64,000 bases of DNA from contig NZ_JALAAD010000002.1 of NCBI RefSeq assembly GCF_022984075.1, positions 22,896 through 86,895 of the forward strand, given 5' to 3'. This document shows, piece by piece, positions 1 through 64,000 of the stretch (positions are counted from its first letter, which is position 1; every line of letters begins with the position of its first letter). The DNA comes from Synechococcus sp. C9. Lineage in GTDB: Bacteria; Cyanobacteriota; Cyanobacteriia; Gloeomargaritales; Gloeomargaritaceae. Position numbers and translations under genes: made by a program. The notes under the pieces are model-generated. The model was not told the origin of the DNA and made no database searches. It saw nothing but the letters and a program-made list of their open reading frames with translations.

Positions 1-279
1 AACGAACTGGATATTGGAGAAGCAGAAGCCATTGCTCTGGCAGTCGAGGTTCAAGCTGAGCAGATTTTGATGGATGAACGTCGGGGGCGGCTAGTGGCAA
101 CAAGACTAAACCTGCGACCCACGGGCATTTTAGGAATCTTGGTCGAAGCGAAGAATCGAGGTTTGGTTGCCAAGGTAAAGCCTTTATTGGATGCTCTAGT
201 CAACGAGGCAGGATTTTGGGTTGCAGAACCTTTATACAACAGGGTTTTACAGCTTGTTCATGAAATTGACTCAGTCTGA
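1..279 (+). CDS. DUF3368 (PIN-like) protein, 5' end cut by window edge
   Basis: The frame is open from base 1 to the TGA at 277-279 and starts before the window. The visible 92 residues read NELDIGEAEAIALAVE, then LMDERRGR, then PTGILGILVEAKNRGL, which is the conserved C-terminal half of DUF3368 proteins. These are PIN-like putative toxins usually paired with a small UPF0175-type antitoxin encoded just upstream. The D-E acidic pair in MDERRGR is a family hallmark. The partner, if present, lies outside the window. Recognition is from the motif pattern only; nuclease activity is inferred from the family. Confidence 0.75.
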   Translation, partial: NELDIGEAEAIALAVEVQAEQILMDERRGRLVATRLNLRPTGILGILVEAKNRGLVAKVKPLLDALVNEAGFWVAEPLYNRVLQLVHEIDSV

Positions 280-299
280 TTGCGGCATTGCTATCTTTA

Positions 300-366
300 G
301 GTCACCTCCATTAATTCATGTCTAGACCTACTATGTAAGTACAAAAATCAATAAACAAAGGTTTCC
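300..366. repeat. Degenerate short copy of the GGTACCTC miniature element
   Basis: This 67-bp stretch shares ATTCATG, and TGTAAGTACAAAAATCAATAA in two parts, with the better-preserved 120-bp element at 32704-32823, in the same order, with decayed ends (GTCACCTC and AAAGGTTTCC instead of GGTACCTCTA and TAGAGGTACC). It looks like an internally deleted, old copy. Confidence 0.5.
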
Positions 367-370
367 TACT

Positions 371-447
371 GATTCTGCTAAGGTTCCCAACCAGCATTTT
401 TACTAGAAATCTAGTTTCTATTTTTCCATCTATCTTGATTCTTGTAA
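371..447 (+). promoter_or_regulatory. Iteron-like motifs upstream of parA1 (putative operator/centromere)
   Basis: GATTCTGCTAA at 371-381 and GATTCTTGTAA at 437-447 each differ by one base from GATTCTAGTAA or GATTCTGGTAA, units found in the repeat tract inside the downstream partner gene (1209-1410). Between them, about 402-415, lies the imperfect palindrome ACTAGAAATCTAGT; the same half-sites (AAACTAGA and TCTAGTTT) form an inverted repeat inside the partner gene at about 1151-1175. The sharing is seen in the sequence. A role as autoregulatory operator and/or parS-like site for the ribbon-helix-helix partner is inference. Confidence 0.5.
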
Positions 448-494
448 TCCATAGGATGGTTTACTATAATCTGACAGTAGGCTAGGATAACCCC

Positions 495-1094
495 ATGAAA
501 GTCATCACCGTCACAGGCTTCAAAGGGGGCTGTGGCAAATCCACCACCGCCATCAACCTGGCGACGTTCTTGAGCGAGCGGGGCAAAGTCCTGCTGGTGG
601 ATGGGGACCCCAACCGTACCGCCCTCAGTTGGAGCCAACGGGGAGCCTTGCCCTATCGGGTGGCGGATGAGCGGCAGAGCTTCAAGTGGGTGGCAGGCAA
701 TGACTTTTTGGTGATTGATACCCCGGCACGCCCGGACTCCAGCGACCTACAGGAACTTGCCAAGGGCTGTGACCTGCTGATTTTACCCACCCTGCCCGAT
801 GTGGTTTCCCTGGAACCGATGCTGGCGACCGCCCAGGCGTTGGGGGAAGCTACCTACCGAGTTTTGCTCACCATTGTGCCCCCGCCCCCCAGTCGAGAGG
901 GTCAACAGATGCAGACCGACTTGCAGGCATCCGGCATTCCCGTATTCCAGACCATGATTCGTCGGGCGGCGGGGTTTGGCAAGGCGGCTCTCGCTGGGGT
1001 TTCCATCCGAGAGATGACCGGGCGTGACCGGCTCCCCTGGCAAGACTATCAAGCGTTAGGTAAAGAAATTCTGGAGGTACTGGCAGATGGCTAA
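495..1094 (+). CDS. parA: ParA-family partition ATPase, cassette 1
   Basis: A 199-residue deviant-Walker ATPase of the short ParA (type Ib) class, with no N-terminal DNA-binding extension. The Walker A box KGGCGKST is at residues 10-17 with the signature first lysine, followed by LLVDGDPN (A') and FLVIDTPARP (Walker B). Such proteins move or space plasmid copies by ATP-dependent nucleoid binding, driven by a small DNA-binding partner that sits on the centromere. The partner gene at 1087-1635 overlaps its 3' end by 8 bp, so the two are translationally coupled. A paralogue with the same organisation lies at 30425-31018 on the other strand. The start ATG at 495 directly precedes MKVITVTGFKGG. 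Confidence 0.9.
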   Translation: MKVITVTGFKGGCGKSTTAINLATFLSERGKVLLVDGDPNRTALSWSQRGALPYRVADERQSFKWVAGNDFLVIDTPARPDSSDLQELAKGCDLLILPTLPDVVSLEPMLATAQALGEATYRVLLTIVPPPPSREGQQMQTDLQASGIPVFQTMIRRAAGFGKAALAGVSIREMTGRDRLPWQDYQALGKEILEVLADG

Positions 1095-1635
1095 GTATGG
1101 GGACTTAATCCGCAAGGCGAGGGCAAGCACGGGCGGGACGGAGGAGATAGAAACTAGAAAAATGGAATCTAGTTTAGAAGATGTCAGTAATCAAGATTCT
1201 TCAATAACAGATTCTAATAAACATCAAACAAGCATCTTAGATTCAAGCAAAACAGATTCATTTATAATAGATTCTAGTAAACAAGATTCTTTGATGCTAG
1301 ATTCTGTAAAACAAGAAGCAAGTATCACAGATTCAAGTAAACTAGACTCATCTAAAGTAGATTCTATAAAACAGGATGCCAGTATGATAGATTCTGGTAA
1401 ACAAGATGCTTATGCCAAGGTGGCGATGCGCTTGAGTGCGGAAGCGGTGCAAAGGTTGAAGCGGTGGCGGTTACAGACGGGGTTGCCCTACGAAATTCTG
1501 GTGGATGTGCTCATCCGGGGGCAGGATACCCCCACCCCAGCCCAGGTGGAGGAAGCTCGCAAAATCCGCCACTCCCGGTTGTTGGAGGGAAAGCGCAAGG
1601 CTTTGGACAATTCTCAGAGAAAACTTGACCAGTAG
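1087..1635 (+). CDS. Ribbon-helix-helix-like ParA partner with repetitive linker, cassette 1
   Basis: 182 residues in three parts: a basic N-terminus (about 1-30), a low-complexity linker of DSS-K-x-DS type repeats (about 35-108), and a C-terminal module AKVAMRLSAEAVQRLKRW followed by TGLPYEILVDVLIRGQ (about 112-148) that resembles a ribbon-helix-helix DNA-binding fold. By position (8-bp overlap with parA) and architecture it is the centromere-binding partner, a ParB/ParG-like role. The linker is encoded by DNA repeats with an exact 30-nt period, AT-rich compared with the GC-rich flanking codons. The partner of the second cassette (29778-30428) has an analogous but unrelated linker. The DNA-binding fold is inferred from sequence pattern. 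Confidence 0.75.
   Translation: MAKYGDLIRKARASTGGTEEIETRKMESSLEDVSNQDSSITDSNKHQTSILDSSKTDSFIIDSSKQDSLMLDSVKQEASITDSSKLDSSKVDSIKQDASMIDSGKQDAYAKVAMRLSAEAVQRLKRWRLQTGLPYEILVDVLIRGQDTPTPAQVEEARKIRHSRLLEGKRKALDNSQRKLDQ
1209..1410 (+). repeat. Intragenic 30-bp iterons (half-period 15 bp) in the parA1 partner gene
   Basis: The dinucleotide AG followed by ATTC(T/A) recurs at 1209, 1239, 1269, 1299, 1329, 1359 and 1389, an exact 30-nt spacing over seven units with consensus AGATTCTAGTAAACAAGATT. A second, weaker half-repeat (AAGATTCT-like) sits 15 nt after each. The period is in frame, so protein-level repetition (ten-residue units) is an alternative reason for it. The same GATTCTnGTAA core occurs upstream of parA. 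Confidence 0.8.
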
Positions 1636-1651
1636 TTAGGTTTTATGGTTG

Positions 1652-1674
1652 TTTCATTCAGTGAAATCTGTTTT
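1652..1674. terminator. Weak hairpin between convergent genes
   Basis: TTTCA at 1652-1656 and TGAAA at 1662-1666 can pair over a 5-nt loop, followed by TCTGTTTT. It lies between the convergent parA1 cassette and the DUF5615/DUF433 pair. The stem is short, so a terminator role is tentative. Confidence 0.25.
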
Positions 1675-1684
1675 GGTGTCAGGG

Positions 1685-2044
1685 TCAGTTGCTTCTAATC
1701 CTGAATTTATTGGGTTCGATGATGACGATTGCGCCAAGGATTTCCGATACATCAACCTGGTCAAGAAACTGTTCCAGGGCTAGGTAAATTTCAGTGGCAA
1801 CTGCTCTAAACGGCATTCTCAGTATCACCAGTCCGCAATGGGTGTTTGGCGGATAGGTCAATATATTCGCCCAACCAAGGTCACGACTAATAATAATGCA
1901 CTGTTCTTTTTGGGCAGATATGAATAAATCCCTATCTTTTAGACCACTTAATCCTGATATTTTAACATAAATTGCTGAATGGCCTTTATCGATAAGTAAC
2001 CTTGCTAAACTGAGGGGACAATCTTCATCGACTAGAAATTTCAA
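1685..2044 (-). CDS. DUF5615 PIN-like toxin
   Basis: 119 residues starting MKFLVDEDCPLSLARLL, the typical DUF5615 opening with the conserved acidic pair, then ISRDLGWANI (the second acidic site of the PIN-like fold). DUF5615 proteins are putative ribonuclease toxins coded just downstream of a DUF433 antitoxin. Here the start overlaps the stop of the DUF433 gene by 4 bp, giving a classical two-gene toxin-antitoxin operon on the minus strand. Family length is about 110-120 residues, so it looks intact. Confidence 0.85.
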   Translation of the reverse strand: MKFLVDEDCPLSLARLLIDKGHSAIYVKISGLSGLKDRDLFISAQKEQCIIISRDLGWANILTYPPNTHCGLVILRMPFRAVATEIYLALEQFLDQVDVSEILGAIVIIEPNKFRIRSN

Positions 2045-2259
2045 CTAGCTTGCTCCATCCTCAGGAGTTCACCACAATAAGCCAGTGCATCCAGAATTTG
2101 TTGATGGGTGATGCCGTATTCGTGCATAACTTCTTCATAGGTCATGCCACCGGCGAGCGAGCCAATGACGACAGCGACAGACAGACGAGTACCTTTGATG
2201 ACCGCTTGACCATGTTGGATGTGACTATCCACAACAATCTGGTTTGTTTTACCATCCAT
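2041..2259 (-). CDS. DUF433 antitoxin
   Basis: About 72 residues from MDGKTNQIVVD; the body contains GQAVIKGTRLSVAVVIGSLA and GMTYEEVMHEYGIT, the diagnostic DUF433 winged-helix antitoxin core. The frame is open to an earlier ATG at 2292 (MRLSWHQ), but family members start with MD-x-KTNQIVVD, so 2259 is preferred. It precedes the DUF5615 toxin with a 4-bp overlap. Upstream of it lies an orphan copy of the parA2 control region (2290-2370), which may now act as its promoter region. Confidence 0.8.
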   Translation of the reverse strand: MDGKTNQIVVDSHIQHGQAVIKGTRLSVAVVIGSLAGGMTYEEVMHEYGITHQQILDALAYCGELLRMEQAS

Positions 2260-2289
2260 AGCATTGCTTATTTGGTGCCACGATAACCT

Positions 2290-2370
2290 CATTGTATTCC
2301 TTCACTCGGCATGATGAATATTTGCACTTTTGCGTACTCGTTAACTGTCTAGGAATGGGCAGACTAGTGA
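2290..2370. promoter_or_regulatory. Orphan copy of the parA2 upstream (centromere-like) region
   Basis: Positions 2327-2348 are identical over 22 nt to 31076-31097, which lies upstream of parA2; the shared core is TTTTGCGTACTCGTTAACTG. Similarity extends on both sides (ACTCGGCATGATGA against ACTCAGCATGATGA, and GGGCAGACTAGT against GGGCAGACCGGT). The orientation relative to the gene to its left is the same as at parA2. No parA is attached here. It may be a decoy or second centromere, or the relic of a lost partition cassette. Confidence 0.6.
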
Positions 2371-2518
2371 GCGATGCACCTAAGGGGAAATGCTACAAAG
2401 CTGGAGATTGGGTACTGCACTTGGGGGAAGTAGGTTGGTTTTTGGGGATGTTTGGTCGGGAGCTAATCTGGGTAGAGCGATGGGTGTCGGGGTGTTTAAC
2501 CGTAATTCCATGTGTATG

Positions 2519-2631
2519 GTAATTTCAAACAAATTTGCGACATTCGCCTTTACCTGCAAACCTTGTCCTAGAAGGGGATACAGTGATTACCAGTGCCTCA
2601 AAGTGTTGCATTTTCTTGTGAAACGACTATA
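2519..2631 (+). repeat. 113-bp dispersed repeat, copy 1
   Basis: It matches the reverse complement of 15695-15807 along its full 113 nt with only a few differences. It begins GTAATTTCAAACAA and ends TGTGAAACGACTATA. No open frame is shared, and no terminal inverted repeat is evident. It may be a non-autonomous mobile or regulatory element. Nothing else is recognised between 2371 and 2727. Confidence 0.75.
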
Positions 2632-2787
2632 TTTCACCGACTTTTTGCGGTGCGGAACCCCTTGGATTTATCCATGAGGAGTGCCGTTCTTGACCCAGTG
2701 CGCGATAAAAACCTACTGTTAGCCTTTTAACTATGGAAATCCTGTATGAGTCTATCAATTCGTTGTAGCTGTGCTCCGTTGAGCCGT

Positions 2788-5700
2788 TCAAGTGCCTGGC
2801 GAATTTCTTCTCTGTGACAAGTTGCCAAAGATCATACGATACTGCTCCGCAAACGGCTCTTGCTGTCCGAGAAAAGCCAAATCTCCCACCCAAGCCTTAT
2901 AGGTCTTTAGCAAAAATCGCTTGCGTTCCTTTTCCTTAGGACAGTAAGCCTCCAAATCATTCAACGCGCGCTGGAACTCTGTCAAAAATTCCTGCACACA
3001 GGTTTTCCATGTTTTCCATGTACCATCCGCACTTTTGGGACTGATTTTAACGCTCAACCAATTTCGTACCTGTACCAGTTTGTCAAAGCGTGACGGCTTG
3101 GCAGCTTCATTGCGGATGTCCAACATCAGCGCCACTAAGGGACTATAGTCAGGAATATCTCGGCAACCATTAAAGGTTTCACGGTACTGTTGTAGCTCCG
3201 ACCAAGCTTCCGTTCTCCAGAAGCACTCCCAAGCGACTCGCTTACGATTTTTATCGGGCAGAGCTGACTTCTCTAACTTCAAGAACTCACGCCCTACCGA
3301 TACCAAGATCATCTTAAGATTTTTATCGGGCGGAGCTGATTCCGCCAACTTCAACAACTCACGCCCTAGCGGTACCAAGCTCATGTGAAACTGCTCCGCA
3401 AACGGTTGCCGCTGTCCGAGAAAAGCCAGATGTCCCATCCAAGCCTCATAAGTCTCCTGCAAAAATCGCTTGCGTGCCTCTTCCTCAGGACAGTAAGCCT
3501 CCAAATTGTTTAGCACGTGCTGGAACTCTGTCAAAAATTCCTGCACACAGGTTTTCCATGTTTTCCATGTACCATCCGCATTTTTGGGACTGATTTCAAC
3601 ACGCAACCAATCTCGTACCCGTACCAGTTTGTCAAAGCGTGACGGCTTGGTAGCTTCATTGCGGATGTCCAACATCAGCGCCACTAAGGGACTATAGTCA
3701 GGAATATCCGGGCAACTAGCGAAGGTTTCACGGTACTGTTGTAGCTCCGACCAAGCTTCCGCTCTCCAGAAGCACTCCCAGGCTTCTCGCTTAAGATTTT
3801 TATCAGGTAGAGCTGACTTCTCTAACTTCACAAACTGATACCCTGCCGATATGTAGTCCCGCTGGAGCTTGAGGAGCCAAGTCTGACATTCTTGTTCCAA
3901 GCGCCAATCCTCTGCCTGCCGTGCAAATGTGCGTGCATCTTCCAAAAAATTTAGGTTTCCCTCCGCCACACCACGCTTAAGGAACTCCACAGCCAAACTC
4001 AGTACCTCTTGCAGATTGGTATCTGTCCAATACTGGATACCCATGCTTTGGGTGGTGCTATTCAATACAGGGGGATGGGTTTGCCATTGGGATTGGTCCT
4101 GTTTCAGAGAAGGATGATTGAGCCAAAAGTCGGTTGCCAAATTCGGCTCCCAGAACTCTTGCCAACCACAAAAGGTATCCATAATCGCCAAAGCTTCTAT
4201 AGGGCGCGTAATCCCAACATACAACTGGTTGAGAAAATACTGTAATTGCAGGGACACCTCGTTTTCAGTCCCTTTGGCATAATGCTTAAGCTGTTTTTTG
4301 AAACTGTGCTTATAGTAGTCCCCAAACTTGTAGAGGATTATTTTTTTGAACTCCATCCCCTTGACAGCCGTAACGGTTTGTAGCTGTGCTGGCTTCAGAT
4401 TCTGTGCCAATTCTTCAGCAAATATCTTCTGAAGTTCTCGGTCCTGCGCCACATAACTTAGCTCCTCTCCCACACAACAGGGTAAGATACACACCGTACC
4501 AGTGCTTTTGCTGAGCATATTTTTCAGTTCCCCATCAGTTAAGTTTTTGCCCTGCCCATCCAGTACAAATTTTTGTACTGACCTGCTCTGTTCTTGCGGA
4601 CGCCAGGGCAATTGTGGACCAATTTCCCGATTGTTGCTAAGAATACGTCGCCAGAGGTTAACTACATTACTGAAACGAGTAATCTGGGAGCCAGAGCGAT
4701 AGTTATTTTTTAATTCCTGGGGATCTTGAATCTCAAAGTGGTGGCTCGGTAGCAAGTACGCATGAATATGCTCATGGAGATATTTTTTTAGGGCGGCCCA
4801 ACGGAAGCCTGTAGGATTAATCGTTTGCAAAGGGTCTCCAGCAAACGCATAAGGCAACCGCTCGATTGCCCAGTCTAGCTTGTATTTTCCCCAGGGAGAT
4901 AGGCAAAAAATGACATTCAGTTCAATCTGAGTAAAGTCTTGAACTTCGTCACAAAAAATGACCGGATGAATCGGGTTGATTGTGCCATTTTTCAGCACAT
5001 CTCTAACCAAATCTTGGTCATCCCAATAACCCTCGTGGGTAGTTCGTTCCAGATAACCTGGCCACAATTCGCTGTAAATTTGGTCGAAAACGGCTATATC
5101 GACACTGCGATCCGCTTCGGGCAATTCCCGGTAGCTATCGGGGTCCAGATAATCGCTGACCTCATAACCTTTGATCAACGTGCGTAGGGTATGCCAAGCG
5201 AGTTCTACATCACGGCGACCGCGGTACCAGCTCTGAAATTGGTAAAAATTGACATACTTATCCGGTTGATAGTGCTCTTGCCGCTCGGTTGGGAGACACC
5301 TGAACAGATAATCCTGAAACGTGCTGAAAAAAGCGCGACACTGCTGAATCTCTGCTGGTGAGAAACTACGTTCATCTTGACGATAGCGGTGGCTGACGCG
5401 CAAAATTACACTCACCTTCTCCCAGGCTTGTTGGACTAAAGCCGGGCTGTAGGTCAAAAACAGAGGGTAGTACTGGGGCGATTCCTGTCTTGCAGTTTTC
5501 AGGTAGTGACTGCAATATTCGGCAAAGCAATAGTACAACATCAGGGATTTACCGCTACCAGCCCGCCCGTTGATGAGCAAGGGCATGGAGCGGCTCTGGA
5601 GGACTGCTTCCTCCTCCATAGACAAAGCTAAGTTTCCCTCCTTAGTCTCTTGCATCTCCAACCAAATGGTCTCATCCGCCACCATGTAATCTGGGTAGGC

Positions 5701-6522
5701 ACGATAGCTATACTGTTTCCACACTTCCAACGGTTGAGGATGCCGAAGTATATCGGGCTGGTCAGCTCCGATCCCAAATAGACGGGTTTGGCGCCCCAAA
5801 GCAAATCGTTCCTTTTGTTCTGGAGCGTGGTCATAAATTCCAATGAGGAACGGAAACCGTTTCCCCTGGTACTCACGCACCTGCACCAAACTGACCGCTA
5901 GATGGAGCGACCCCGCCTGCCAACATCTGATTTCCGCCCCTTGATAAAAGCTGGGGAGTTGCTGGTATAACCTACCCTCCTCCTCGTCAACCAACTGTAT
6001 CACCGCCTGATAAGCCTGACGCCGTTGTACCACCGTCAGCGCTTGTCCTTGCCGAACCCATTCCCCGCTTTCCAACACTAGCCGCTCTTTGGAATGGGGA
6101 GCATTCAAAAACTGTGTCCATGCAAAAAGTGCTTCCGGCAGAGCAGGTAGTAGGTTTTGCGAATGTTCTTGTTGCCGTTGCGCCAACCAAACCTGCAACA
6201 CATCATCGGGCACCAAGTCTTTCACCCACTTTTGATAATCAGGATTCTGCCGTTGCTTGAGGAAGTAGTGGTACTCATGACTACCTCTTAGCCAGAGTGC
6301 AAACAAGACCAAAACCGGTACCTCTCCGAGATAGCGCAACTGACCCAACAAACGAATATTTTTGCGGAGGTTGTACTTCCAATAGGGATAGCGGATGTCA
6401 AATAACTGACTTAACAGGATGCGATCTCCCCTCTCCAGGCGAGTGATCAATTTACTTAAGTGTTTCTCTACGTTGTATGGGGCACTGTCACCTCGAACCC
6501 ACGTTGGACAATATACATACAT
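2788..6522 (-). CDS. Large UvrD/Rep-like superfamily-1 helicase domain protein with duplicated C-terminus
   Basis: 1244 residues. Helicase motifs: Walker A GRAGSGKSLMLYY (about 318), Walker B FCDEVQDF (about 535), a GDPLQTINP motif III, TAVKGMEFKKIILY (motif V region, about 728) and LYVGITRP (motif VI, about 779). The N-terminal 300 residues match nothing I recognise. The C-terminal part holds two copies of a roughly 183-residue unit (each with AWECFWR, AWSELQQYRET, ALMLDIRNEA and TWKTWKTCVQEFL), mirrored by a 549-bp tandem DNA repeat. Directly past the stop, another frame (CHREEIRQALERLNGA, ending near 2727) reads like a natural C-terminus, so a recent 3' frameshift is likely. ATG at 6522 opens the frame. 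The gene stands alone; a defence role is only suggested by context. Confidence 0.75.
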   Translation of the reverse strand: MYVYCPTWVRGDSAPYNVEKHLSKLITRLERGDRILLSQLFDIRYPYWKYNLRKNIRLLGQLRYLGEVPVLVLFALWLRGSHEYHYFLKQRQNPDYQKWVKDLVPDDVLQVWLAQRQQEHSQNLLPALPEALFAWTQFLNAPHSKERLVLESGEWVRQGQALTVVQRRQAYQAVIQLVDEEEGRLYQQLPSFYQGAEIRCWQAGSLHLAVSLVQVREYQGKRFPFLIGIYDHAPEQKERFALGRQTRLFGIGADQPDILRHPQPLEVWKQYSYRAYPDYMVADETIWLEMQETKEGNLALSMEEEAVLQSRSMPLLINGRAGSGKSLMLYYCFAEYCSHYLKTARQESPQYYPLFLTYSPALVQQAWEKVSVILRVSHRYRQDERSFSPAEIQQCRAFFSTFQDYLFRCLPTERQEHYQPDKYVNFYQFQSWYRGRRDVELAWHTLRTLIKGYEVSDYLDPDSYRELPEADRSVDIAVFDQIYSELWPGYLERTTHEGYWDDQDLVRDVLKNGTINPIHPVIFCDEVQDFTQIELNVIFCLSPWGKYKLDWAIERLPYAFAGDPLQTINPTGFRWAALKKYLHEHIHAYLLPSHHFEIQDPQELKNNYRSGSQITRFSNVVNLWRRILSNNREIGPQLPWRPQEQSRSVQKFVLDGQGKNLTDGELKNMLSKSTGTVCILPCCVGEELSYVAQDRELQKIFAEELAQNLKPAQLQTVTAVKGMEFKKIILYKFGDYYKHSFKKQLKHYAKGTENEVSLQLQYFLNQLYVGITRPIEALAIMDTFCGWQEFWEPNLATDFWLNHPSLKQDQSQWQTHPPVLNSTTQSMGIQYWTDTNLQEVLSLAVEFLKRGVAEGNLNFLEDARTFARQAEDWRLEQECQTWLLKLQRDYISAGYQFVKLEKSALPDKNLKREAWECFWRAEAWSELQQYRETFASCPDIPDYSPLVALMLDIRNEATKPSRFDKLVRVRDWLRVEISPKNADGTWKTWKTCVQEFLTEFQHVLNNLEAYCPEEEARKRFLQETYEAWMGHLAFLGQRQPFAEQFHMSLVPLGRELLKLAESAPPDKNLKMILVSVGREFLKLEKSALPDKNRKRVAWECFWRTEAWSELQQYRETFNGCRDIPDYSPLVALMLDIRNEAAKPSRFDKLVQVRNWLSVKISPKSADGTWKTWKTCVQEFLTEFQRALNDLEAYCPKEKERKRFLLKTYKAWVGDLAFLGQQEPFAEQYRMIFGNLSQRRNSPGT
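2866..3845 (-). repeat. Tandem 549-bp duplication inside the helicase gene
   Basis: Sequences such as TACCAGTTTGTCAAAGCG occur at 3073 and 3622 (549 nt apart). The similarity runs through both flanks, encoding the two near-identical C-terminal units. High identity indicates a recent duplication or gene conversion. Confidence 0.8.
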
Positions 6523-7199
6523 AGGCGCATTATTGCATTAAGCATCTGCAGTCTATTTATTAATTTTATTAATTAAAAGGATACAACAAACCTTGATTAT
6601 CCCAATGGCTCAACATGATTAACCTGCGATAAGTGGGGTGCAAATGTATTTCATATCCACTCAAAAGACTGTAAATTAAAATACCATTTTAGTCCGGGGC
6701 AACCAATGTATTCTGGGTACCTCTATAGCAATCCTAAATGAGAATGGAACAGGGGTCGCAGGGGCCCCGCCCCCGGTACTGGGTTCTGAAAAATTTCCGT
6801 TTCTGAATACAGTGTGCCTCTTCTTCCGGTGTGCAGGGTATTTCCCGCACCGCTTGCTCCGTCACAATCCCCTGGAAGTGGTATAAACAACTGATGTTCC
6901 GCTAGTGCCCGCAATAATTAATTCTGCCGGTGTGAAAACTTGTTCCCCAACCCGTAAAACCGCTGTTTTTGTGACCACATCCATCGATGACCGATTCTCC
7001 CATTTTATTGCGCTCCTAGAGGTCAGGCAAGAGCAATAGCAATCCCACTAATTCAACCCTAAAACTTATCCTTGGTGATCCTCATCACCGGTTGTCGCTT
7101 GGCTGGATCACTTATCCCGCAAATAGATGGCTTTAGATTAGGCGTAGTAGGGTTTTACCCCTGAAAAAAACACAGTCCTACCAAAGGAGTAAATCGGTT
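6523..7199. other. Non-coding interval with element relics and the subtilase leader
   Basis: No gene is supported. At 6573-6605 AATTAAAAGGATACAA followed by ACCTTGATTAT resembles 13990-14015, a dispersed short repeat. From 6725 to about 6790 there is a partial copy of the TATAGCAATCCTA miniature element (see 15238-15338), preceded by a GGTACCTCTA terminus at 6716. AAAGGAG at about 7185 is a ribosome-binding site for the gene at 7200. Confidence 0.55.
6725..6790 (-). repeat. Partial TATAGCAATCCTA miniature element
   Basis: TATAGCAATCCTAAATGAG and the following 50 nt match the reverse complement of the right half of the intact 101-bp element at 15238-15338 (for example AGGGGTCGCAGGGGC). The other terminus is not seen, so it is truncated. 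Confidence 0.6.
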
Positions 7200-10100
7200 A
7201 TGCTGTCCACCGCCCAAAATACGGTTTTGCCCTTAGAGCCGAATCCAAATACTATTACTAGCAATAGCTTCAATGTGGCTCTTGGGGTACTGAATAGTGA
7301 TTTGTTGAGTCCTGTCCAAACACGTTTGCAAGCGATTGCCAGCAGTGATGATTTCTTTACTCGGGTACTTGGTGAAAAAACCAATACTGCGGAAATCCAG
7401 GCGATTCGTTCCCAATGGGCGGTTGGTGATTTTTCGGTCTTTCCCAAGCTCCAAATTTTAGATGCGGCGGTGCTCGGAGAGGCTTTTGGTGCCTACAGTG
7501 AGACCACTCAAACGATTTATTTGTCTTCTGCGCTCCTGGCGAGTGAGGCAGATGACTGTATGTTTGGGGCGACCGGGGTTTTGATTGAGGAGACCTTCCA
7601 CTGGTTGGATAGTTTAGTGGGAGACGATACCCCTGGGGATGAGGGCGAACTGGCTCGTCATCTCATCTTTGGGGTCACACCTAGTGGGGAAGAATTAGCC
7701 CGAATTGGTCAAGAGCAAGACCAAGGGCTTCTCTGGCTGAACGGGCAAGCTACGCCTGTGGAACTTTCAAGTGATTTCGCTGGCAACACCTTTGCAACTG
7801 CCCGGAATATCACTTTGGGTTCGACCCCTAGGACCTTCAGAGATTGGGTGGGCAGTACGGATACGCTGGACTACTATCGGTTCACCCTAAATCAGACCAG
7901 CACGGTCAATCTCTTCCTGACGGGCTTGAGTGCTAATGCCCAGTTGGGTTTACTCGATGCTAACGGGCGTTGGCTGGCGTGGGATTGGCGGTCAGGAACT
8001 GAGTCGGAAAGAATTACTCAGGATTTGAATGCGGGTACCTACTTTATTGAGGTACAACAAGGGAGTGGGGACACCTCCTACACCCTCACTGCTTCAGCTG
8101 ACCCACTGCCTGCTGACTTGGCCGGAAATACCTTTGCGACCGCCCGCAATATTACCTTAGGTTCGCCCCCCACGACCTTCAGAGATTGGGTGGGCAGTAC
8201 GGATATGCTGGATTACTATCGGTTCACCCTAAATCAGACCAGCACTGTCAATCTCTCCTTGACGGGTTTGAGTGCCGATGCCCAGTTGGGTTTACTCGAT
8301 GCTAACGGGCGTTGGCTGGCGTGGGATTGGCGGTCAGGAACTGAGTCGGAAAGAATTACTCAGGATTTGAATGCGGGTACCTACTTTATTGAGGTGCGGC
8401 AATGGAGCGGGTTTACCAACTACAACCTCACTGCTTCGGCAACCCCAACTCTGCCAACGGTAACCATTGCGGCGACGGATGCGGAAGCGGCAGAAACTAA
8501 CCCTGGGCAAACCCCCAACCCTGGTCGCTTTACCTTGACCCGCACGGGGAGTACCACCCATGCGCTGACGGTGAACTACTCCATCGGTGGGACGGCGACC
8601 AATGGCAGTGACTTCAACCGTTTGACCGGGACGGTCACCTTTGCCGCAGGTGCAAGTACGGCGTTCATTGACATTAATCCCATCAATGACAGTGAGTTTG
8701 AAGACCCGGAAACCGTCATCCTCACCCTTGTCAATAGCTCGAATTACCTAGTTGGGACAAGCAACAGGGCGACGGTGACCATCCTGGATAATGACCTGCC
8801 AACGGTAACCATTGCGGCGACGGATGCGGAAGCGGCAGAAACTAACCCTGGGCAAACCCCCAACCCTGGTCGCTTTACCTTGACCCGCACGGGGAGTACC
8901 ACCCATGCGCTGACGGTGAACTACTCCATCGGTGGGACGGCGACCAATGGCAGTGACTTCAACCGTTTGACCGGGACGGTCACGTTTGCCGCAGGTGCAA
9001 GTACGGCGTTCATTGATATCAATCCCGTCAATGACACTCTGGTTGAACCCTCGGAGACGGTTATTCTCACCCTTGTTAATAGCTCGAATTACCTAGTTGG
9101 GACAAGCAACAGGGCGACGGTGACCATCCTGGATAATGATGTATTGCCAACGGTAACCATTGCGGCGACGGATGCGGAAGCGGCAGAAACTAACCCTGGG
9201 CAAACCCCCAACCCTGGTCGCTTTACCTTGACCCGCACGGGGAGTACCAGCTCTGCGCTGACGGTGAACTACTCCATCGGTGGGACGGCGACCAATGGCA
9301 GTGACTTCAACCGTTTGACCGGGACGGTCACCTTTGCCGCAGGTGCAAGTACGGCGTTCATTGACATTAATCCCATCAATGACAGTGAGTTTGAAGACCC
9401 GGAAACCGTCATCCTCACCCTTGTCAATAGCTCGAATTACCTAGTTGGGACAAGCAACAGGGCGACGGTGACCATCCTGGATAATGACCTGCCAACGGTA
9501 ACCATTGCGGCGACGGATGCGGAAGCGGCAGAAACTAACCCTGGGCAAACCCCCAACCCTGGTCGCTTTACCTTGACCCGCACGGGGAGTACCACCCATG
9601 CGCTGACGGTGAACTACTCCATCGGTGGGACGGCTACTGGGGGTACAGGTAACAACGCAGACTACACCATCGGGGGTACGTCCACCAGCGTAAACTTCAT
9701 TAACCGAACTGGGACGGTCACCTTTGCCGCAGGCTCTAGCACGGCGGTCATTGACATCAACCCCATTGATGACACTCTGGTTGAACCCTCGGAGACGGTT
9801 ATTCTCACCCTTCTGGGCAGTTCTACCTACCAAATTGGCACCAGTAAGACTGCCACGGTGACCATCCTGGATAATGATGTCCCCACCGTGATTATTTCCC
9901 CCAATATCATTCGAGGGACACTTAGAGCTGATACCTTCACCTATACTCCAACCCATGCCCGCACCGTTTTCATCGGGAATGGCAATGTGGACTACGGCGC
10001 TGGAAGACGGGATGAAATAGACCTGAGTACAGTGTCCTACGGAACAGTCACCTTTAACCTTGCCAACACGAATGGAGGGGGCGTAGTGTTCAATCCAGGG

Positions 10101-11210
10101 AATGGCAATCGCATTTTCGATGCACTCACGCTCAATGACGGCAAAGAAATTCTGTTTGAGGGCATCGAGCGCATCCGATTTGCTGATCGAACCCTTGACC
10201 TATCTGTGACACCCAACGACCCGCACTTTAACCAGCAGTGGAACCTGCACATGATCGGGGTGCACCACGCCTGGCGCTTTACCACTGGCTCCAGTAATGT
10301 ACTGATTGGCATCCAAGACAGTGGCTTGGGAGTTGATAGTCAGGATCAGGACAAAGTTCACCAAGAGATAGATATAAGAAGGACAACCTTTCTTCCTTCT
10401 AACTATCGGGATGAGTTTGGGAAGCCAAGTTCTCACGGAACAGCCGTTCAGGGGATTATCGCCGCAAAAAGTAACAATGGTAGCGGGATAGCTGGAATCA
10501 ACTGGAACTCTAATGTGTTCCACATTGATGTGCTGGATAATGATGGCAACGATTTATCCCTCCACGATGCGGCACAACGGATGATTAACAGTGCCAAAAA
10601 TTCAGGTCAGAAGTTGGTCATCAACATGAGTTTGGGTGCTAATCCTACTACTTTTGGAGAGGACTTGGGTTGGCGAATAGGAGATGTTGTGAAGAATAAT
10701 CAGGATGTGTTGTTTGTCATATCCTCTGGTAATGATGGGCACAAAAGAGAAGGTATCGGTTACCCCGCCTTCTTGGCTAGTAAGTACAACAATGTGATGG
10801 CAGTGGGAGCAGTTCACGGGACGAAAAACGCCTATGGTCAGGCAACCACTCCAGGTACTCGTATTGAATACTCTGGGTGGTGGGGTTCCCAGTACGGCAC
10901 TGGGTTAACCCTAATGGCTCCCTCGGAAGTCTATACCACGAAGGCTACTCGTAATCCTACGGGTTCTGTCAGCTTTAGTTACGACGAAAAATTTAATGGC
11001 ACATCAGCGGCGGCACCTCATGTGACTGGTGTAGCTTCCCTCATTTGGAGCGTCAACCCCAATCTCACAGCCGCTCAACTCAAAACCATCATGTCGGACA
11101 CTGCCTATAAGGGTGTTCCTGACTATAGCAAACGCTACTATGGGGAAGGGGTAGTCAATGCTGATGCTGCTGTGCGGAGGGCGATGGCAATGGCTCGTGG
11201 GTCTGCCTAG
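7200..11210 (+). CDS. Secreted-type subtilase with PPC and Calx-beta repeats
   Basis: 1336 residues. Order: an N-terminal region with IEETFHWLDSLVGD (about 115-205) common in large cyanobacterial exoproteins; two PPC-like beta domains (about 195-415); four Calx-beta repeats (about 418-900), each starting PTVTIAATDAEAAETNPGQT and ending TVTILDND; a linker; then an S8 subtilisin domain (about 1005-1330). Catalytic triad: Asp1040 (GIQDSGLG), His1079 (SSHGTAVQG) and Ser1269 (NGTSAAAPHVTG), all intact. No classical signal peptide is visible, so export is presumably by a type I route, as for similar Calx-beta proteins. Calx-beta modules bind calcium and act in adhesion. The next gene is a PrcB-like lipoprotein, a plausible partner. 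AAAGGAG lies 11-15 nt before the ATG. Confidence 0.85.
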   Translation: MLSTAQNTVLPLEPNPNTITSNSFNVALGVLNSDLLSPVQTRLQAIASSDDFFTRVLGEKTNTAEIQAIRSQWAVGDFSVFPKLQILDAAVLGEAFGAYSETTQTIYLSSALLASEADDCMFGATGVLIEETFHWLDSLVGDDTPGDEGELARHLIFGVTPSGEELARIGQEQDQGLLWLNGQATPVELSSDFAGNTFATARNITLGSTPRTFRDWVGSTDTLDYYRFTLNQTSTVNLFLTGLSANAQLGLLDANGRWLAWDWRSGTESERITQDLNAGTYFIEVQQGSGDTSYTLTASADPLPADLAGNTFATARNITLGSPPTTFRDWVGSTDMLDYYRFTLNQTSTVNLSLTGLSADAQLGLLDANGRWLAWDWRSGTESERITQDLNAGTYFIEVRQWSGFTNYNLTASATPTLPTVTIAATDAEAAETNPGQTPNPGRFTLTRTGSTTHALTVNYSIGGTATNGSDFNRLTGTVTFAAGASTAFIDINPINDSEFEDPETVILTLVNSSNYLVGTSNRATVTILDNDLPTVTIAATDAEAAETNPGQTPNPGRFTLTRTGSTTHALTVNYSIGGTATNGSDFNRLTGTVTFAAGASTAFIDINPVNDTLVEPSETVILTLVNSSNYLVGTSNRATVTILDNDVLPTVTIAATDAEAAETNPGQTPNPGRFTLTRTGSTSSALTVNYSIGGTATNGSDFNRLTGTVTFAAGASTAFIDINPINDSEFEDPETVILTLVNSSNYLVGTSNRATVTILDNDLPTVTIAATDAEAAETNPGQTPNPGRFTLTRTGSTTHALTVNYSIGGTATGGTGNNADYTIGGTSTSVNFINRTGTVTFAAGSSTAVIDINPIDDTLVEPSETVILTLLGSSTYQIGTSKTATVTILDNDVPTVIISPNIIRGTLRADTFTYTPTHARTVFIGNGNVDYGAGRRDEIDLSTVSYGTVTFNLANTNGGGVVFNPGNGNRIFDALTLNDGKEILFEGIERIRFADRTLDLSVTPNDPHFNQQWNLHMIGVHHAWRFTTGSSNVLIGIQDSGLGVDSQDQDKVHQEIDIRRTTFLPSNYRDEFGKPSSHGTAVQGIIAAKSNNGSGIAGINWNSNVFHIDVLDNDGNDLSLHDAAQRMINSAKNSGQKLVINMSLGANPTTFGEDLGWRIGDVVKNNQDVLFVISSGNDGHKREGIGYPAFLASKYNNVMAVGAVHGTKNAYGQATTPGTRIEYSGWWGSQYGTGLTLMAPSEVYTTKATRNPTGSVSFSYDEKFNGTSAAAPHVTGVASLIWSVNPNLTAAQLKTIMSDTAYKGVPDYSKRYYGEGVVNADAAVRRAMAMARGSA
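8455..9885 (+). repeat. Four tandem Calx-beta coding repeats
   Basis: Units of roughly 340-400 bp begin at about 8455, 8799, 9147 and 9493 with the same CCAACGGTAACCATTGCGG string and are nearly identical over long stretches. This implies recent homogenisation and makes the copy number unstable. Confidence 0.85.
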
Positions 11211-11315
11211 TTTAACCTTCACTGCTTAGCTACAAAATGGGGTGGGCACCACTGTTCACCCCTGCTCTATTCCTCCCTAAATTGTGAACGTAAAACTCCA
11301 AAGCTGATCGAGCCA

Positions 11316-11945
11316 ATGTCTCAACCAAGGAATGCCCAAAAGATTATCGAGAGGAAGAGGTTTAGTCTCAAATTACAGGAGAGCTATTCACTTCTTGCAA
11401 AAATTTTGAGATTTATTTCCATCATTGGAATTACAGTCTCTTTAAGTAGCTGTCATCCATCTTTTTTGAGAAAGTTTCCAAGTCTCGGATCGCATTTTTC
11501 TTCTGCTGAGGTTTCTATGTCTGCAACAATTCCTTTTCAAACGATTGATTTCGGTTACACACCCCTGGAAGAGCAATTTATCCCCCAACCACAAGTGTTT
11601 ATTTTTACGAACCATGTAACATGGGAGCAGTTGTGGCAAAGTAGTAAAATTTTAGACCTCAATTTACAAAAACCACCAGCTCCTCAGTTTGATTTTAAGC
11701 GACAAACTCTTATTGGACTGACATCTGGCTCCCGTTCAACAGGAGGTTATGCCCTACGCATTGATAAAATTGAAGTTGTAACAAGTGCTGAGGGTGATTC
11801 CTGGATACTACATTACACGGAGTTGGTGCCTGGTAGAAATTGCCTAGTTACCCAATCTCCCACTACACCTACAGCTTTTATTGCAGTTGAGGTGCCTGTT
11901 TTACCGATCAAGCTACAGGGGAAAACAGTTTCTATGGAGTGTTAG
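11316..11945 (+). CDS. PrcB-domain lipoprotein
   Basis: 209 residues. After a basic N-terminus, a hydrophobic segment (about 30-46) ends in LSSC, a lipobox, so it is a probable lipoprotein. The C-terminal half (HVTWEQLWQSS, FKRQTLIGLTSGSRSTGGYA, ILHYTELVPGRNC) matches the PrcB C-terminal domain, named after the PrcB subunit of the Treponema dentilisin protease complex, where it accompanies the subtilisin-like PrtP. Its position just after a subtilase gene on the same strand fits a protease-accessory role. The functional pairing here is inference. Confidence 0.75.
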   Translation: MSQPRNAQKIIERKRFSLKLQESYSLLAKILRFISIIGITVSLSSCHPSFLRKFPSLGSHFSSAEVSMSATIPFQTIDFGYTPLEEQFIPQPQVFIFTNHVTWEQLWQSSKILDLNLQKPPAPQFDFKRQTLIGLTSGSRSTGGYALRIDKIEVVTSAEGDSWILHYTELVPGRNCLVTQSPTTPTAFIAVEVPVLPIKLQGKTVSMEC

Positions 11946-11968
11946 TAGTCATTTTCCGGCATTGCTGA

Positions 11969-13453
11969 TTCTATGGCACGGGAGCTGGAAGTGCGCCGGG
12001 GGTTCTCCGTATTTCTGAATTTGGTTCCACGTTCGTCAGCAATGGTGAGGACAAGAATAATCTTCTCGCTTTCATTGGCAATACCATCACTTTGAGTGAT
12101 GTCACCGATAAAAGTACCAAAGTTCTCAGGACAGAACTGGACGTGGCAACCGAGGAGGGGATTTTCTCCCTGGATGTGGCCTTCGGTGCGGAGTTTGCCA
12201 ACTATTTGGGGGTGAAAGCCGCCAACACCCTGCGTTCCGCTGCGGATGTCCAGGCACTTCTACAGAACATCTACAAACAAACGGGGCGCAAAACGGCTAT
12301 TGTCTATTGGGTGTTGGATCAGATCAACCTAAGTATCGTAATGCTCACCCCAGGCATTCCCCAAGGCGTTGCCCAAAACCAGGGCGTCACGGTGGCCTCG
12401 GTTGATTTGGCAACAGGTCTGGTTCAGCAACCGAAAACTGCACCGCTTGTCTATCGGGGGGTGCCCAGTGCCCGCCGGGATGAAGTTCTCAGGGTGATCA
12501 GTCGCTTCCGCAATCAAGTGGCAGACCGTCGCTGGGTAGGGGGCAAAAAATACCTCCAAGATGCGCAAACCCTCTACCGCTGGCTAATTGAGCCGATTGA
12601 GCCAGAATTGCAAGCGCAAGGGATTGATAGCCTACTGGTGGTACCGGATAGGGGGATTCGCCTCCTGCCGTTGGCCGCTCTCCATGACGGTAAGCAATTC
12701 TTAATTGAGAAGTACAATCTGGCAATCACCCCCAGTATCAACCTCATTTCGACCCAGTATCGTCCTCTCCAGGGGGCGCAGGTGCTGGCAATGGGAGCCT
12801 CCACCTTTACAAATGAAAGCCCCCTGCCCTCCGTGCCCACAGAATTGAAGACCATTACCAGCGTCTGGCCGGGTCGCTATTTCCTCAACCAAGACTTTAC
12901 CCCAGAGCGGTTGATCCAAGAGCGCAAGTCGGGGCAATTTCGGATGGTGCATTTGGCCACCCACGCCACCTTCAAACCTGGGGATTTGCGTGATTCTTAC
13001 ATCGTATTTGGCAACAATCAGAACCTGCCCGTCACCCAATTGCCCCAACTCTCCCTACAGGGGGTAGAATTACTGACCTTGGGGGCGTGTCGCACACTGA
13101 TCGGAGACATAACTGACCCAACGGTAGAATTTGGCTTTGCGGGTTTGGCGGTGAAAACCGGTGTGCAAACCGCAGTGGCCTCGCTATGGAATGTGGATGA
13201 TACCTCTACTTTTGCTTTGATGGCAGAATTTTACACCAACCTCCAGAGTACCCCGATTAAAGCAGAAGCTCTACGGCAAGCCCAACTGGCATTACTACGG
13301 GGTCAAACCAAAGTGGAAGGCGGTCAACTGCGTTTGGTGACCCAGAGAGGACAGAGCATTCCTTTGCCCCCAGAACTGGCTCAAGTGAAAGGACTAGACT
13401 TTGCCCACCCCTACTTCTGGTCTGGGTTTAGTATGATTGGTAGCCCCTGGTAA
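11969..13453 (+). pseudogene. CHAT-domain (caspase-like) protease, 5'-truncated
   Basis: The frame is open from 11969 to 13453 (495 codons), but the only plausible start is a weak TTG at 12092 with no ribosome-binding site. The upstream in-frame sequence (GVLRISEFGSTFVSNGED) looks like the tail of the exoprotein region that precedes CHAT domains in cyanobacteria. The CHAT fold itself is complete: LPLAALHDG, HLATHATF (catalytic His) and LTLGACRT (catalytic Cys), then ASLWNVDDTST. CHAT proteases are caspase relatives. The most likely reading is a remnant of a much longer gene; expression from the TTG cannot be excluded. Confidence 0.65.
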
Positions 13454-13565
13454 GGCGGAGGATGCTTTTGCGCCATACTTAGTCTGTCGTCTCGCAGGCA
13501 TTCGTCTATTTCTATCTGGGAAAAGAGGTTTACAGCCGTATCCTGTAACCACTTAAAAGGCTGTC

Positions 13566-13635
13566 TCTCCCTGTTTACTCACCAGAATTTAATCCAATTG
13601 AGATGATATGGTCAGTCCTAAAAAATTTTATCAAG
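13566..13635 (+). pseudogene. IS630-family transposase fragment
   Basis: The frame reads LPVYSPEFNPIEMIWSVLK, the block around the last catalytic glutamate (NPIE) of IS630/Tc1-type transposases. The rest of the gene is absent; it runs directly into methyltransferase-like sequence at about 13612. Confidence 0.7.
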
Positions 13636-13958
13636 TGCAAATTCGTGGCGTGGATGTCTTTCACCCCCAAACTGGGGAAGTACGCTCCAGCAATGGGGAT
13701 GAGATTGCCTGTTGGTTCCTAGACACCAACTACAACCATGAGAGCTTTTTTGTCCGTCATGCCTATTTTATTGGAGCCAGTAGCGACCCCTACAAAGCCC
13801 TGAAAAACTCCCTCAGAGCCGAAATAGACGAAGCCACCTGGGACACACTGAGAAGCGACACCTCCCGCCCCTTCCCCAAACCCACATCGGGTAATATCGC
13901 TGTGAAAGTCATCAACCACCTGGGCGATGAAGTCTTGAAAGTCTTTAGAGTGGAGTAG
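13608..13958 (+). pseudogene. C-terminal fragment of an adenine-specific DNA methyltransferase
   Basis: 116 codons. GDEIACWFLDTNYNHESFFV, then AYFIGASSDPYKALKN, and the end GNIAVKVINHLGDEVLKVFRV are the usual C-terminus of Mod-type (type III-like) site-specific DNA methyltransferases. No SAM-binding or DPPY motif is present, so it is a remnant. The apparent ATG belongs to the fused IS630 fragment. Confidence 0.65.
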
Positions 13959-14151
13959 AATCGCTTGAAGGATATACAGTTTATTTGTCAATTAAAGGAT
14001 ACAAAAAGCCTTGATTATTCTAATTCTAATAAAATTAGCATGATTGACCAATGTATCCTATAATTACTTAAAAGATTGTATAGCAATCCTATTGGAGAGT
14101 ACAACAGTAATTGCATGAGAGGTATGCTGTCAGCTGGTTTCTGTAAGTGTC

Positions 14152-14186
14152 TGTCTAACAATGACTTGGGCACTTTCGACAGAACT
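14152..14186 (-). pseudogene. 35-bp antitoxin-gene fragment
   Basis: TGTCTAACAATGACTTGGGC and the next 15 nt match 40826-40860 (inside the antitoxin gene at 40749-40988) with one mismatch. It is a scar of a related toxin-antitoxin cassette. Confidence 0.5.
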
Positions 14187-14241
14187 CGACAGCATCAGTC
14201 TTCCCCAGCTTGTTGCTTGAGTAGGTTAATGACATCCTCAG

Positions 14242-14380
14242 TTGACATACCCCCCTGCCTAAAGACAGGGGATTCTTGACGCTTCACAGACCGACGCCAC
14301 CGAACCTTTCGGCTCAGTGGTCTTACTCAATCTCCACGTCCGTTTTTGAGTCGGGCGATGCCCCATCCCGACTTGTTCTA
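14242..14380 (-). ncRNA. Solo IS605/TnpB right end, omega-RNA-like
   Basis: Read on the minus strand it has the layout of the right end attached to the tnpB fragment at 25422-25573: GAACAAGTCGGGATGGGGC, ACGGACGTGGAGAT, GTCGGTCTGTGAAGCGTCAA, then a hairpin CCCCTGTC / GACAGGGG-like stem ending in TTGACA at the outer boundary. TnpB right ends of this type encode the guide (omega) RNA whose guide is read from the flank beyond TTGACA. No tnpB is attached, so it is a stand-alone remnant. RNA expression is not shown. Confidence 0.6.
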
Positions 14381-14487
14381 TATATTTCGCTGAATTTTTC
14401 TGAAGACCCCAATGTCTTACTACATGACAAGGAAAAAAGAACACCAACAACAAAGTTTTAGATGTTAAGATATAGGAATCTTAGATT

Positions 14488-14582
14488 CTATGACGTATAA
14501 TAAGTGTGACTGTAACCCATCACATCCTCCGCCATTTTCTCTGTATCTTTTATCCGTATCTCCCCTGACATCAGCTTGGGTA
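14488..14582 (-). pseudogene. C-terminal fragment of a small antitoxin-like protein
   Basis: On the minus strand the frame LPKLMSGEIRIKDTEKMAED ends at TAG 14488-14490 and resembles the C-terminus of the intact small protein at 15462-15650 (FPKLMSGEIRVAEQPVKDVL). The 5' part is missing. Confidence 0.5.
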
Positions 14583-14603
14583 ACAGGCGATCGCTTATTT
14601 CCT

Positions 14604-14858
14604 CTATTGGTAGTTATGGTTAGCGATTTTTGCATAAAGCACAACAGGATCGAGGTCTGCGCCATTCTCCTAGCAAATTGTTCCTAAATCTGGATTGACT
14701 CTAACAGTAGCAAAATATACTGAGTCTTGTAGTGGTTCAAAGATGCCGCTAAATTTAATAATTTCTGCTAGATCAACAATGCCCTCTATACCATCTTCAA
14801 AGGTAAGATGCAGTTGATAGTCTTTTATTGGTTTTACGGCAGTAATATCTTTCACCAT
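14604..14858 (-). pseudogene. DUF2442 protein interrupted by an amber codon
   Basis: MVKDITAVKPIKDYQLHLTF then VNPDLGTIC-stop-ENGADLDPVVLYAK. Family members read GTICW.NGADL..DVLY, so a Trp codon TGG became TAG (one base); after it the frame continues normally to TAG at 14604-14606. DUF2442 proteins are small antitoxin-like partners of DUF4160 proteins. The gene overlaps the preceding DUF2442 gene by 7 bp. The truncated 62-residue product lacks the last conserved block. Confidence 0.75.
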
Positions 14859-15112
14859 TGGGATATGTTTTGCGGTTGTAGGTTATTAGCTAAGCGAATC
14901 AAACCGTCAATGGATAGGTCTTCATCAATGGTGAACCAGTGGATACCATAGCCAGATGGGGAAATTTTATAGAGGTTTCGTTCTGCTTCGGTAGCTTGAG
15001 CTAGCCGTTTGGATGTTCGATCAATAGGAATGTGATAGGTCGAGCCATCCACCGTTAAAATCATATTCTCTTGGTCAAAAGTGAGGCTTTGCACTATGTG
15101 ATGTTTACTCAT
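14852..15112 (-). CDS. DUF2442 antitoxin-like protein
   Basis: 86 residues from MSKHHIVQSLTFD, ending with the family signature GYGIHWFTIDEDLSIDGLIR. DUF2442 genes usually follow DUF4160 genes as two-gene toxin-antitoxin-like units. Here the ATGA start overlaps the stop of the disrupted DUF4160 gene. An earlier in-frame ATG at 15139 exists but lies inside that gene; 15112 is preferred for the 4-bp overlap. A second DUF2442 copy follows, killed by a nonsense codon. Confidence 0.75.
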   Translation of the reverse strand: MSKHHIVQSLTFDQENMILTVDGSTYHIPIDRTSKRLAQATEAERNLYKISPSGYGIHWFTIDEDLSIDGLIRLANNLQPQNISQW

Positions 15113-15462
15113 AGCTGATCTCCAAAATAAGTGTTCCAAGCTTCCACAATTTCATCAAAATTTTGTAGAATAATTTTACGCACCTCTCTAGTATCTCGCT
15201 TAGTCATATTATAAGCATAGGCTTCTCGAATGTCATATATAGCAATCCTACTTGATTAGTGAACAGAGATTCCCCAGAACCAAGGACGGGGGCGGTGCCC
15301 CTGCGACCCCTATTCCATTCTCATTTAGGACTGCTATAGTTCCAAATCGAGCCAATATTTGCATTCAGCTTCTCCCTTTTGGGCGTGGATGTGGATTGGT
15401 TCTGCTCCTTCGTTGGAATAGAAATGAAATCTCCAGCCACGCAAATATAGAACGGTTGGCAC
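15109..15462 (-). pseudogene. DUF4160 protein disrupted by a miniature element
   Basis: The GTG start at 15462 gives VPTVLYLRGWRFHFYSNEG, then EPIHIHAQKGEAECKYWLDL, the DUF4160 N-terminal half; the frame then hits TAG formed by the end of the 101-bp element (15238-15338). Beyond the element the frame YDIREAYAYNMTKRD and REVRKIILQNFDEIVEAWN is the family C-terminal half. Removing the element with one TA copy rejoins the two halves exactly in frame. The stop overlaps the DUF2442 start, and the GTG overlaps the upstream gene's stop by one base, so this was the middle of an operon. Confidence 0.85.
15238..15338. mobile_element. 101-bp MITE with TATAGCAATCCTA termini
   Basis: The termini are inverted repeats: TATAGCAATCCTA at the left and TAGGACTGCTATA at the right (one mismatch), with TA as the apparent target duplication, as in IS630/Tc1-type elements. 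It sits inside the DUF4160 gene and its precise excision would restore the frame. Partial relatives are at 6725 and 26513-26527; an IS630 transposase scrap is at 13566. Confidence 0.85.
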
Positions 15463-15650
15463 TACAGCACATCCTTCACCGGTTGCTCTGCTACCCGAAT
15501 CTCCCCTGACATTAGCTTGGGAAATTTTAATAGCCATTCCTGCTCGATCGTTTTAAGAGATTCCAGCATTGCAGTTAGATCACCGTTAAATTGAGCATCT
15601 CGATCGGCTCGGATTTTATGTAGTTCCTCGATAATTGGATCATTCCACAT
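15462..15650 (-). CDS. Small antitoxin-like protein upstream of DUF4160
   Basis: About 62 residues, MWNDPIIEELHKIRADRDAQ through LMSGEIRVAEQPVKDVL. Short proteins of the MW(N/D)DPI(V/I)EE type are commonly encoded next to DUF4160 or PIN toxins in cyanobacteria. AGGAGA lies 6 nt before the ATG at 15650; the in-frame ATG at 15656 overlaps that site, so 15650 is chosen. Its stop shares one base with the DUF4160 start. Function unproven. Confidence 0.6.
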   Translation of the reverse strand: MWNDPIIEELHKIRADRDAQFNGDLTAMLESLKTIEQEWLLKFPKLMSGEIRVAEQPVKDVL

Positions 15651-15694
15651 GGTCATCTCCTAAAAGTTCTTCAGGTGTACCGATAATCGAGGGT

Positions 15695-15807
15695 TATAGT
15701 CGTTTCACAAGAAAATGCAACACTTTGAAGCACTGGTAATCACTGTATCCCCTTCTAGGAAAGGGTTTGCAGGTAAAGGCGAATGTCGCAAACTTGTTTG
15801 AAATTAC
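15695..15807 (-). repeat. 113-bp dispersed repeat, copy 2 (inverted)
   Basis: Reverse complement of 2519-2631 over 113 nt with few differences. It lies in a non-coding interval (15657-15955) between the antitoxin operon and tnpB; nothing else is recognised there. Confidence 0.75.
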
Positions 15808-15955
15808 TATATTTTCTATCACAGGGCGTTTATTAGCATTGGCAACTGGATAAGAGCCATTCTGAGGGTTATCAGTCCATGCTCTAGAGGAAAGCTACAT
15901 CAGAAGGGGCTACATCGTGGAAAATAGAGACTATTCTTTTGGCTACACAAGACTT

Positions 15956-17002
15956 TCACGATATGGAGTATACATAAGCATTCTCGTCCCGACAATGTAC
16001 TGCACCACATCCATCGCATACCACTATGCGGGTGGAAAGGTCTAGTTTTCCCCAGTGCCAGTTGCACTTAGAACAATGTTGGCTCGTTGCCTCCCATCGG
16101 TCGAGAATGCGAAGTTCCCGCTGGAACTTTTCACTTTTTGCCTTGCACAACTCACGAAACCTACGCCATCCCTGTCTGCTGATTGCTTTAGACAACTTGC
16201 GGTTCTTCATCATTCCCCGCACATTCAAGTCTTCCAAACAAATAACTTGGTTTTCGCTCGTGAGTTTGGTTGACAATTTGTGCAAGAAATCCGTCCGCAT
16301 ATCGTCAATACGACAATGCAGTTTAGCAATTCGCAACCTAGTACGCTCCCACCGATTTGACCCTTTGACCCGGCGGGCTAACTGCTTTTGCAGTTGAGCA
16401 ATCCGGTCGTACAAAGGAGCATAGTCCGGGCTATGGTATTTAGTCTCGTCGCTACAAGCAGCAAAGGTTTTGATGCCTAAATCTACTCCAATGCTGGGAG
16501 ATTTAGCCTCAATGTTCTCCAGTTCTACCTCCACGACAAAACTCAGAAAATACCGCTCCGCACTGTCTTTGATGACCGTAACAGAGCTTGGCTTGCTGGG
16601 TAATGGTCGGCTCCAGATAGGCTTAACGACCCCTATCTTGGCAAGGTACACGCCTTCCCCCTGCAGGGAAAACGCATTACTCATTAAGGTTGCGGATTGG
16701 TTAGTCTTTCTCTTCTTGTATCGTGGTGCCCCTCCTTCCTTGTTGAAAAACTTTTGGTACGCTTCCTCTAAATGCCTCAATGATTGTTGAAGTGCCACAC
16801 TCGACACCTCTTTCAACCACTGCACCGACTCTTTTAGCTTAGTTAGCCGACTCGATAGCTGGTTGTACCCTAAATACTTTCCAACAGCCTGGCAATGAGC
16901 TAAAGCCTCATTCCAAACATACCGAGCACAACCAAATAGTTTAGCTAGGCTGTTTTTCTGTTGGTCTGTAGGATAGAACCGGTATTTATATCGGGCTACC
17001 AT
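15956..17002 (-). CDS. tnpB: IS605-type TnpB (OrfB), C-terminally clipped
   Basis: 348 residues. N-terminal YKYRFYPTDQQKNSLAKLFG; RuvC-I SIGVDLGIKTFAA; RuvC-II VICLEDLNVRGM; zinc ribbon CSKCNWHW...CDGCGA; RuvC-III HCRDENA retains the second Asp. TnpB is an RNA-guided DNA endonuclease that helps retain the transposon. The protein stops just after RuvC-III, and the downstream DNA lacks the right-end omega-RNA sequence seen at 14242 and 25422, so this copy has probably lost its guide RNA. It is divergent from tnpA (35-bp gap), the IS605 layout. Confidence 0.85.
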   Translation of the reverse strand: MVARYKYRFYPTDQQKNSLAKLFGCARYVWNEALAHCQAVGKYLGYNQLSSRLTKLKESVQWLKEVSSVALQQSLRHLEEAYQKFFNKEGGAPRYKKRKTNQSATLMSNAFSLQGEGVYLAKIGVVKPIWSRPLPSKPSSVTVIKDSAERYFLSFVVEVELENIEAKSPSIGVDLGIKTFAACSDETKYHSPDYAPLYDRIAQLQKQLARRVKGSNRWERTRLRIAKLHCRIDDMRTDFLHKLSTKLTSENQVICLEDLNVRGMMKNRKLSKAISRQGWRRFRELCKAKSEKFQRELRILDRWEATSQHCSKCNWHWGKLDLSTRIVVCDGCGAVHCRDENAYVYSIS

Positions 17003-17037
17003 ACGCTAAAATTGAGTCGGTATGTCTATTGTAGCAC

Positions 17038-17436
17038 ATGGAATTTAGAAGAAACCGCAACAGCATATCTAGCCTGCAAGCTCACCTGGTATTCGTCACC
17101 AAGTACAGAAGGAAAGTACTTACTTAAGAAAGTTTGAGACTGATAGAGGAATCCTTCCAAGGTGTGGCAAAAAAGATGGATTTTGCGGTATTGGAGTGCA
17201 ACGGGGAAACAGACCATATCCACCTTCTGATTGCCTACCCACCTAAGTGGTCTATTTCCCAAATAGTGAATGCCTTGAAAGGAGTTTCTAGTAGGAAATA
17301 CGGACAGGCTAAGTTACCAAAACCCTATGGCAAAACAGCTCTGTGGAGTCCTAGCTATTTCGCTTCTAGTGTTGGTGGCGCTCCTCTCCATGTTCTGATT
17401 GCTTACATCCAAAATCAAGAAAAGCCGTCCTGCTAG
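17038..17436 (+). pseudogene. tnpA: IS200/IS605 TnpA (Y1 transposase) with in-frame stop
   Basis: ATG at 17038 gives MEFRRNRNSISSLQAHLVFV, TKYRRKVLT, then TAA, after which the same frame continues ESLRLIEESFQGVAKKMDF, DHIHLLIAYPP (HUH motif) and HVLIAYIQNQEKPS (catalytic Tyr region). One nonsense codon at about codon 31 therefore kills an otherwise complete Y1 single-strand transposase. It is divergent from tnpB at 15956-17002. Confidence 0.85.
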
Positions 17437-17776
17437 GCGTAGCCGTGCCGGAGGCATTGGACGGGATTTTAGACCCAATTCTTTGATAACAGGTACTCAC
17501 AGAAATCAGGTTCCGGCGCGCTTCCCATGTGGTTACTGTTTCAATCTCCGATAGGTTTGCTTTAGCCTCGTCCCTTCAGCCGGGATAGTGCAGAAAGCTT
17601 GTAGCAATCTCACTTAAATTGTGAATAAAACTTTTATGCTCAGAGCGTATGTTGCAAGGCGTTGCCCTATTTTGATGGCTTGTGTGGCGTAGCCATGTAA
17701 CCTTGCTATCAAAGCCTATGATAGTTTTTCGATAAAATTGATAGGAAAAATGTTACTTTAATTTTCACCATCATCC
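17437..17776. other. Non-coding interval upstream of the replication region
   Basis: No coding frame is supported. It begins with GGCGTAGCCGTGCCGGAGGC, a short palindromic sequence of the kind dispersed in cyanobacterial genomes; a related GGCGTAGCC occurs at about 17690. The last 60 nt before 17777 are AT-rich and probably hold the promoter of the next gene. Confidence 0.4.
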
Positions 17777-18634
17777 ATGAGCGCATCGCAACTTGGAAAA
17801 ACCAAGCCACCAACGGAGTGGCGGGAGTACCCGGAACCGATTGATAACCAGCAGGTCATCCGCACCCTGGAGCAAGCGCTGCAGGATTTGGAGAAAATAG
17901 GGGATGTTACCATTCCCAAGGAAACGCATCTCGCCATCCGTGAGATTGAAGATGCAAAACTCAGAGAGGAACGCATTTTTGCAGTCCTAGAAGCGGCGGG
18001 GGTAGCCTCCCTCCCCTTTAGTACACCTCTATCCCTACTGTTTTTGCTGTTGGGTTGGCGACAGGGGGTGCGCTATGAGAAGGTGCGGCGACTTGTGGCG
18101 TTGATGAAGGAGTTGGATGAGGCGTTCAAAGAACAAGGGATAGAAATGACCGCCCTGGTGGAACATCCGACCAACGAGCCTGTGGACCTTTTGCTGAGGT
18201 TTCCCGGCAAGCATTTCTTTTTGCTTTGCATCCGTTCTTATGGGGATGCGGAGGTGGTTTTTAATGAAAAGCGGCAAAGATTCTTCCAAAAAAAGCCCGA
18301 TGACAAGGGTTTACGCTCAATTCTTTTAGACCCGGTTGACACTTTAATGCAACACGTTGTCTGGTTGCAAAAACACTACCGCCCATTTTTCGGCGGGACT
18401 TCCCGCGCTGCCAAACGACCTTTGCCCCGCATCCTGGTGATCTGGAAGCCCAGCCGTTTAGCACAACATCGGGAGGAATTGTATGAAACCTTTGGGGAAG
18501 CGAAGGTTTTGTCAGCTCGTTATGAAAAAGGTGGTAGCCTCTTTGCGGTGAACCGGGAGGATGTGGTAGTCTTTGTCAAAGAGTATTTAGCATTTCGTAT
18601 CAACAAGGAGCGAGGCGATGAGCGGGTAGATTGA
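17777..18634 (+). CDS. Conserved hypothetical protein preceding the rep gene
   Basis: 285 residues, not recognised with certainty. Residues 1-75 are hydrophilic; FLLLGWRQGVRYEKVRRLV is near 95-113; a middle block PVDLLLRFPGKHFFLLCIRS followed by GDAEVVFNEKRQRFF has the D-x(n)-hydrophobic-strand-x-NEK spacing loosely reminiscent of PD-(D/E)xK nucleases, but I would not call it one. The C-terminal PRILVIWKPSRLAQHREEL is well ordered. Position 206 bp upstream of the replication gene on the same strand suggests a role in plasmid maintenance. The start is the ATG at 17777. Confidence 0.6.
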   Translation: MSASQLGKTKPPTEWREYPEPIDNQQVIRTLEQALQDLEKIGDVTIPKETHLAIREIEDAKLREERIFAVLEAAGVASLPFSTPLSLLFLLLGWRQGVRYEKVRRLVALMKELDEAFKEQGIEMTALVEHPTNEPVDLLLRFPGKHFFLLCIRSYGDAEVVFNEKRQRFFQKKPDDKGLRSILLDPVDTLMQHVVWLQKHYRPFFGGTSRAAKRPLPRILVIWKPSRLAQHREELYETFGEAKVLSARYEKGGSLFAVNREDVVVFVKEYLAFRINKERGDERVD

Positions 18635-18839
18635 AAAATTCTTTTGAAATAGGGGGAAGAGATTAGGTCTGGTTCAGACACTCTCTCCCGATTAGGTTGC
18701 GCCCACCAGTGAAAGGGCTTGCAAAAAAACACCAATCTCTTTGCCAGGGGATTTAGGTGTTATTTGCACTATAGCATAAGCAAGCATCTTTTCGTAGTGG
18801 TGGCGTGACGCAGGCAAAAATCCTGACCAGTCACCAGTG

Positions 18840-21800
18840 ATGCTTCCCAGAATTGTTCCCCAAACCATAGAGAGTGTTGTCGCACCTGCCCTACCCGAGC
18901 CGGTACTGCGGGAGTTTCGGGCATCCGCCATCCCCGATGACCTGACCCTCGCCAATATCGCAATCCTCACCGGGGAGCCTTTACTCGAGGAGTTGACCGG
19001 GAGTGCGCTCGGCGAGTTGGGCGGTCACAGCCAGCAGTACTGCACCCAGGCAGTCAAGAAAATCCTCGCCAAATATGAAACGGTAGCGGCAGGGGGAGCC
19101 TGGGTCTGTTACGGGCAGACGCTCGACGGGGAGAAGGGGAGCATCCCGGTCATCAAACCCTTTCGCCCCCGCAGGGTCACCCAGGGCACCGGCATCACCC
19201 AAAAACAGAAGGTCATCAAGTATGAAACGCCCGTCGGTGCCAAAGGCACGCCCATCCTACCCGTTGTCCCAGAGAAATATATTCAACTCATTGAACAGCG
19301 ATTTGGGGTGAGGATTCCCCGGGAGATACCCTTCTGGCAGGCAGTTTTAGCCAATCCCGCCATCCCCTTGTCCATTCACGAGGGACCCAAAAAAGCCCTA
19401 ACCGCCATTGCCCAGGGTCTGCCTGCCATTGCCATCCGGGGGGTGACCATGTGGCGGTTGAAAGGCACGGATTTCCTTAGCGATGAATTGGAAACCTTTG
19501 CCCAGAAGGGACGCCGGATTTTCCTGTTTTTTGACCAGGACAGCGCCCCCAAGACCCGTAGAAATGTGTTCAAGCAGGCGGTGAAACTGGGGCAAGCCTT
19601 CACCCGCCACGGTTGTGATTTCCGTGCCGTCACCTGGGAACCGACCCTCGGCAAAGGCATTGATGATGTACTGTTCACGATTGCCCCGGAACACCGCTGG
19701 GAGTGGTTGGGCACCCTGTTGGACAACACCCGCAACATCCGCCAACTCAACCGGGAACAGGCGGTGGAAACGGCTCTGACCCGCCTGGAATCTTCACAAA
19801 AATTAACCTACCCGGTGGAACGGCATACGGAGTCAGCCTATCTGCCGGAATTGCCTGCTTTGTCTGCCCATGCCATTCACGGGTTATGCGCCCCCATGAA
19901 CAGCGGCAAAACCTATCGGATTGGGCAGGATTGGGTGTCGGCTTGGAAAGCCCAACGGGAGCATTTTGTGATTGTGCTGACTCCCTTGAACAGTTTGGGG
20001 GAACAGACGGCACAGCACTGGGGCTTGCCCCACATCCACAGCTTCCCCAACAGCGAGGCGGGGCAAAAAGGGTTGGAAGCCTGTATGCGCCATGCAGGGG
20101 GGTTGGTGTTGTGCCCCGATTCCCTGCACCGGCTCCCGGAGTGGGTGTGGAGTCAGCAAATCTTGCTGGTGCTGGATGAGGCCAACCAGGTTTTGGAACA
20201 CCTGGTGCGGGGGCAAACCTTGGGCAAGCGTTGGTCGTGGATTAATTGTCGGTTTGTCCAACTAGCGCAGAGTGCCCAAGCCATCGTCGCTTCCGAAGCC
20301 AATTTGCCCGACCGTGCCCTCGACCTGCTCAAAGTGCTGAGCAAAAAAGAGACGGTGCGGCTGTTTACGCATAGGAAACACCAACAACCCTGGCAAATCA
20401 CCTTTTATACCGGCTGTAGTCAGCACAACTCTGGGTTCTTTGCCGAATTGCTGGCGCAATTGCAAGCGGGTCACAAGCTGATGTTTGTGAGTAGCTCGAA
20501 ATTTGCGGGGCAGAGGCTCGAGGGGATGGTGCAGGCGGTACTCCCCCAGCTGAAGGTGGTGCGGATTGATTCGGATACTAATGAGGGCAGTGCCTTCACG
20601 GACTTTTTTGAGCAACCCGACCAATGGCTGGAAGACCAGCAACCCGATATACTCATCTGTTCCCCGTCGGTGAAATCGGGGGTGAGTATCCAGGGGGGTC
20701 TGCCGCCAGAACAAGCCTACTTCCATTCGGTGTGGGGTTATTTCCCCTCGGGCACCACCGATATTCATCTGCAATTGTTGGGGCGATTCCGTCCTGCCGT
20801 GCCTCGTCATATTTATTGTCCGCCGGTGGTGTTCTCCGACTCGGATGAGAGTAGCCTGTCTGCCCAGGTGATTGGGCGGGAATTACGCAAGACAGCCCAG
20901 GCACTCACCCAATGGCTGGGTTTGAGTCATTTACTGGACATCCCGGATGAAGCAACCGAGCGCATCCAAAATGCCCTGTTTGAGTTTTACGCCCAATCCC
21001 ATGCGGTTCACGGTGCCATGCGGCGGGCGAGTTTGGACTACCTGGTTCAGCGATTGCAACAGGACGGACATCAAATCACCTACCAAGCCCTGCAACTGTC
21101 TGCCCCAATCAGGGAATTGATGGGCACCGTGCACCGTGCCATCGAGTACCAGAAAGCGGAAAACCTGGCAAACGCCCACCTGGAGCCAGAACACACGGTG
21201 GACTGGGCACAGCAAACGCTCCAATCCCAGTGCAGTTTGGCGGACCGCTACCGTGCCCAAAAGGTGTTGTTGCAACAGGACTTTCCCGGGGTGGATTTCA
21301 ACGATGTGGGTATCTGCCTGCAAGCGGTGGTGGAGGACTACAGTGCCCTCCTCAAGGGGGTGAAGTTGCAGGTGCACGCCGAAAACCCGGAACTGGTGAA
21401 ACTCCAGGATGCCTACAAAGTGCGGGAGATTTTGCACAACCAAACCCTCAAGGGCATCCACAAACTGCCCAAGGGCACCATCTGCGCCCTGCTCATTAAC
21501 ACCTTGCGGGTCTTGGAACTGTTGGACAAGACGTACAGCAACCAGAGTGCCCTGGTGCAGGAGATAAAGGCACTGGCGTTGCATCACCGGCGCTTGATTG
21601 AGCGATACCTGCATTTGCACATCAAGCCAGAGCAAACCGGGGTGCATATCGTCAATAAACTCCTGAGACGTTTGGGGTTAGAGCCAAAAGCGATTGCCCG
21701 CCCGGGCACCAAAGAGCGGGAACGGCATTACCAAGTGGTAGGGAGCGAATTGCGGCGTGCCTTGTTGTCCGCCTACCGCAGTCGGTTGTCCAGCCTACGT

Positions 21801-21947
21801 CCACCGTTTTCATCCAATAATCTGGAGGTAAACCTAAATCGTGGACGGGGTGTCAGTACAGAACTCCCACATCCGGGTGGGGGAACGGAAAATGCAGTAC
21901 AACAGCCCAATCCACCGCCGGGGAGGGAAGACATTTCTCCCTGTTGA
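18840..21947 (+). CDS. CyRepA1-family plasmid replication protein
   Basis: About 1035 residues. The N-terminal third carries the DUF3854/Toprim-like region (SIHEGPKKALTAIAQGLPAI, LFFDQDSAPKTRRNV, GKGIDDVL) expected of a primase; the middle part carries a helicase core with Walker A-like CAPMNSGKTYRIGQ, Walker B LLVLDEANQVLEHL and a motif VI region QLLGRFRP. This primase-helicase fusion is the hallmark of CyRepA1, the replication initiator of plasmids such as Synechocystis pSYSA. ATG at 18840 is chosen over the GTG at 18837. The upstream 200 bp may hold the origin or a copy-control RNA, as antisense control is known for pSYSA; neither can be seen directly. Confidence 0.85.
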   Translation: MLPRIVPQTIESVVAPALPEPVLREFRASAIPDDLTLANIAILTGEPLLEELTGSALGELGGHSQQYCTQAVKKILAKYETVAAGGAWVCYGQTLDGEKGSIPVIKPFRPRRVTQGTGITQKQKVIKYETPVGAKGTPILPVVPEKYIQLIEQRFGVRIPREIPFWQAVLANPAIPLSIHEGPKKALTAIAQGLPAIAIRGVTMWRLKGTDFLSDELETFAQKGRRIFLFFDQDSAPKTRRNVFKQAVKLGQAFTRHGCDFRAVTWEPTLGKGIDDVLFTIAPEHRWEWLGTLLDNTRNIRQLNREQAVETALTRLESSQKLTYPVERHTESAYLPELPALSAHAIHGLCAPMNSGKTYRIGQDWVSAWKAQREHFVIVLTPLNSLGEQTAQHWGLPHIHSFPNSEAGQKGLEACMRHAGGLVLCPDSLHRLPEWVWSQQILLVLDEANQVLEHLVRGQTLGKRWSWINCRFVQLAQSAQAIVASEANLPDRALDLLKVLSKKETVRLFTHRKHQQPWQITFYTGCSQHNSGFFAELLAQLQAGHKLMFVSSSKFAGQRLEGMVQAVLPQLKVVRIDSDTNEGSAFTDFFEQPDQWLEDQQPDILICSPSVKSGVSIQGGLPPEQAYFHSVWGYFPSGTTDIHLQLLGRFRPAVPRHIYCPPVVFSDSDESSLSAQVIGRELRKTAQALTQWLGLSHLLDIPDEATERIQNALFEFYAQSHAVHGAMRRASLDYLVQRLQQDGHQITYQALQLSAPIRELMGTVHRAIEYQKAENLANAHLEPEHTVDWAQQTLQSQCSLADRYRAQKVLLQQDFPGVDFNDVGICLQAVVEDYSALLKGVKLQVHAENPELVKLQDAYKVREILHNQTLKGIHKLPKGTICALLINTLRVLELLDKTYSNQSALVQEIKALALHHRRLIERYLHLHIKPEQTGVHIVNKLLRRLGLEPKAIARPGTKERERHYQVVGSELRRALLSAYRSRLSSLRPPFSSNNLEVNLNRGRGVSTELPHPGGGTENAVQQPNPPPGREDISPC

Positions 21948-22267
21948 GACCCCAAACAAGGGAATTTGAAGGGATTTCCCCCTGCTGGATAGCTGAGGGG
22001 ACCAGGGGAATGTGTGGGTTGGGTCCCTGTTCAAGGATGTATGTCGTCACCGGTGCATCTGTTCACCTAGGTTGGGGGAGCAACGGGCAATCCCCATCGG
22101 CAAAACATGGGGTTTTCTCTCATGGAAGTAGTCAGAATAGAGGAGTGAGGGTGGAGGTGTGAGATGGCGGCTTAAAGAAGGGCGCAAGGATGTGGAAGTT
22201 CGAAAATGTCCACAGAGAATATGCTAATTTATGTCAAAACATACTTGGCTGGGATTAATAAATATCC
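21948..22267. other. Non-coding interval after the rep gene
   Basis: No gene is supported. It contains several G-rich inverted segments and the hairpin terminator at 22092-22116. The remainder is unremarkable. Confidence 0.4.
22092..22116 (+). terminator. Rho-independent terminator candidate downstream of rep
   Basis: CCCCAT at 22092-22097 pairs with ATGGGG at 22107-22112 over a 9-nt loop and is followed by TTTTCTCT, a standard intrinsic terminator layout about 150 bp after the rep stop. Confidence 0.6.
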
Positions 22268-22831
22268 ATGCAGGAAGTACTCACCCAACATCTTTCCACC
22301 GCCGAATACTTGGCATGGGAGGAGCAACAAGAAGAGAAACATGAATACGAAGACGGCAGAATTTATGCCATGGCGGGAGCCAGCGAAAATCACATCATTA
22401 TCACCGATAACTGCACCGCCTTCCTTGTCCCGAAACTGCGAAGTGGTCCGTGTCGCTCCTTTTCCTCAGATATGCGGGTTAACATAACCGAAAACATCTA
22501 TTACTATCCCGACCTGCTAATTACCTGTGACGAGCGGGACCGCCTGCATAGAAATCACAAAAGCTATCCTTGCCTGATTATGGAAGTACTATCGGAATCC
22601 ACAGAAGCACGGGACCGGGGTGTGAAATTTGCCCACTATCAAACCATTGAATCTTTACAAGAATATGTTCTCATCAGTCAATCAGCACAACGAATAGAAG
22701 TCTTTCGCCGTTACAATAGCAAACTATGGCTTCTGCAAACCTACACTACAGGGGAAACCATTCAACTACAGAGCATCAATCTGGAGATTCCTATTGCTGA
22801 AATTTATGCAGGCATTGACTTTGGGGATTAA
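22268..22831 (+). CDS. Uma2-family endonuclease
   Basis: 187 residues with the Uma2 (PD-(D/E)xK fold) pattern: EEKHEYEDGRIYAMAGAS, SSDMRVNI...YYYPDLLITCD, PCLIMEVLSESTEARDRGVK, AHYQTIESLQEYVLISQ. The conserved D..(x)n..EV(L)S..T core is present. Uma2 proteins are greatly expanded in cyanobacteria and of unclear function, possibly linked to mobile elements. The start ATG at 22268 fits the family (MQEVLTQHLSTAEYLAWEE). Two further copies lie at 28386 and 29104. Confidence 0.85.
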   Translation: MQEVLTQHLSTAEYLAWEEQQEEKHEYEDGRIYAMAGASENHIIITDNCTAFLVPKLRSGPCRSFSSDMRVNITENIYYYPDLLITCDERDRLHRNHKSYPCLIMEVLSESTEARDRGVKFAHYQTIESLQEYVLISQSAQRIEVFRRYNSKLWLLQTYTTGETIQLQSINLEIPIAEIYAGIDFGD

Positions 22832-22854
22832 ACCTAACAACTTAAACAAATCCG

Positions 22855-23709
22855 TTGCGTACTGACACGATTTTCTATCAACTGTCTCAGACCTTTCCCA
22901 CCCTATTGATGGAGCTATTGGGGGAAGACCCTGCCAGCATCGCCAGCTATCAGTTCACCTCGGTAGAAGTGAAGGAAAAAGCCTTTCGCTTCGATGGGAT
23001 ATTCCTGCCCCAAAGTGAGGATAAAACTATTTGGTTTGTAGAAGTGCAGTTCCAAAAGGTGAATGAATTTTACAGCCAGTTATTTAGCGAGATATTTCTA
23101 TTTTTGCAACAGTACCGCCCGGTGCAGGATTGGGGGGTGTTGGTGTTGTTTCCAGACCGGCAGGCGGAACCAGCTCTAAGTAAGCAATATCGGGAATTGC
23201 AGGGGAGAGTGCGGGCTATTTATCTGAATGAATTAGAACCGGGGACATCGGTGATATTGGGGCTGGTGAAATTAGTCGTTACCCCAGAAACGGAAGTTAT
23301 TAAAGCGGCACAGGCGTTGGTGGCAATGGGGCAGGGGGTGGATGGTTTGCTAGAATTTGTGGAGACGATATTGATTTACAAGTTAAAGACCTTGAGCCGA
23401 GAGGAGATAGAGCGGATGTTTACCCTAGGAGATTTACGGCAGACGCGGGTGTATCAAGAAGCCAAGCAAGAAGGACACCAAGAAGGCTGGAAAGAAGGGT
23501 GGAAGGAAGGGTGGCACGCAGGGGAGCAGAGGGGTAGAACCATAGCATTACGGGAAACCCTTTACCGCCAAATCGCCCGCAAGTTTGGCAGGGTGCCAGA
23601 TAGCATCAGCACTAAACTAGAACAGTTATCCTTAGAGCAACTGGGGGCATTTGCGGAAGCCATCATTGACATCTCTTCCCTGGAGGAGTTGGAAAATCTC
23701 AAGTTGTAA
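22855..23709 (+). CDS. DUF2887 / Rpn-family nuclease-like protein
   Basis: 284 residues from a TTG start at 22855, 24 nt after the Uma2 stop. RTDTIFYQLSQTFPTLLMEL, SVEVKEKAFRFDGIFLP and TIWFVEVQFQK...FYSQLFSEIFLFLQQY are the DUF2887 signature of PD-(D/E)xK proteins related to recombination-promoting Rpn nucleases. The acidic D(GIF) and E-V-Q residues form the putative catalytic core. The C-terminus has a repetitive basic-aromatic stretch (EGWKEGWKEGW, about 212-224) and an amphipathic tail. Common in cyanobacteria; activity not shown. Confidence 0.8.
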   Translation: MRTDTIFYQLSQTFPTLLMELLGEDPASIASYQFTSVEVKEKAFRFDGIFLPQSEDKTIWFVEVQFQKVNEFYSQLFSEIFLFLQQYRPVQDWGVLVLFPDRQAEPALSKQYRELQGRVRAIYLNELEPGTSVILGLVKLVVTPETEVIKAAQALVAMGQGVDGLLEFVETILIYKLKTLSREEIERMFTLGDLRQTRVYQEAKQEGHQEGWKEGWKEGWHAGEQRGRTIALRETLYRQIARKFGRVPDSISTKLEQLSLEQLGAFAEAIIDISSLEELENLKL

Positions 23710-23738
23710 GTCGTATATCAGGAAGGTGAATTAGGGAG

Positions 23739-24068
23739 ATGAATATAGATTACTCTGTATATCCAGATCAGGAATTGGTTAGTTTAGATACGGACGAGGA
23801 CAAGGCGGATTACCTGCACCGGATTTGTGCCGCTTGGGACTTTGGTATTTTGCCTACAGAGGATACCTTCAAATTATTTGCGAATTGGGAGCATATTTTC
23901 CGCAAATATCCTTGTTATGGCTCCCCAGCTTACCAAGCATTTCAAGAATACTTTGGTTGGGAATTATTGGAGGATACCAATGTGTATTACGGATTGAAAG
24001 ATTATTGGAAAGAGGTAGATAACATTGATGGTAGATGTTATCCTGACCCTTGTGAACATATGATCTAA
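23739..24068 (+). CDS. Small hypothetical protein
   Basis: 109 residues, acidic and rich in Tyr/Trp (EDKADYLHRICAAWDFGILP, GLKDYWKEVDNI). Not recognised. AGGGAG lies just before the ATG, and it is followed after 4 bp by the next gene, so it is likely translated and in the same operon as 24073-24806. Confidence 0.5.
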   Translation: MNIDYSVYPDQELVSLDTDEDKADYLHRICAAWDFGILPTEDTFKLFANWEHIFRKYPCYGSPAYQAFQEYFGWELLEDTNVYYGLKDYWKEVDNIDGRCYPDPCEHMI

Positions 24069-24072
24069 ATTC

Positions 24073-24546
24073 ATGCAACCATTTATCCCCCAAAATCTTG
24101 ACCCAATTGCTCTAGGTATTCTTAATGTACTTACGCAACATTCTGAGTCTAATTATATAATTCTTGGAGAATATTTTGCCTTGAAACATTACTTGGATTA
24201 TCGTGATACTAATTACCATGACCAAAAAAAAGAGCCTGCTCCCCGTAACTTTGCCCAGAGTTGCTTAGATTTACACAACAGCGGTGACTCCAAGGGACCA
24301 GAACGACGGTTCCGCTCGCTACTCGATACTGACTTGGTGGATATTCAATCACCGATCACGGCTCTAGTACGACAAATCAAGAGCAAAAAGGATAGAAAAA
24401 TAGAGGTTTATTATCCCGAACTCATCGCCGATTTGAGAAATTGGGATCCTCCTGATCAATTTATCCAAGACAAGTGGGCTAAAACTTTCTGGGGAGTGGC
24501 ATCATCTCCAGACATACCGGTTGAAGAAACAGAGGAAGAAGTATGA
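24073..24546 (+). CDS. Hypothetical protein, possibly a nucleotidyltransferase remnant
   Basis: 157 residues. The start LDPIALGILNVLTQHSESNY, then ILGEYFALKHYLDYRDTNYH, recalls the opening of AbiEii-type nucleotidyltransferases (GG-x-AL..YL.YR.T.D), but the two-Gly and D-x-D residues are not conserved and the rest does not fit, so it may be a degenerate or internally deleted relative. Its stop overlaps the next start by 4 bp (ATGA), implying translational coupling with the DUF4258 gene. Confidence 0.45.
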   Translation: MQPFIPQNLDPIALGILNVLTQHSESNYIILGEYFALKHYLDYRDTNYHDQKKEPAPRNFAQSCLDLHNSGDSKGPERRFRSLLDTDLVDIQSPITALVRQIKSKKDRKIEVYYPELIADLRNWDPPDQFIQDKWAKTFWGVASSPDIPVEETEEEV

Positions 24547-24806
24547 ATCAAATCCGATTTACAACTCATGCCTTGGAAGAAATGCGCCGTCGGGGTATCA
24601 CTCAAGAACAGGTAAAAGCGGTTCTTGCCAGTCCGGGACAAATCTTACCAGGACGAAATCAACGCATGATCTATCAGTCAAAGATGGAATGGGGCAGTGG
24701 CAAACCCTATTTACTGCGAGTATTCGTAGATGAAAGGGAGTCCCCAAGTCTGGTAATTACCGTTTACCGCACCAGCAAAATTCAAAAGTATTGGAGGATG
24801 CCATGA
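24543..24806 (+). CDS. DUF4258 toxin-like protein
   Basis: 87 residues. IRFTTHALEEMRRRGITQEQ then VKAVLASPGQIL and LLRVFVDERESPSLVITVYR-TSKI form the compact alpha-beta fold of DUF4258 (RelE/BrnT-like). It is paired through a 4-bp overlap with the DUF2283 gene, the usual two-gene toxin-antitoxin arrangement in cyanobacteria. It appears intact. Confidence 0.8.
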   Translation: MNQIRFTTHALEEMRRRGITQEQVKAVLASPGQILPGRNQRMIYQSKMEWGSGKPYLLRVFVDERESPSLVITVYRTSKIQKYWRMP

Positions 24807-25012
24807 AAATCATTTACGACCCAGAAGTGGATGTGTTGAGAATTTTATTTCAAGACATACCCATTAGTGACAGTGACGAAGATGAAACTGGTATCATTTT
24901 TGACTTTGATGACCAGGGTAATGTAATTGGATTGGAAGTGTTAGATGCTTCTAAACGTATTGATGACCCCCAAACTGTCAGCTACATGATTGCAAGACCC
25001 ACAACTCATTGA
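24803..25012 (+). CDS. DUF2283 antitoxin-like protein
   Basis: 69 residues, MKIIYDPEVDVLRILFQDIP then GIIFDFDDQGNVIGLEVLDA-SKR, the full DUF2283 pattern. The ATGA overlap with the DUF4258 stop sets the start at 24803. A separate damaged DUF2283 gene is at 41079-41255. Confidence 0.85.
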   Translation: MKIIYDPEVDVLRILFQDIPISDSDEDETGIIFDFDDQGNVIGLEVLDASKRIDDPQTVSYMIARPTTH

Positions 25013-25035
25013 TTCACGTAAATAAGGAGGCAACG

Positions 25036-25066
25036 ATGCACCAACTCGCTGTTGTTATTGAAAAGG
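25036..25066 (+). pseudogene. 5' fragment of a HicB-like antitoxin gene
   Basis: A good ribosome-binding site (AAGGAGG) precedes ATG at 25036, giving MHQLAVVIEK, the usual start of HicB antitoxins. The frame is cut at codon 10 by the miniature element at 25067; no downstream part is found on its other side. Confidence 0.5.
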
Positions 25067-25323
25067 GGTAGTACTCTCTTTGTAATGCTCAAGAAATGGT
25101 GACAAGGACTCTGTAGCGGGTAGGTAGCTTTACTTCTCCAGGGAGAAGCATCACGGGGTAGGGTTAGACATTGCTCAAATATCCATGAGATAAGGCTTTG
25201 CGGGAATTAACTCCCTAGAACTTAGAGAGCCTACCGTCTGGAATGGTATCCACTCCCTTGGGAAGGCATGGTGCTGATTGTGGTATTATTGTAATAACAA
25301 ACAATTACTTGGATAGCACTACC
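25067..25323. mobile_element. 257-bp MITE, family GGTAGTGCTATC (copy 1)
   Basis: It begins GGTAGTACTCTCTTTGTAAT and ends TTACTTGGATAGCACTACC, the same termini as the element at 53504-53784. Shared internal blocks include ATGAGATAA(A/G)G, GGGAATT and CTCCCTAG. No reading frame is present. The flanks differ (hicB start left, hsdS fragment right), so no target duplication is seen and the junction may have been rearranged. Confidence 0.7.
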
Positions 25324-25421
25324 GACTTTCCGTAATTCCACCTTCACCAACGCTAGAAATATCGATGTACTCAATCCATTCTGCCTTAAAGCTCTTGTCT
25401 ACTGTTGCAGGATTGATCTGT
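25324..25421 (-). pseudogene. Type I restriction specificity (HsdS-like) fragment
   Basis: Minus-strand frame VKQINPATVDKSFKAEWIEY then IDISSVGEGGITESR, the start of a target-recognition domain of HsdS/BcgI-type specificity proteins (the YIDISSV motif is typical). It is cut at both ends, by the MITE and by the IS605-type right end. Confidence 0.6.
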
Positions 25422-25573
25422 TTGACATACTCGCCTGTCCTAAAGGACAGGGATTCTTGACGCTTCGCAGACCGACGCTGGCAAGCCAGTCTGACTCAGT
25501 CTCCACGTCCGTTTTAGAGTCGGGCGTTCGCCTCTGGCGGCGCGGAGCGCTTTGCCCCATCCCGACTTGTTCT
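25422..25573 (-). ncRNA. TnpB-associated right end, omega-RNA-like
   Basis: On the minus strand: GAACAAGTCGGGATGGGGC, a 26-nt inserted palindromic block (relative to the solo copy at 14242), ACGGACGTGGAGACTGAG, GTCGGTCTGCGAAGCGTCAA, hairpin CCCTGTCC/GGACAGG, TTGACA boundary. It follows the tnpB fragment directly and fits the guide-RNA part of an IS605/IS1341 element; the guide would be read from the HsdS flank. Confidence 0.65.
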
Positions 25574-26088
25574 ATGTTCCGAGGAGTTCTCATCCCTGTC
25601 ATGGACGGCCCCGCATCCGTCACAAACCACAACACGGGTAGCCAGATCGAGCTTGCCCCAGTGCCAACCACACTTCGAGCAGGTTTGGCTTGTCGCTACC
25701 CAACGATCAATGACCCGTACTTCTCTGCCGTACTTGTTGCCTTTGGCATGGCACAAAGCACGAAACGCTGCCCACCCTTGCCGACTAATTGCCTTCGACA
25801 ATTTGCGGTTTTTCAACATCCTTCTCACATTGAGGTCTTCCAAACACACGACTTGGTTTTCGACCGCGAGCTTGGTTGAGACCTTGTGCAGGAAGTCTAA
25901 CCGCATGTCGGCAATGCGAGCGTGCAGCTTGGCAATCCTGAACCGGGTTCGCTCCCACCGCTTGGACCCCTTCACCCGCCTAGCCAGTTGCTTCTGCAAC
26001 CGGGCTATGCGCTGGTACAAAGGCTCGTAGTTAGGGCTGTGGTACTTAACTCCGTTGCTCGCAACAGCAAAGGTTTTAATACCCATGT
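25514..26088 (-). pseudogene. tnpB: TnpB, N-terminal half missing
   Basis: The frame begins at RuvC-I (DMGIKTFAVASNGVKYHS) and contains VVCLEDLNVRRM, the zinc ribbon CSKCGWHWGKLD...CDGCGA and RuvC-III HDRDENS, ending within the right-end RNA region. The N-terminal ~175 residues are replaced by a transposon end (TGTCAG...GCGAC) at 26086-26110. About 75% similar to the copy at 15956. A chimeric start (MGQPVALISKT) exists upstream but is not native. Confidence 0.8.
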
Positions 26089-26142
26089 CAGTTTTGGAAA
26101 TTAATGCGACAGGTTGCCCCATCCGGCTTCGATTTCAGTAGG

Positions 26143-26245
26143 TATAGCTAAACATACAAAGGTTGACATGATATGGGTCGCAGGGCGTAGCCCCACATTG
26201 GTTTCCCAGAATCTTAAGGCGACAACCTTAACCTACCTAGCTATA
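26143..26245 (+). pseudogene. IS5-family transposase fragment
   Basis: 103 bp nearly identical to 49778-49880 inside the IS5-family copies (KHTKVDMIWVAGRSPTL coding part). No inverted repeat end is attached. Confidence 0.85.
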
Positions 26246-26344
26246 TCTTCCGAAATAAATGCGACAAAACTCAAACTGGATGCCCTTCATACCAACCTAT
26301 CCTTCACCTCTGTCGCTTTTATTTCTGCAATGTCGCTTCTATTT

Positions 26345-26525
26345 CTGGAAATGACACCACCATTGCCAGCGGTATTAAAAGCTATGATGCTATTGCGAAT
26401 TGTGCCGCCATTATTAGTCCAAATCCCCCCGCCACTGAAACTAGCCGTATTGCCCGACACGGTGGCGTTGGTGAGGGTGACATCATTATCAGAGTAAATC
26501 CCTCCGCCAAAGCTACCAGCCGTTA
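26345..26525 (-). pseudogene. Fragment of a right-handed beta-helix surface protein
   Basis: The minus-strand frame reads GGGIYSDNDVTLTNATVSGN then TASFSGGGIWTNNGGTIRNS, the GGGI/TNATVSGNTAS repeats typical of cyanobacterial parallel beta-helix exoproteins. It has no start, no stop and no domain ends, and is flanked by a TAGGATTGCTATA miniature-element terminus (26513-26527). Confidence 0.65.
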
Positions 26526-26544
26526 GGATTGCTATAGCACTACC

Positions 26545-27513
26545 CTAGGGGCAATCATGCTCAAACTCACTGAGTTCTTTGGCAAAAAATTGCACCAATT
26601 CGTGACAATGTTTTTCCACATTTTTCCAGTCTTGCCAGTAGGGAATAAGTTGTTTATAGGTTGACAAATCTGTACTATCCAAATCAAAAGGTAATGGCTG
26701 GGCAAGCTGACGTAATAATTGCTGTAAAACTGATTGATGATTCGGCTGTGGATAGTATTCATCAAGTTGTTGTAATGCTAGATAACTTTGGTGTGTTCCC
26801 AATAGATTCGCCAGAGCAACCGTATCCAGATAATCCCGCGTCGCATTACGGCGGATGACCAAAAAGCTCTTGATACGCAACATTTCCGGTAGGGTTGGCA
26901 CCCTAACCATACCCCCTGGCGTGTCCATGACTTGGGTTTCTAAAGGTCGGGAACGTATTAATTGTCGAATGCCTGTTTCAATGCCATCCAAAGAACCGAG
27001 GATGAGAACGGGTCGCCTGCATCGTGCGGTCTGCCATCCCGATACACTTTCCAAATCGCTGAGAACTTCATCAAAAATACTCTGCAAATTAGGGAGAATA
27101 TGGTCAGTATCAAAAGAGATACGATGCTGGGCATACAGAGCACTTGCTGTACCACCTACTAGAACTGCATCGGGAAGAACACCTTGCAAGCGAGAAGCCA
27201 CTGATAATAAGTCTTCCCAAGTAAAGTCGGTCATTGTTAAATGTAAAATGGTAGCTAACCAATTCCATTCTAATTCAGGTGGTTTTCCACGGGGTTCCCC
27301 CTCAAGAACTCGCTCAAAAAAACGATAGGATTGTTCACTTTCACTAGGATAATTGCGAATGACCTGCTTCAGTTTATTACGAACCATTGCTTGGGATTGC
27401 AGTGCCCGTAATAATTCTATCCAATCACTTAAAGAACCCCGACTAATCACATCATCTATAGCCGCCAAACACCATCTATTTTTTTCGTTTAATTCTAAAT
27501 GTCTGTGCTTCAT
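26545..27513 (-). CDS. AbiEii-like nucleotidyltransferase fused to its upstream partner
   Basis: 322 residues from ATG 27513. Residues about 1-90 (LAAIDDVISRGSLSDWIELL, NYPSESEQSYRFFERVLEG) look like the small protein normally encoded just before this nucleotidyltransferase; residues about 94-322 start MTDFTWEDLLSVASRLQGVL and contain VGGTASALYAQHRISFDTDH (G-G and D-x-D of the NTase fold) and MLRIKSFLVIRRNATRDYLD. AbiEii proteins are toxin-type nucleotidyltransferases. The in-frame ATG at 27234 may be the original toxin start; loss of an intervening stop would have created the fusion. The open frame extends upstream to 27804 into transposon-end sequence, which is not native. Confidence 0.65.
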   Translation of the reverse strand: MKHRHLELNEKNRWCLAAIDDVISRGSLSDWIELLRALQSQAMVRNKLKQVIRNYPSESEQSYRFFERVLEGEPRGKPPELEWNWLATILHLTMTDFTWEDLLSVASRLQGVLPDAVLVGGTASALYAQHRISFDTDHILPNLQSIFDEVLSDLESVSGWQTARCRRPVLILGSLDGIETGIRQLIRSRPLETQVMDTPGGMVRVPTLPEMLRIKSFLVIRRNATRDYLDTVALANLLGTHQSYLALQQLDEYYPQPNHQSVLQQLLRQLAQPLPFDLDSTDLSTYKQLIPYWQDWKNVEKHCHELVQFFAKELSEFEHDCP

Positions 27514-27926
27514 CCAACTGTACCCAGAATTATTTTGATTCCTGAGAAAATCTAGGTATTTACTAGTGCGATTAATATCATTGTAGCATACAGCCTGTTC
27601 ACAAATTAAAGGATACAAAAAATTGTGTTTCCAAGGCTTGACCTCCATTGTCATTTGCGGAAATAAATGCGACTTTGCAGAAATAAATGAGACACCAAGG
27701 GCTAGAACTTCGGTATTATCGGCAGAAACACTTGCGAGCGTTGCATTTATTTCAAGTAAATAGGCGATGGAGTCGCACTTATTTCTGCTCCGCAGTGCTA
27801 CCACCCTAGAGCAACCGATAGTGCCGTCGCATTAATTTTTGAAACTGACAGTGGTTTATCAAATCGAACCCGCCGCACTGTCCCTGCTACGCACCTTCGG
27901 TACCCGCTCTGAAAGACCTATACAAC

Positions 27927-28098
27927 GGTGATGGCTCTCTATTGGTGTCTAGGAAAAGGTTACCTGTGATGTTCTAGGAAAGGGCAAGTAACAGAGAACT
28001 GTTCCAATAGTCTTTCCTAGACATGAAGTATGGTTAACTAGCGATGAGCAAGGGTGATGGTTCTTGATTAGTGTCTAGGAAAAGGCTATCTGCGGTGT
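27927..28098 (+). repeat. Pair of 46-bp direct repeats
   Basis: 27927-27972 and 28053-28098 match at about 36 of 46 positions (shared core GTGTCTAGGAAAAGG). Between them is a third AGGAAAGG-containing segment. It sits in otherwise non-coding DNA between the element right end and the TnpA scrap. Confidence 0.55.
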
Positions 28099-28136
28099 AT
28101 AGAGTAATTGCTATTTGCAGAAATAGATGAGACACC

Positions 28137-28311
28137 AAGGGCTATCACGGTATTTTTATAGTCGCAGGATTAGAGGTGAGTTCAAGGAGTACCTCGACAA
28201 AATTGACTGGAAAGATGCTTTGTGGAATGAGTCGTACTTCATCACTTCATGCGGAGGCGTGACAGTTTCGGTGTTGCGTCAGTATATTGAGAACCAAAAC
28301 ATCCCCGCCTC
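28137..28311 (+). pseudogene. C-terminal fragment of IS200-type TnpA
   Basis: The frame FYSRRIRGEFKEYLDKIDWK, then WNESYFITSCGGVTVSVLRQ and YIENQN, is the C-terminus of Y1 transposases including the catalytic Tyr region. The N-terminal HUH half is absent. It abuts a GAAATAGATGAGAC transposon-end motif at 28113. Confidence 0.75.
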
Positions 28312-28385
28312 TCATCCCGACTCTGACCCTGCGGGTACAGGGCGGGGCTTCTCGGCGGTCTAGCTAATTCAAGGGAAGAAAAACT

Positions 28386-28994
28386 ATGACTGCTGCTGTG
28401 TCTTCTCAGCCAATGACGTTTGCCGAGTTCTTAGCGTGGAAGCCCAACAGACGCTACGAACTACACAACGGAGTTGCGGTTGAGCTACAACCCACCGGGA
28501 AACATGATGAAATCAGTGGTTTTCTTGCCAGCGAATTAGCATTAGAAATCCGCAGGTGCAACCTCCCTTATTTTCTAGGTCGGGACACCTTAATCAAAGC
28601 ACCGGAAGGGGATAGCGCCTACGCTCCTGATGGAGTGGTGATTGACCGTACCGCCTTGGCGCGGGAACCCCTGTGGCAGAAATCCTCGACGCTCATCCAC
28701 GGCACCTCCATTCCTCTTGTCATTGAAATCACCAGCAACAACTGGCGAGATGACTACTGGCATAAACTCAGTGACTACGAGACGTTAGGCATTGCCGAAT
28801 ACTGGATTGTTGACTACCAAGCGTTGGGGGGTCGTCGGTACATTGGTGAGCCGAAAGTCCCCACAATTTCGGTTTTTCAATTGGTCAATGAAGAATATCA
28901 AACGCAATTATTTCGGGGTCATGACCGGATTCGCTCTAAAGTTTTCCCGGAATTAAACCTCACGGCAGAGCAGGTTTTTCAAGCTGGAGCCTAG
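28386..28994 (+). CDS. Uma2-family endonuclease
   Basis: 202 residues. MTFAEFLAWKPNRRYELHNG, FLGRDTLIKAPEGDSAYAPD-GVVID, PLVIEITSNNWRDDYWHKLS, DYETLGIAEYWIVDY form a complete Uma2/PD-(D/E)xK core with D...E-x-T. The first ATG is preceded by GGGAAGAAAA. It lies head to tail with another Uma2 gene; between them (28995-29103) is a short in-frame scrap GVFDIDDDFKALIDQLLHTV that looks like the tail of another small gene. Confidence 0.85.
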   Translation: MTAAVSSQPMTFAEFLAWKPNRRYELHNGVAVELQPTGKHDEISGFLASELALEIRRCNLPYFLGRDTLIKAPEGDSAYAPDGVVIDRTALAREPLWQKSSTLIHGTSIPLVIEITSNNWRDDYWHKLSDYETLGIAEYWIVDYQALGGRRYIGEPKVPTISVFQLVNEEYQTQLFRGHDRIRSKVFPELNLTAEQVFQAGA

Positions 28995-29103
28995 CACGGT
29001 CAAGGCACTTCCGTCCGCATCAACCCAAGGGGTGTTTGATATTGATGATGACTTCAAGGCTTTGATTGACCAACTACTCCATACTGTTGCCTAAGGAGAT
29101 GCG

Positions 29104-29745
29104 ATGACTACGACACTTACCCTACGCAAAACCTACACCCTAGAGGAATACTTTGCCCTGGAAGCTGAATCAGAACGCACCGGGGGCATCCGCCGTGAAT
29201 TTTACAATGGAGTAATTATCGAAATGACTGGAGGAACACCCGTTCACAGCCAACTAATTACCAGTATTAATGCCCTACTTTGGTTCAAACTCAGGGGCAC
29301 GGGTTTCTCGGTCTTTTTTCCTGATCTCAGGCTTTACATACCGGCTTTTGAGCAGTATGTCTATCCCGATGGCATGGTGATCCAAAATCCGATACAGCTC
29401 AAAGAAGGGCGCAAAGATACGGTTATCAATCCCATCTTGATTATGGAAGTGCTGTCTCCTGCTACAGAAAGCTACGACCGGGGGGCGAAGTTTGCGGCTT
29501 ATCGCTCTATCCCGACTTTACAGGAGTATTTACTGGTTGACCAATCCCAACTTCGGGTAGAGCACTATCGCCGCCAGGGGAATGTCGAGTGGATATTTAG
29601 GGACTATCACGCCCTGGATGACACGGTTGCACTGCCATCTCTGAATGTCACCTTTTCCCTGGCAGACATTTATAGTGGGATTGAGTTAGAGCCGGTTCCT
29701 AATATCACCCAACCCCTGCATGACCCTGCGCCTGCTGATGAGTAG
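29104..29745 (+). CDS. Uma2-family endonuclease
   Basis: 213 residues: RREFYNGVIIEMTGGTPVHS, PDLRLYIPAFEQYVYPDGMV, NPILIMEVLSPATESYDRGA-KFAAYR, LQEYLLVDQS. All conserved Uma2 blocks are present. AAGGAG is 5 nt from the ATG. It is more similar in layout to the copy at 22268 than to its neighbour at 28386, suggesting independent acquisitions. Confidence 0.88.
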   Translation: MTTTLTLRKTYTLEEYFALEAESERTGGIRREFYNGVIIEMTGGTPVHSQLITSINALLWFKLRGTGFSVFFPDLRLYIPAFEQYVYPDGMVIQNPIQLKEGRKDTVINPILIMEVLSPATESYDRGAKFAAYRSIPTLQEYLLVDQSQLRVEHYRRQGNVEWIFRDYHALDDTVALPSLNVTFSLADIYSGIELEPVPNITQPLHDPAPADE

Positions 29746-29777
29746 AAATCCTCAACCTTGTGAATAAGAGGCGGTTT

Positions 29778-30428
29778 CTATTCCCTGGTGAGCCAGCCTT
29801 CGAGCAACTCTTGCATCAGCGTGGAAAAGTCACCCCCGTCCTGTGCCAACAAGCGCATTTTGACCCGCCGGTAGGTCTCCTTGCGGATGTAAGCCGTCAC
29901 TTGCTCATAAGCCGGGTCAGAACGTTTCCCCCTTTTCGCTCTCCCGCCACCCGGTACATCCGAGTTGTCAGCTACCCGATAAACCGGACTTTCATCTTTT
30001 TGCGTACTCGCCTTGTTCCACTTTTGAGTTTCCATACTGTCAGATATTTGCGTATCTGAACTTTCAGAAGGTTGACTACTCCCGTTGTCAGATGTTTGCA
30101 ATGTTGAACTTTTGCGTATTTGCTCTTTCACCCCATCAGATATTTGCATATCTGAACGTTCAGCAGGTTGACTACTTGCATTGTCATCTGTCTGCAATGT
30201 CGGACTTGTGTATATTTGCGTTTTCACCCCATCAGATGTTTGCGTACTCGAATGTTCGTCATGCCGTATATCTGGACTTTTGCCCTTTCGCCTACTCGCC
30301 TTGCTGTATTGTTGCGTTGTCGCACCTTTGGATGTTTGAGTTGGTGCATCTTCAACAGGGGCAATGTCTCCATCTCCTGGAGATTGTGGATGCTCTGAGG
30401 TCTCAAACAGTTTCCCAAACCGGCTCAT
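29778..30428 (-). CDS. ParA partner with repetitive linker, cassette 2
   Basis: 216 residues. The N-terminus MSRFGKLFETSEHPQ is followed by a long polar linker of 16-residue repeats (SSTQTSDGVKTQI, MQISDGVKEQIRKSSTLQTS; about 40-145), then a C-terminal module PAYEQVTAYIRKETYRRVKM then LLAQDGGDFSTLMQELLEGW resembling a ribbon-helix-helix DNA-binding protein. Its start overlaps the parA2 stop by 4 bp. The architecture copies that of cassette 1 although the linker sequences are unrelated, and the DNA of the linker again carries motifs also found upstream of its parA. Role as centromere-binding protein inferred. Confidence 0.75.
   Translation of the reverse strand: MSRFGKLFETSEHPQSPGDGDIAPVEDAPTQTSKGATTQQYSKASRRKGKSPDIRHDEHSSTQTSDGVKTQIYTSPTLQTDDNASSQPAERSDMQISDGVKEQIRKSSTLQTSDNGSSQPSESSDTQISDSMETQKWNKASTQKDESPVYRVADNSDVPGGGRAKRGKRSDPAYEQVTAYIRKETYRRVKMRLLAQDGGDFSTLMQELLEGWLTRE
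29993..30300 (-). repeat. Intragenic 48-bp iterons (half-period 24 bp) in the parA2 partner gene
   Basis: CA(G/T)(A/C)T(A/G/T)TTTGC-type units start at 29993, 30041, 30089, 30137, 30185 and 30233 (exactly 48 nt apart), with a degenerate unit at 30281. Each carries ATTTGCGTA(T/C)(C/T)TG-like cores, and half-units lie 24 nt on. ATATTTGCGTAT (30044-30055) and TGAACTTTTGCGTA (30104-30117) recur exactly upstream of parA2. Confidence 0.8.
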
Positions 30429-31018
30429 AGGTTAATCTCCTTCATCAGTTGTTGATAGTCCCACCAGGCGTTGATGGCATTCCCATCCGCCACGTCGCAT
30501 ACCAGACAGCCCTCTAATCCCGCCTTCTGAAAGGCAACGTAGCGGCGGATGACTTGTTCAAAAACTGGTATTTTTTGTCTTTTGAGGGTTTGCTGGGCTT
30601 CGGCTCCCGCTTGGCTGGGATAGGGGGGCACCACCGTCAGCAAGACTTTGTAGCGTTCCGTCGCCAGTTGTCGCAGGGTGGTGATGGTCATCAGCAGGGC
30701 ATCCAGAGCCAAGGCATCGGGGGTGGTTGGCAGAATCAACAGGTCGCATCCTTCGCTCAGGTCTTTTAATTCTTCCATTGAGGGACGTGCCGGGGTATCA
30801 ATCACAATATATTCGTGTTCGCGCATTCGTTTGGGAGCTTGATTCTCCGTCACGACCAAGAAGGGGAGTTGTCCCCGTTGCGCCCAACGCAGGGCGGAAC
30901 GGTTTGGGTCCCCATCCACAAGCAAGGTTTTGCCGCGCCGATGCAGTAGCCCCGCCAGGTGGATGGCTGTGGTGGTCTTGCCGACGCCACCCTTGAAACC
31001 CGCTAGCGTGATAATCAT
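30425..31018 (-). CDS. parA: ParA-family partition ATPase, cassette 2
   Basis: 197 residues, type Ib ParA. Walker A KGGVGKTT (residues 9-16), LLVDGDPNRSALRW and YIVIDTPARPSMEEL. About half identical to the ParA at 495. It forms a two-gene operon with the partner (4-bp overlap). The upstream 80 bp contain the motif block shared with the partner-gene iterons and with the orphan at 2290. Two ParA systems in one window may mark a fused replicon or two plasmid lineages. Confidence 0.9.
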   Translation of the reverse strand: MIITLAGFKGGVGKTTTAIHLAGLLHRRGKTLLVDGDPNRSALRWAQRGQLPFLVVTENQAPKRMREHEYIVIDTPARPSMEELKDLSEGCDLLILPTTPDALALDALLMTITTLRQLATERYKVLLTVVPPYPSQAGAEAQQTLKRQKIPVFEQVIRRYVAFQKAGLEGCLVCDVADGNAINAWWDYQQLMKEINL

Positions 31019-31033
31019 GCCGTTATGTTACCA

Positions 31034-31110
31034 AATATTTGCGTATGGAAAAACTCAGCATGATGAGTACCTGAACTTTTGCGTACTCGTTAACTGTTCT
31101 AGTGTGGGCA
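31034..31110 (-). promoter_or_regulatory. parA2 upstream motif block (putative centromere/operator)
   Basis: It contains ATATTTGCGTAT (31035-31046) and TGAACTTTTGCGTACTCG (31072-31089), both matching units inside the partner gene, 40 nt between the GCGTA cores. 31076-31097 is identical to 2327-2348. On the gene strand the GAGTAC...GTACTC segment forms an interrupted inverted repeat. Binding by the partner protein is inferred. Confidence 0.55.
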
Positions 31111-31160
31111 GACCGGTAGTGGGGTAGGAGACTCTTGTTGTTAGAGATAATGGTGGTCAG

Positions 31161-31565
31161 CTACTTGAACTCAATCGTCTTCAAGAACTCATCTGGGCTA
31201 ATCACTACCACTTCACGGAATGGATGCAATACCAGCAAGTCCTGATCGCCACTGATGATGGACTGGGCTTGCCCATTCAACCCTAACTCCAAATCATCTT
31301 TCGGGTCACGACATTCTTGCACCTTTTCGGTTATTTCGACCAAAACGGCTCGCTCTATTGAAGCTTCTAAAAATTCCTCCCGCTCTTCCGTAGTTAAATA
31401 CCGATTAAGTCTTTTGCGCCCAAGAACTTCATCCAACTCCTCCAATAGGTCAAGTGATAGTAATACTTCTCCATTCGCTAGAGCATATCGAAATGCTTGA
31501 GCAGGTTTGCTGTTCTCCAACAAAAGCGCACTGATCAGCACATTTGTATCAAAAACGCAGCGCAC
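31161..31565 (-). CDS. PIN-domain toxin (VapC-like, putative toxin component PIN family)
   Basis: 134 residues: MRCVFDTNVLISALLLENSK (first Asp), LEELDEVLGRKRLNRYL (Glu), CRDPKDDLELGLNGQAQSII and SGDQDLLVL (C-terminal Asp residues). The acidic PIN quartet is complete, so a ribonuclease toxin is expected. The gene immediately upstream (31567-31794) encodes the likely antitoxin, 1 bp away. Confidence 0.85.
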   Translation of the reverse strand: MRCVFDTNVLISALLLENSKPAQAFRYALANGEVLLSLDLLEELDEVLGRKRLNRYLTTEEREEFLEASIERAVLVEITEKVQECRDPKDDLELGLNGQAQSIISGDQDLLVLHPFREVVVISPDEFLKTIEFK

Positions 31566-31566
31566 T

Positions 31567-31794
31567 TCATTCTTGATCTAGAATTGAGTGCAAGATTTCT
31601 GGGGTTAACCCTCGTGCTTGAGCATTTCGACTAATGTCACTCATCACTTCTTCCAGAAGTCTTTTGCGTCGCGTTACATCCCCAAGTTTGAGGCTGAGTA
31701 ATGCTTCTAATTTGCGACGTTCCTCTTCAGATGCCGCCTCAAAAATACGGGCGACCTCAGCATTAACGCGAATTGTGATCGTCTTGGTTTCCAT
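31567..31794 (-). CDS. Antitoxin partner of the PIN toxin
   Basis: 75 residues, METKTITIRVNAEVARIFEA followed by charged helices (ASEEERRKLEALLSLKL); N-terminal beta strand plus helix as in ribbon-helix-helix antitoxins. It directly precedes the PIN toxin on the same strand. Intact length. Confidence 0.7.
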   Translation of the reverse strand: METKTITIRVNAEVARIFEAASEEERRKLEALLSLKLGDVTRRKRLLEEVMSDISRNAQARGLTPEILHSILDQE

Positions 31795-31808
31795 AGCTGT
31801 TATTTAGT

Positions 31809-31900
31809 CGGTTCACCCCCACGGGTGTGGAGACAACGCTCAGAGCCATAGCAGGCCTTTCATGGTAGCATCGGTTCACCCCCACGGGTGAGGAATTGGA
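31809..31900. CRISPR. Relic subtype I-E-like mini array (two repeats, one spacer)
   Basis: CGGTTCACCCCCACGGGTG occurs at 31809-31827 and 31872-31890, each followed by (T/A)GGA and then diverging. The core resembles I-E repeats (the CGGTTCA-CCCCCACG hairpin type), and the 63-nt period is close to the usual 61. No second spacer, leader or I-E cas gene is in the window, so it is probably a dead remnant. Confidence 0.6.
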
Positions 31901-32035
31901 ACCAACTAAGCATTGGTAGTGATTCTAGTCTAATGCTAAAATATGTTTCCATTCAATCCACAACAAAAGTTAATCTTCTATTCACTTTTCAAGGCACCTC
32001 GACTCAATCTACTAAGATATACAAATTTAGACCCT

Positions 32036-32698
32036 ATGAATGAACTTGTACTAAGTGGACGTTATGAAATTGTGAAGCCTCTTGGAGGCGGGGGATTTGG
32101 ACAAACTTACCTTGCAAAGGATCGCTATCTGCCTGAGCAACCCCTTTGTGTCGTCAAGCAACTCAAGCCCCGCTCGAATGATCCTCGAATACTTGAAGTA
32201 GCAAAACAATTGTTTGAACGAGAAGCAAAAATGCTTTATATTTTGGGGGATCGCTGTGATGCTATTCCTCGCTTGTTGGCTCACTTTGATGAAGGTGGCG
32301 AGTTTTATTTAGTGCAAGAATACATTCAGGGTAGAACCTTGGACAGCATCATCCTCCCAGGCGAACGGTTCTCGGAAAGCAAAGTCATGGAACTTTTAGG
32401 AAAAATTTTAGAGCCTTTGTCAGTGGTACATCAAGCCCGGGTAATTCACCGTGACATCAAACCAGCAAATCTAATTTGGCGCAATTGTGACAGTAAAATT
32501 GTGTTGATTGATTTTGGCGCAGTGAAGGCATTGCGGGCAGTGGACAGTGACTGTCCCGACACGACTGCACTTACTGTAGCGGTTGGTTCTCCAGGCTATA
32601 TGCCAAGCGAACAACTAGCCGGTTACCCACAACTAAGTAGCGACATTTACGCCGTTGGTACAATCTGCGTTCAAGCATTGAGAATTTCAAGTAAATAA
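32036..32698 (+). pseudogene. Serine/threonine protein kinase, 3'-truncated
   Basis: From MNELVLSGRYEIVKPLGGGG: the glycine loop GGGGFGQTYLAKD, VVKQL (catalytic Lys), VIHRDIKPANLIW (HRD loop), VLIDFGAVKA (DFG) and GSPGYMPSEQ (activation segment) are all present, then the frame ends soon after SSDIYAVGTICVQAL. The C-lobe beyond helix F and any regulatory region are lost; the break lies at the GGTACC miniature element (32704). Probably inactive. The longer open frame upstream (from 31943) is not native. Confidence 0.8.
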
Positions 32699-32703
32699 TG
32701 ATG

Positions 32704-32823
32704 GGTACCTCTACATAATTCATGATTATTGAGAATGACCCCTGTGTTATTGATAATTACCAACGAGAGAATGGGGCTTCCGAGCCTGCCGTGTAAGTAC
32801 AAAAATCAATAAGTAGAGGTACC
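32704..32823. mobile_element. 120-bp MITE with GGTACCTCTA termini
   Basis: It begins GGTACCTCTACATAATTC and ends AATAAGTAGAGGTACC, inverted terminal repeats of about 10 bp. A second right-type terminus (AATAAATAGAGGTACC) ends at 33100, so either the element is 397 bp with an internal end or two insertions are nested. It sits at the 3' breakpoint of the kinase gene. A degenerate copy is at 300-366. Confidence 0.65.
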
Positions 32824-33110
32824 CACATATATCTGATACATAGCACTATACGTTGTTAACAGAGTGGGTATGTTGCATGGGGTAGACTTTCTCAATCTCT
32901 TAGTAAAACGAGGGGTTCAATTCCCGGAAACCTTCATCCCGTACACATTTGAGCAATATCTAACCCTATGGTTCACATATGGTTACTTCTGGTGGGTTAC
33001 TTAGATGTACGGAACAACCTAACTCTCTGACAGTCCTTGTTGCCCTATTTTTGAGTATTATAAAGATAGCATTACCCAGAAAACAATAAATAGAGGTACC
33101 TTATATGGTA
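32824..33110. other. Non-coding interval between the kinase relic and drmC
   Basis: No gene is supported. It contains GGGGTTCAATTCCC (about 32913), which resembles a tRNA T-arm, but no acceptable tRNA cloverleaf could be built around it. It ends with a GGTACC element terminus at 33100. Confidence 0.35.
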
Positions 33111-33914
33111 TCATTCTGTCCAAATCACTAAAATCCCCTGATAGATCAATAAGTCAATATAATCAATCATTTGTTTACTTAGTTTTTCACTTTGTATCAA
33201 AACACCCAATTCCATATTCAGAGAGAGAGCATAATCAGTCAAATTTGCGCTAGTGATAAAAAGTTTTTTTTGGTCAACTATTGCCCCTTTTATATGCAAT
33301 GAACCATAACGTCCTTCTCTATCCAATAAACGCCGCTCCTTGGGCCAAATGAAAACTTCGGATTGATTAAGAACATCACTTCCTAGGGTAGATTCAATTC
33401 CGAATTTAATTTTGTTGTCCCCTGATGCAGGGGTTTCCGCAATAATCCGCAAGTGGATACCGCGCTCCAAGGCTTTCAACAGAGCTTTGGTAATTTCAGG
33501 AATTTTATAAAACGCAAAACTGATCAAGGTCATATGCTGATGGCATTCTTCAATTAGTTGTAATAAAACCTGCTCCGTCCTTCGGATGGTAACATTGGCA
33601 AATTCAGGACCAGTCCAGACAAGTTCAATGGCCAGGTCTTTTTGAATTGAGTTTCTTGTATATGAGGCACTTTCCAAAGCCATTGCAACTGCTCTGCTAG
33701 TGGATTCTGGTTGTTCATTTTTCCAGACATTGAACATATCAACAACAGCTCGTCTAAACTGTAAATTGACCAGTGAATTGAGTACACGCTTGGTTAAAGC
33801 TTCATTATAAAATTCATCATTTTCAGCCAATATTTTTACAACTTGGCTCAAAATAGAAGGTGGAAGTAAATCGGTAATTCGATAAATTTCAGCAAGTAGT
33901 TTAGAATTCACCAT
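33111..33914 (-). CDS. drmC: DrmC, phospholipase D-like protein of DISARM
   Basis: About 267 residues. PLD-type fold with ITKALLKALERGIHLRII and the HKD motif SLHIKGAIVDQKKLFITSAN (H-x-K-x4-D). The conserved LPPSILSQVVKIL N-terminal region is present. In DISARM, drmC is the last of the drmABC core and is dispensable in the experimentally tested system. The start MVNSKLLAEIYRI at 33914 overlaps drmB by 14 bp; an upstream ATG at 33950 would overlap by 50 bp and gives a non-family N-terminus. Confidence 0.85.
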   Translation of the reverse strand: MVNSKLLAEIYRITDLLPPSILSQVVKILAENDEFYNEALTKRVLNSLVNLQFRRAVVDMFNVWKNEQPESTSRAVAMALESASYTRNSIQKDLAIELVWTGPEFANVTIRRTEQVLLQLIEECHQHMTLISFAFYKIPEITKALLKALERGIHLRIIAETPASGDNKIKFGIESTLGSDVLNQSEVFIWPKERRLLDREGRYGSLHIKGAIVDQKKLFITSANLTDYALSLNMELGVLIQSEKLSKQMIDYIDLLIYQGILVIWTE

Positions 33915-35787
33915 CTGGGAGGGCGAAGAAGTGAAGGTTATCTGATGCAAAGGTTGGTATTAAGGTGGAGCGGTCGAGGTATTTATTGCCCCGCTCACAG
34001 GATGTTTCAGGGCTGAATAGGCACGCATGACAAGCTGCCCAGTGGAGGGAGGGAATGCCTTGATTGGGATCATGATCCGCACAGAGTGGGTCGGAGGCAC
34101 AGAGGCGGATGCTTGTCAGGGCTTGGGAGATGTGGTACCCCAGGGTGTCGGGTTCGCCCAGATTGACCAGCCCGCCCAGGGTTCCCTCGCTATCAGGGGC
34201 GGCAGTATAGATCAATAATCCTGCCTGTGGACCATGTTCCTCGTGGGGTGATTTGGCAAAGAGACGTTCACGCAAACTGGCGGCATTGTATCCACATTCA
34301 ATGGCAAGTTGGCGCATCAAGGCATGGGAAAACGAATGAATCAGCACATATCGCATGGATGGCACTGGGATCTTGGCGGGGTCAAGGTTCCGAATCCGTA
34401 GCCATCGTTTCTGCGCCTCGAGGGTCAGTTGGGCGCGCTTGAGCACTGCGGGAGAGGTCTCCCATGCTTGGAGTTGGGATTCATTGAACTGGAGAAAAAT
34501 CCCCTCTCCTTTGACTTCCGAGGCAGGTACCCAGGAGGGGGCGTTGCGACTGATGCGAACTCGATATTCCGAGGGAATTTCCCCAGTATCATCGAAGTCG
34601 CCAGGGGATTGGATGCGGGTGAATCCAATCAGGGCGCGTACTTCCCGAATGCGCTCCACAAGAACGGTGCGAGTGAAGAATTGTTCGTAGCCCTTGGGAG
34701 AGCTGACCGGACGTAACTGGAATTCCTGGCTCGTGGGGGTGGGTACCGAGAGAGATAACACTTGCCACTCCGGCGTTTTTAGGTCTTGGGCATGATCCTG
34801 CTTATTTTGCCCCTGACGGAATTGCTCGATGCTTGCCCAAATTTCCTCGTGCGTGTATTTGAGAAATTCTAGTAACTGACCCGTTCTCTGTGCCATCCCC
34901 AGGGAAAAAGCGAGGGTCTGTGGGTCTGGAGCGTCCCCCAGAATGTCCCAATGTTTTTGAACCAACTGGGCTAAAGGACTGGCATGAAGCGGGATAGACA
35001 GGGCTGAGAGGGTGATGGGAAACCAGCTATTGGAAGCCCCCAGGAGCATCGCCTCCATCTGTTGGTCACACTCATCATCAAAATCCCGGAGATGGGGATG
35101 CCGCCCGCGACATTTGGGCATATTTTGTTTGCCGTTTTCCCCAAATGCGTCAGATAATCGGCGTGACCTTTGACAGCCCTCACAGCGGACCACAATGTCT
35201 GAAGCGGCGCCGGTCACCCCGTACTCTTCAAACCGCAGTACCCCCTGGCAATCGGATGCCCCCTGATGGACAAAGTAATGCCAAGGGAAGTCATCTAGGT
35301 GTCCATGTTGGCACGCCACTAAAAAACGGGCGGGAACGACTGCTGGAGGTTTGCGAGATTTTGGGCAGTTTTTGTGAACATAGCGAGTCTCATTGATGCG
35401 GTAGGGCGAAGACTTCAGTTCAAATAATCCCGATTGGAGGGGAGCGAGTAAGCGACACTGGGGACAAACCATCCAGGTCGGAAATGGGGATACGGGTACG
35501 CCGATACGAGCGGCTTCGTCAAAAGGATTGGCAGATTCTTCATCCTCCTGCGGGATTGGGGGAGAACAGAGTTCCTTGACTTGGGTACCTAACTCTCTTC
35601 GCACTGCCGCGAGCAGGCGGGGTTCGCTCAGTAGGGTGGTGGTGGCGGGGTTTTTATCCCATCCATCAAGTCCCATGACCATCACCGAGAGGTGGGGCAG
35701 ATCGGCAATCGAGCCAATCCCAAAGGTGTAAAGAATCTGGCTGGGGCGGAGTTCTCCCACCTTATAGCGGTACGGGGAGCCGGTCAT
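33901..35787 (-). CDS. drmB: DrmB, DUF1998 protein of DISARM
   Basis: 628 residues. The N-terminal YKVGELRPSQILYTFGIGSI is typical. Cys-rich blocks (MVCPQCRLL, VHKNCPKSRK, VRCEGCQRS) precede the DUF1998 region YVLIHSFSHALMRQLAIECG, GGLVNLG and the final cysteine cluster LCADHDP...AACHACLFSPETSCERG. DrmB partners the DrmA helicase; DrmAB forms the core DNA-binding complex of DISARM that blocks phage DNA. It overlaps drmA by 4 bp. Confidence 0.92.
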   Translation of the reverse strand: MTGSPYRYKVGELRPSQILYTFGIGSIADLPHLSVMVMGLDGWDKNPATTTLLSEPRLLAAVRRELGTQVKELCSPPIPQEDEESANPFDEAARIGVPVSPFPTWMVCPQCRLLAPLQSGLFELKSSPYRINETRYVHKNCPKSRKPPAVVPARFLVACQHGHLDDFPWHYFVHQGASDCQGVLRFEEYGVTGAASDIVVRCEGCQRSRRLSDAFGENGKQNMPKCRGRHPHLRDFDDECDQQMEAMLLGASNSWFPITLSALSIPLHASPLAQLVQKHWDILGDAPDPQTLAFSLGMAQRTGQLLEFLKYTHEEIWASIEQFRQGQNKQDHAQDLKTPEWQVLSLSVPTPTSQEFQLRPVSSPKGYEQFFTRTVLVERIREVRALIGFTRIQSPGDFDDTGEIPSEYRVRISRNAPSWVPASEVKGEGIFLQFNESQLQAWETSPAVLKRAQLTLEAQKRWLRIRNLDPAKIPVPSMRYVLIHSFSHALMRQLAIECGYNAASLRERLFAKSPHEEHGPQAGLLIYTAAPDSEGTLGGLVNLGEPDTLGYHISQALTSIRLCASDPLCADHDPNQGIPSLHWAACHACLFSPETSCERGNKYLDRSTLIPTFASDNLHFFALPDGEF

Positions 35788-38700
35788 GGTTTGGCGATGT
35801 AGGGCTGGGGAATCCGGGCAAAGTCATCGTCAGGGGGCTGATCCGTCAGCACTAAATTGACTGTGGGTTCGACGTTGCGAAGGGAGTTGAGGCAAGTAAA
35901 TTCTTCCCAGTCTCTTCTACCCGCAGAGGTGAGTAAGCTGACCGAAATGCCATCTCTGGCGGTGACCTGATACTTCAATTGTGCACCGCCGACAACCCTT
36001 TGCACGCACGCCAGCCAGCGATCAATTTTCCCCTCCAATTCACTGCGAAGGCGTTGTGCAGTTTGGGCATTGCCCACCAGTTCTGCACGGCGCACAATGG
36101 CATCCACCGCCGCCCGCACGTAGGGATGGTTCCGCTCAATCGCCCCCGCCTGCTCGTTGCCATTCAGTTCCTCACTGGCGAGGCGCACTAGAGCAACGAG
36201 GATGGCACTGAGACCCCGGTAAAGGGCACCCGACGAAAAGGGCGTCACGGACAAAGCCTCCACATTTTGATAGAAGGTGGCATGGTAGTGGGCAAACCGC
36301 TCGTAATGGGAGAGATCCCGCGGGCGTGCCCAGTTGTAAACGGTGAGAACCAGTCCAGGATGGCTTCTCCCCACCCGTGAGGTCGCCTGGATGTACTCGG
36401 CGGTGTTTTTCGGTTGCCCACAGACCACCATCACCCCAAGACGGCGCACGTCAACGCCCACCGAGATCATGTTGGTAGCCAGGAGGACATCCAGAGGGTC
36501 AGGTTGTTCCAGTCGTTGCCCCGCCTTGCGCCTGGCTTGATTTCTCTGGAGTAATTCAGGGTCAAACGGGGTTTCCAGGCGGTCAAGAATCCCCGGAATT
36601 TCCGTAGAGTCTTTGCGGGCGGTGAGTTCATCCACATCCGTTGCCTGCAGACGACGGTTAGCCAAGCCCCGTTGGTGCATCTTGGTCAAGCGGGTGCGAA
36701 TATCATCTTCCACCAGCCGACGGGTGCCTCCCAATTCCCGCACCGAGTTGAAATAACCCACCAGGGTCATCCAGGGGTCAGCGGCAATCCCGTACTTGTT
36801 GTAAAGCATTTGTGCGGCGGAGAGCACAGCCAAATAGACCCGAATCATGGTGGCTTTCAGCCGACGCCCGGGGGCACAGATACCGACATAGCGTCGCCCA
36901 GGACTATAGCGTGCGGAAGTAGGGTCGTTGTCCCGTTGTCGAGAGAAAAAGTTATCCCTGATGTCGAGTCCCTGGGGGGGAAATACGGCCAGTTTTCTCA
37001 CGAACAGGTTGTTGACCTGCGCCTCCGCTTGGCGAATGGTGGCAGTGGAAGCAATCACTTTGGGACGCACGGGCTGCCCATCCACGTCCCAGGTGCAAAG
37101 GTAATCCACCGCAGTCTCGTACAGCCCAACTAAGGTGCCGAGCGGGCCGCTGATCAGGTGCAACTCGTCCTGGATAATCAGGTCTGGAGGACGCAGTTTA
37201 GGGTGAGGGATAGTCTTGGCGGCAGGGAAATTACCCACCCGGTTGTGTCGGTCACTATCTTCAATGTCAGGAGAACGAAACCCGTGCCGTTCGCAGTAGC
37301 CGTTGACCTGACCAAACACCATTTGCACTTCCCCTTTCCAGGGCATTTGGGCAAATTTATCTACCGTTGCGATCACTAAGGTGGGCAAGCGGCGATAAAT
37401 TTCCTCATCCACAACAATCACAGGCAGTCCTTCACCCTTGGAAAAGGGGCATTTCCCTAGATCGTCCCCGCATTTAATAAATGTGCGCCCCCGACCTCTT
37501 TCAAAAAGCTCGACCTGAATATGGCAACCGGGATGAATCTTGGCACCACACCAGGGACAGTTGGTGAGTTGATGGGGGGTTCCCCGGCCACGGGGTCGGG
37601 ATTCCCGATGTTGTTTGATCGCCTCATCGCTGTCGGCGGTCTTGTTGGGGGTGTTTTTCTGCCCCACCCATAGCCCAATGCGAAAGGGTTCTTGCCCCCA
37701 CTGGGCTTCGTCTTCCCGACGGATCACTTCACAGGCACAGATCAGGGCGGTCGCCCGTTGGAATTGCTGGAGGGTGAGCAGTCGCAGGGTATAGCGCATG
37801 AGAACCGCCACCCCGTGTTCCCCATCTCGACCCGCCACCCGCCCCTGGAGGCGACGGAGACCGATAGTGTAGGCGGTCAATCCCAGATAGGCCTCGGTTT
37901 TGCCCCCACCGGTGGGAAACCACAGCAAATCAGCCACCGCTTCGGTTGGGTGGGAACGGTCAGGGTGGTGTACATCCGTGATAGACGGCACATTGAGCAG
38001 GATAAATGCCAGTTGGAAGGGATACCAACTCCGGTTTTCGGGTCGGTCAAGGTCGTTAAGGGATACATTTTCACCCCGCCGCCGTTGCTCCGCATAAAGG
38101 GTGTGGATGCGCTGGAGGTACATTGCCCGATTCATGAAGCGAAACGCCCTAAAGGCATGGATGTTGTTCTCCAGGGTGGTGATACCCTCTTGGATACGGC
38201 GGAGGGTGTGACGACAACGGTCGAGTGCCTTCTGCGCCACATCCTGGTAGGGTGACAGTCCCTCATCGGGATCACTAAGGCGGCTTTCCTGTTGGGTGAT
38301 CCAGGTGTCGTAGGCGGCGGCTAGGGGTTGCAGGACGGTGCGGAGGTCTGTGGGGCTGGCAATCTCAGAAAGGTGCTTCATGTCCAAGACCAGACCCGCT
38401 AATCCGGGAATTTCCCGTACTGTGGGGGGTTTGGTGGCTGGTACTTCGTAGGTGGGAACGACTCTGGTGGATAGCCGGACGGCTCGGCAGGGGTTGCCAG
38501 GGGCGACCTCAGCATGAACCCCAACCCCATGACCGACGGCAAATTCTACATGGTGGCGGTAGAGCATCGCCATCGCCCGATTTTCGTCACGGATCACCGG
38601 ATCAAGGACGGAAGCACGGTCGTCCAGGGGCTTTTTTTGAAAAATGTCTGCGACATTGGCATCTGCCGAACTGACGGAAATTTCCGGTTGGAACAGCCAA

Positions 38701-39671
38701 GCCGTATCTTTGGACTCATTAGGTTCGGTTTGCTCATTGACTAAAAAGATGGTGACGATCCAATCCCCATCTGCCAGTGGGCGCATCCGGGTTCGCAAAA
38801 CAACGGCAGGGGCTTGATCTGGCGCAGGGGGGGTAGCCGTATCTCCCTCGACCAGGGGTTGAACGATGGTGCCGCTGATGGGATAACGCTTCCAGACGGT
38901 TTTGGGATTGCCCTTGTCGGTGAGGAATTGCTCGCTGGTTTGCCGCTCGTACCGCCCCCAGGAAGCAGTGATGCAGAGGGCTTTAGCTCGTTTATCCACA
39001 CAGAAGGTCATCCCCAGTGAGGACGGGAAGATGCTACTGGTGGACACAAGGGCATCGGTAGCACCCTCTTCGGGGTTTTCCTTGTCGGCGATGGCAATGT
39101 CATCAAGCTGTTCCGGCTCCCCATCCCCAGTCTGGTTACGTTTTTGGGGGGCGATCACCCCAAGGAGGTACCGTTCGGTCATCCGCGCCTCGTTCACTTC
39201 CTCTTCTTCACCACCGGCGGGACCATACAGGTCTTTGATGATGGCAGATTCTAGCTCGGCTCTCAGTTCACTCGGGGTGGGGGGGTTGAGGATTTTTGAA
39301 GGTAGCTGATCTGGCATCGGTGCCGGTTCAAAATGTTCGTCTAGGGTATCATCTGTTTCTATTTCTTCTATTTCTTCACTCGGTTCGGGAATGTTAAGGT
39401 CTTGAATGAGTGGGTCGGATGGCAATGGCTCGCTGTGTCTTTGGTAGTATTGGGCGATGGCATTAATAATGTATTCGGCGGGGGGATGTTCCTCAATTCC
39501 TAAACAGGAATCATCGGGGCGAATACCGTTAAGCAGTTGGGCAAGGGCATGGTCGGGAGCGGAGATCACTGACCCCCAATCCAAACGGGCAGACCCGGAC
39601 AGGAGTTTTTGGTTTACCTCATTGAGGTCAAGGTCGCCGGGGAGAATGGGTGGGAGTTTGATCCGTTCCAT
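35784..39671 (-). CDS. drmA: DrmA, SF2 helicase of DISARM
   Basis: 1295 residues. Helicase motif I FPTGGGKTEAYLGLTAYTIG (about 590), DExH motif LIIQDELHLISGPLG (about 820), motif III VIASTATIRQ, and the C-terminal TNMISVGVDVRRLGVMVV and QATSRVGRSHPGLVLTVYN (motifs V and VI). The N-terminal 550 residues are the DrmA-specific region. DrmA unwinds or loads on DNA with DrmB and is essential for DISARM protection. Translationally coupled to drmB. Upstream, three toxin-antitoxin cassettes separate it from drmMI, so it may need its own promoter. Confidence 0.92.
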   Translation of the reverse strand: MERIKLPPILPGDLDLNEVNQKLLSGSARLDWGSVISAPDHALAQLLNGIRPDDSCLGIEEHPPAEYIINAIAQYYQRHSEPLPSDPLIQDLNIPEPSEEIEEIETDDTLDEHFEPAPMPDQLPSKILNPPTPSELRAELESAIIKDLYGPAGGEEEEVNEARMTERYLLGVIAPQKRNQTGDGEPEQLDDIAIADKENPEEGATDALVSTSSIFPSSLGMTFCVDKRAKALCITASWGRYERQTSEQFLTDKGNPKTVWKRYPISGTIVQPLVEGDTATPPAPDQAPAVVLRTRMRPLADGDWIVTIFLVNEQTEPNESKDTAWLFQPEISVSSADANVADIFQKKPLDDRASVLDPVIRDENRAMAMLYRHHVEFAVGHGVGVHAEVAPGNPCRAVRLSTRVVPTYEVPATKPPTVREIPGLAGLVLDMKHLSEIASPTDLRTVLQPLAAAYDTWITQQESRLSDPDEGLSPYQDVAQKALDRCRHTLRRIQEGITTLENNIHAFRAFRFMNRAMYLQRIHTLYAEQRRRGENVSLNDLDRPENRSWYPFQLAFILLNVPSITDVHHPDRSHPTEAVADLLWFPTGGGKTEAYLGLTAYTIGLRRLQGRVAGRDGEHGVAVLMRYTLRLLTLQQFQRATALICACEVIRREDEAQWGQEPFRIGLWVGQKNTPNKTADSDEAIKQHRESRPRGRGTPHQLTNCPWCGAKIHPGCHIQVELFERGRGRTFIKCGDDLGKCPFSKGEGLPVIVVDEEIYRRLPTLVIATVDKFAQMPWKGEVQMVFGQVNGYCERHGFRSPDIEDSDRHNRVGNFPAAKTIPHPKLRPPDLIIQDELHLISGPLGTLVGLYETAVDYLCTWDVDGQPVRPKVIASTATIRQAEAQVNNLFVRKLAVFPPQGLDIRDNFFSRQRDNDPTSARYSPGRRYVGICAPGRRLKATMIRVYLAVLSAAQMLYNKYGIAADPWMTLVGYFNSVRELGGTRRLVEDDIRTRLTKMHQRGLANRRLQATDVDELTARKDSTEIPGILDRLETPFDPELLQRNQARRKAGQRLEQPDPLDVLLATNMISVGVDVRRLGVMVVCGQPKNTAEYIQATSRVGRSHPGLVLTVYNWARPRDLSHYERFAHYHATFYQNVEALSVTPFSSGALYRGLSAILVALVRLASEELNGNEQAGAIERNHPYVRAAVDAIVRRAELVGNAQTAQRLRSELEGKIDRWLACVQRVVGGAQLKYQVTARDGISVSLLTSAGRRDWEEFTCLNSLRNVEPTVNLVLTDQPPDDDFARIPQPYIAKP

Positions 39672-39723
39672 GCTGGGGAAATGGGGCTGGCGGCATCTTT
39701 AACTTAACGGTATGATAGCCAAC

Positions 39724-39921
39724 TTATCCTGGGTCTGCCTGGGGGGATATGTCCCGATGAGCAAATTTATCTTGCCGGGTGGTGACCGGAATGACGATGC
39801 GAAGGGGAATTGGGGCAAAGAGATCGGTACTAATGACCAGGACAGGACGGGTTTTCTGGATTTCTTGACCACGGGCGGGGTCGAGATTGACGAGCTAGAT
39901 TTCGCCACGCTTAGGGTTCAA
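39724..39921 (-). pseudogene. MazF/PemK-type toxin with Trp-to-stop change
   Basis: A TTG start at 39921 gives MNPKRGEI, then TAG, then LVNLDPARGQEIQKTRPVLV and ISTDLFAPIPLRIVIPVTTR. MazF toxins read RGEIWLVNLDP, so TGG became TAG; the C-terminus is also cut at a second stop (39724-39726) close to the drmA start. It follows the antitoxin gene with an 11-bp overlap. The toxin is therefore inactive. Confidence 0.8.
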
Positions 39922-40207
39922 CACCAGGAAACTCCCAGTCTTCGCTATCTAAGACAGCAAATTCGGTGAGGGCTGGATCGGTTTGGAAGTCTGTGGCAGT
40001 ATCGGCGATAAAGGGAGCTAATGCCTGATGGCGTTGGGATAGGGGTAGTCTCGCTATCTGCTGGAGAGAGGGCTGAATGGGTCGTGGGGGTGACGGGGAG
40101 ACTTTTTTTCGGAGAAATTCCACAAAGTCTAAAACTTCTTGCTGTTTTTCCGGGGGTAGTTGGCGCAGGTGGGTGAGGATGGCTTGTTCTAGGGATGTGG
40201 TTGTCAT
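39911..40207 (-). CDS. MazE-like (DUF2281-type) antitoxin, partner of the dead mazF
   Basis: 98 residues: MTTTSLEQAILTHLRQLPPE, KQQEVLDFVEFLRKK, a Pro-rich linker and an acidic tail ending DSEDWEFPGVEP. This is the common cyanobacterial antitoxin (DUF2281) preceding MazF/PemK or PIN toxins. The ATG at 40207 begins the family N-terminus; an earlier ATG at 40243 is less likely. It is intact although its toxin is broken. Confidence 0.7.
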   Translation of the reverse strand: MTTTSLEQAILTHLRQLPPEKQQEVLDFVEFLRKKVSPSPPRPIQPSLQQIARLPLSQRHQALAPFIADTATDFQTDPALTEFAVLDSEDWEFPGVEP

Positions 40208-40249
40208 ATCAAGACTTTCGGTTGAATTTATGAAATTAATCAACCCAAG

Positions 40250-40304
40250 GCGATATTCTGGGGTATTGCTATTTATCCTAACTGGGGATGGGGCTGGTCA
40301 GGGG
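40250..40304 (-). repeat. Direct repeat flanking the VapBC-like cassette, copy 1
   Basis: 40250-40304 and 41051-41105 match almost exactly (ATTGCTATTTATCCTAACTG and flanks) and lie 801 bp apart in the same orientation. In the right copy the sequence is the 3' end of the DUF2283 gene; the left copy is only that tail. The arrangement suggests duplication or insertion of the VapBC-like cassette. Confidence 0.75.
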
Positions 40305-40372
40305 GAGCGTTTTTCGAGCTTTCTTCTAGGGTGAGGTTTTTGGTTTGAGTTGACTTAATGAAATTGCTAAGG

Positions 40373-40756
40373 CTACCGAATTACTCGAATTTCTATTGCT
40401 AAGGACAGCCTGCTCCACGTCTGATCACTGGTTATGACGGGCAAATTTAGGCTCATCCCTAAAGCAAGGCAAGCTCGGTCGCCGAGGGAAAGCCCTTGGG
40501 ATTTGGTGAGTGGTCGTAACAGACCAGTGGTCAGTGCTTGTTGATCGTTAAAGGCAATGACTTCTAAATTTAAGTGTTTAAGAATTTGGTGAATGCTGGC
40601 TTCAGGGATACCTGCGTCTGCTAGTTTGGCAATTACTTCGGATAAATTCACAGCACTGATAACGGACTGGGGAATGAGGGGTGCAATCCCATCACTGCCT
40701 GCTTCCTGATTGAGTAAGACTAAGACGGCGGAGGCATCGAGAACCACCCTACTCAT
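40373..40756 (-). CDS. VapC-type PIN toxin
   Basis: 127 residues: MSRVVLDASAVLVLLNQEAG, SVISAVNLSEVIAKL (Glu), LSLGDRACLALGMSLNLPVI-TSD (third and fourth acidic positions). Complete PIN ribonuclease pattern. It overlaps the upstream antitoxin by 8 bp. It forms the only intact toxin-antitoxin cassette between drmMI and drmA. Confidence 0.88.
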   Translation of the reverse strand: MSRVVLDASAVLVLLNQEAGSDGIAPLIPQSVISAVNLSEVIAKLADAGIPEASIHQILKHLNLEVIAFNDQQALTTGLLRPLTKSQGLSLGDRACLALGMSLNLPVITSDQTWSRLSLAIEIRVIR

Positions 40757-40988
40757 GGCTGGCTTCCTGGCGGCGTTCTTGGATCAGTTCTTGGGAAAGG
40801 TTGCGATTGGCTGAAATGTATTGTCTAACAATGGCTTGGGCACTTTCGACAGAACTTGGAGCGGACAGTAGGGGTTGCTCATCGATCACCAGGATCGCTT
40901 TGTAAGCTCCTGTGGGAATGTCGAGAGGGGGATTGATGGAAAGCTGCCCATCATTGGAAACTGTAACAATTACTTCTAAGCTTTTCAT
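40749..40988 (-). CDS. VapB-type antitoxin
   Basis: 79 residues. MKSLEVIVTVSNDGQLSINP then LDIPTGAYKAILVID, an AbrB/MazE-like swapped-hairpin N-terminus, followed by an acidic toxin-neutralising tail (SVESAQAIVRQYISANRNLS). A 35-bp piece of a close relative survives at 14152-14186. Located directly upstream of the PIN toxin. Confidence 0.75.
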   Translation of the reverse strand: MKSLEVIVTVSNDGQLSINPPLDIPTGAYKAILVIDEQPLLSAPSSVESAQAIVRQYISANRNLSQELIQERRQEASHE

Positions 40989-41050
40989 GGTGGGGAACTT
41001 AATAGGTAGTTTTCCAAACCATTGCCCCTGGGTGGGGTCGGGATCGCCTT

Positions 41051-41105
41051 GCGGTATTCCGGGGTATTGCTATTTATCCTAACTGGGGATGGGGCTGGTC
41101 AGGGG
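41051..41105 (-). repeat. Direct repeat flanking the VapBC-like cassette, copy 2
   Basis: See 40250-40304. Immediately left of it (41025-41047) the sequence also matches the last 25 nt of drmMI coding (CTGGGTGGGGTCGGGATCGC, at about 41463-41484), so the DNA around the cassette was built by segmental duplication. Confidence 0.7.
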
Positions 41106-41255
41106 CAGGGATTGGGCATCTAGGCGGGTGAGGTCAACGGTTTGGCTGGCGTGGTCAATGTCAATACCGATGAGTTTGCCCTGGTCGTCAAAATCGAGAA
41201 CAATACCCTCGCTAATTGCTTGGGAGTCCGTTTCGGGGTAGTAATGCAATTTCAT
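41079..41255 (-). CDS. DUF2283 antitoxin, internally shortened
   Basis: 58 residues: MKLHYYPETDSQAISEGIVL then DFDDQGKLIGIDIDHASQTV and DLTRLDAQSLPL. Normal DUF2283 proteins have about 14 more residues (an LYI-x-L segment) between PETDS and ISEG, so an in-frame deletion is likely. It follows a broken DUF4258-like toxin frame. The start ATG at 41255 is clear. Confidence 0.65.
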   Translation of the reverse strand: MKLHYYPETDSQAISEGIVLDFDDQGKLIGIDIDHASQTVDLTRLDAQSLPLTSPIPS

Positions 41256-41445
41256 GATTGATCTGGTTTGAAGCTGCGGTCTGGAAAGGCGTTGTGCATG
41301 GTTTCTCCATCTTCTAGGGTAACGACTCGGAAATTATAGCCAGTGACGGATACGTCCATCGGGTTGCACCTGGCGATAATGGGGGTTTTGGATGGCGGCT
41401 TCACACCATTTTCGCTTGAGGTAGGGGTTGCAAAGTAACGGGTGG
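41256..41445 (-). pseudogene. Broken DUF4258-like toxin
   Basis: Two frames must be joined: KRKWCEAAIQNPHYRQVQPD then GRIRHWL-stop in one, and YNFRVVTLEDGETMHNAFPD then RSFKP in the other. The order and content (WCEAAI..P, QPDGRIR-W, RVVTLEDGET-HNAF) match the toxin usually paired with DUF2283. The N-terminus is lost against drmMI and a small deletion shifts the frame near 41340. Confidence 0.6.
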
Positions 41446-41448
41446 TTT

Positions 41449-44400
41449 TCAAAACAACTCGCCCTGGGTGGGGTCGGGATCGCCCAAAAGAACGCCCTGA
41501 GAAATGTAGCGTCCTATCTGAATTTCAGGAGTTTTTTGGCTGTCTTTTTTTTTAGATTTGCTGTTCTTTTTGTTCTTGTTATCATGAAGTCCCTGGGCAA
41601 CTTCGATGGCATAACGACGGTGATTGAGGGTAAGCAATCGGTCTAGGATTTCCCGACGGGCAGGTTCGCTGAGGGTGAAGCGTAACCCCTGTTTGGTCTG
41701 GTGAAAGCCATGTGCGAGGTCTAAATCCTGCCAACCGTAGGCGGCGGCAACGGCGTTGTCCATTTGGATGTGTAGCTGGCGGAGGGTTTGAATGTCGGGG
41801 TCGGTTTCGTCGGGGTGGTGGAAGCGGTTGTAGGTTTTGGTCAGCCCTTCTTGGCGGGCAAGCATGATGGCTTGGCGATGGGTGTAGTATGCCTCTCCTA
41901 TGGCTTCGAGGGTGTCGGTGCGTTCGGGGAAGGGGAAGGTTTCAAAGCCATCTGTTGGGGAATACCGAATCCCAGCGTCTCTAATTGTTGAGCAGTTATG
42001 CCATGCCCAAAGATCATGTATTGAGGATTGCAGCACAACAAGGTCAATGGCTTTGTCAAATGTAAAAATGACTAGAGCTTCACTAAAAACTTGTCGTGCA
42101 ATGACAAATTCAAAAATCAGCATCTTGTTGTGACGAGATGTCAATAAAACCCGCTCACACCCCGCGATTGCTGAGTAAAGTGCTGGTCGCTTTTCCGCAT
42201 ATATCCACCATTTTTGTGGTAAGGGCTTTCGTAGGGCAAACTGACCATTTTCTTTGCGCCGTGTTCGCTCCGGTTTAACTTTCTCTTCCACAATTGCCAA
42301 ACAATCGGGATAATCGGCGGCATAGGGCGCACCTTTGGGATTTTTGGGATCGTCGTGGTCTGCATCCAACGGCCAATCAAAGAAATTGATCACCCAACGG
42401 CTGGGGGATTGGTCGGGGCGGGAGTTGAGGTCGTCGCCATTCAGATAGGGAAACAGCACATCTTTATTCTTTGGATCCTTATCGATCAATGCCTGGGCTT
42501 CTGCGGGATCCAGGACAAAACCCATTCCTAAGACATAAGAGCCGATAAAAGACTTGCCCTCATTTGCCACCAGTCGAAAAGGCTTACCCGCTGATTTCCC
42601 TGGCACTGTCAAAAATGCCGTAATCCCTGAGACTGACATATCATTCAGCGCATAATTTTGCTGCCATTTTCCTTTGTGTAGCCACACATACGCCACCTCC
42701 AGCGCCGCCGTTCCCGGCCAAGGACGACTGGGCACCGCACGGAAAATCGTGTAAGCTTGGGCAGTGAGTTGATCTAACCCCACCTCACGGGTATCGCCCT
42801 GGGCAATCGTATTCGTCGCCACCAGTCCAACATTGCCGCCCCCGGCCAGCAAATTCCCCGCATTTAGAAAAAAATAGGCACACAGGTCGGCACTGCCCCG
42901 TTGCCCCCCGGCAAGGTATTGCACCAGAAATTCCCGATAGTCCTTCCCCACCGTGCCGGTGATTTTTTGTCCCCCTTGAAACGGCGGATTGCCCACAATT
43001 GCGCTAAACCCCTGGGGTGCATCCCCTGCCAAAAACACCTCAGGAAACTCCAATGCCCAATGAAACGGCTGTCTTGGCGGCTGTCCTTCCGGTTTGCCCG
43101 CATTCAGCATCCCCCGAGCCTTTTCCCGAATCTGCCGCAGTTTGTTTTCCCGCTCCCGCCCGTCCGCTTCCCCCAGTGCATCCGTCACCAGCCCCGACAG
43201 GACGCTCAGTTCCGCCGCTTTCAGGTTTCCCGTACTCCCAGCTTGCGCCAACGCCTCCCCGATCAGATAATCCGCCGCAATTTTGATATTCCCAGTCAGT
43301 TCTTCCGCTTCCGCTTGCAGGGCTGACTTGCGGGTCAGGTCGTAAATGTCGTTGACCGTGAAACTCTCCAGTTCTCTCCGTTTGGCAATGGCTTGCTCCA
43401 AAAGGGGTCGCCAAATCTCCGATACCGTCCGCAGTTGCACGGCTTGATTGTCCGGGTTCAGGTTCAGAAAATAAATCTGCTCGGCACGGGTCACCCCCAG
43501 CAACGAATCCCCACAGCGCAGGGCATGATCCAGAAACGTAAACGGTCGATTTTTTTGCAAGGTGATCAGCCACAGGGACAATTTCGCCATCTCCACCGCC
43601 ATCGGGTTTTTGTCCACCCCGTATAGGCAACGGTCGGCCACAATCCGCCGGGCGACGGTCAATCGTTCATCCGCATCCTTGGGTATCGGGCATTCCTCCG
43701 GTCGGGAATCGGACAAGGTGCCATCGGGAGCCACCACCACCTGCCCCGGATGCGAGCGTTCCGCCTCTGCCCATGCCTCCACCAGCCGTTCAGCCAGGTA
43801 GCGACAGGTTTGCACCAAAAACGCCCCACTCCCCATCGCCATATCGCACACCTTGAGTCGGAGCAATTCCGCCGCCGCTTTCAGCCGCCACGCCTCCCTC
43901 GGTTCCCCCTCTACCACGCCGCCATAAACCAGGGGTTCCAGGGTGTACTTGACAATCTCTTCAGTCAGAGAACGGGGCGTGTAATGGGTGCCCGTCTCCC
44001 GCCGATTGACTCCTTCGGTGACAAAAACACCGCCCGCCGGGATGACCACCGGATAGCCAAAGGTGTCCTGTCGCAGAAGATTTGCCCAGGGGACTACCCG
44101 CTCCCACAACGCCCGGTCATTGCCACAGGCGATCAGCAGTTTCTGGCTTTCTGGAGTTGCCCGGTCGCCGCCACCGTTGGTGAGTGCCTTACGCAGTGCC
44201 GATTCGGAACGCCCGGTTTGCTCACGGAGAAATTGCACCAGGTCATCGGTTCCCTTGGCCTGCCATGACTCCAACTCATCGAGGGGGACTTCCGGTTCTT
44301 TGTTTTTCGTGCCTACCAATCCCAGATAGGTCACCTGCGCCCTGGCCGCCGTGTGATCCAACAACTCCTCGTACACATGGCCGATCTGCTCGATGTCCAA

Positions 44401-45657
44401 CGCCCGAAACGAGAGCTTGCGGGGTTCCACCCTGCCACCGGGCACCTTGACCTGAAGAATTTGCAAGGCTTCCAGTAGGTGCAACACCGTGCGGTTGTTG
44501 ACGGGGATGGGTCTCGCCGGGGTGTCCAGCCAATGGGTGCCCATAGCCCGCCCTTCCAAAAAGGGAAACCGATCCGGGTCAAACAGCTCGCCCCCATAGG
44601 CAGGCAGTCGCAGTGCTTCGTGGTGAATGCCCCCAAAAACCGCCCGGAATGTTGCCAGCAACCGTACCCAAGCATCCCAGCGCCGCTCCAGCAATTCTTC
44701 CCCGTGTTGGTCAGCCATCTCCCGCAGTTGCGCCCGCAGGGTGGATACGGCATAGAACTGGTCATAGAGCGGGTCGCCCAGCAACAGCAACCCCCGTTCC
44801 TCCGCCGAGAACAGAAAAACCAACCGCATCATCACCGTCAAAGCGGCCTGGTAGAGTGCGGTTTCGGAAATGCCCCGGAGAAGCTCCCGCTGGCGATCCT
44901 GGTCAATCCGGTCGAACGCCTGCACCAGCACCTCGACCGCCTTACGCACCTGCAAACCCAACTGGTCGGTGACTTCCTTTTGGTCATCCTTACTCCGGCT
45001 CAGCAACTCTTCCGGTGTCTCATGGGGTTCTACCCCAAAGAATCGCCGCACACCAAGGAGCGTGCAAAAAGCCCGCAGGGTGATTTTCTCCTCAAGCCAC
45101 AGGTTGGCGTACCAGGAGATGTACCCCGTGGACTCGCCCCGGGGGGCGTTTACCAGCATCCATTGTTCGCCGTTGGTCAAAAGACCCAGCCGCACGCCCG
45201 TAGCGTGGAGTAACTCCATCATCCCGGTGGCGGGAGAAGCCTTCCAGCGAGAATCCTTCAAGGTTTGCTCCAGTCCCTGCCCCGGTGGCATCGCCTGGAT
45301 CAGCAAGCGGGGTTGGTTCGTTTCCGGTTCCACCACCACCCAATCGGGGCGCAGGGTGACCTGGTGTTCGCTGAGCCTGACGTGCAGGCTGGTGGGGATG
45401 GCCTGTCCCTGGTACAGTATCTCTGCGGGAAAACCCAGCACCTCCGAAAGCACCCACTCGACCCAGGTGCGGTGAATGCCGGGATCGTGATGGTTCGCCA
45501 ACCATTCCTCATAAGCCAGCCTCAAAACCCTGAACCGTTCCGAGTCATGGGGTTCCAGCCCCTGGGGAAAGGCATCCATGAGCACCTGGAGGCTCAGGAA
45601 TGGCCCCGACGCTTCGACCAGTGAGAGCCATTCGGCGTGGTGGCGGGCGATTGACAT
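41449..45657 (-). CDS. drmMI: DrmMI, N6-adenine DNA methyltransferase of class 1 DISARM
   Basis: 1402 residues. SAM motif I DMAMGSGAFLVQTCRYLAER (about 610) and catalytic motif IV AIVGNPPFQGG (N-P-P-F), with a long N-terminal region (TGTHYTPRSLTEEIVKYTLE just before motif I) and a C-terminal specificity region with FPYLNGDDLNSRPDQSPSRW, typical of Eco57I/PglX-like enzymes. It methylates host DNA so DISARM does not attack self. The gene lies 9 bp downstream of drmD. A large, apparently intact gene; target sequence unknown. Confidence 0.9.
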   Translation of the reverse strand: MSIARHHAEWLSLVEASGPFLSLQVLMDAFPQGLEPHDSERFRVLRLAYEEWLANHHDPGIHRTWVEWVLSEVLGFPAEILYQGQAIPTSLHVRLSEHQVTLRPDWVVVEPETNQPRLLIQAMPPGQGLEQTLKDSRWKASPATGMMELLHATGVRLGLLTNGEQWMLVNAPRGESTGYISWYANLWLEEKITLRAFCTLLGVRRFFGVEPHETPEELLSRSKDDQKEVTDQLGLQVRKAVEVLVQAFDRIDQDRQRELLRGISETALYQAALTVMMRLVFLFSAEERGLLLLGDPLYDQFYAVSTLRAQLREMADQHGEELLERRWDAWVRLLATFRAVFGGIHHEALRLPAYGGELFDPDRFPFLEGRAMGTHWLDTPARPIPVNNRTVLHLLEALQILQVKVPGGRVEPRKLSFRALDIEQIGHVYEELLDHTAARAQVTYLGLVGTKNKEPEVPLDELESWQAKGTDDLVQFLREQTGRSESALRKALTNGGGDRATPESQKLLIACGNDRALWERVVPWANLLRQDTFGYPVVIPAGGVFVTEGVNRRETGTHYTPRSLTEEIVKYTLEPLVYGGVVEGEPREAWRLKAAAELLRLKVCDMAMGSGAFLVQTCRYLAERLVEAWAEAERSHPGQVVVAPDGTLSDSRPEECPIPKDADERLTVARRIVADRCLYGVDKNPMAVEMAKLSLWLITLQKNRPFTFLDHALRCGDSLLGVTRAEQIYFLNLNPDNQAVQLRTVSEIWRPLLEQAIAKRRELESFTVNDIYDLTRKSALQAEAEELTGNIKIAADYLIGEALAQAGSTGNLKAAELSVLSGLVTDALGEADGRERENKLRQIREKARGMLNAGKPEGQPPRQPFHWALEFPEVFLAGDAPQGFSAIVGNPPFQGGQKITGTVGKDYREFLVQYLAGGQRGSADLCAYFFLNAGNLLAGGGNVGLVATNTIAQGDTREVGLDQLTAQAYTIFRAVPSRPWPGTAALEVAYVWLHKGKWQQNYALNDMSVSGITAFLTVPGKSAGKPFRLVANEGKSFIGSYVLGMGFVLDPAEAQALIDKDPKNKDVLFPYLNGDDLNSRPDQSPSRWVINFFDWPLDADHDDPKNPKGAPYAADYPDCLAIVEEKVKPERTRRKENGQFALRKPLPQKWWIYAEKRPALYSAIAGCERVLLTSRHNKMLIFEFVIARQVFSEALVIFTFDKAIDLVVLQSSIHDLWAWHNCSTIRDAGIRYSPTDGFETFPFPERTDTLEAIGEAYYTHRQAIMLARQEGLTKTYNRFHHPDETDPDIQTLRQLHIQMDNAVAAAYGWQDLDLAHGFHQTKQGLRFTLSEPARREILDRLLTLNHRRYAIEVAQGLHDNKNKKNSKSKKKDSQKTPEIQIGRYISQGVLLGDPDPTQGELF

Positions 45658-45666
45658 GGGACAGAC

Positions 45667-48600
45667 CTAGGGATGGGCAAACTTTTTGGGAACCAGGAAC
45701 GTGATTGCCAGCGGGAATAGCCGGGGCGTGGGGTCGCTAAAGCGTTTGCGGATCAGGTTCGATTCCTGCTCAATTTCGATGGGAATCTGTTGGAGTCGCT
45801 CCTCCAAACTCCGACGGTTGCGTTCAAATTGCTCCCGCTCATTTTCATTAAACAGCGACAGTTGCATCAATGGGGGTTTCACCTCCTCTAGCTCCCGCAG
45901 AATGCTGTTTTTGAGTTCGTTCAGGATGGCGGTGATGTCGGCCACCTCTTTCTCGCAACGTTCACTCAAGGTGTTTTTCAAAGAAACCGCCCGCTCCTCT
46001 TTGCGGACATCCAAGCTTTGCATGAGCGGCTCGGAATAAATATCCCAGAGGGAGGCCAAGTGTTCCTTGGTGGCATCGGGAACCGGGTCGGGCAATGCTG
46101 AATTGAGAGCCTGACGCATTTCCAAGAGACTGTCGAAACGCCGAAAGCGCCCCTCGCGAATCCTCCCCCCGGCGGTGATGACCTCCTCGTGGAGCCGCTG
46201 GTGGTCGCCGCCGAGGATGACCAGCCGACCGAAAGCGACCACCGCCGGAACGTCCAATGCCGAACTAGGTACCAAGCGGGCGGTGACCCGATGGAGGGAC
46301 TTGTTTGCACCACTGGCCCAGACCTCAGCCCGCAACAAGCGCAAGCACATTTGTACCAGTCGGTGGTTCAGATGAACCAACACCACATCATCTCGCCCGT
46401 GAGCAAGGTCTGGGTCAAAAGTAACAGGCCGGATTTCCCCGGTGTGGGGGTGTGCCAACCCTTGGCTACAGGCCGACCAACTCCCTCGCAAAGCAGGCAG
46501 GTGAAACAGCCCTTGTGCTCCCGGAATGGGTTGCAGTGCCGGTTGCTGGGCGACATCAAGACCCACCCGCACGACCGACTCGATATTTTCGGGTGTTAAC
46601 CTCAAGTTTGTGCGGGTCTCTTGCAGTTGTTGTCTGAGTTGCTCGATTTGTTCTCTGACTTTACGCTCAAATTTCAGTAGGCGGCGCACCGGCTCGCTTT
46701 CCTGTTCCGCCTCGCGGGTTTCCAGCGTGACCCTTTTACCCAACATGGCCTCTTCCACTTGGCTGGCAATCACCGGGCCGACTTTCCCGAGGTCTTCTCG
46801 GATGGTGTTGACCTTAAGGGCGGCTCGCATCAAAAACTCCAAATCCCCTTCCAGGTCACCGGGCCGGCCCATCCCCTGAGTAGAATAGCCCTTGCCGACG
46901 AAGTGATAAATCATCACCTCGGATGCCTTTTGCCCGTGGCGGTCAATGCGACCGTTGCGCTGTTCCATCCGATTGGGATTCCACGGAATTTCATAGTGGA
47001 TGAGGTTGGCGCAGTAGTTTTGTAAATCCAAACCCTCCGATGCGGCATCCGTCGCCAACAAGATGCGGACATCTGCTACATCTGGCCTCGCTTGAAATGC
47101 GGCCTTTACTTTTTCCCGTTCATCAGAATTCATCCCCCCATAGAGCATCATCAAGCGGTCATTTTGAGCTAACCCCTGACCCGCAAGAAGCTCATAGAGC
47201 CATTTTTGAGTTGTTCGGTACTCCGTAAAAATAATCACCCGCTGGTCTGACCATTGCCCTTGGGGGCGAATGTGATGATTAATCCAATTCAAGAGTTCTT
47301 GTGCCTTTGCGTCTGGACGACAGACCGCCTGGGTCCCCCACTCCCTCATAAACGTTAGTAGGGCTTGCTCCTCAGGGCTTAATGCTCGCAACAAAGTCGA
47401 AGTTTCCGTGACCGTATCATTCTCCATTGCTTCGATGAAATCATCGTCATCGCTATCTTCCTCAACCTCTGCCAAACGACGACGTAAAACTTCAACTTTG
47501 GGTTGGGCAAAAGGGCGAATTTGGCGGTATTGTGCCGTTTGAATGGTCTGCTCATGCTTCTCCAGCGTGGTCAAAAACGCCTGGGGTGACGAGAATAAAC
47601 GTTTTTTGAGCAATTTGAGGACAAATTCAGTAGCAGTCTGTTCAACTTTGTCCCTAGCACCTTCCCGACGCAGTTCCATATAACGCTTCAGGGCATGATG
47701 AACCTGCCGCTCTGCTTGGGGGTAGGATACTTCAATGGCTTCCAGCTTACGGGATGGGAAACGGGGCGTGCCATCCCAGCGAGGGGGAAGTTCCTGCTTG
47801 AGCCGCCGGATCATGACCACCTGCAGTTGGTTACGGTCGGGCGGGACACCCCGGGCAAACCGCTGGGAATCCAAAAGTTCCAATAAAGCGGTGAAGCTTT
47901 CTGGGTAACCGTTATGGGGAGTGGCGGTCAAAAACAGTTTGTGCTCGAAGTGGGGTGCCAAAAGACGGATGGTTGCCGTTCTTTGCGAGTCAATCGCATA
48001 GTTGCCACCCCCTGCGGGAGCCACATGATGAGCTTCATCCAGGATCATGAGGTCAAAGCGCCGTGGGTAGATGGACTCTCCTTCAGCGGGTAGCACCTCC
48101 CGCATCAGCCGCAAGGGGCGGTCTCGTTTTAGAAAATCAATTGAGGTAATTAAGCGGGGAAAATGAGTCCAGGGATTGATATGTAAACCCCGACTACGCC
48201 GGAGTTGACGCAATAACTCACTATCCACGATCCGGAACTCCAGACCAAACTTGTCCCGCATCTGGTCATGCCACTGTACCTGGAGCGAGGAGGGACAAAT
48301 GACCAAAATCCGGCGGGCACGGTGCCGCAGGATCAGTTCCTGGATCACCAGACCCGCTTCAATGGTTTTTCCCAACCCCACGTCATCGGCGATCAACAAA
48401 TTTACCCGCGGCATCCGAACCGCCCGTACCACCGGATCCAGTTGGTAGTCTTCAATATCAATCCCACTACGAAACGGTGACTGCACATTTCTCATATCAG
48501 CACTGGAAGCCGCCCCCCATCCCACCGCATCCAAAAAAGCATCAAGTCGCTCCGGTGGGTCGAACCCATCTGGATAAGGCAATTTTCTGGATTCAAATAG

Positions 48601-48873
48601 CACGGCTCCCGGTTCAAGTTCCCAGATAATTTCTAGTTCCTCTCCCAAAGCATCATCTTCAACAGATGAAAGGCTCACTAAATGTTGAATCGGTTGCTTG
48701 TGAAGGGGCAACAGATAATTCGTGGTTAAGGCGGACACTTTGACGTTGTTGACCACGAAACGCTGACCTCTCACTTCCACAAGCTGACCCTGCTCTGGAA
48801 TACTTCCTAATCTGCTACTAAGAGAATCCCTATCGGCAGTAGCGTTTGCAAAACCAGCAGGATTGAGAACCAT
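45667..48873 (-). CDS. drmD: DrmD, SNF2-family helicase of class 1 DISARM
   Basis: About 1068 residues. Walker A IADDVGLGKTIEAGLVIQEL, DEAH box LMILDEAHHVAP, FLTATPHNGYPESFTALLEL, and C-terminal ASEGLDLQNYCANLIHYEIP then WNPNRMEQRNGRIDRHGQ (motifs V and VI), the classic SNF2/RapA arrangement. drmD with drmMI defines class 1 DISARM. Start choice: ATG at 48873 (MVLNPAGFANA); the frame extends to 48900, and a short TATAGCAATTC sequence upstream resembles a miniature-element end, so the native start may have been altered or lie slightly downstream (before IPEQGQLVEVRGQRFVV). Confidence 0.88.
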   Translation of the reverse strand: MVLNPAGFANATADRDSLSSRLGSIPEQGQLVEVRGQRFVVNNVKVSALTTNYLLPLHKQPIQHLVSLSSVEDDALGEELEIIWELEPGAVLFESRKLPYPDGFDPPERLDAFLDAVGWGAASSADMRNVQSPFRSGIDIEDYQLDPVVRAVRMPRVNLLIADDVGLGKTIEAGLVIQELILRHRARRILVICPSSLQVQWHDQMRDKFGLEFRIVDSELLRQLRRSRGLHINPWTHFPRLITSIDFLKRDRPLRLMREVLPAEGESIYPRRFDLMILDEAHHVAPAGGGNYAIDSQRTATIRLLAPHFEHKLFLTATPHNGYPESFTALLELLDSQRFARGVPPDRNQLQVVMIRRLKQELPPRWDGTPRFPSRKLEAIEVSYPQAERQVHHALKRYMELRREGARDKVEQTATEFVLKLLKKRLFSSPQAFLTTLEKHEQTIQTAQYRQIRPFAQPKVEVLRRRLAEVEEDSDDDDFIEAMENDTVTETSTLLRALSPEEQALLTFMREWGTQAVCRPDAKAQELLNWINHHIRPQGQWSDQRVIIFTEYRTTQKWLYELLAGQGLAQNDRLMMLYGGMNSDEREKVKAAFQARPDVADVRILLATDAASEGLDLQNYCANLIHYEIPWNPNRMEQRNGRIDRHGQKASEVMIYHFVGKGYSTQGMGRPGDLEGDLEFLMRAALKVNTIREDLGKVGPVIASQVEEAMLGKRVTLETREAEQESEPVRRLLKFERKVREQIEQLRQQLQETRTNLRLTPENIESVVRVGLDVAQQPALQPIPGAQGLFHLPALRGSWSACSQGLAHPHTGEIRPVTFDPDLAHGRDDVVLVHLNHRLVQMCLRLLRAEVWASGANKSLHRVTARLVPSSALDVPAVVAFGRLVILGGDHQRLHEEVITAGGRIREGRFRRFDSLLEMRQALNSALPDPVPDATKEHLASLWDIYSEPLMQSLDVRKEERAVSLKNTLSERCEKEVADITAILNELKNSILRELEEVKPPLMQLSLFNENEREQFERNRRSLEERLQQIPIEIEQESNLIRKRFSDPTPRLFPLAITFLVPKKFAHP

Positions 48874-49093
48874 ATAGCAATTCGTAAGAAGCAAGAGCAT
48901 TAAACAGTTTCTAATCTCAGGATATACCAGGCATCCAGTTTAGACCAGGCACCCAAGTGCATATTCTCCGAAATGATTGGATATAGTATGACCATTACAA
49001 GGATAATTGAGAGACTTTGTAAGTTGATCTACCCCACCATTTGTTAGCAGAAAGTTAATGCTTTAGCAAAATGACTCAAATTTGTTTTAATTT

Positions 49094-50115
49094 TATAGAA
49101 CCCATTTGACATCTTATAGAATACAGAGAAATTGCATGGACACAGTGGAGATAGTATGGCGTATTCCAGCGACCTTAGTGATGCAGAATGGGAGATTGTT
49201 GAACCGCTGTTATTGGAATTACTACCCAAGAAGAAAAAAACTCGTCCCCCCAAATGGACAAATAGACAAATCATTAATGGCATCTTGTATCAACTCAAAA
49301 ACGGTTGTAATTGGTGTGACCTACCTAGAGATTTACCCCCTTATTCAACGGTTTACTGGCACTATAAACAATGGCGAGATGCTGGAGCATTGACTCAATT
49401 GATGCACCGATTACACCAACAAGTACGAGAACAGGTAAAAAAAAATCCCAATGGACAACCCTAATCATCATTGACTCCCAAGCGGTAAAAAATACTTGTA
49501 ATGCGAGTATTGATTCTAAAGGATATTGTTTCTACAAAGCCACTAATGGTATCAAGCGACATCTAGCTGTAGATACCCTTGGGTTTCCTTTTTTCACTCA
49601 TTGTACGCCTGCCCATGTATCGGATGATGTGGGATTAGTGGAAATGCTGACCCTAAATATGGATTATTTTAGAGCCAAGCCGGTGACGATTCCCAAAATT
49701 ACGATTTTGTTAGACCGGGGGTATCATATTAACTTTTTAATCAAAGAATTGGAGCAGATTTATCCAGAAATTATGACTATAGCTAAGCATACAAAGGTTG
49801 ACATGATATGGGTCGCTGGGCGTAGCCCCACATTGGTTCCCCAGAATCTTAAGGCGACAACCTTAACCTACCTAGCTATAAAATCCGCTTTGAATTGTCA
49901 ACGAAGCCGTCAAAACAAAAGAAATCAGGCTTTGTGCCTGTGACAGCCAGGTGGGTAATTGAGCGGTCGAATGCTTGGATGGAGCGGTGCAAGAGTCTGG
50001 TCAAGAACTTTGAACGAACTCTGACCCATGCCGTCACCAAAATAAACCTATGTTTTATTCGCCTTATGTTGAAGCGTCTCGCATCTCCTCCTTGAAATCT
50101 CAAATGGGTTCTATA
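49094..50115 (+). mobile_element. IS5-family insertion sequence, copy 1
   Basis: 1022 bp bounded by inverted repeats TATAGAACCCATTTGA (left) and TCAAATGGGTTCTATA (right). It is an inverted near-identical duplicate of 51720-52740. The transposase is split over three frames. Confidence 0.9.
49156..50095 (+). pseudogene. IS5-family DDE transposase, frameshifted
   Basis: Frame 1 (49156-49464): MAYSSDLSDAEWEIVEPLLL, TNRQIINGILYQLKNGCNW, LPRDLPPYSTVYWHYKQWRD. After a run of nine A (about 49437-49445) the second frame gives TLIIIDSQAVKN (first Asp), LLDRGYHINFLIKEL (second Asp) and SPTLVPQNL, ending at 49943; a further one-base loss moves RWVIERSNAWMERCKSLVKN (Glu) to a third frame ending 50095. 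The A run may be a programmed slippage site as in other IS5/IS427 elements, but the second shift, shared with copy 2, is a mutation that predates the duplication. Confidence 0.8.
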
Positions 50116-51719
50116 GGGGTTCGATCTCTAAGTCAATTGTCTCTCTCCCTCCACCCCCTTATAGTCTTACCCCCTCTATAACAACTCCCTACCTAGAAAC
50201 TTTACTACCCTCTCTTCCCTCCACCTCTCTCTCTATTTGATTGACTTTTAGCAATTTAACTCTACTTCATCCCGTTTGACCTTTTGTAACTTCATCTGTA
50301 TCTATTTTGTATGTACCTACTCTTATCCGATCTATACTTAATTCAATGATTGCTAATTTGCTCTTCACTAAACCTATCAATGGTTAATTGACTATCCTAC
50401 TCTTGTCATTATCTCTATTTTAGTTAATCCTTAACTATTGTTCGCCTTAATAGTAAACTATTGCCCTTCCAATATCCTATAATTTATTCTGTCTTATCTT
50501 GGTCACTTGTTGTATCTATTTGTATTGCAATTGTCGCTTCTTCCTTAATTATGGTGCCTTACTTTGCTCTACTGTTAGCATTCTTAATGCCTTATGTTTT
50601 GTTGAAAAACTTGCTAATGTCTTTTTCTGTATATGTTATACTTTTGGTTGTTTAGCTGTCACTTATATGTCTAGTAACTCACTGATAAGTATCTAAATTA
50701 ATGTGCAGAGATTGACTAGTTTTTATGGTTGCGTTGTTATTAAAGTATATTTCAATTATATGACAATTGCTTATCCATCTAATTTCCTTCTACATTGCTA
50801 ACTGTATGTTACATTAAGATGTAGAAGCTTCGCAGCTAGTCTGATAGTTGCAATGGTAGACTAGCAAATCCTACTCTAAGATTGCTCGTATGGTCGCTCG
50901 TATGACAACTGTCCGGTCGCTTATTGATCCTGCGCAATGCCTGACTTTTGACCCACCTGTAAAATTTAAATAGACTTCAACATATCATACTGAATCTATA
51001 ACTCCTGAGAGAGTGACATCGAAATGAGTTTAGAGGATGATCAGGAGGTGAAGCAAAGAGATGACTAACACGTAGACTTTAGGAATGATACTGGATAATG
51101 AAATTAGAAGTTTCCTGAACATTCAAAGACAGAGATAACTAGTATATGCACTCTAGGAGCAATACCAGATGAGGATACTGACACACTAGACAGGGCATAG
51201 TTGCATTGGTGCTTATGTTAATGAACAAGTTAGCATTTTAATAAACAAGCTTTAAGCCTAAACATGAAACATTGATAGGATATATACTGAAAGTAATAGA
51301 TTGCACAAACTTAAGCATATTGTCAGCATATACCAGAAACCATAGAGGAATTCAGAAATACACTAAAGTGAACTGTTAAGTGGGCATATTATGTAAGTAT
51401 GCTAAAAATATAGAGTAAATTATAGTATCAAGCAAATTTAATTATACTTAGGCATAAAGAGATACTTAGAGATGCAACTTATTAGGAACTACAACAAAAT
51501 ATGTTCAAGACTAATAAGTGGTCAAAGATTGAAGTTAAAAATGACAGTATGAGTGGCACAAGAAGTAACAATAGAATTACAGTAAGTGAGCATATAGTTT
51601 AGAAATTAGTGAGTAGTAGTAATTGGATAGAGATGAAAAGCAGGTGGAAATGAAATATGTTAGGGAGCGGTAAAGCTACTTAGGAAGAGTTAGGGATAAT
51701 AAAATAGTTTGTAGGATGA
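50116..51719. other. 1.6-kb non-coding AT-rich spacer with strand-composition switch
   Basis: Bounded by the two inverted IS5-family copies. The left half is pyrimidine-rich (for example only 17 of 60 purines at 50161-50220), the right half purine-rich (35 of 60 at 51061-51120, 44 of 60 at 51601-51660); the change is near 50900. The only frames of any length are hydrophobic by-products of T/C richness. No hairpin, repeat or gene that I recognise. Its composition is unlike anything else in the window. Confidence 0.7.
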
Positions 51720-52740
51720 TATAGAACCCATTTGAGATTTCAAGGAGGAGATGCGAGACGCTTCAACATAAGGCGAATAAAACATAGGTTTATTTTGGTG
51801 ACGGCATGGGTCAGAGTTCGTTCAAAGTTCTTGACCAGACTCTTGCACCGCTCCATCCAAGCATTCGACCGCTCAATTACCCACCTGGCTGTCACAGGCA
51901 CAAAGCCTGATTTCTTTTGTTTTGACGGCTTCGTTGACAATTCAAAGCGGATTTTATAGCTAGGTAGGTTAAGGTTGTCGCCTTAAGATTCTGGGGAACC
52001 AATGTGGGGCTACGCCCAGCGACCCATATCATGTCAACCTTTGTATGCTTAGCTATAGTCATAATTTCTGGATAAATCTGCTCCAATTCTTTGATTAAAA
52101 AGTTAATATGATACCCCCGGTCTAACAAAATCGTAATTTTGGGAATCGTCACCGGCTTGGCTCTAAAATAATCCATATTTAGGGTCAGCATTTCCACTAA
52201 TCCCACATCATCCGATACATGGGCAGGCGTACAATGAGTGAAAAAAGGAAACCCAAGGGTATCTACAGCTAGATGTCGCTTGATACCATTAGTGGCTTTG
52301 TAGAAACAATATCCTTTAGAATCAATACTCGCATTACAAGTATTTTTTACCGCTTGGGAGTCAATGATGATTAGGGTTGTCCATTGGGATTTTTTTTACC
52401 TGTTCTCGTACTTGTTGGTGTAATCGGTGCATCAATTGAGTCAATGCTCCAGCATCTCGCCATTGTTTATAGTGCCAGTAAACCGTTGAATAAGGGGGTA
52501 AATCTCTAGGTAGGTCACACCAATTACAACCGTTTTTGAGTTGATACAAGATGCCATTAATGATTTGTCTATTTGTCCATTTGGGGGGACGAGTTTTTTT
52601 CTTCTTGGGTAGTAATTCCAATAACAGCGGTTCAACAATCTCCCATTCTGCATCACTAAGGTCGCTGGAATACGCCATACTATCTCCACTGTGTCCATGC
52701 AATTTCTCTGTATTCTATAAGATGTCAAATGGGTTCTATA
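51720..52740 (-). mobile_element. IS5-family insertion sequence, copy 2 (inverted)
   Basis: 1021 bp with the same terminal repeats as copy 1. It differs by one A in the homopolymer (eight instead of nine). Together the two could act as a composite unit carrying the 50116-51719 spacer. Its right end truncates a minus-strand frame at 52741. Confidence 0.9.
51740..52678 (-). pseudogene. IS5-family transposase, frameshifted (copy 2)
   Basis: Same content as copy 1 on the minus strand: MAYSSDLSDAEW from 52678, middle part with IIIDSQAVKN and LLDRGY, C-terminal RWVIERSNAWMERCK in another frame. With eight A the first frame ends VKKIPMDNPNHH, so a -1 slip would be needed here rather than +1. Confidence 0.8.
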
Positions 52741-52885
52741 TGTATCCACTCACCGGGTTTAGTTTTGGGGATACGATAGTGGTGCGCTCAACTAAAACGG
52801 GGCAACCTTGGTTCCGCTTCTGCCACTGCTCCTTAAAGTTGAATAAGTTAAGACGGCGGATTATTCCAGTAGTCAAGGAAGGCAT
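52741..52885 (-). pseudogene. Unrecognised frame truncated by IS5 copy 2
   Basis: MPSLTTGIIRRLNLFNFKEQ then WQKRNQGCPVLVERTTIVSP and KLNPVSGY runs into the IS end. It looks protein-like but is too short to assign. It overlaps the 3' end of the gene at 52848-53144. Confidence 0.35.
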
Positions 52886-53144
52886 ACAAAACACGTTTGG
52901 CGGTTTCTTTAAGCCTGAGTGGTAGCTTGATGGTTCCACGCTCGATTTGGTACAGGTATTCATTAAAGTAGGGTCTAAAGTCAAATTTTTTAATATTTAG
53001 AAGTATTAGGATGTCCTCGACATGGTTCCCCTCTTTCCGCAACTGTTGGATGCGCTCGCCAATTCTCACGGGTAGCCGGTAGGTTCTGGTTTCTTCCCCC
53101 CATCCCCCCTCAACCCAGTTCGGGTTGCCCCTGCCCCTTTTCAC
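52848..53144 (-). CDS. Small hypothetical protein, possible DNA-binding
   Basis: 98 residues: MKRGRGNPNWVEGGWGEETR then TYRLPVRIGERIQQLRKEGN. The GNPNW...GWGE-T-x-R-(L/V)P opening is shared by many small cyanobacterial plasmid proteins that carry a ribbon-helix-helix-like segment. The rest (FRPYFNEYLYQIERG) is not recognised. No partner gene remains beyond the IS insertion. Confidence 0.5.
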   Translation of the reverse strand: MKRGRGNPNWVEGGWGEETRTYRLPVRIGERIQQLRKEGNHVEDILILLNIKKFDFRPYFNEYLYQIERGTIKLPLRLKETAKRVLYAFLDYWNNPPS

Positions 53145-53431
53145 CTCGGTTTATCCCCTAAAAATGTGTAACTCTATTTTAGTCATAAAGTGTCGCATTT
53201 ACTGGCGTTAAGCTCCTTGGCAGGCGTGTCAGTCGGTAATATTGTGACCCTATTTTAAGCAATGAGTATTGCATTAATAAAAGCCTGAAAACAGCTTGTT
53301 GATAAGGGTGATAATCCGGCAAACTGTCACTACAAAGTTATGTCAATTCTGCAAATGGAAAATATCTTAGAGGAATAATTTAAAGATATAGTCTCGAAAT
53401 GTTTGATTTAAAGTAATCAAACTATACCTGA

Positions 53432-53840
53432 GAGCGTGAGCCTCGGATTGGTGAGGATTTTCGGGAATGGGTGCAACGGACAGGGGCAGTGTTCCCGGCG
53501 GTCGGTAGTGCTATCTTTGTAATGCTCAAAAAAGAGTCACAAGGATTTTTAGGGGGATGAGTCGTGTGGTATTTAAGGCAACCAACGAGGAGCCAGCGGG
53601 AGGGCAACGGGGGATGGTGGATTGCTCCCATGCCCATGAGATAAAGTTTTTTGGGAATTGCTCCCCTAATTTGCCTAGGGAGTTAGACCGCCCGCCCTCG
53701 TCAACGGCAGGGACTTCGTTGGCAACCTAGCGTGTCATTTGTAGTTATTTTATAATAACAAACAATTACTTGGATAGCACTACCCGGCGGTCTGGGTGAG
53801 AATTTTTCAGAAGGGGGAACGTAGGGGCGGACAAAAGTAG
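53432..53840 (+). pseudogene. Unrecognised gene 3' fragment split by a MITE
   Basis: The frame EREPRIGEDFREWVQRTGAV then FPAV is interrupted at 53504; after the element WVRIFQKGERRGGQK ends at TAG 53838-53840. Removing the element and one 8-bp target copy restores a continuous frame, so a coding sequence was hit. The family is unknown and the 5' end is missing (stop at 53429). Confidence 0.5.
53504..53784. mobile_element. 281-bp MITE, family GGTAGTGCTATC (copy 2), with 8-bp target duplication
   Basis: Terminal inverted repeats GGTAGTGCTATCTTTGTAAT and, at the right, TTACTTGGATAGCACTACC. The octamer CGGCGGTC flanks both sides directly. The interior has no frame but is rich in paired segments (for example GGGAATTGCTCCCC). 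Related to 25067-25323. Confidence 0.85.
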
Positions 53841-54265
53841 TTGTCTCTCGGTTTCAGACATACTGGGTTCCGGGGGTTGCCAGTACTGAGGGAATACAGT
53901 ACCGGTGAGGGGCAACTGCCGGAGAGCTTGTGATTAAATCTGAGGGGATTGCAGGCAATCAGTCCCGAAAGTAACTCTGAAATGCTGGTAAACACAGGTC
54001 GAGCGTTAGTACATTAACATACATTGAAAAATGAATTAGCGAAGATGTGATACCATAAAAATCGCCTGTAGTTCTGAGCCATAGCTCCATTGAAGCTGTA
54101 TCTGCACTTCTATTGAAAGTGAAAGAGCAAACTATTTCTGTGGCTCTAAACTACAGCTATCAAAGTGCTAAACTATATTCAAAAGCTAAAATAACTAAGT
54201 CGAAACTAATGTTTGCACGTTTTTTCTGTCAATTATTTTCAGCAGAATTGTGAAAGGAGGTCATC
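53841..54265. other. Non-coding interval before the exonuclease relic
   Basis: No gene is supported. It has an AT-rich stretch from about 53990 leading to a strong ribosome-binding site AAAGGAGGT at 54252-54260 for the frame at 54266. Confidence 0.4.
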
Positions 54266-54993
54266 ATGTTCACTCGTGCAGAAATTGAAAAATTGCTGTT
54301 CCTTGACGTAGAAACAGCTCGTAATCAGGATAAATTTGAGGAACTAGATGCAGATATGCAGGGCTTTTGGGAAGATAAAGCTCGACAATACTATAAAGCA
54401 GAGGATGATCCAGATTTTGATACCCCTTATTCTTATAAAGAAAAAGCAGGACTTTTTGCCGAATTTAACCGAGTGGTATGTGTGTCGACTGGATATATCC
54501 GCTGGTCTGATGATGGTAAAGCGGTAGGTCGTACTAGGTCATTCTATGGTTCTGATGAAAAGGCTATACTATTGAAACAGCTAGTTTATTGAGTAGTCCC
54601 AAGCTTCTTGGATATACCTTATGCGGTCATAATATTAAAGGTTTTGATATTCCGGTATTGGCTCGTCGAATGCTCATCAATCAGGTCTTACCCTTACCAA
54701 AAATTCTTCATGTTTATGACAAAAAACCCTGGGAAATACCCTTTAAAGACACAATGGAATTATGGAGATTTGGTGATTTCAAAAACTATACTAAGCTGGT
54801 ACTTTTAACTAAGTTATTTGATATTCCTAGCCCGAAAATGGATATGGACGGTAGCCATGTGGGAGATTTGTACTGGAGTGGAGATAATTATGAAAAAATT
54901 GCTCGCTACTGTGAAGCAGATGTGCGAGCAACGATGAACTTAGTATTGCGTTGGAGTGGTATGGAACTGCTCACTGAAAACAGTGCTTCCTAA
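54266..54993 (+). pseudogene. DEDDy 3'-5' exonuclease (PolB-like), frameshifted
   Basis: Frame 1 (54266-54592) has LFLDVETARNQDKFEEL (motif I, D-x-E). Frame 2 (54589-54993) has LCGHNIKGFDIPVLARRMLI (motif II) and IARYCEADVRATMNLVLRW (motif III, Y-x3-D). All three DEDDy motifs exist, so the protein was a PolB-exonuclease-like DnaQ-fold enzyme, but a -1 shift at about 54589 (TTATTGAGTAG) separates motif I from the rest. It may be a sequencing or assembly error, a pseudogene or rarely a recoding site. It ends 1 bp before the leader-distal end of the CRISPR array. Confidence 0.8.
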
Positions 54994-54994
54994 A

Positions 54995-56949
54995 TCGCAA
55001 AGGGGCTGTGGGGGAAAACCACAGTGAGAGCCTGGCTCGATATGATGGGAGCGGACTTTACGGGGGCGTCTTCAAAGGGGCTGTGGGGGAAAACCACAGT
55101 GAGAGCGGGCAACCGTGGAGTACATCATTATCGATCCAATCATCCTTCAAAGGGGCTGTGGGGGAAAACCACAGTGAGAGTACGGAAATTTGGAGCGGTT
55201 ATGGGGGAAATTGTTTGCCTTCAAAGGGGCTGTGGGGGAAAACCACAGTGAGAGAAACCAACCTGTTTGCTCTCAGATGCTGGCAAATAGCTTCAAAGGG
55301 GCTGTGGGGGAAAACCACAGTGAGAGTGCTTCATATCTGGATTGGCTGGAGCCTGGGCAACACCTTCAAAGGGGCTGTGGGGGAAAACCACAGTGAGAGT
55401 AGGGGCTTGTGGGAGTAGAGCCTAGCCATCTGGACCTTCAAAGGGGCTGTGGGGGAAAACCACAGTGAGAGTGCTTCATATCTGGATTGGCTGGAGCCTG
55501 GGCAACACCTTCAAAGGGGCTGTGGGGGAAAACCACAGTGAGAGCCTGGCTCGATATGATGGGAGCGGACTTTACGGGGGCGTCTTCAAAGGGGCTGTGG
55601 GGGAAAACCACAGTGAGAGCTCAAATCTAACCAGTAAGAACAGACATTCAGGATAGGTCCTTCAAAGGGGCTGTGGGGGAAAACCACAGTGAGAGTAGGG
55701 GCTTGTGGGAGTAGAGCCTAGCCATCTGGACCTTCAAAGGGGCTGTGGGGGAAAACCACAGTGAGAGTGCTTCATATCTGGATTGGCTGGAGCCTGGGCA
55801 ACACCTTCAAAGGGGCTGTGGGGGAAAACCACAGTGAGAGTACGGAAATTTGGAGCGGTTATGGGGGAAATTGTTTGCCTTCAAAGGGGCTGTGGGGGAA
55901 AACCACAGTGAGAGTGCAAGCTGGGGGGGAGTTGGAAATGGAAGCATGGCACCTTCAAAGGGGCTGTGGGGGAAAACCACAGTGAGAGCCTGGCTCGATA
56001 TGATGGGAGCGGACTTTACGGGGGCGTCTTCAAAGGGGCTGTGGGGGAAAACCACAGTGAGAGCGGGCAACCGTGGAGTACATCATTATCGATCCAATCA
56101 TCCTTCAAAGGGGCTGTGGGGGAAAACCACAGTGAGAGAAACCAACCTGTTTGCTCTCAGATGCTGGCAAATAGCTTCAAAGGGGCTGTGGGGGAAAACC
56201 ACAGTGAGAGCTCAAATCTAACCAGTAAGAACAGACATTCAGGATAGGTCCTTCAAAGGGGCTGTGGGGGAAAACCACAGTGAGAGTACGGAAATTTGGA
56301 GCGGTTATGGGGGAAATTGTTTGCCTTCAAAGGGGCTGTGGGGGAAAACCACAGTGAGAGCCCTGGAACTCCCCGAACTCTAAATCCCTAGAAATCCTTC
56401 AAAGGGGCTGTGGGGGAAAACCACAGTGAGAGCTGTTTCCGGAAACCAACCTATACGGGGAGGACGACCTTCAAAGGGGCTGTGGGGGAAAACCACAGTG
56501 AGAGTGTCGGAAGTGCTCTCCAGCCGTAGCTTAGATGAACGCCTTCAAAGGGGCTGTGGGGGAAAACCACAGTGAGAGTACGGAACCGGTGCGAACGGTA
56601 AAGATGCTCTAAGCCTTCAAAGGGGCTGTGGGGGAAAACCACAGTGAGAGCTCTCCGGTTGATTTTCTTCCATCTTCTGGAAGCCTTCCTTCAAAGGGGC
56701 TGTGGGGGAAAACCACAGTGAGAGTCCCTATAGAAATTCCCGATTTATTGCCGCCGGATGGACTCCTTCAAAGGGGCTGTGGGGGAAAACCACAGTGAGA
56801 GTCGGGTGCCCGGACAAGTTCAATTTGATCATAATTCCTTCAAAGGGGCTGTGGGGGAAAACCACAGTGAGAGGCCCTAAACGAGGTGCACAGCGTGATG
56901 AACCTGCCCGAACCTTCAAAGGGGCTGTGGGGGAAAACCACAGTGAGAG
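54995..56949 (-). CRISPR. CRISPR array, 27 repeats of 36 nt, 26 spacers (16 distinct)
   Basis: On the plus strand each repeat starts CTTCAAAGGGGCTGTGGGGG and ends AAAACCACAGTGAGAG; CTGTGG and CCACAG can form a 6-bp hairpin. Spacers are 36-41 nt. Orientation is minus: the repeat then ends in TTTGAAG as many do, the only degenerate repeat (54995-55030, last three bases changed) is at the left, and unique spacers lie at the right, next to csb2. Spacer order left to right: A B C D E F E A G F E C H A B D G C, then I to P unique. It is the array of the adjacent subtype I-G genes. Confidence 0.97.
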
Positions 56950-57137
56950 GGCATGGGGTTAGGATGCTGATGGGATGGGCATTAGCGGGGGCAAATTGGC
57001 AAACCTGACCTATTGTAGCGATTTTTCTCCTTTTCTCTAGCAGGGTTTGAGCAAAAATCCTTGAGCCATAGGGGTTTGAGGGGTTGGCAAACCTGGTTTT
57101 CAGGGGCATTCCTCGAAAAAGCGTGGACATGAGGCTT
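56950..57137 (-). promoter_or_regulatory. Probable CRISPR leader
   Basis: 188 bp between the last repeat and the csb2 stop, non-coding, with two TTGGCAAACCTG copies (about 56996 and 57082). Its side is set by the array polarity. Promoter elements cannot be assigned with confidence; read-through from the cas operon is also possible. Confidence 0.6.
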
Positions 57138-58835
57138 TCAGCCAATTTTTTCGTCTGCACTCAAAACCTCGCTGGTGGTTTGCCATTTTTTCAGGCAGGG
57201 CATGAAAACACCTAAACCAAAGTGCGCCGCATAGCCCAGCGCTAACGGGCCGACAATCGCTTCTGGAAAAGTTATCTCGACCCAGTAGGCTTTATTGCCC
57301 GCATGGGAGCCATTTCCCTTCTGACGTAGCCGCTGGTAGGCATACCAGGGATATAGCCCATCAAAACCTTCCTGGGTGACAAGGATATGGTTTTTCCAAG
57401 TCCAGCCTGGTGGTTCCGAGAATTTCAGCAAGTCATGTTTCCGCAAACAACGAATTTGGGATAATACCTGGTGTTCCGGGCTGTCAATTAGCAGTTGTGA
57501 GGCTGGGTCTAATTTGGGATTTCTCTTAAAATGGCGTGGCAAAACCATCGGGGTCAGCGAACGCCAAGTGGTTGCCTTGGCTATCAGAGGCGATACCCCC
57601 GGAATGCGGCTTTCCAGGGTTGTGGCGTAGTCCTTGACCCGCCCTAGTTGAATCAAAATGGTTTGGAGTTCCCCCTCACTGGTTTCGTTGCTCCAGACCT
57701 TCTTTAAGTCACGCAAAGCCTTGAGGGCTTTTTCATCAAACCCCTTAGCCGCATAAACCAAAACATGGTCAATAAACCCATCCCCATCCACATCTTCCGA
57801 TAAATACCAGCAATGGGGATGGCCTTGGACAGGCAGTGGATTGCCCGTATCATCTAAATTTTCCGGGTCCCGACCAGAAAATAGAACATGACCTTTGCTC
57901 CAGGACATCAAAGCCTCTCTGAAGCGTTCCCCGATGGACAAGGCACGAGTCAATTTCGGCAGTACATTACCAGATAAAGCAAAGCGTGCGAAAGCAGGTT
58001 CGCCTGCGAGGGAAAAGCCCTTGCGAGGGCTAGATTCGCTCTGTTGTTCGCCTGCGAGGGAAAAGCCCTTGCGAGGGCTAGATTCGCTCTGTTTGGGGGG
58101 GTCATTCAAGATATAAGCAACCCACCGCGCCCCTGGAATGCCACTCCACCCCTGGCGGTGCCAGTCGCCAATATCCAGCTCCAAAGCAGATAGAATGTCC
58201 TGCGGTATTTTGTATCTGGCTTTCCCTCGTTTCGGGGGCGGAAGCGTCTGCGACTTGAGTTTTGCTAACTCTTCTTGCATCGGCACCAAAACCTTGACCG
58301 TGTGGGTGCCCGTTCCGCCCACTGCTTCTAATAAAGGGAAAGCCTTCTGTCCCCCGAGGGAAGGTTGATCCTGGATAGAGAGTTCCGCCCAGGATTCGGC
58401 ACGCCCCAGGTAGCTGATACGTTCACACAGTTGGGCAAGGAGCCTGCGGTGTGACTCGGACAACACCAGTCCCGGCCAGGTCATCCAAATCACAGCATCC
58501 TCAGAGCCAGCCCCGTTTCCCAACGCCAGAAATGTATCGAACACTAAGGTCTTGCAATTTTCGCCTTCCTTCCATACAGGCATATAGTGGCGGGTATGCC
58601 CCTGAGCAGTGGGTGGGAGATAGTAATGGGGTAAAACACTGGATAAACGCTCCAACAACCCCAATAAAACCGAACGGTCAGGGCGTTCCGGGAGGCGGTA
58701 GTAGCTAAAGACAAACGTTCGGTACAGGCGCCAGGGCGAGGGGGGCCACTCCAACACCCCCTCATTCACTTGGTGATTCCAATCCGTGGCATGATAGCGC
58801 CCGGCTAAAAACCAAATTTTCAAGTTTAGGGTCAT
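57138..58835 (-). CDS. csb2: Csb2, Cas5-Cas6-type subunit of subtype I-G
   Basis: 565 residues from MTLNLKIWFLAGRYHATDWN. N-terminal WPPSPWRLYRTFVFSYYRLP and YYLPPTAQGHTRHYMPVW are the Cas5-like part; HCWYLSEDVDGDGFIDHVLV (about 365) is the family motif; a Cas6-like C-terminus ends the protein. Csb2 combines surface binding of the crRNA 5' end with repeat processing in I-G (formerly I-U). The middle contains two in-frame copies of QSESSPRKGFSLAGE encoded by a 48-bp tandem repeat, absent from typical members. The ATG at 58835 is chosen over an upstream frame extension to 58886. It follows csb1 with 4 bp. Confidence 0.9.
   Translation of the reverse strand: MTLNLKIWFLAGRYHATDWNHQVNEGVLEWPPSPWRLYRTFVFSYYRLPERPDRSVLLGLLERLSSVLPHYYLPPTAQGHTRHYMPVWKEGENCKTLVFDTFLALGNGAGSEDAVIWMTWPGLVLSESHRRLLAQLCERISYLGRAESWAELSIQDQPSLGGQKAFPLLEAVGGTGTHTVKVLVPMQEELAKLKSQTLPPPKRGKARYKIPQDILSALELDIGDWHRQGWSGIPGARWVAYILNDPPKQSESSPRKGFSLAGEQQSESSPRKGFSLAGEPAFARFALSGNVLPKLTRALSIGERFREALMSWSKGHVLFSGRDPENLDDTGNPLPVQGHPHCWYLSEDVDGDGFIDHVLVYAAKGFDEKALKALRDLKKVWSNETSEGELQTILIQLGRVKDYATTLESRIPGVSPLIAKATTWRSLTPMVLPRHFKRNPKLDPASQLLIDSPEHQVLSQIRCLRKHDLLKFSEPPGWTWKNHILVTQEGFDGLYPWYAYQRLRQKGNGSHAGNKAYWVEITFPEAIVGPLALGYAAHFGLGVFMPCLKKWQTTSEVLSADEKIG
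57999..58094 (-). repeat. Two in-frame 48-bp repeats inside csb2
   Basis: 57999-58046 and 58047-58094 differ by one base; each contains the palindrome-forming GAGGGAAAAGCCCTTGCGAG with GCGAGGG/CCCTTGC pairing. Looks like a dispersed palindromic repeat that inserted and then duplicated without breaking the frame. Confidence 0.85.
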
Positions 58836-58839
58836 CGTT

Positions 58840-59856
58840 TTATCCCTCCACTGCTTCCGTATCGGGGGCATTACCCGTTGCCCCATTCCCTTTCTTCTTC
58901 TTTGGTTTTGGTATGTATGTCACCTTAGTAATTGCAGGGTTTGCAAAAGCTGGCTGGGCAGTTTCTATTAACTTTGGCAACGCTTCAGATAAAACCTCAA
59001 TACTGGGGAGTTCAAACCCTGCGGGCTTCTTCACGTTTAATGCAACCACTTCCAAGTCACAGGCGGTACGGAGTCGTAGTCCATTTTCCAAAAACTTTTG
59101 TATCTTCCATAGGGCTATGGCAATCAACAAATTCTCTACGTCATCCCCCAAGCTATACCCATAAATTTGCGCTAAATCTAAGCTGAAATAAGCCTTGATT
59201 TCCCTGGCCGTGTATTCAACCCGATGATAGGGGATATTGCCAGCCCCCTGTTCCGCATCTCCTTTGGCATTAATCCGGTCAAGTTTTACACCCCCTGAGA
59301 CCACTTTCTCAACCCCGTGCGCTTCAATAAATCCCGAAAGTGCCCGGGGCATTTTATAACGTCCTCCAGCGATTTCACTCTTGGCTAGAAACAGCCCATG
59401 TAACAAGCAATTCAGATCATACTTAACTAGTAGCTTAGCAAAGCACTCAAACTTTAGGGGCTTATCGGGCGCAATTTCTAGTTCCTGTTTGAGTATATTT
59501 AGAAAGCTATCATCTTTGCTTTCCAAGATATAGTTGGAATTAAGACGATGAGCTTCCAAGAGAGAATTGGTTAAGAAGTCACCACTTTGGTCATACACTT
59601 CCACGTAGGGGATGCCTTGCAACTCCTTAACCACCGTTTTGTTGGCTGTATCCCAAATAGTTGCTTCCAGGCGATTGGCCACACTTTGGGGGGACTCGAC
59701 AAGGAGCATCACGGTACCATCTGGGAGACGATATTCTGCGGCTCCTAAATCAGGGAACCCAGTGGGTTGGAAGCGAGTTCCTTGTACTGGAGCCAGTTTT
59801 GCTTCGAGCAACAAACGAGAGGCGGATTTGAGGTCAGTAAACATCTCAGTAAACAT
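58840..59856 (-). CDS. csb1: Csb1, Cas7-type backbone subunit of subtype I-G
   Basis: 338 residues from MFTEMFTDLKSASRLLLEAK. PVQGTRFQPTGFPDLGAAEY, LLVESPQSVANRLE, and LLHGLFLAKSEIAGGRYKMP-RALSGFIEAHG are diagnostic of Csb1 (GSU0053 family). Csb1 forms the helical crRNA-bound backbone. The Lys-rich tail (PKPKKKKGNG) is common. An open frame continues upstream to 59919, overlapping csx17; 59856 is the family start with AAGGAGAT upstream. Confidence 0.93.
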   Translation of the reverse strand: MFTEMFTDLKSASRLLLEAKLAPVQGTRFQPTGFPDLGAAEYRLPDGTVMLLVESPQSVANRLEATIWDTANKTVVKELQGIPYVEVYDQSGDFLTNSLLEAHRLNSNYILESKDDSFLNILKQELEIAPDKPLKFECFAKLLVKYDLNCLLHGLFLAKSEIAGGRYKMPRALSGFIEAHGVEKVVSGGVKLDRINAKGDAEQGAGNIPYHRVEYTAREIKAYFSLDLAQIYGYSLGDDVENLLIAIALWKIQKFLENGLRLRTACDLEVVALNVKKPAGFELPSIEVLSEALPKLIETAQPAFANPAITKVTYIPKPKKKKGNGATGNAPDTEAVEG

Positions 59857-59869
59857 CAAGGTATCTCCT

Positions 59870-62080
59870 TTACAAAAAAGAACAATTGGCAAAAGAACAA
59901 TTGGCAGGGGAAAGGTCATGATTCGCCTTAAGCAAGGGAAGAATTAATTTTTCCCTTTGCCCAAGAGTAAGGGGGAACGCCAGGGCTGCCCCCATTCGTC
60001 GGGTTCGCTCAGGCGGTTCGTGAATCCCTTCATGCAAACCGATGGGCAAACCATCGGCACGGAGGCGATGGAGGACAAGCGTCATTGCGGAAAAGCAATC
60101 ACCGGCTGTGAGTTGTCCGAGCAAATTGGGAACACGCTTCACCTCTACCTTCTGCTCCCCCCATTTGACCAAGCCACTGTGGACATTGACCAAGACCCCA
60201 AAGGCTGGGGGCAAATCCGGCGGCAGGTGGGGTTCGAAAGGTACAGGTTGGTCAGGAATCTTCAGCAGGCATAGCCCCCGCAAAATTGCCTCCAACCGCA
60301 CTTCATCCACGTTCCCATTGATCCAAGCGGCAACATCGCTCAAAGACGCATAAGCTTTCGGTCTCATCGAAGCCTGTGAGCTTTCCTGAGCTTGAGAAGC
60401 CATATCCGCCTGCTCCTCTGAGGATTGGGAGGATTCGGCTTTACTCTGCTGTTGTTGCTCAATTGCTTCCCGTTGGAGCAAGTGCAATAGATTGGTGGTC
60501 AGCGACCCTTGTTGCCAGGTGGTGATAGGGTCATTTTCTTCAGCCCATTCCAGACGAATGGTTTTACCGCGTCTTTTTTCGCGGACTTTGACCAAGCGTT
60601 GGCGCATCAATGGCCTGCCTGCCAGTGCCAAAGCCAACCGGAATTCAGGTTCATCCGTAGCTAGGGCTACCAGCCACTGCTTTGCTCGTTCGTAAGCCTT
60701 CCCCCAAATGGTAGGAAAAGGTTTTATGCCCTTTTCCAGGGTAAATTTGAGCGACCGACTCAAGGCCGCTTCCATCGCCCCAAGTGCTATCAGTACCTCC
60801 AGGAGAGACTCCTTCCCACAAGCCAGTTGAAAAATACTCTCCTCCAAATACCGATAGGCATTGCGCACGGAAGCCGGGGACGTTTCGGAATTGGTTCTTC
60901 TCAAAGACATCAACCAAGAATCAATATCGGCCAGCAGGTCTACTTGCGGCTGTTGCTGGGGTGCAAATTGACCAAGGGGAATCGCAAAATAGGATAAGCC
61001 ATTACGCTCCAAGAAGCTGTACCGGACAAAAGCGTGGATACCCCGTTGGCGTGCCAAGTTGGACAACCCCCGGGCGAAATCAACCCCCGTCTGCGCTGTC
61101 CGTTTTTTCACCTTGGCTCGGCCTTCCGAGAACAGGGATTGCAGTCCTTTTAGCCCGACAGGCGTTGTCCATACAGGAACCCAAAGTTCCGCCCTAGCCC
61201 GATCCGTCGCACTGGCACTGCCATAGCCCACAGCAGAAGCCCGTACCGTAAATGGATAGGCTAGTTCCCCCGGTGCGGTGTGCTCATAACGCCGGGTACT
61301 CCCCGCCCGAAATAGAATCAGCCCCTCCATCATCAAGACGAAATCCCAGGCATTGACCCGTGAATCGGCCTGAAAGCCGGGATGAGCATTCACCCCCCCC
61401 GCCGCTAGGGGATGAAACTGTCCAATCGAACCCTTAAATGATAAACCTGGAAGAATCTCGCCAAATAAGGAAGCCTGTAACAATACATCGGCTTCAGGTT
61501 GGGGAGTTCCTTGGTCTTTCTTAATGAGGTCTAACAAACGTTGCATAAAGGTGCGGCTGAATTCTAAATTGCCATCATTACCACCGGAACCCGTCAAGGG
61601 AGGAAATTTAATTTCTTCATCAGCAATGAGGGAGCACGTATCCAACCAAGGGAGTGCCGGGTCGGGCAATTGGTTACGCAGTTTGACCAACAGTCGCTTC
61701 TTTCCCTTCTCCGAGGGTTGTTTTTGCAACCCCATCTCGTGGACGATTGTCAAGGCAATTTCAATAGCTTCCCGATAGGACTGAAATCGCACAGTAGTGG
61801 AATTTCGAACCTGGGTAAGGGTATTCCCTTTGTCTTTTGGGAAAAAGCCAGTTTGTCCATTCCACGGAGCCAGGATGGGCGTCGGCTGATACTCCCGTAG
61901 GAAAAACTGCTCCAGAGCCGGTGCATCGAGGCTGGAAACCAGATAAAATCCATTCTCTTGCCAATAGCACCGGGCTTGCGGGTCTTTCTGCTCGGCCACC
62001 AAGCGGAACACCCCAAGGGCTTTGAGATAACTCGCCAAAGGTTGAGTCTGACAACCAGGCAAAGCCAGGACATTGCTCAT
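59870..62080 (-). CDS. csx17: Csx17, large subunit (Cas8-type) of subtype I-G
   Basis: 736 residues from MSNVLALPGCQTQPLASYLK. LGVFRLVAEQKDPQARCYWQ, TPILAPWNGQTGFFPKDKGN, LLQASLFGEILPG, KGSIGQFHPLAAGGVNAHPG and WDFVLMMEGLILFRAG are the conserved Csx17 blocks. It is regarded as the large subunit of this I-G branch. The very end has a short internal duplication (ANCSFANCSF), reflecting a 15-bp DNA repeat at 59876-59905. It follows cas3 by 5 bp, within the same operon. Confidence 0.93.
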   Translation of the reverse strand: MSNVLALPGCQTQPLASYLKALGVFRLVAEQKDPQARCYWQENGFYLVSSLDAPALEQFFLREYQPTPILAPWNGQTGFFPKDKGNTLTQVRNSTTVRFQSYREAIEIALTIVHEMGLQKQPSEKGKKRLLVKLRNQLPDPALPWLDTCSLIADEEIKFPPLTGSGGNDGNLEFSRTFMQRLLDLIKKDQGTPQPEADVLLQASLFGEILPGLSFKGSIGQFHPLAAGGVNAHPGFQADSRVNAWDFVLMMEGLILFRAGSTRRYEHTAPGELAYPFTVRASAVGYGSASATDRARAELWVPVWTTPVGLKGLQSLFSEGRAKVKKRTAQTGVDFARGLSNLARQRGIHAFVRYSFLERNGLSYFAIPLGQFAPQQQPQVDLLADIDSWLMSLRRTNSETSPASVRNAYRYLEESIFQLACGKESLLEVLIALGAMEAALSRSLKFTLEKGIKPFPTIWGKAYERAKQWLVALATDEPEFRLALALAGRPLMRQRLVKVREKRRGKTIRLEWAEENDPITTWQQGSLTTNLLHLLQREAIEQQQQSKAESSQSSEEQADMASQAQESSQASMRPKAYASLSDVAAWINGNVDEVRLEAILRGLCLLKIPDQPVPFEPHLPPDLPPAFGVLVNVHSGLVKWGEQKVEVKRVPNLLGQLTAGDCFSAMTLVLHRLRADGLPIGLHEGIHEPPERTRRMGAALAFPLTLGQREKLILPLLKANHDLSPANCSFANCSFL

Positions 62081-62085
62081 AAACA

Positions 62086-64000
62086 TCACTCCATCGTGGA
62101 TGTAGGGGTAGAGGCTCGCCAGTCTGTTATACGAACCAGCATCTCCAAAAAGGCCAACTTGAAAGGGCCGTATTGTTCCAGCAGGGCATAAGCCCGCTCG
62201 GTCCAAGAATCTGCCCCCAACTGCATACACTTGAGGGTGAGTTGCAGAGAAGGGATGGTCACGCCGCCCCCCAAATCCACTTCAGACACGCAGTCTCCCT
62301 CATGGACACCCAGGGCGTACAACTCTTTGCCTTGAGGTTTAATTTCATGGGGACGGGGCTGAATATTCATACGGACTTTTCCGTGGTGACAAACGACCAG
62401 GTAAGCCAGCAAAAAATCCTCATTGTTCTGTAGCGCCATTAAGGCACTGACCAATTCATGCCGAAACCCCCGGCGGTCGTGTGGCCAGATGTATTGCTTT
62501 TGTCTATCCCTTGGCGGTGCCTTAGCCCAGAGCTGATCCGTAGGTACGGGAGGATTCTGTTCCCAGCGCAACATCTTCTGGAATTCTTCATGAGCTTTTC
62601 CCGCATCATGCCATTGGGCGGCTCTGCACAGTAGCGTTTTCGGCAACGGCGATTGCCCCCAAACCCCATGTAATTTTTGGCAAAGTTCATCCATTACCTG
62701 TGCCGTTTTGATGGAGTGCTCTTGCAAAGATTCCCACTGGGCGGAGAAGCTGAGCGGGTCTCTCCCGTCGCCATCCGGTTCAATCAAGCTGTTGTCCTCG
62801 AGTTCTACTGGTGCTGGTTTGTCTTTGGGGTTCCCGGTAAACCCAAGCTCCGCACTATATCCCCCCAAGCTACAGTGCAAGAGCAACCTTTGGCCGGGAT
62901 AAAATGATTGCGCCCGGGTCCATTCCCCATCCCAAACCCAGGCAATCCCTTGCACCTTCTCCAGAAACTCCTTGATTCGATAAACACGAACTGAGCAAAG
63001 CTCCTCTTTTTGTAATGCCCCTTTGTAACCAGCATCTTCGGGGGTCTGGGGGGGAACTGTCCCTTCCCATTCACGCCATGCTACCTGCACATCCAGGTCT
63101 TCCGCATTACGGATAAACCGTGAAACATCAATATCATGACCCGCTAAATCCACTGAGGTATCGAAAAGCTCCAAAATATCGGTTTTCCGTGGAATCAGTC
63201 CCTCAATCTCTGGGGTTACTATCTGCATCTCTCTAATACGATTCAACCCCACATCTTCCAGTTTTTCTAACTGTTCCCGGGCAATCTTCAGTTCTTCAAC
63301 GGTGTACGGCTGGGCGATACCTCTCCAATTCAAGTCGGGAATATCCACCCAATACACGAATGCCGTTGCGTATTCTCCTTTGCGATTGCACCGCCCAAAC
63401 CGTTGCACTAAGGCAGACCAAGGAGCCAACTCTGTGATGAGGTTTTTTGCAGAAATATCAACCCCTGCCTCCACCGCTTGGGTCGTGACCAATATGCCGC
63501 TTTTGCCGCTACGATACTCGTTAATTTTAGAGTTTTGTATGCGCCGCTCAGCCAAACGAAACCGGGAGTGAATCAACGTGATAGATTCCGTTTCTGGGAT
63601 TAATTTTTTTAATACCTGATAAACAGCCTGTGCGCGAGAAACCCGATTACATATGATAAGTGTCAAGGTTCCTGGTTCATGAATTTCTGCAACTTCCGCT
63701 GCCAGTGCTTTGGCGTAGGCCGCTTCCTGCTTAGGAGCAGGTAAAGGTTTCCCCTTCGCATCCTGCCGCTGACTCAGAGTGGTTGCTAGCTTCCTTAACG
63801 TTTTCACTGCCCCTAACCGTTGTTTCACCACAGGGGACTGCTCGTCCGTTTCGGTCAGAGTCAACACATTGGGATTGCGGTTATTCTGCCGGAAATCAGG
63901 GGTATCTAAAAACTTGGGGTCAAGCGTAGCGGACATCCAGATTGAGTGGGTGGGTCCGTAGGTGCCGAATTGCTCCCGAAAGCCCTGCAACTGGGCAGTG
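62086..64000 (-). CDS. cas3: Cas3 helicase-nuclease with C-terminal HD domain, partial
   Basis: The frame is open to the window edge, so the N-terminal part with Walker A is not seen. Visible: motif III WMSATLDPKFLDTPDF, ILVTTQAVEAGVDISAKNLI (motif V), VQRFGRCNRKGE (motif VI), then after about residue 430 an HD nuclease: HSIKTAQVMDEL, AAQWHDAGKAHEEFQKML, RHELVSALMAL, VVCHHGKVRM. HD following the helicase is the reversed order typical of subtype I-G. It is the first cas gene visible; cas1/cas2/cas4, if any, lie beyond the edge. Confidence 0.93.
   Translation of the reverse strand, partial: TAQLQGFREQFGTYGPTHSIWMSATLDPKFLDTPDFRQNNRNPNVLTLTETDEQSPVVKQRLGAVKTLRKLATTLSQRQDAKGKPLPAPKQEAAYAKALAAEVAEIHEPGTLTLIICNRVSRAQAVYQVLKKLIPETESITLIHSRFRLAERRIQNSKINEYRSGKSGILVTTQAVEAGVDISAKNLITELAPWSALVQRFGRCNRKGEYATAFVYWVDIPDLNWRGIAQPYTVEELKIAREQLEKLEDVGLNRIREMQIVTPEIEGLIPRKTDILELFDTSVDLAGHDIDVSRFIRNAEDLDVQVAWREWEGTVPPQTPEDAGYKGALQKEELCSVRVYRIKEFLEKVQGIAWVWDGEWTRAQSFYPGQRLLLHCSLGGYSAELGFTGNPKDKPAPVELEDNSLIEPDGDGRDPLSFSAQWESLQEHSIKTAQVMDELCQKLHGVWGQSPLPKTLLCRAAQWHDAGKAHEEFQKMLRWEQNPPVPTDQLWAKAPPRDRQKQYIWPHDRRGFRHELVSALMALQNNEDFLLAYLVVCHHGKVRMNIQPRPHEIKPQGKELYALGVHEGDCVSEVDLGGGVTIPSLQLTLKCMQLGADSWTERAYALLEQYGPFKLAFLEMLVRITDWRASTPTSTME

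Follow-up and report, generated by a model that had tools for sequence, protein, structure and literature searches.

In type Ib plasmid partition systems, the partner of ParA is described as having an arginine finger in a flexible N-terminal domain and a ribbon-helix-helix (RHH) domain at the C-terminus, and as acting also as a repressor (PMC5016525, available sections). The type Ib ParB of the parCAB system of the Myxococcus plasmid pMF1 binds 8-bp iterons with the unit AGATGTCT, some of which lie inside open reading frames (ORFs), according to the available sections of PMC3235114. The parS site of the Streptomyces plasmid SCP2 is located within parT and was mutated there without altering the encoded protein (PMC12260392, available sections), and the RHH ParB of pSM19035 binds contiguous heptads, at least four repeats being needed to activate ParA fully (PMC9499535, available sections). 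These partial sources offer precedent for two elements of what follows, namely a parS inside a gene (SCP2 parT) and 8-bp iterons of a type Ib ParB lying partly in ORFs (pMF1). Replication of cyanobacterial plasmids is the subject of PMC10899382, the available part of which treats no partition site. A literature search, with most subscription journals outside its scope, found no octad arrays inside cyanobacterial plasmid partition genes.

The parA2 cassette and its predicted partner protein

The stretch of DNA analysed (the window, 64 kb in length) belongs to an 86.9-kb contig within a 2.96-Mb genome, and the ends of the contig do not overlap. Because a CyRepA1-family plasmid replication protein is encoded on it (18837..21947; NF042913, E 5.1e-66), the contig is most likely a plasmid. 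The features of the cassette are as follows.

30425..31018, minus strand: parA2, encoding a 197-aa ParA-family ATPase, short, without N-terminal extension, type Ib-like
29778..30428, minus strand: partner gene downstream of parA2, encoding a predicted centromere-binding protein of 216 aa
29952..30367, minus strand: 52 octads in one register inside the partner coding sequence, consensus about AWATNCRA; predicted binding array or centromere
29778..29934, minus strand: predicted RHH domain (about residues 166-216), with a QVTAYIRK strand and two helices
31031..31086, minus strand: seven octads in their own register upstream of parA2; predicted operator and minor array
2298..2369, minus strand: second copy of the region upstream of parA2, containing GTACGCAA octads and preceding a DUF433/DUF5615 gene pair (Pfam)

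We regard it as reasonably probable, judging from the sequence, that this is a type Ib-like partition cassette whose own predicted RHH protein would bind an array of 8-bp sites. Most of these, 52 octads, lie within the gene encoding the protein, and another seven are found upstream of parA2.

ParA2 resembles type Ib proteins in its length (197 aa, against about 200) and in having no N-terminal DNA-binding domain, as its Pfam match to CbiA (5.1e-14, residues 3-170) begins at residue 3. The nearest solved relative, by sequence match only, is the 'ParA family chromosome partitioning protein' 3cwq_A (1.6e-70, residues 1-195), and ParF structures are also among the PDB matches. The start of the partner gene overlaps the parA2 stop by 4 nt. 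No sigma-70-like site was returned by a promoter scan of 30950-31200.

The partner was aligned with the short partners of related cassettes. On its own it gave no meaningful Pfam or NCBIfam match (best 0.66 and 0.039), but a profile of 32 partners matches a CopG-family RHH protein in the PDB (9kkd_A, E 5.6e-5), and RHH_5 and RHH_1 matches (E<=0.05) occur in 4/30 and 3/30 family members, the window's partner not being one of them. In the AlphaFold2 prediction, residues 11-160 have a pLDDT of about 43-53, and two helices (183-196 and 201-215) reach about 84-91; no strand appears in the monomer models. Structure searches with two partner models yielded two Foldseek matches for one (E 8.5 and 9.1) and none for the other, and VIA-align 2 gave nothing informative for either. 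The family profile, the RHH matches in three to four of 30 members and the two confident model helices together lead us to predict an RHH domain at the C-terminus. Set beside type Ib partners, the protein agrees in gene order, overlap and low-confidence N-terminus; the RHH assignment comes by family profile only, and 216 aa is long. A viral scan with the partner alignment found no relative.

The octad tract sits in the linker between this domain and an N-terminal motif. A motif of the same kind precedes unrelated domains in proteins encoded beside related ParAs, one with both ParB_N and HTH_ParB matches (L072) and one of tubulin/FtsZ type (L025), which suggests a portable ParA contact; the MSRFGKLF motif of the window's partner is probably such a contact. 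ParB-like binding proteins of the SCP2 type have an HTH-type fold. Neither a ParB_N nor an HTH_ParB match was found in the window's partner, which is not a ParB-like binding protein of that type. The TP228 centromere has an 8-bp spacing and an ACTC box. A short ParA is common to TP228 ParFGH and the locus, and the predicted RHH partner and the upstream octads may correspond to the RHH protein with a flexible N-terminal tail and to the upstream centromere of tetramer boxes with AT-rich spacers; in TP228, however, the partition site lies upstream, and the available parts of the sources describe no tract in the tail (PMC7308502, PMC5016525, PMC5389482).

The three other systems compare with the locus as follows, as far as the available sections describe them. 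The pMF1 system follows the type Ib pattern and its unit resembles the class-B octads described below, but it has few iterons, those named as intragenic belong to ORFs other than that of the binding protein, and the system includes parC as a third gene (PMC3235114). The SCP2 parS lies inside the coding sequence of its own binding protein, as the octads do here, where they would take the role of parS; it is, however, a single 18-bp inverted repeat with a ParB-like reader, in contrast to an octad array with a predicted RHH reader (PMC12260392). In pSM19035 an RHH ParB occupies contiguous short repeats, as the predicted RHH partner may here, but these are heptads rather than octads, and no in-gene array is described (PMC9499535).

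The octad tract and the array upstream of parA2

The tract encodes 8-aa repeats of the STQTSDxx type; its limits (29952..30367) were set by us. Autocorrelation over codons 25-156 of the partner gene is high at lags 8, 16, 24, 32, 40, 48 and 56. At the lags that are not multiples of three (8, 16, 32, 40, 56), the mean identity is 0.395. Synonymous shuffles, in which the protein stays unchanged, average 0.327 (sd 0.009), and codon-order shuffles 0.267; 0.395 was reached in 0/2000 shuffles of either kind. In the best register, positions 6-8 are pyrimidine-purine-purine in 46 of the 52 octads, the maximum for shuffles scored likewise in their best register being 39 (2000 synonymous) and 20 (2000 codon-order). 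The octads run through all three codon frames of the partner gene, so peptide repetition cannot explain them. The proposal of an earlier note on this DNA, that the tract is a DNA-level feature beyond chance or pure peptide repetition, is thereby upheld: the out-of-frame lags lie above all 2000 synonymous shuffles and the register holds in 46/52.

The same note took the unit to be a 48-bp iteron. This has to be revised to 8 bp, since the signal is carried by the out-of-frame lags 8, 16, 32 and 40, and since octads read in triplets return to the same codon phase every 24 nt, which accounts for the periods of 24 and 48 nt. Lag 48 is itself above both types of shuffle (z 4.1 and 7.0), and Tandem Repeats Finder calls the tract with a 96-bp period. 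A 7-bp unit, as in the pSM19035 heptads, does not fit the tract (identity 0.303 at lag 7 versus 0.384 at lag 8). The six units spaced 48 nt apart were found at the positions claimed (29993, 30041, 30089, 30137, 30185 and 30233), but their core is constant only in part: TTTGCGTA is exact in the units at 29993, 30041 and 30233 (cores at 29999, 30047 and 30239), and those at 30089, 30137 and 30185 carry the variants TTTGCAAT, TTTGCATA and TCTGCAAT. A further exact core lies at 30111, and all four in-gene cores are congruent modulo 8.

In a scan of 347 sub-windows covering the window's 43 non-overlapping ORFs (100 aa or longer), octad periodicity is unique to the partner gene, with z 11.8 against codon-order and 6.6 against synonymous shuffles; the highest values for other ORFs are 2.9 and 2.6. 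The window contains eight copies of TTTGCGTA where 1.46 are expected, a number reached in 0/100 shuffles. The partner gene holds four of them and the region upstream of parA2 two, 40 bp apart; the others are at 2329 and 29123. A chance cluster was rejected on this excess together with the uniqueness among the 43 ORFs.

The array upstream of parA2 consists of the octads GTACGCAA, AAGTTCAG, GTACTCAT, CATGCTGA, GTTTTTCC, ATACGCAA and ATATTTGG, five of the seven being pyrimidine-purine-purine, and includes two exact copies of TACGCAAA 40 bp (5 x 8) apart. The identity of two words between gene and upstream region, also pointed out in the earlier note, was confirmed: in the window ATATTTGCGTAT occurs only at 30044 and 31035, and TGAACTTTTGCGTA, on the plus strand, only at 30105 and 31072. 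A 14-mer is common to the partner gene and the parA2 upstream region. The second copy of this region at 2298..2369 aligns to it locally with a score of 43, random windows scoring no higher than 18.

A protein otherwise identical to the partner (P0002) is without exactly 32 aa, which corresponds to 12 octads (96 nt) and is what recombination within a repeat array would be expected to produce. In proteins with 74-83% identity to the partner, most of the differences fall within the tract. ParA2 has matches at 1e-10 in two of eight family genomes, its own and one at only 2.9e-15.

Octads and partner strand classes across the family

Homologues of ParA2 are encoded on 117 plasmid records (E<=1e-20), and relatives occur in 91 of the 386 searched genomes of its phylum, probably Cyanobacteriota, its own genome included (E<=1e-25). 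Regions were fetched for five of the 117 ParA2 plasmid records, for ten of 109 for ParA1 and for both of two for partner 1; the first five of 22 viral loci were used, and 80 of 256 relatives were kept in one homologue set. The main count comprises 121 loci (92, with the window's two cassettes included, plus 29). The script found no partner for 5 and 4 of these, leaving 112, of which 20 were set aside, the next ORF being either no RHH-type partner or apparently misread (ParB_N and FtsZ-like proteins among them). The 92 partner genes kept were not deduplicated, and some plasmids count twice. The 86 upstream regions are those long enough in the first set of 92 loci, before the 29 were added, and include loci set aside later.

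The family partners are mostly shorter than that of the window; in them a variable linker joins an MSKFxxLL-like motif at the N-terminus to an RHH-like domain at the C-terminus. An 8-bp array upstream of parA is present at z>=3 in 39/86 loci, with a top lag of 8, 16 or 24 in 34 of the 39, and TACGCAAA occurs in 27/86 upstream regions (1.3 expected). For in-gene octads, the window's gene is the extreme of the 92 (z 5.7 against synonymous and 9.4 against codon-order shuffles), followed by L064 (2.7, 5.2), L047 from Pleurocapsa (3.1, 5.1) and L139 (2.2, 4.8); most of the 92 family partners are short and have no in-gene array.

The partner's predicted DNA-contact strand was used to divide 107 loci into classes, which gave 93 classed and 14 unclassed loci, reduced to 72 by removal of near-duplicates. 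The upstream word that marks each class, being the top word of a search over all 7-mers, is TGCGTAC for class A (QVTAYIRK; 20/24 loci versus 0/48 others), CATCTAA for class B (RTTIYLP; 14/16 versus 0/56), TTCGCCA for class C (GRTYYV; 12/15 versus 1/57), AAAACCA for class E (VNLCVKVP; 7/7 versus 2/65) and TTAAGTG for class F (GVYIPK; 3/3 versus 0/69). Part of this link may reflect shared descent within a class. The class-A word extends beyond close kin, as TTTTTGCGTACGCAAAA is found upstream in L013, a contig from Melainabacteria. By periodicity over 200 nt, the upstream array of the window's locus is weaker than that of any other of the 24 class-A loci (z 1.3; others 1.9-5.9).

Recurrence of the upstream motif inside the gene was scored in two ways. 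With motif sets learned from other loci of the class, the mean z of genes on their own set is 1.16 for class A, 1.03 for C, 2.95 for E (7/7 genes at z>=1.9) and 0.73 for F, and classes B and D show no over-representation (0.05 and -0.14). Most off-diagonal cells are near zero, the exceptions being the scores on the E set of genes of class H (1.96) and class D (0.77), that of class C genes on the F set (0.72) and those of the one class G gene on the E and D sets (1.2). In the second test, the 9-mers of a locus's own upstream region were counted in its gene, and the figures are given as own, synonymous shuffles and other-class genes. The excess is clear in classes A (4.46, 1.42, 1.1), E (12.2, 4.2, 1.3) and H (13.0, 4.9, 0.9), small in C (2.9, 1.9, 1.0), F (2.0, 0.9, 0.8; n=3) and G (3.0, 1.3, 1.0; n=1), and on average absent in B (1.4, 1.0, 1.2) and D (0.3, 0.9, 1.3), so the in-gene arrangement is not universal. 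Loci whose count was matched in 0-1 of 200 shuffles number 4/24 in class A, 4/11 in E, 1/4 in H, 1/15 in C and none in the others. Co-variation of tract motif and upstream motif across homologues, on which the earlier note had staked its proposal, accordingly holds in classes A, E and H and fails in B and D.

The window's own gene contains 25 of its upstream 9-mers, versus 4.25 in synonymous shuffles (0/200), and 0/53 other-class genes reach 25. A class-A octad model, [AG]TACTCAA, built from 23 other class-A upstream regions with that of the window left out, finds 25 sites in the gene, versus 9.9 in synonymous shuffles (0/100). The class-B model also scores there (21 versus 8.2; 0/100), so the octad match is not unique to class A. 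Class-B octads are carried by the L047 gene (25 versus 13.6, 0/100; class A, 3 versus 5.1), in which the 9-mers shared with its upstream region show no excess (3 versus 3.2). In L013, L014 and L015, words of 16, 15 and 12 nt, respectively, are common to the gene and its own upstream region.

Outside class A, in-gene copies of a locus's own upstream motif are clearest in the AACCAGAA plasmids (Crinalium, Nostoc and Microcystis). The class-E octad AACCAGAA/AACCAGAT is found both upstream of parA and inside a partner gene that encodes PENQ/PDNQ-type repeats, in Crinalium pCRI9333.02,.03 and.04, Nostoc, Microcystis FD4, Fischerella and L178, where the class-E model is not above synonymous shuffles (10 versus 9.4; 44/100). 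The octad is also visible in L177 and in pAQ4/pAQ7 of PCC 7002 with a 9-mer count not clearly above shuffles (3 versus 1.0-2.5).

The other cassette of the window served as a comparator.

495..1094, plus strand: parA1 of cassette 1, its product 52% identical to ParA2
1087..1635, plus strand: partner 1 (182 aa, class H), with 15/30-nt in-frame repeats of the GATTCTAGTAAA type

The earlier note had seen two cassettes of the same design, a description that does not survive, as the repeats of cassette 1 have a period of 15/30 nt, are in frame and are weak over synonymous shuffles (z 2.3 at lag 15, 3.2 at lag 60). Nor is cassette 1 the strong case it had seemed: eight of the nine 9-mers common to gene and upstream region come from one stretch (399-421), and with upstream words only the count is reached by 3/200 synonymous shuffles; when downstream words are added there are 13 shared 9-mers (0/200). 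A class-H relative of partner 1 (L199) adjoins a 275-aa ParA-family protein of another kind (AAA_31 8.9e-37), and 21 identical nt are present upstream of that parA (654) and inside the partner gene (1650), which supports, at that locus, the principle of an upstream motif recurring in the partner gene.

The suggestion that different motifs let partition systems coexist without cross-talk is not supported. Both window cassettes lie on one contig, and near-identical cassettes are carried by co-resident plasmids. Three Crinalium plasmids have ParA identities of 0.965-0.995; the value is 0.98 for the pair pAQ4/pAQ7 and 0.99 for the pair pSYSX/pSYSM, and over the 120 nt upstream the identities are 0.87-1.0. 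Different octads are therefore not needed for co-residence.

A centromere within the gene of its binding protein?

In the mechanism that we propose, dimers of the partner would bind successive octads side by side, as the RHH ParB does on the heptads of pSM19035; the in-gene array would be the main centromere, moved along the nucleoid by ParA2, and the upstream octads would serve to repress the operon of parA2 and the partner gene. Much sequence change seems to be tolerated in the linker that separates the N-terminal motif from the RHH domain, so that this linker would be free to be written by the octads, the 8-aa repeats being a by-product of the centromere sequence (24 being the least common multiple of 8 and 3). 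As the locus combines the weakest upstream array of the 24 class-A loci with the strongest in-gene array, it can be read as a centromere that has moved into the gene. The broader form of this reading is offered tentatively, at not quite an even chance: the coding tract would be the main centromere, moved from upstream into the ORF of its own binding protein, with the disordered linker written by centromere selection and not by protein function; such a move would have taken place repeatedly, involving different octads, and every class of predicted RHH strand would read an octad of its own, in a strand-to-octad code.

Other readings were weighed against these. Duplication of an 8-aa disordered spacer at the protein level, with the DNA similarity secondary, would agree with the 8-aa repeats, with the high lags 24 and 48 and with a linker predicted at low confidence, as for disorder. 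It is nevertheless very improbable, and was rejected in its pure form on the out-of-frame lags, whose mean exceeds all 2000 synonymous shuffles, and on the fit of 46/52 octads to one register; the same words also occur in non-coding DNA, upstream of parA2 and of the parA genes of other plasmids. Binding of the partner to the octads might instead serve regulation (autorepression, a transcription roadblock or protein titration) and not segregation. Type Ib partition proteins are also repressors (PMC5016525, available sections), seven octads lie directly upstream of parA2, and the copy of that region precedes the DUF433/DUF5615 pair; on the other hand, 52 octads over 416 bp would seem more than an operator should need, and a long array satisfies the need for at least four contiguous repeats for full ParA activation that is described for pSM19035 (PMC9499535, available sections). 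We hold a purely regulatory role to be unlikely.

The tract could also be a relic, an upstream octad array that entered the gene by slippage or duplication and, no longer functional, is now drifting, given that proteins 74-83% identical to the partner differ mostly there and that most of the 92 family partners are short and have no such array. This we judge decidedly unlikely, as drift and small indels would break the single register kept over 52 octads, other motifs likewise have recurrent copies inside the genes of classes E and H, and the upstream array is the weakest of 24, so that most of the work may fall to the in-gene tract. Plasmid replication initiators often act through iterons, and the replicon encodes a CyRepA1-family protein; the octads might accordingly be iterons for this protein (18837..21947) or for another, such as a host factor. 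Such an assignment is scarcely credible, since the upstream octad tracks the predicted DNA-contact strand of the partner over the 72 deduplicated loci, and the rep gene is about 8 kb away from the par cassette, where the octads are found.

If the reading of the tract as a centromere is true, polar-repeat proteins encoded beside parA on cyanobacterial plasmids would be centromere DNA within an ORF, and the centromeres of such plasmids could be read straight from sequence. The pairing of strands with octads (QVTAYIRK with TACTCAA/TACGCAA, RTTIYLP with ACATCTA, GRTYYV with TTGGCGA and VNLCVKVP with AACCAGA) makes the DNA specificity of this predicted RHH partition family directly testable. The locus would then represent a clean case of a DNA-level constraint dictating protein sequence.

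A second parA2 upstream region, and octads at related loci

The region upstream of parA2, the ParA gene of a predicted plasmid partition cassette, recurs elsewhere in the window, where the copy stands in front of a DUF433/DUF5615 gene pair and shares its orientation:

1685-2292, minus strand: DUF433/DUF5615 gene pair
2298-2369, minus strand: the copy itself, which carries GTACGCAA octads (8-bp repeats)

The pair is presumably a toxin-antitoxin system. It may also be under the control of the partition protein, or the copy may be a spare site.

In three Obscuribacterales loci (L046, L048 and L052) the octad periodicity signal is strong (z 4.5–5.9) 3' of the partner gene, which encodes the predicted centromere-binding protein, and weak upstream (z 0.8–1.8). 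The pAQ4 and pAQ7 plasmids of PCC 7002 (loci L185 and L186) are 99% identical over 120 nt upstream of parA, with partners of 61 aa in pAQ4 versus 81 aa in pAQ7; pAQ4 may depend on the pAQ7 protein.

Repeat tracts

P0013 (204 aa) and P0015 (189 aa), relatives of the partner in the first cassette of the window, seem to differ solely in the number of DSSLQ repeats, and judging from these sequences the tract appears to have changed in repeat number. Repeats in the window itself include:

7788-9634: tandem repeats of ~342-345 bp with 90-94% matches, within ORF 7200..11210
55144-56650: CRISPR-like array, repeat ~36 bp, period ~72 bp

The N-terminal partner motif on other proteins

At locus L025 an FtsZ-like protein (3594-4919; Tubulin 7.6e-55, FtsZ_C 1.3e-29) adjoins a ParA of the parA2 family and starts with the N-terminal motif of the partner, MSKFRDFFDAAK, a probable ParA contact. 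From its sequence, it looks as if a ParA-contact tag had been fused to FtsZ. Partners of 313–355 aa begin with MGKFNKLL in L072 (3593-4534), L073 and L074, and with MGRFNKLL in L089. The L072 partner, the one scanned among these four, matches ParB_N and HTH_ParB; loci of this type would thus, on the domains of L072, pair another DNA-binding fold with related ParAs.
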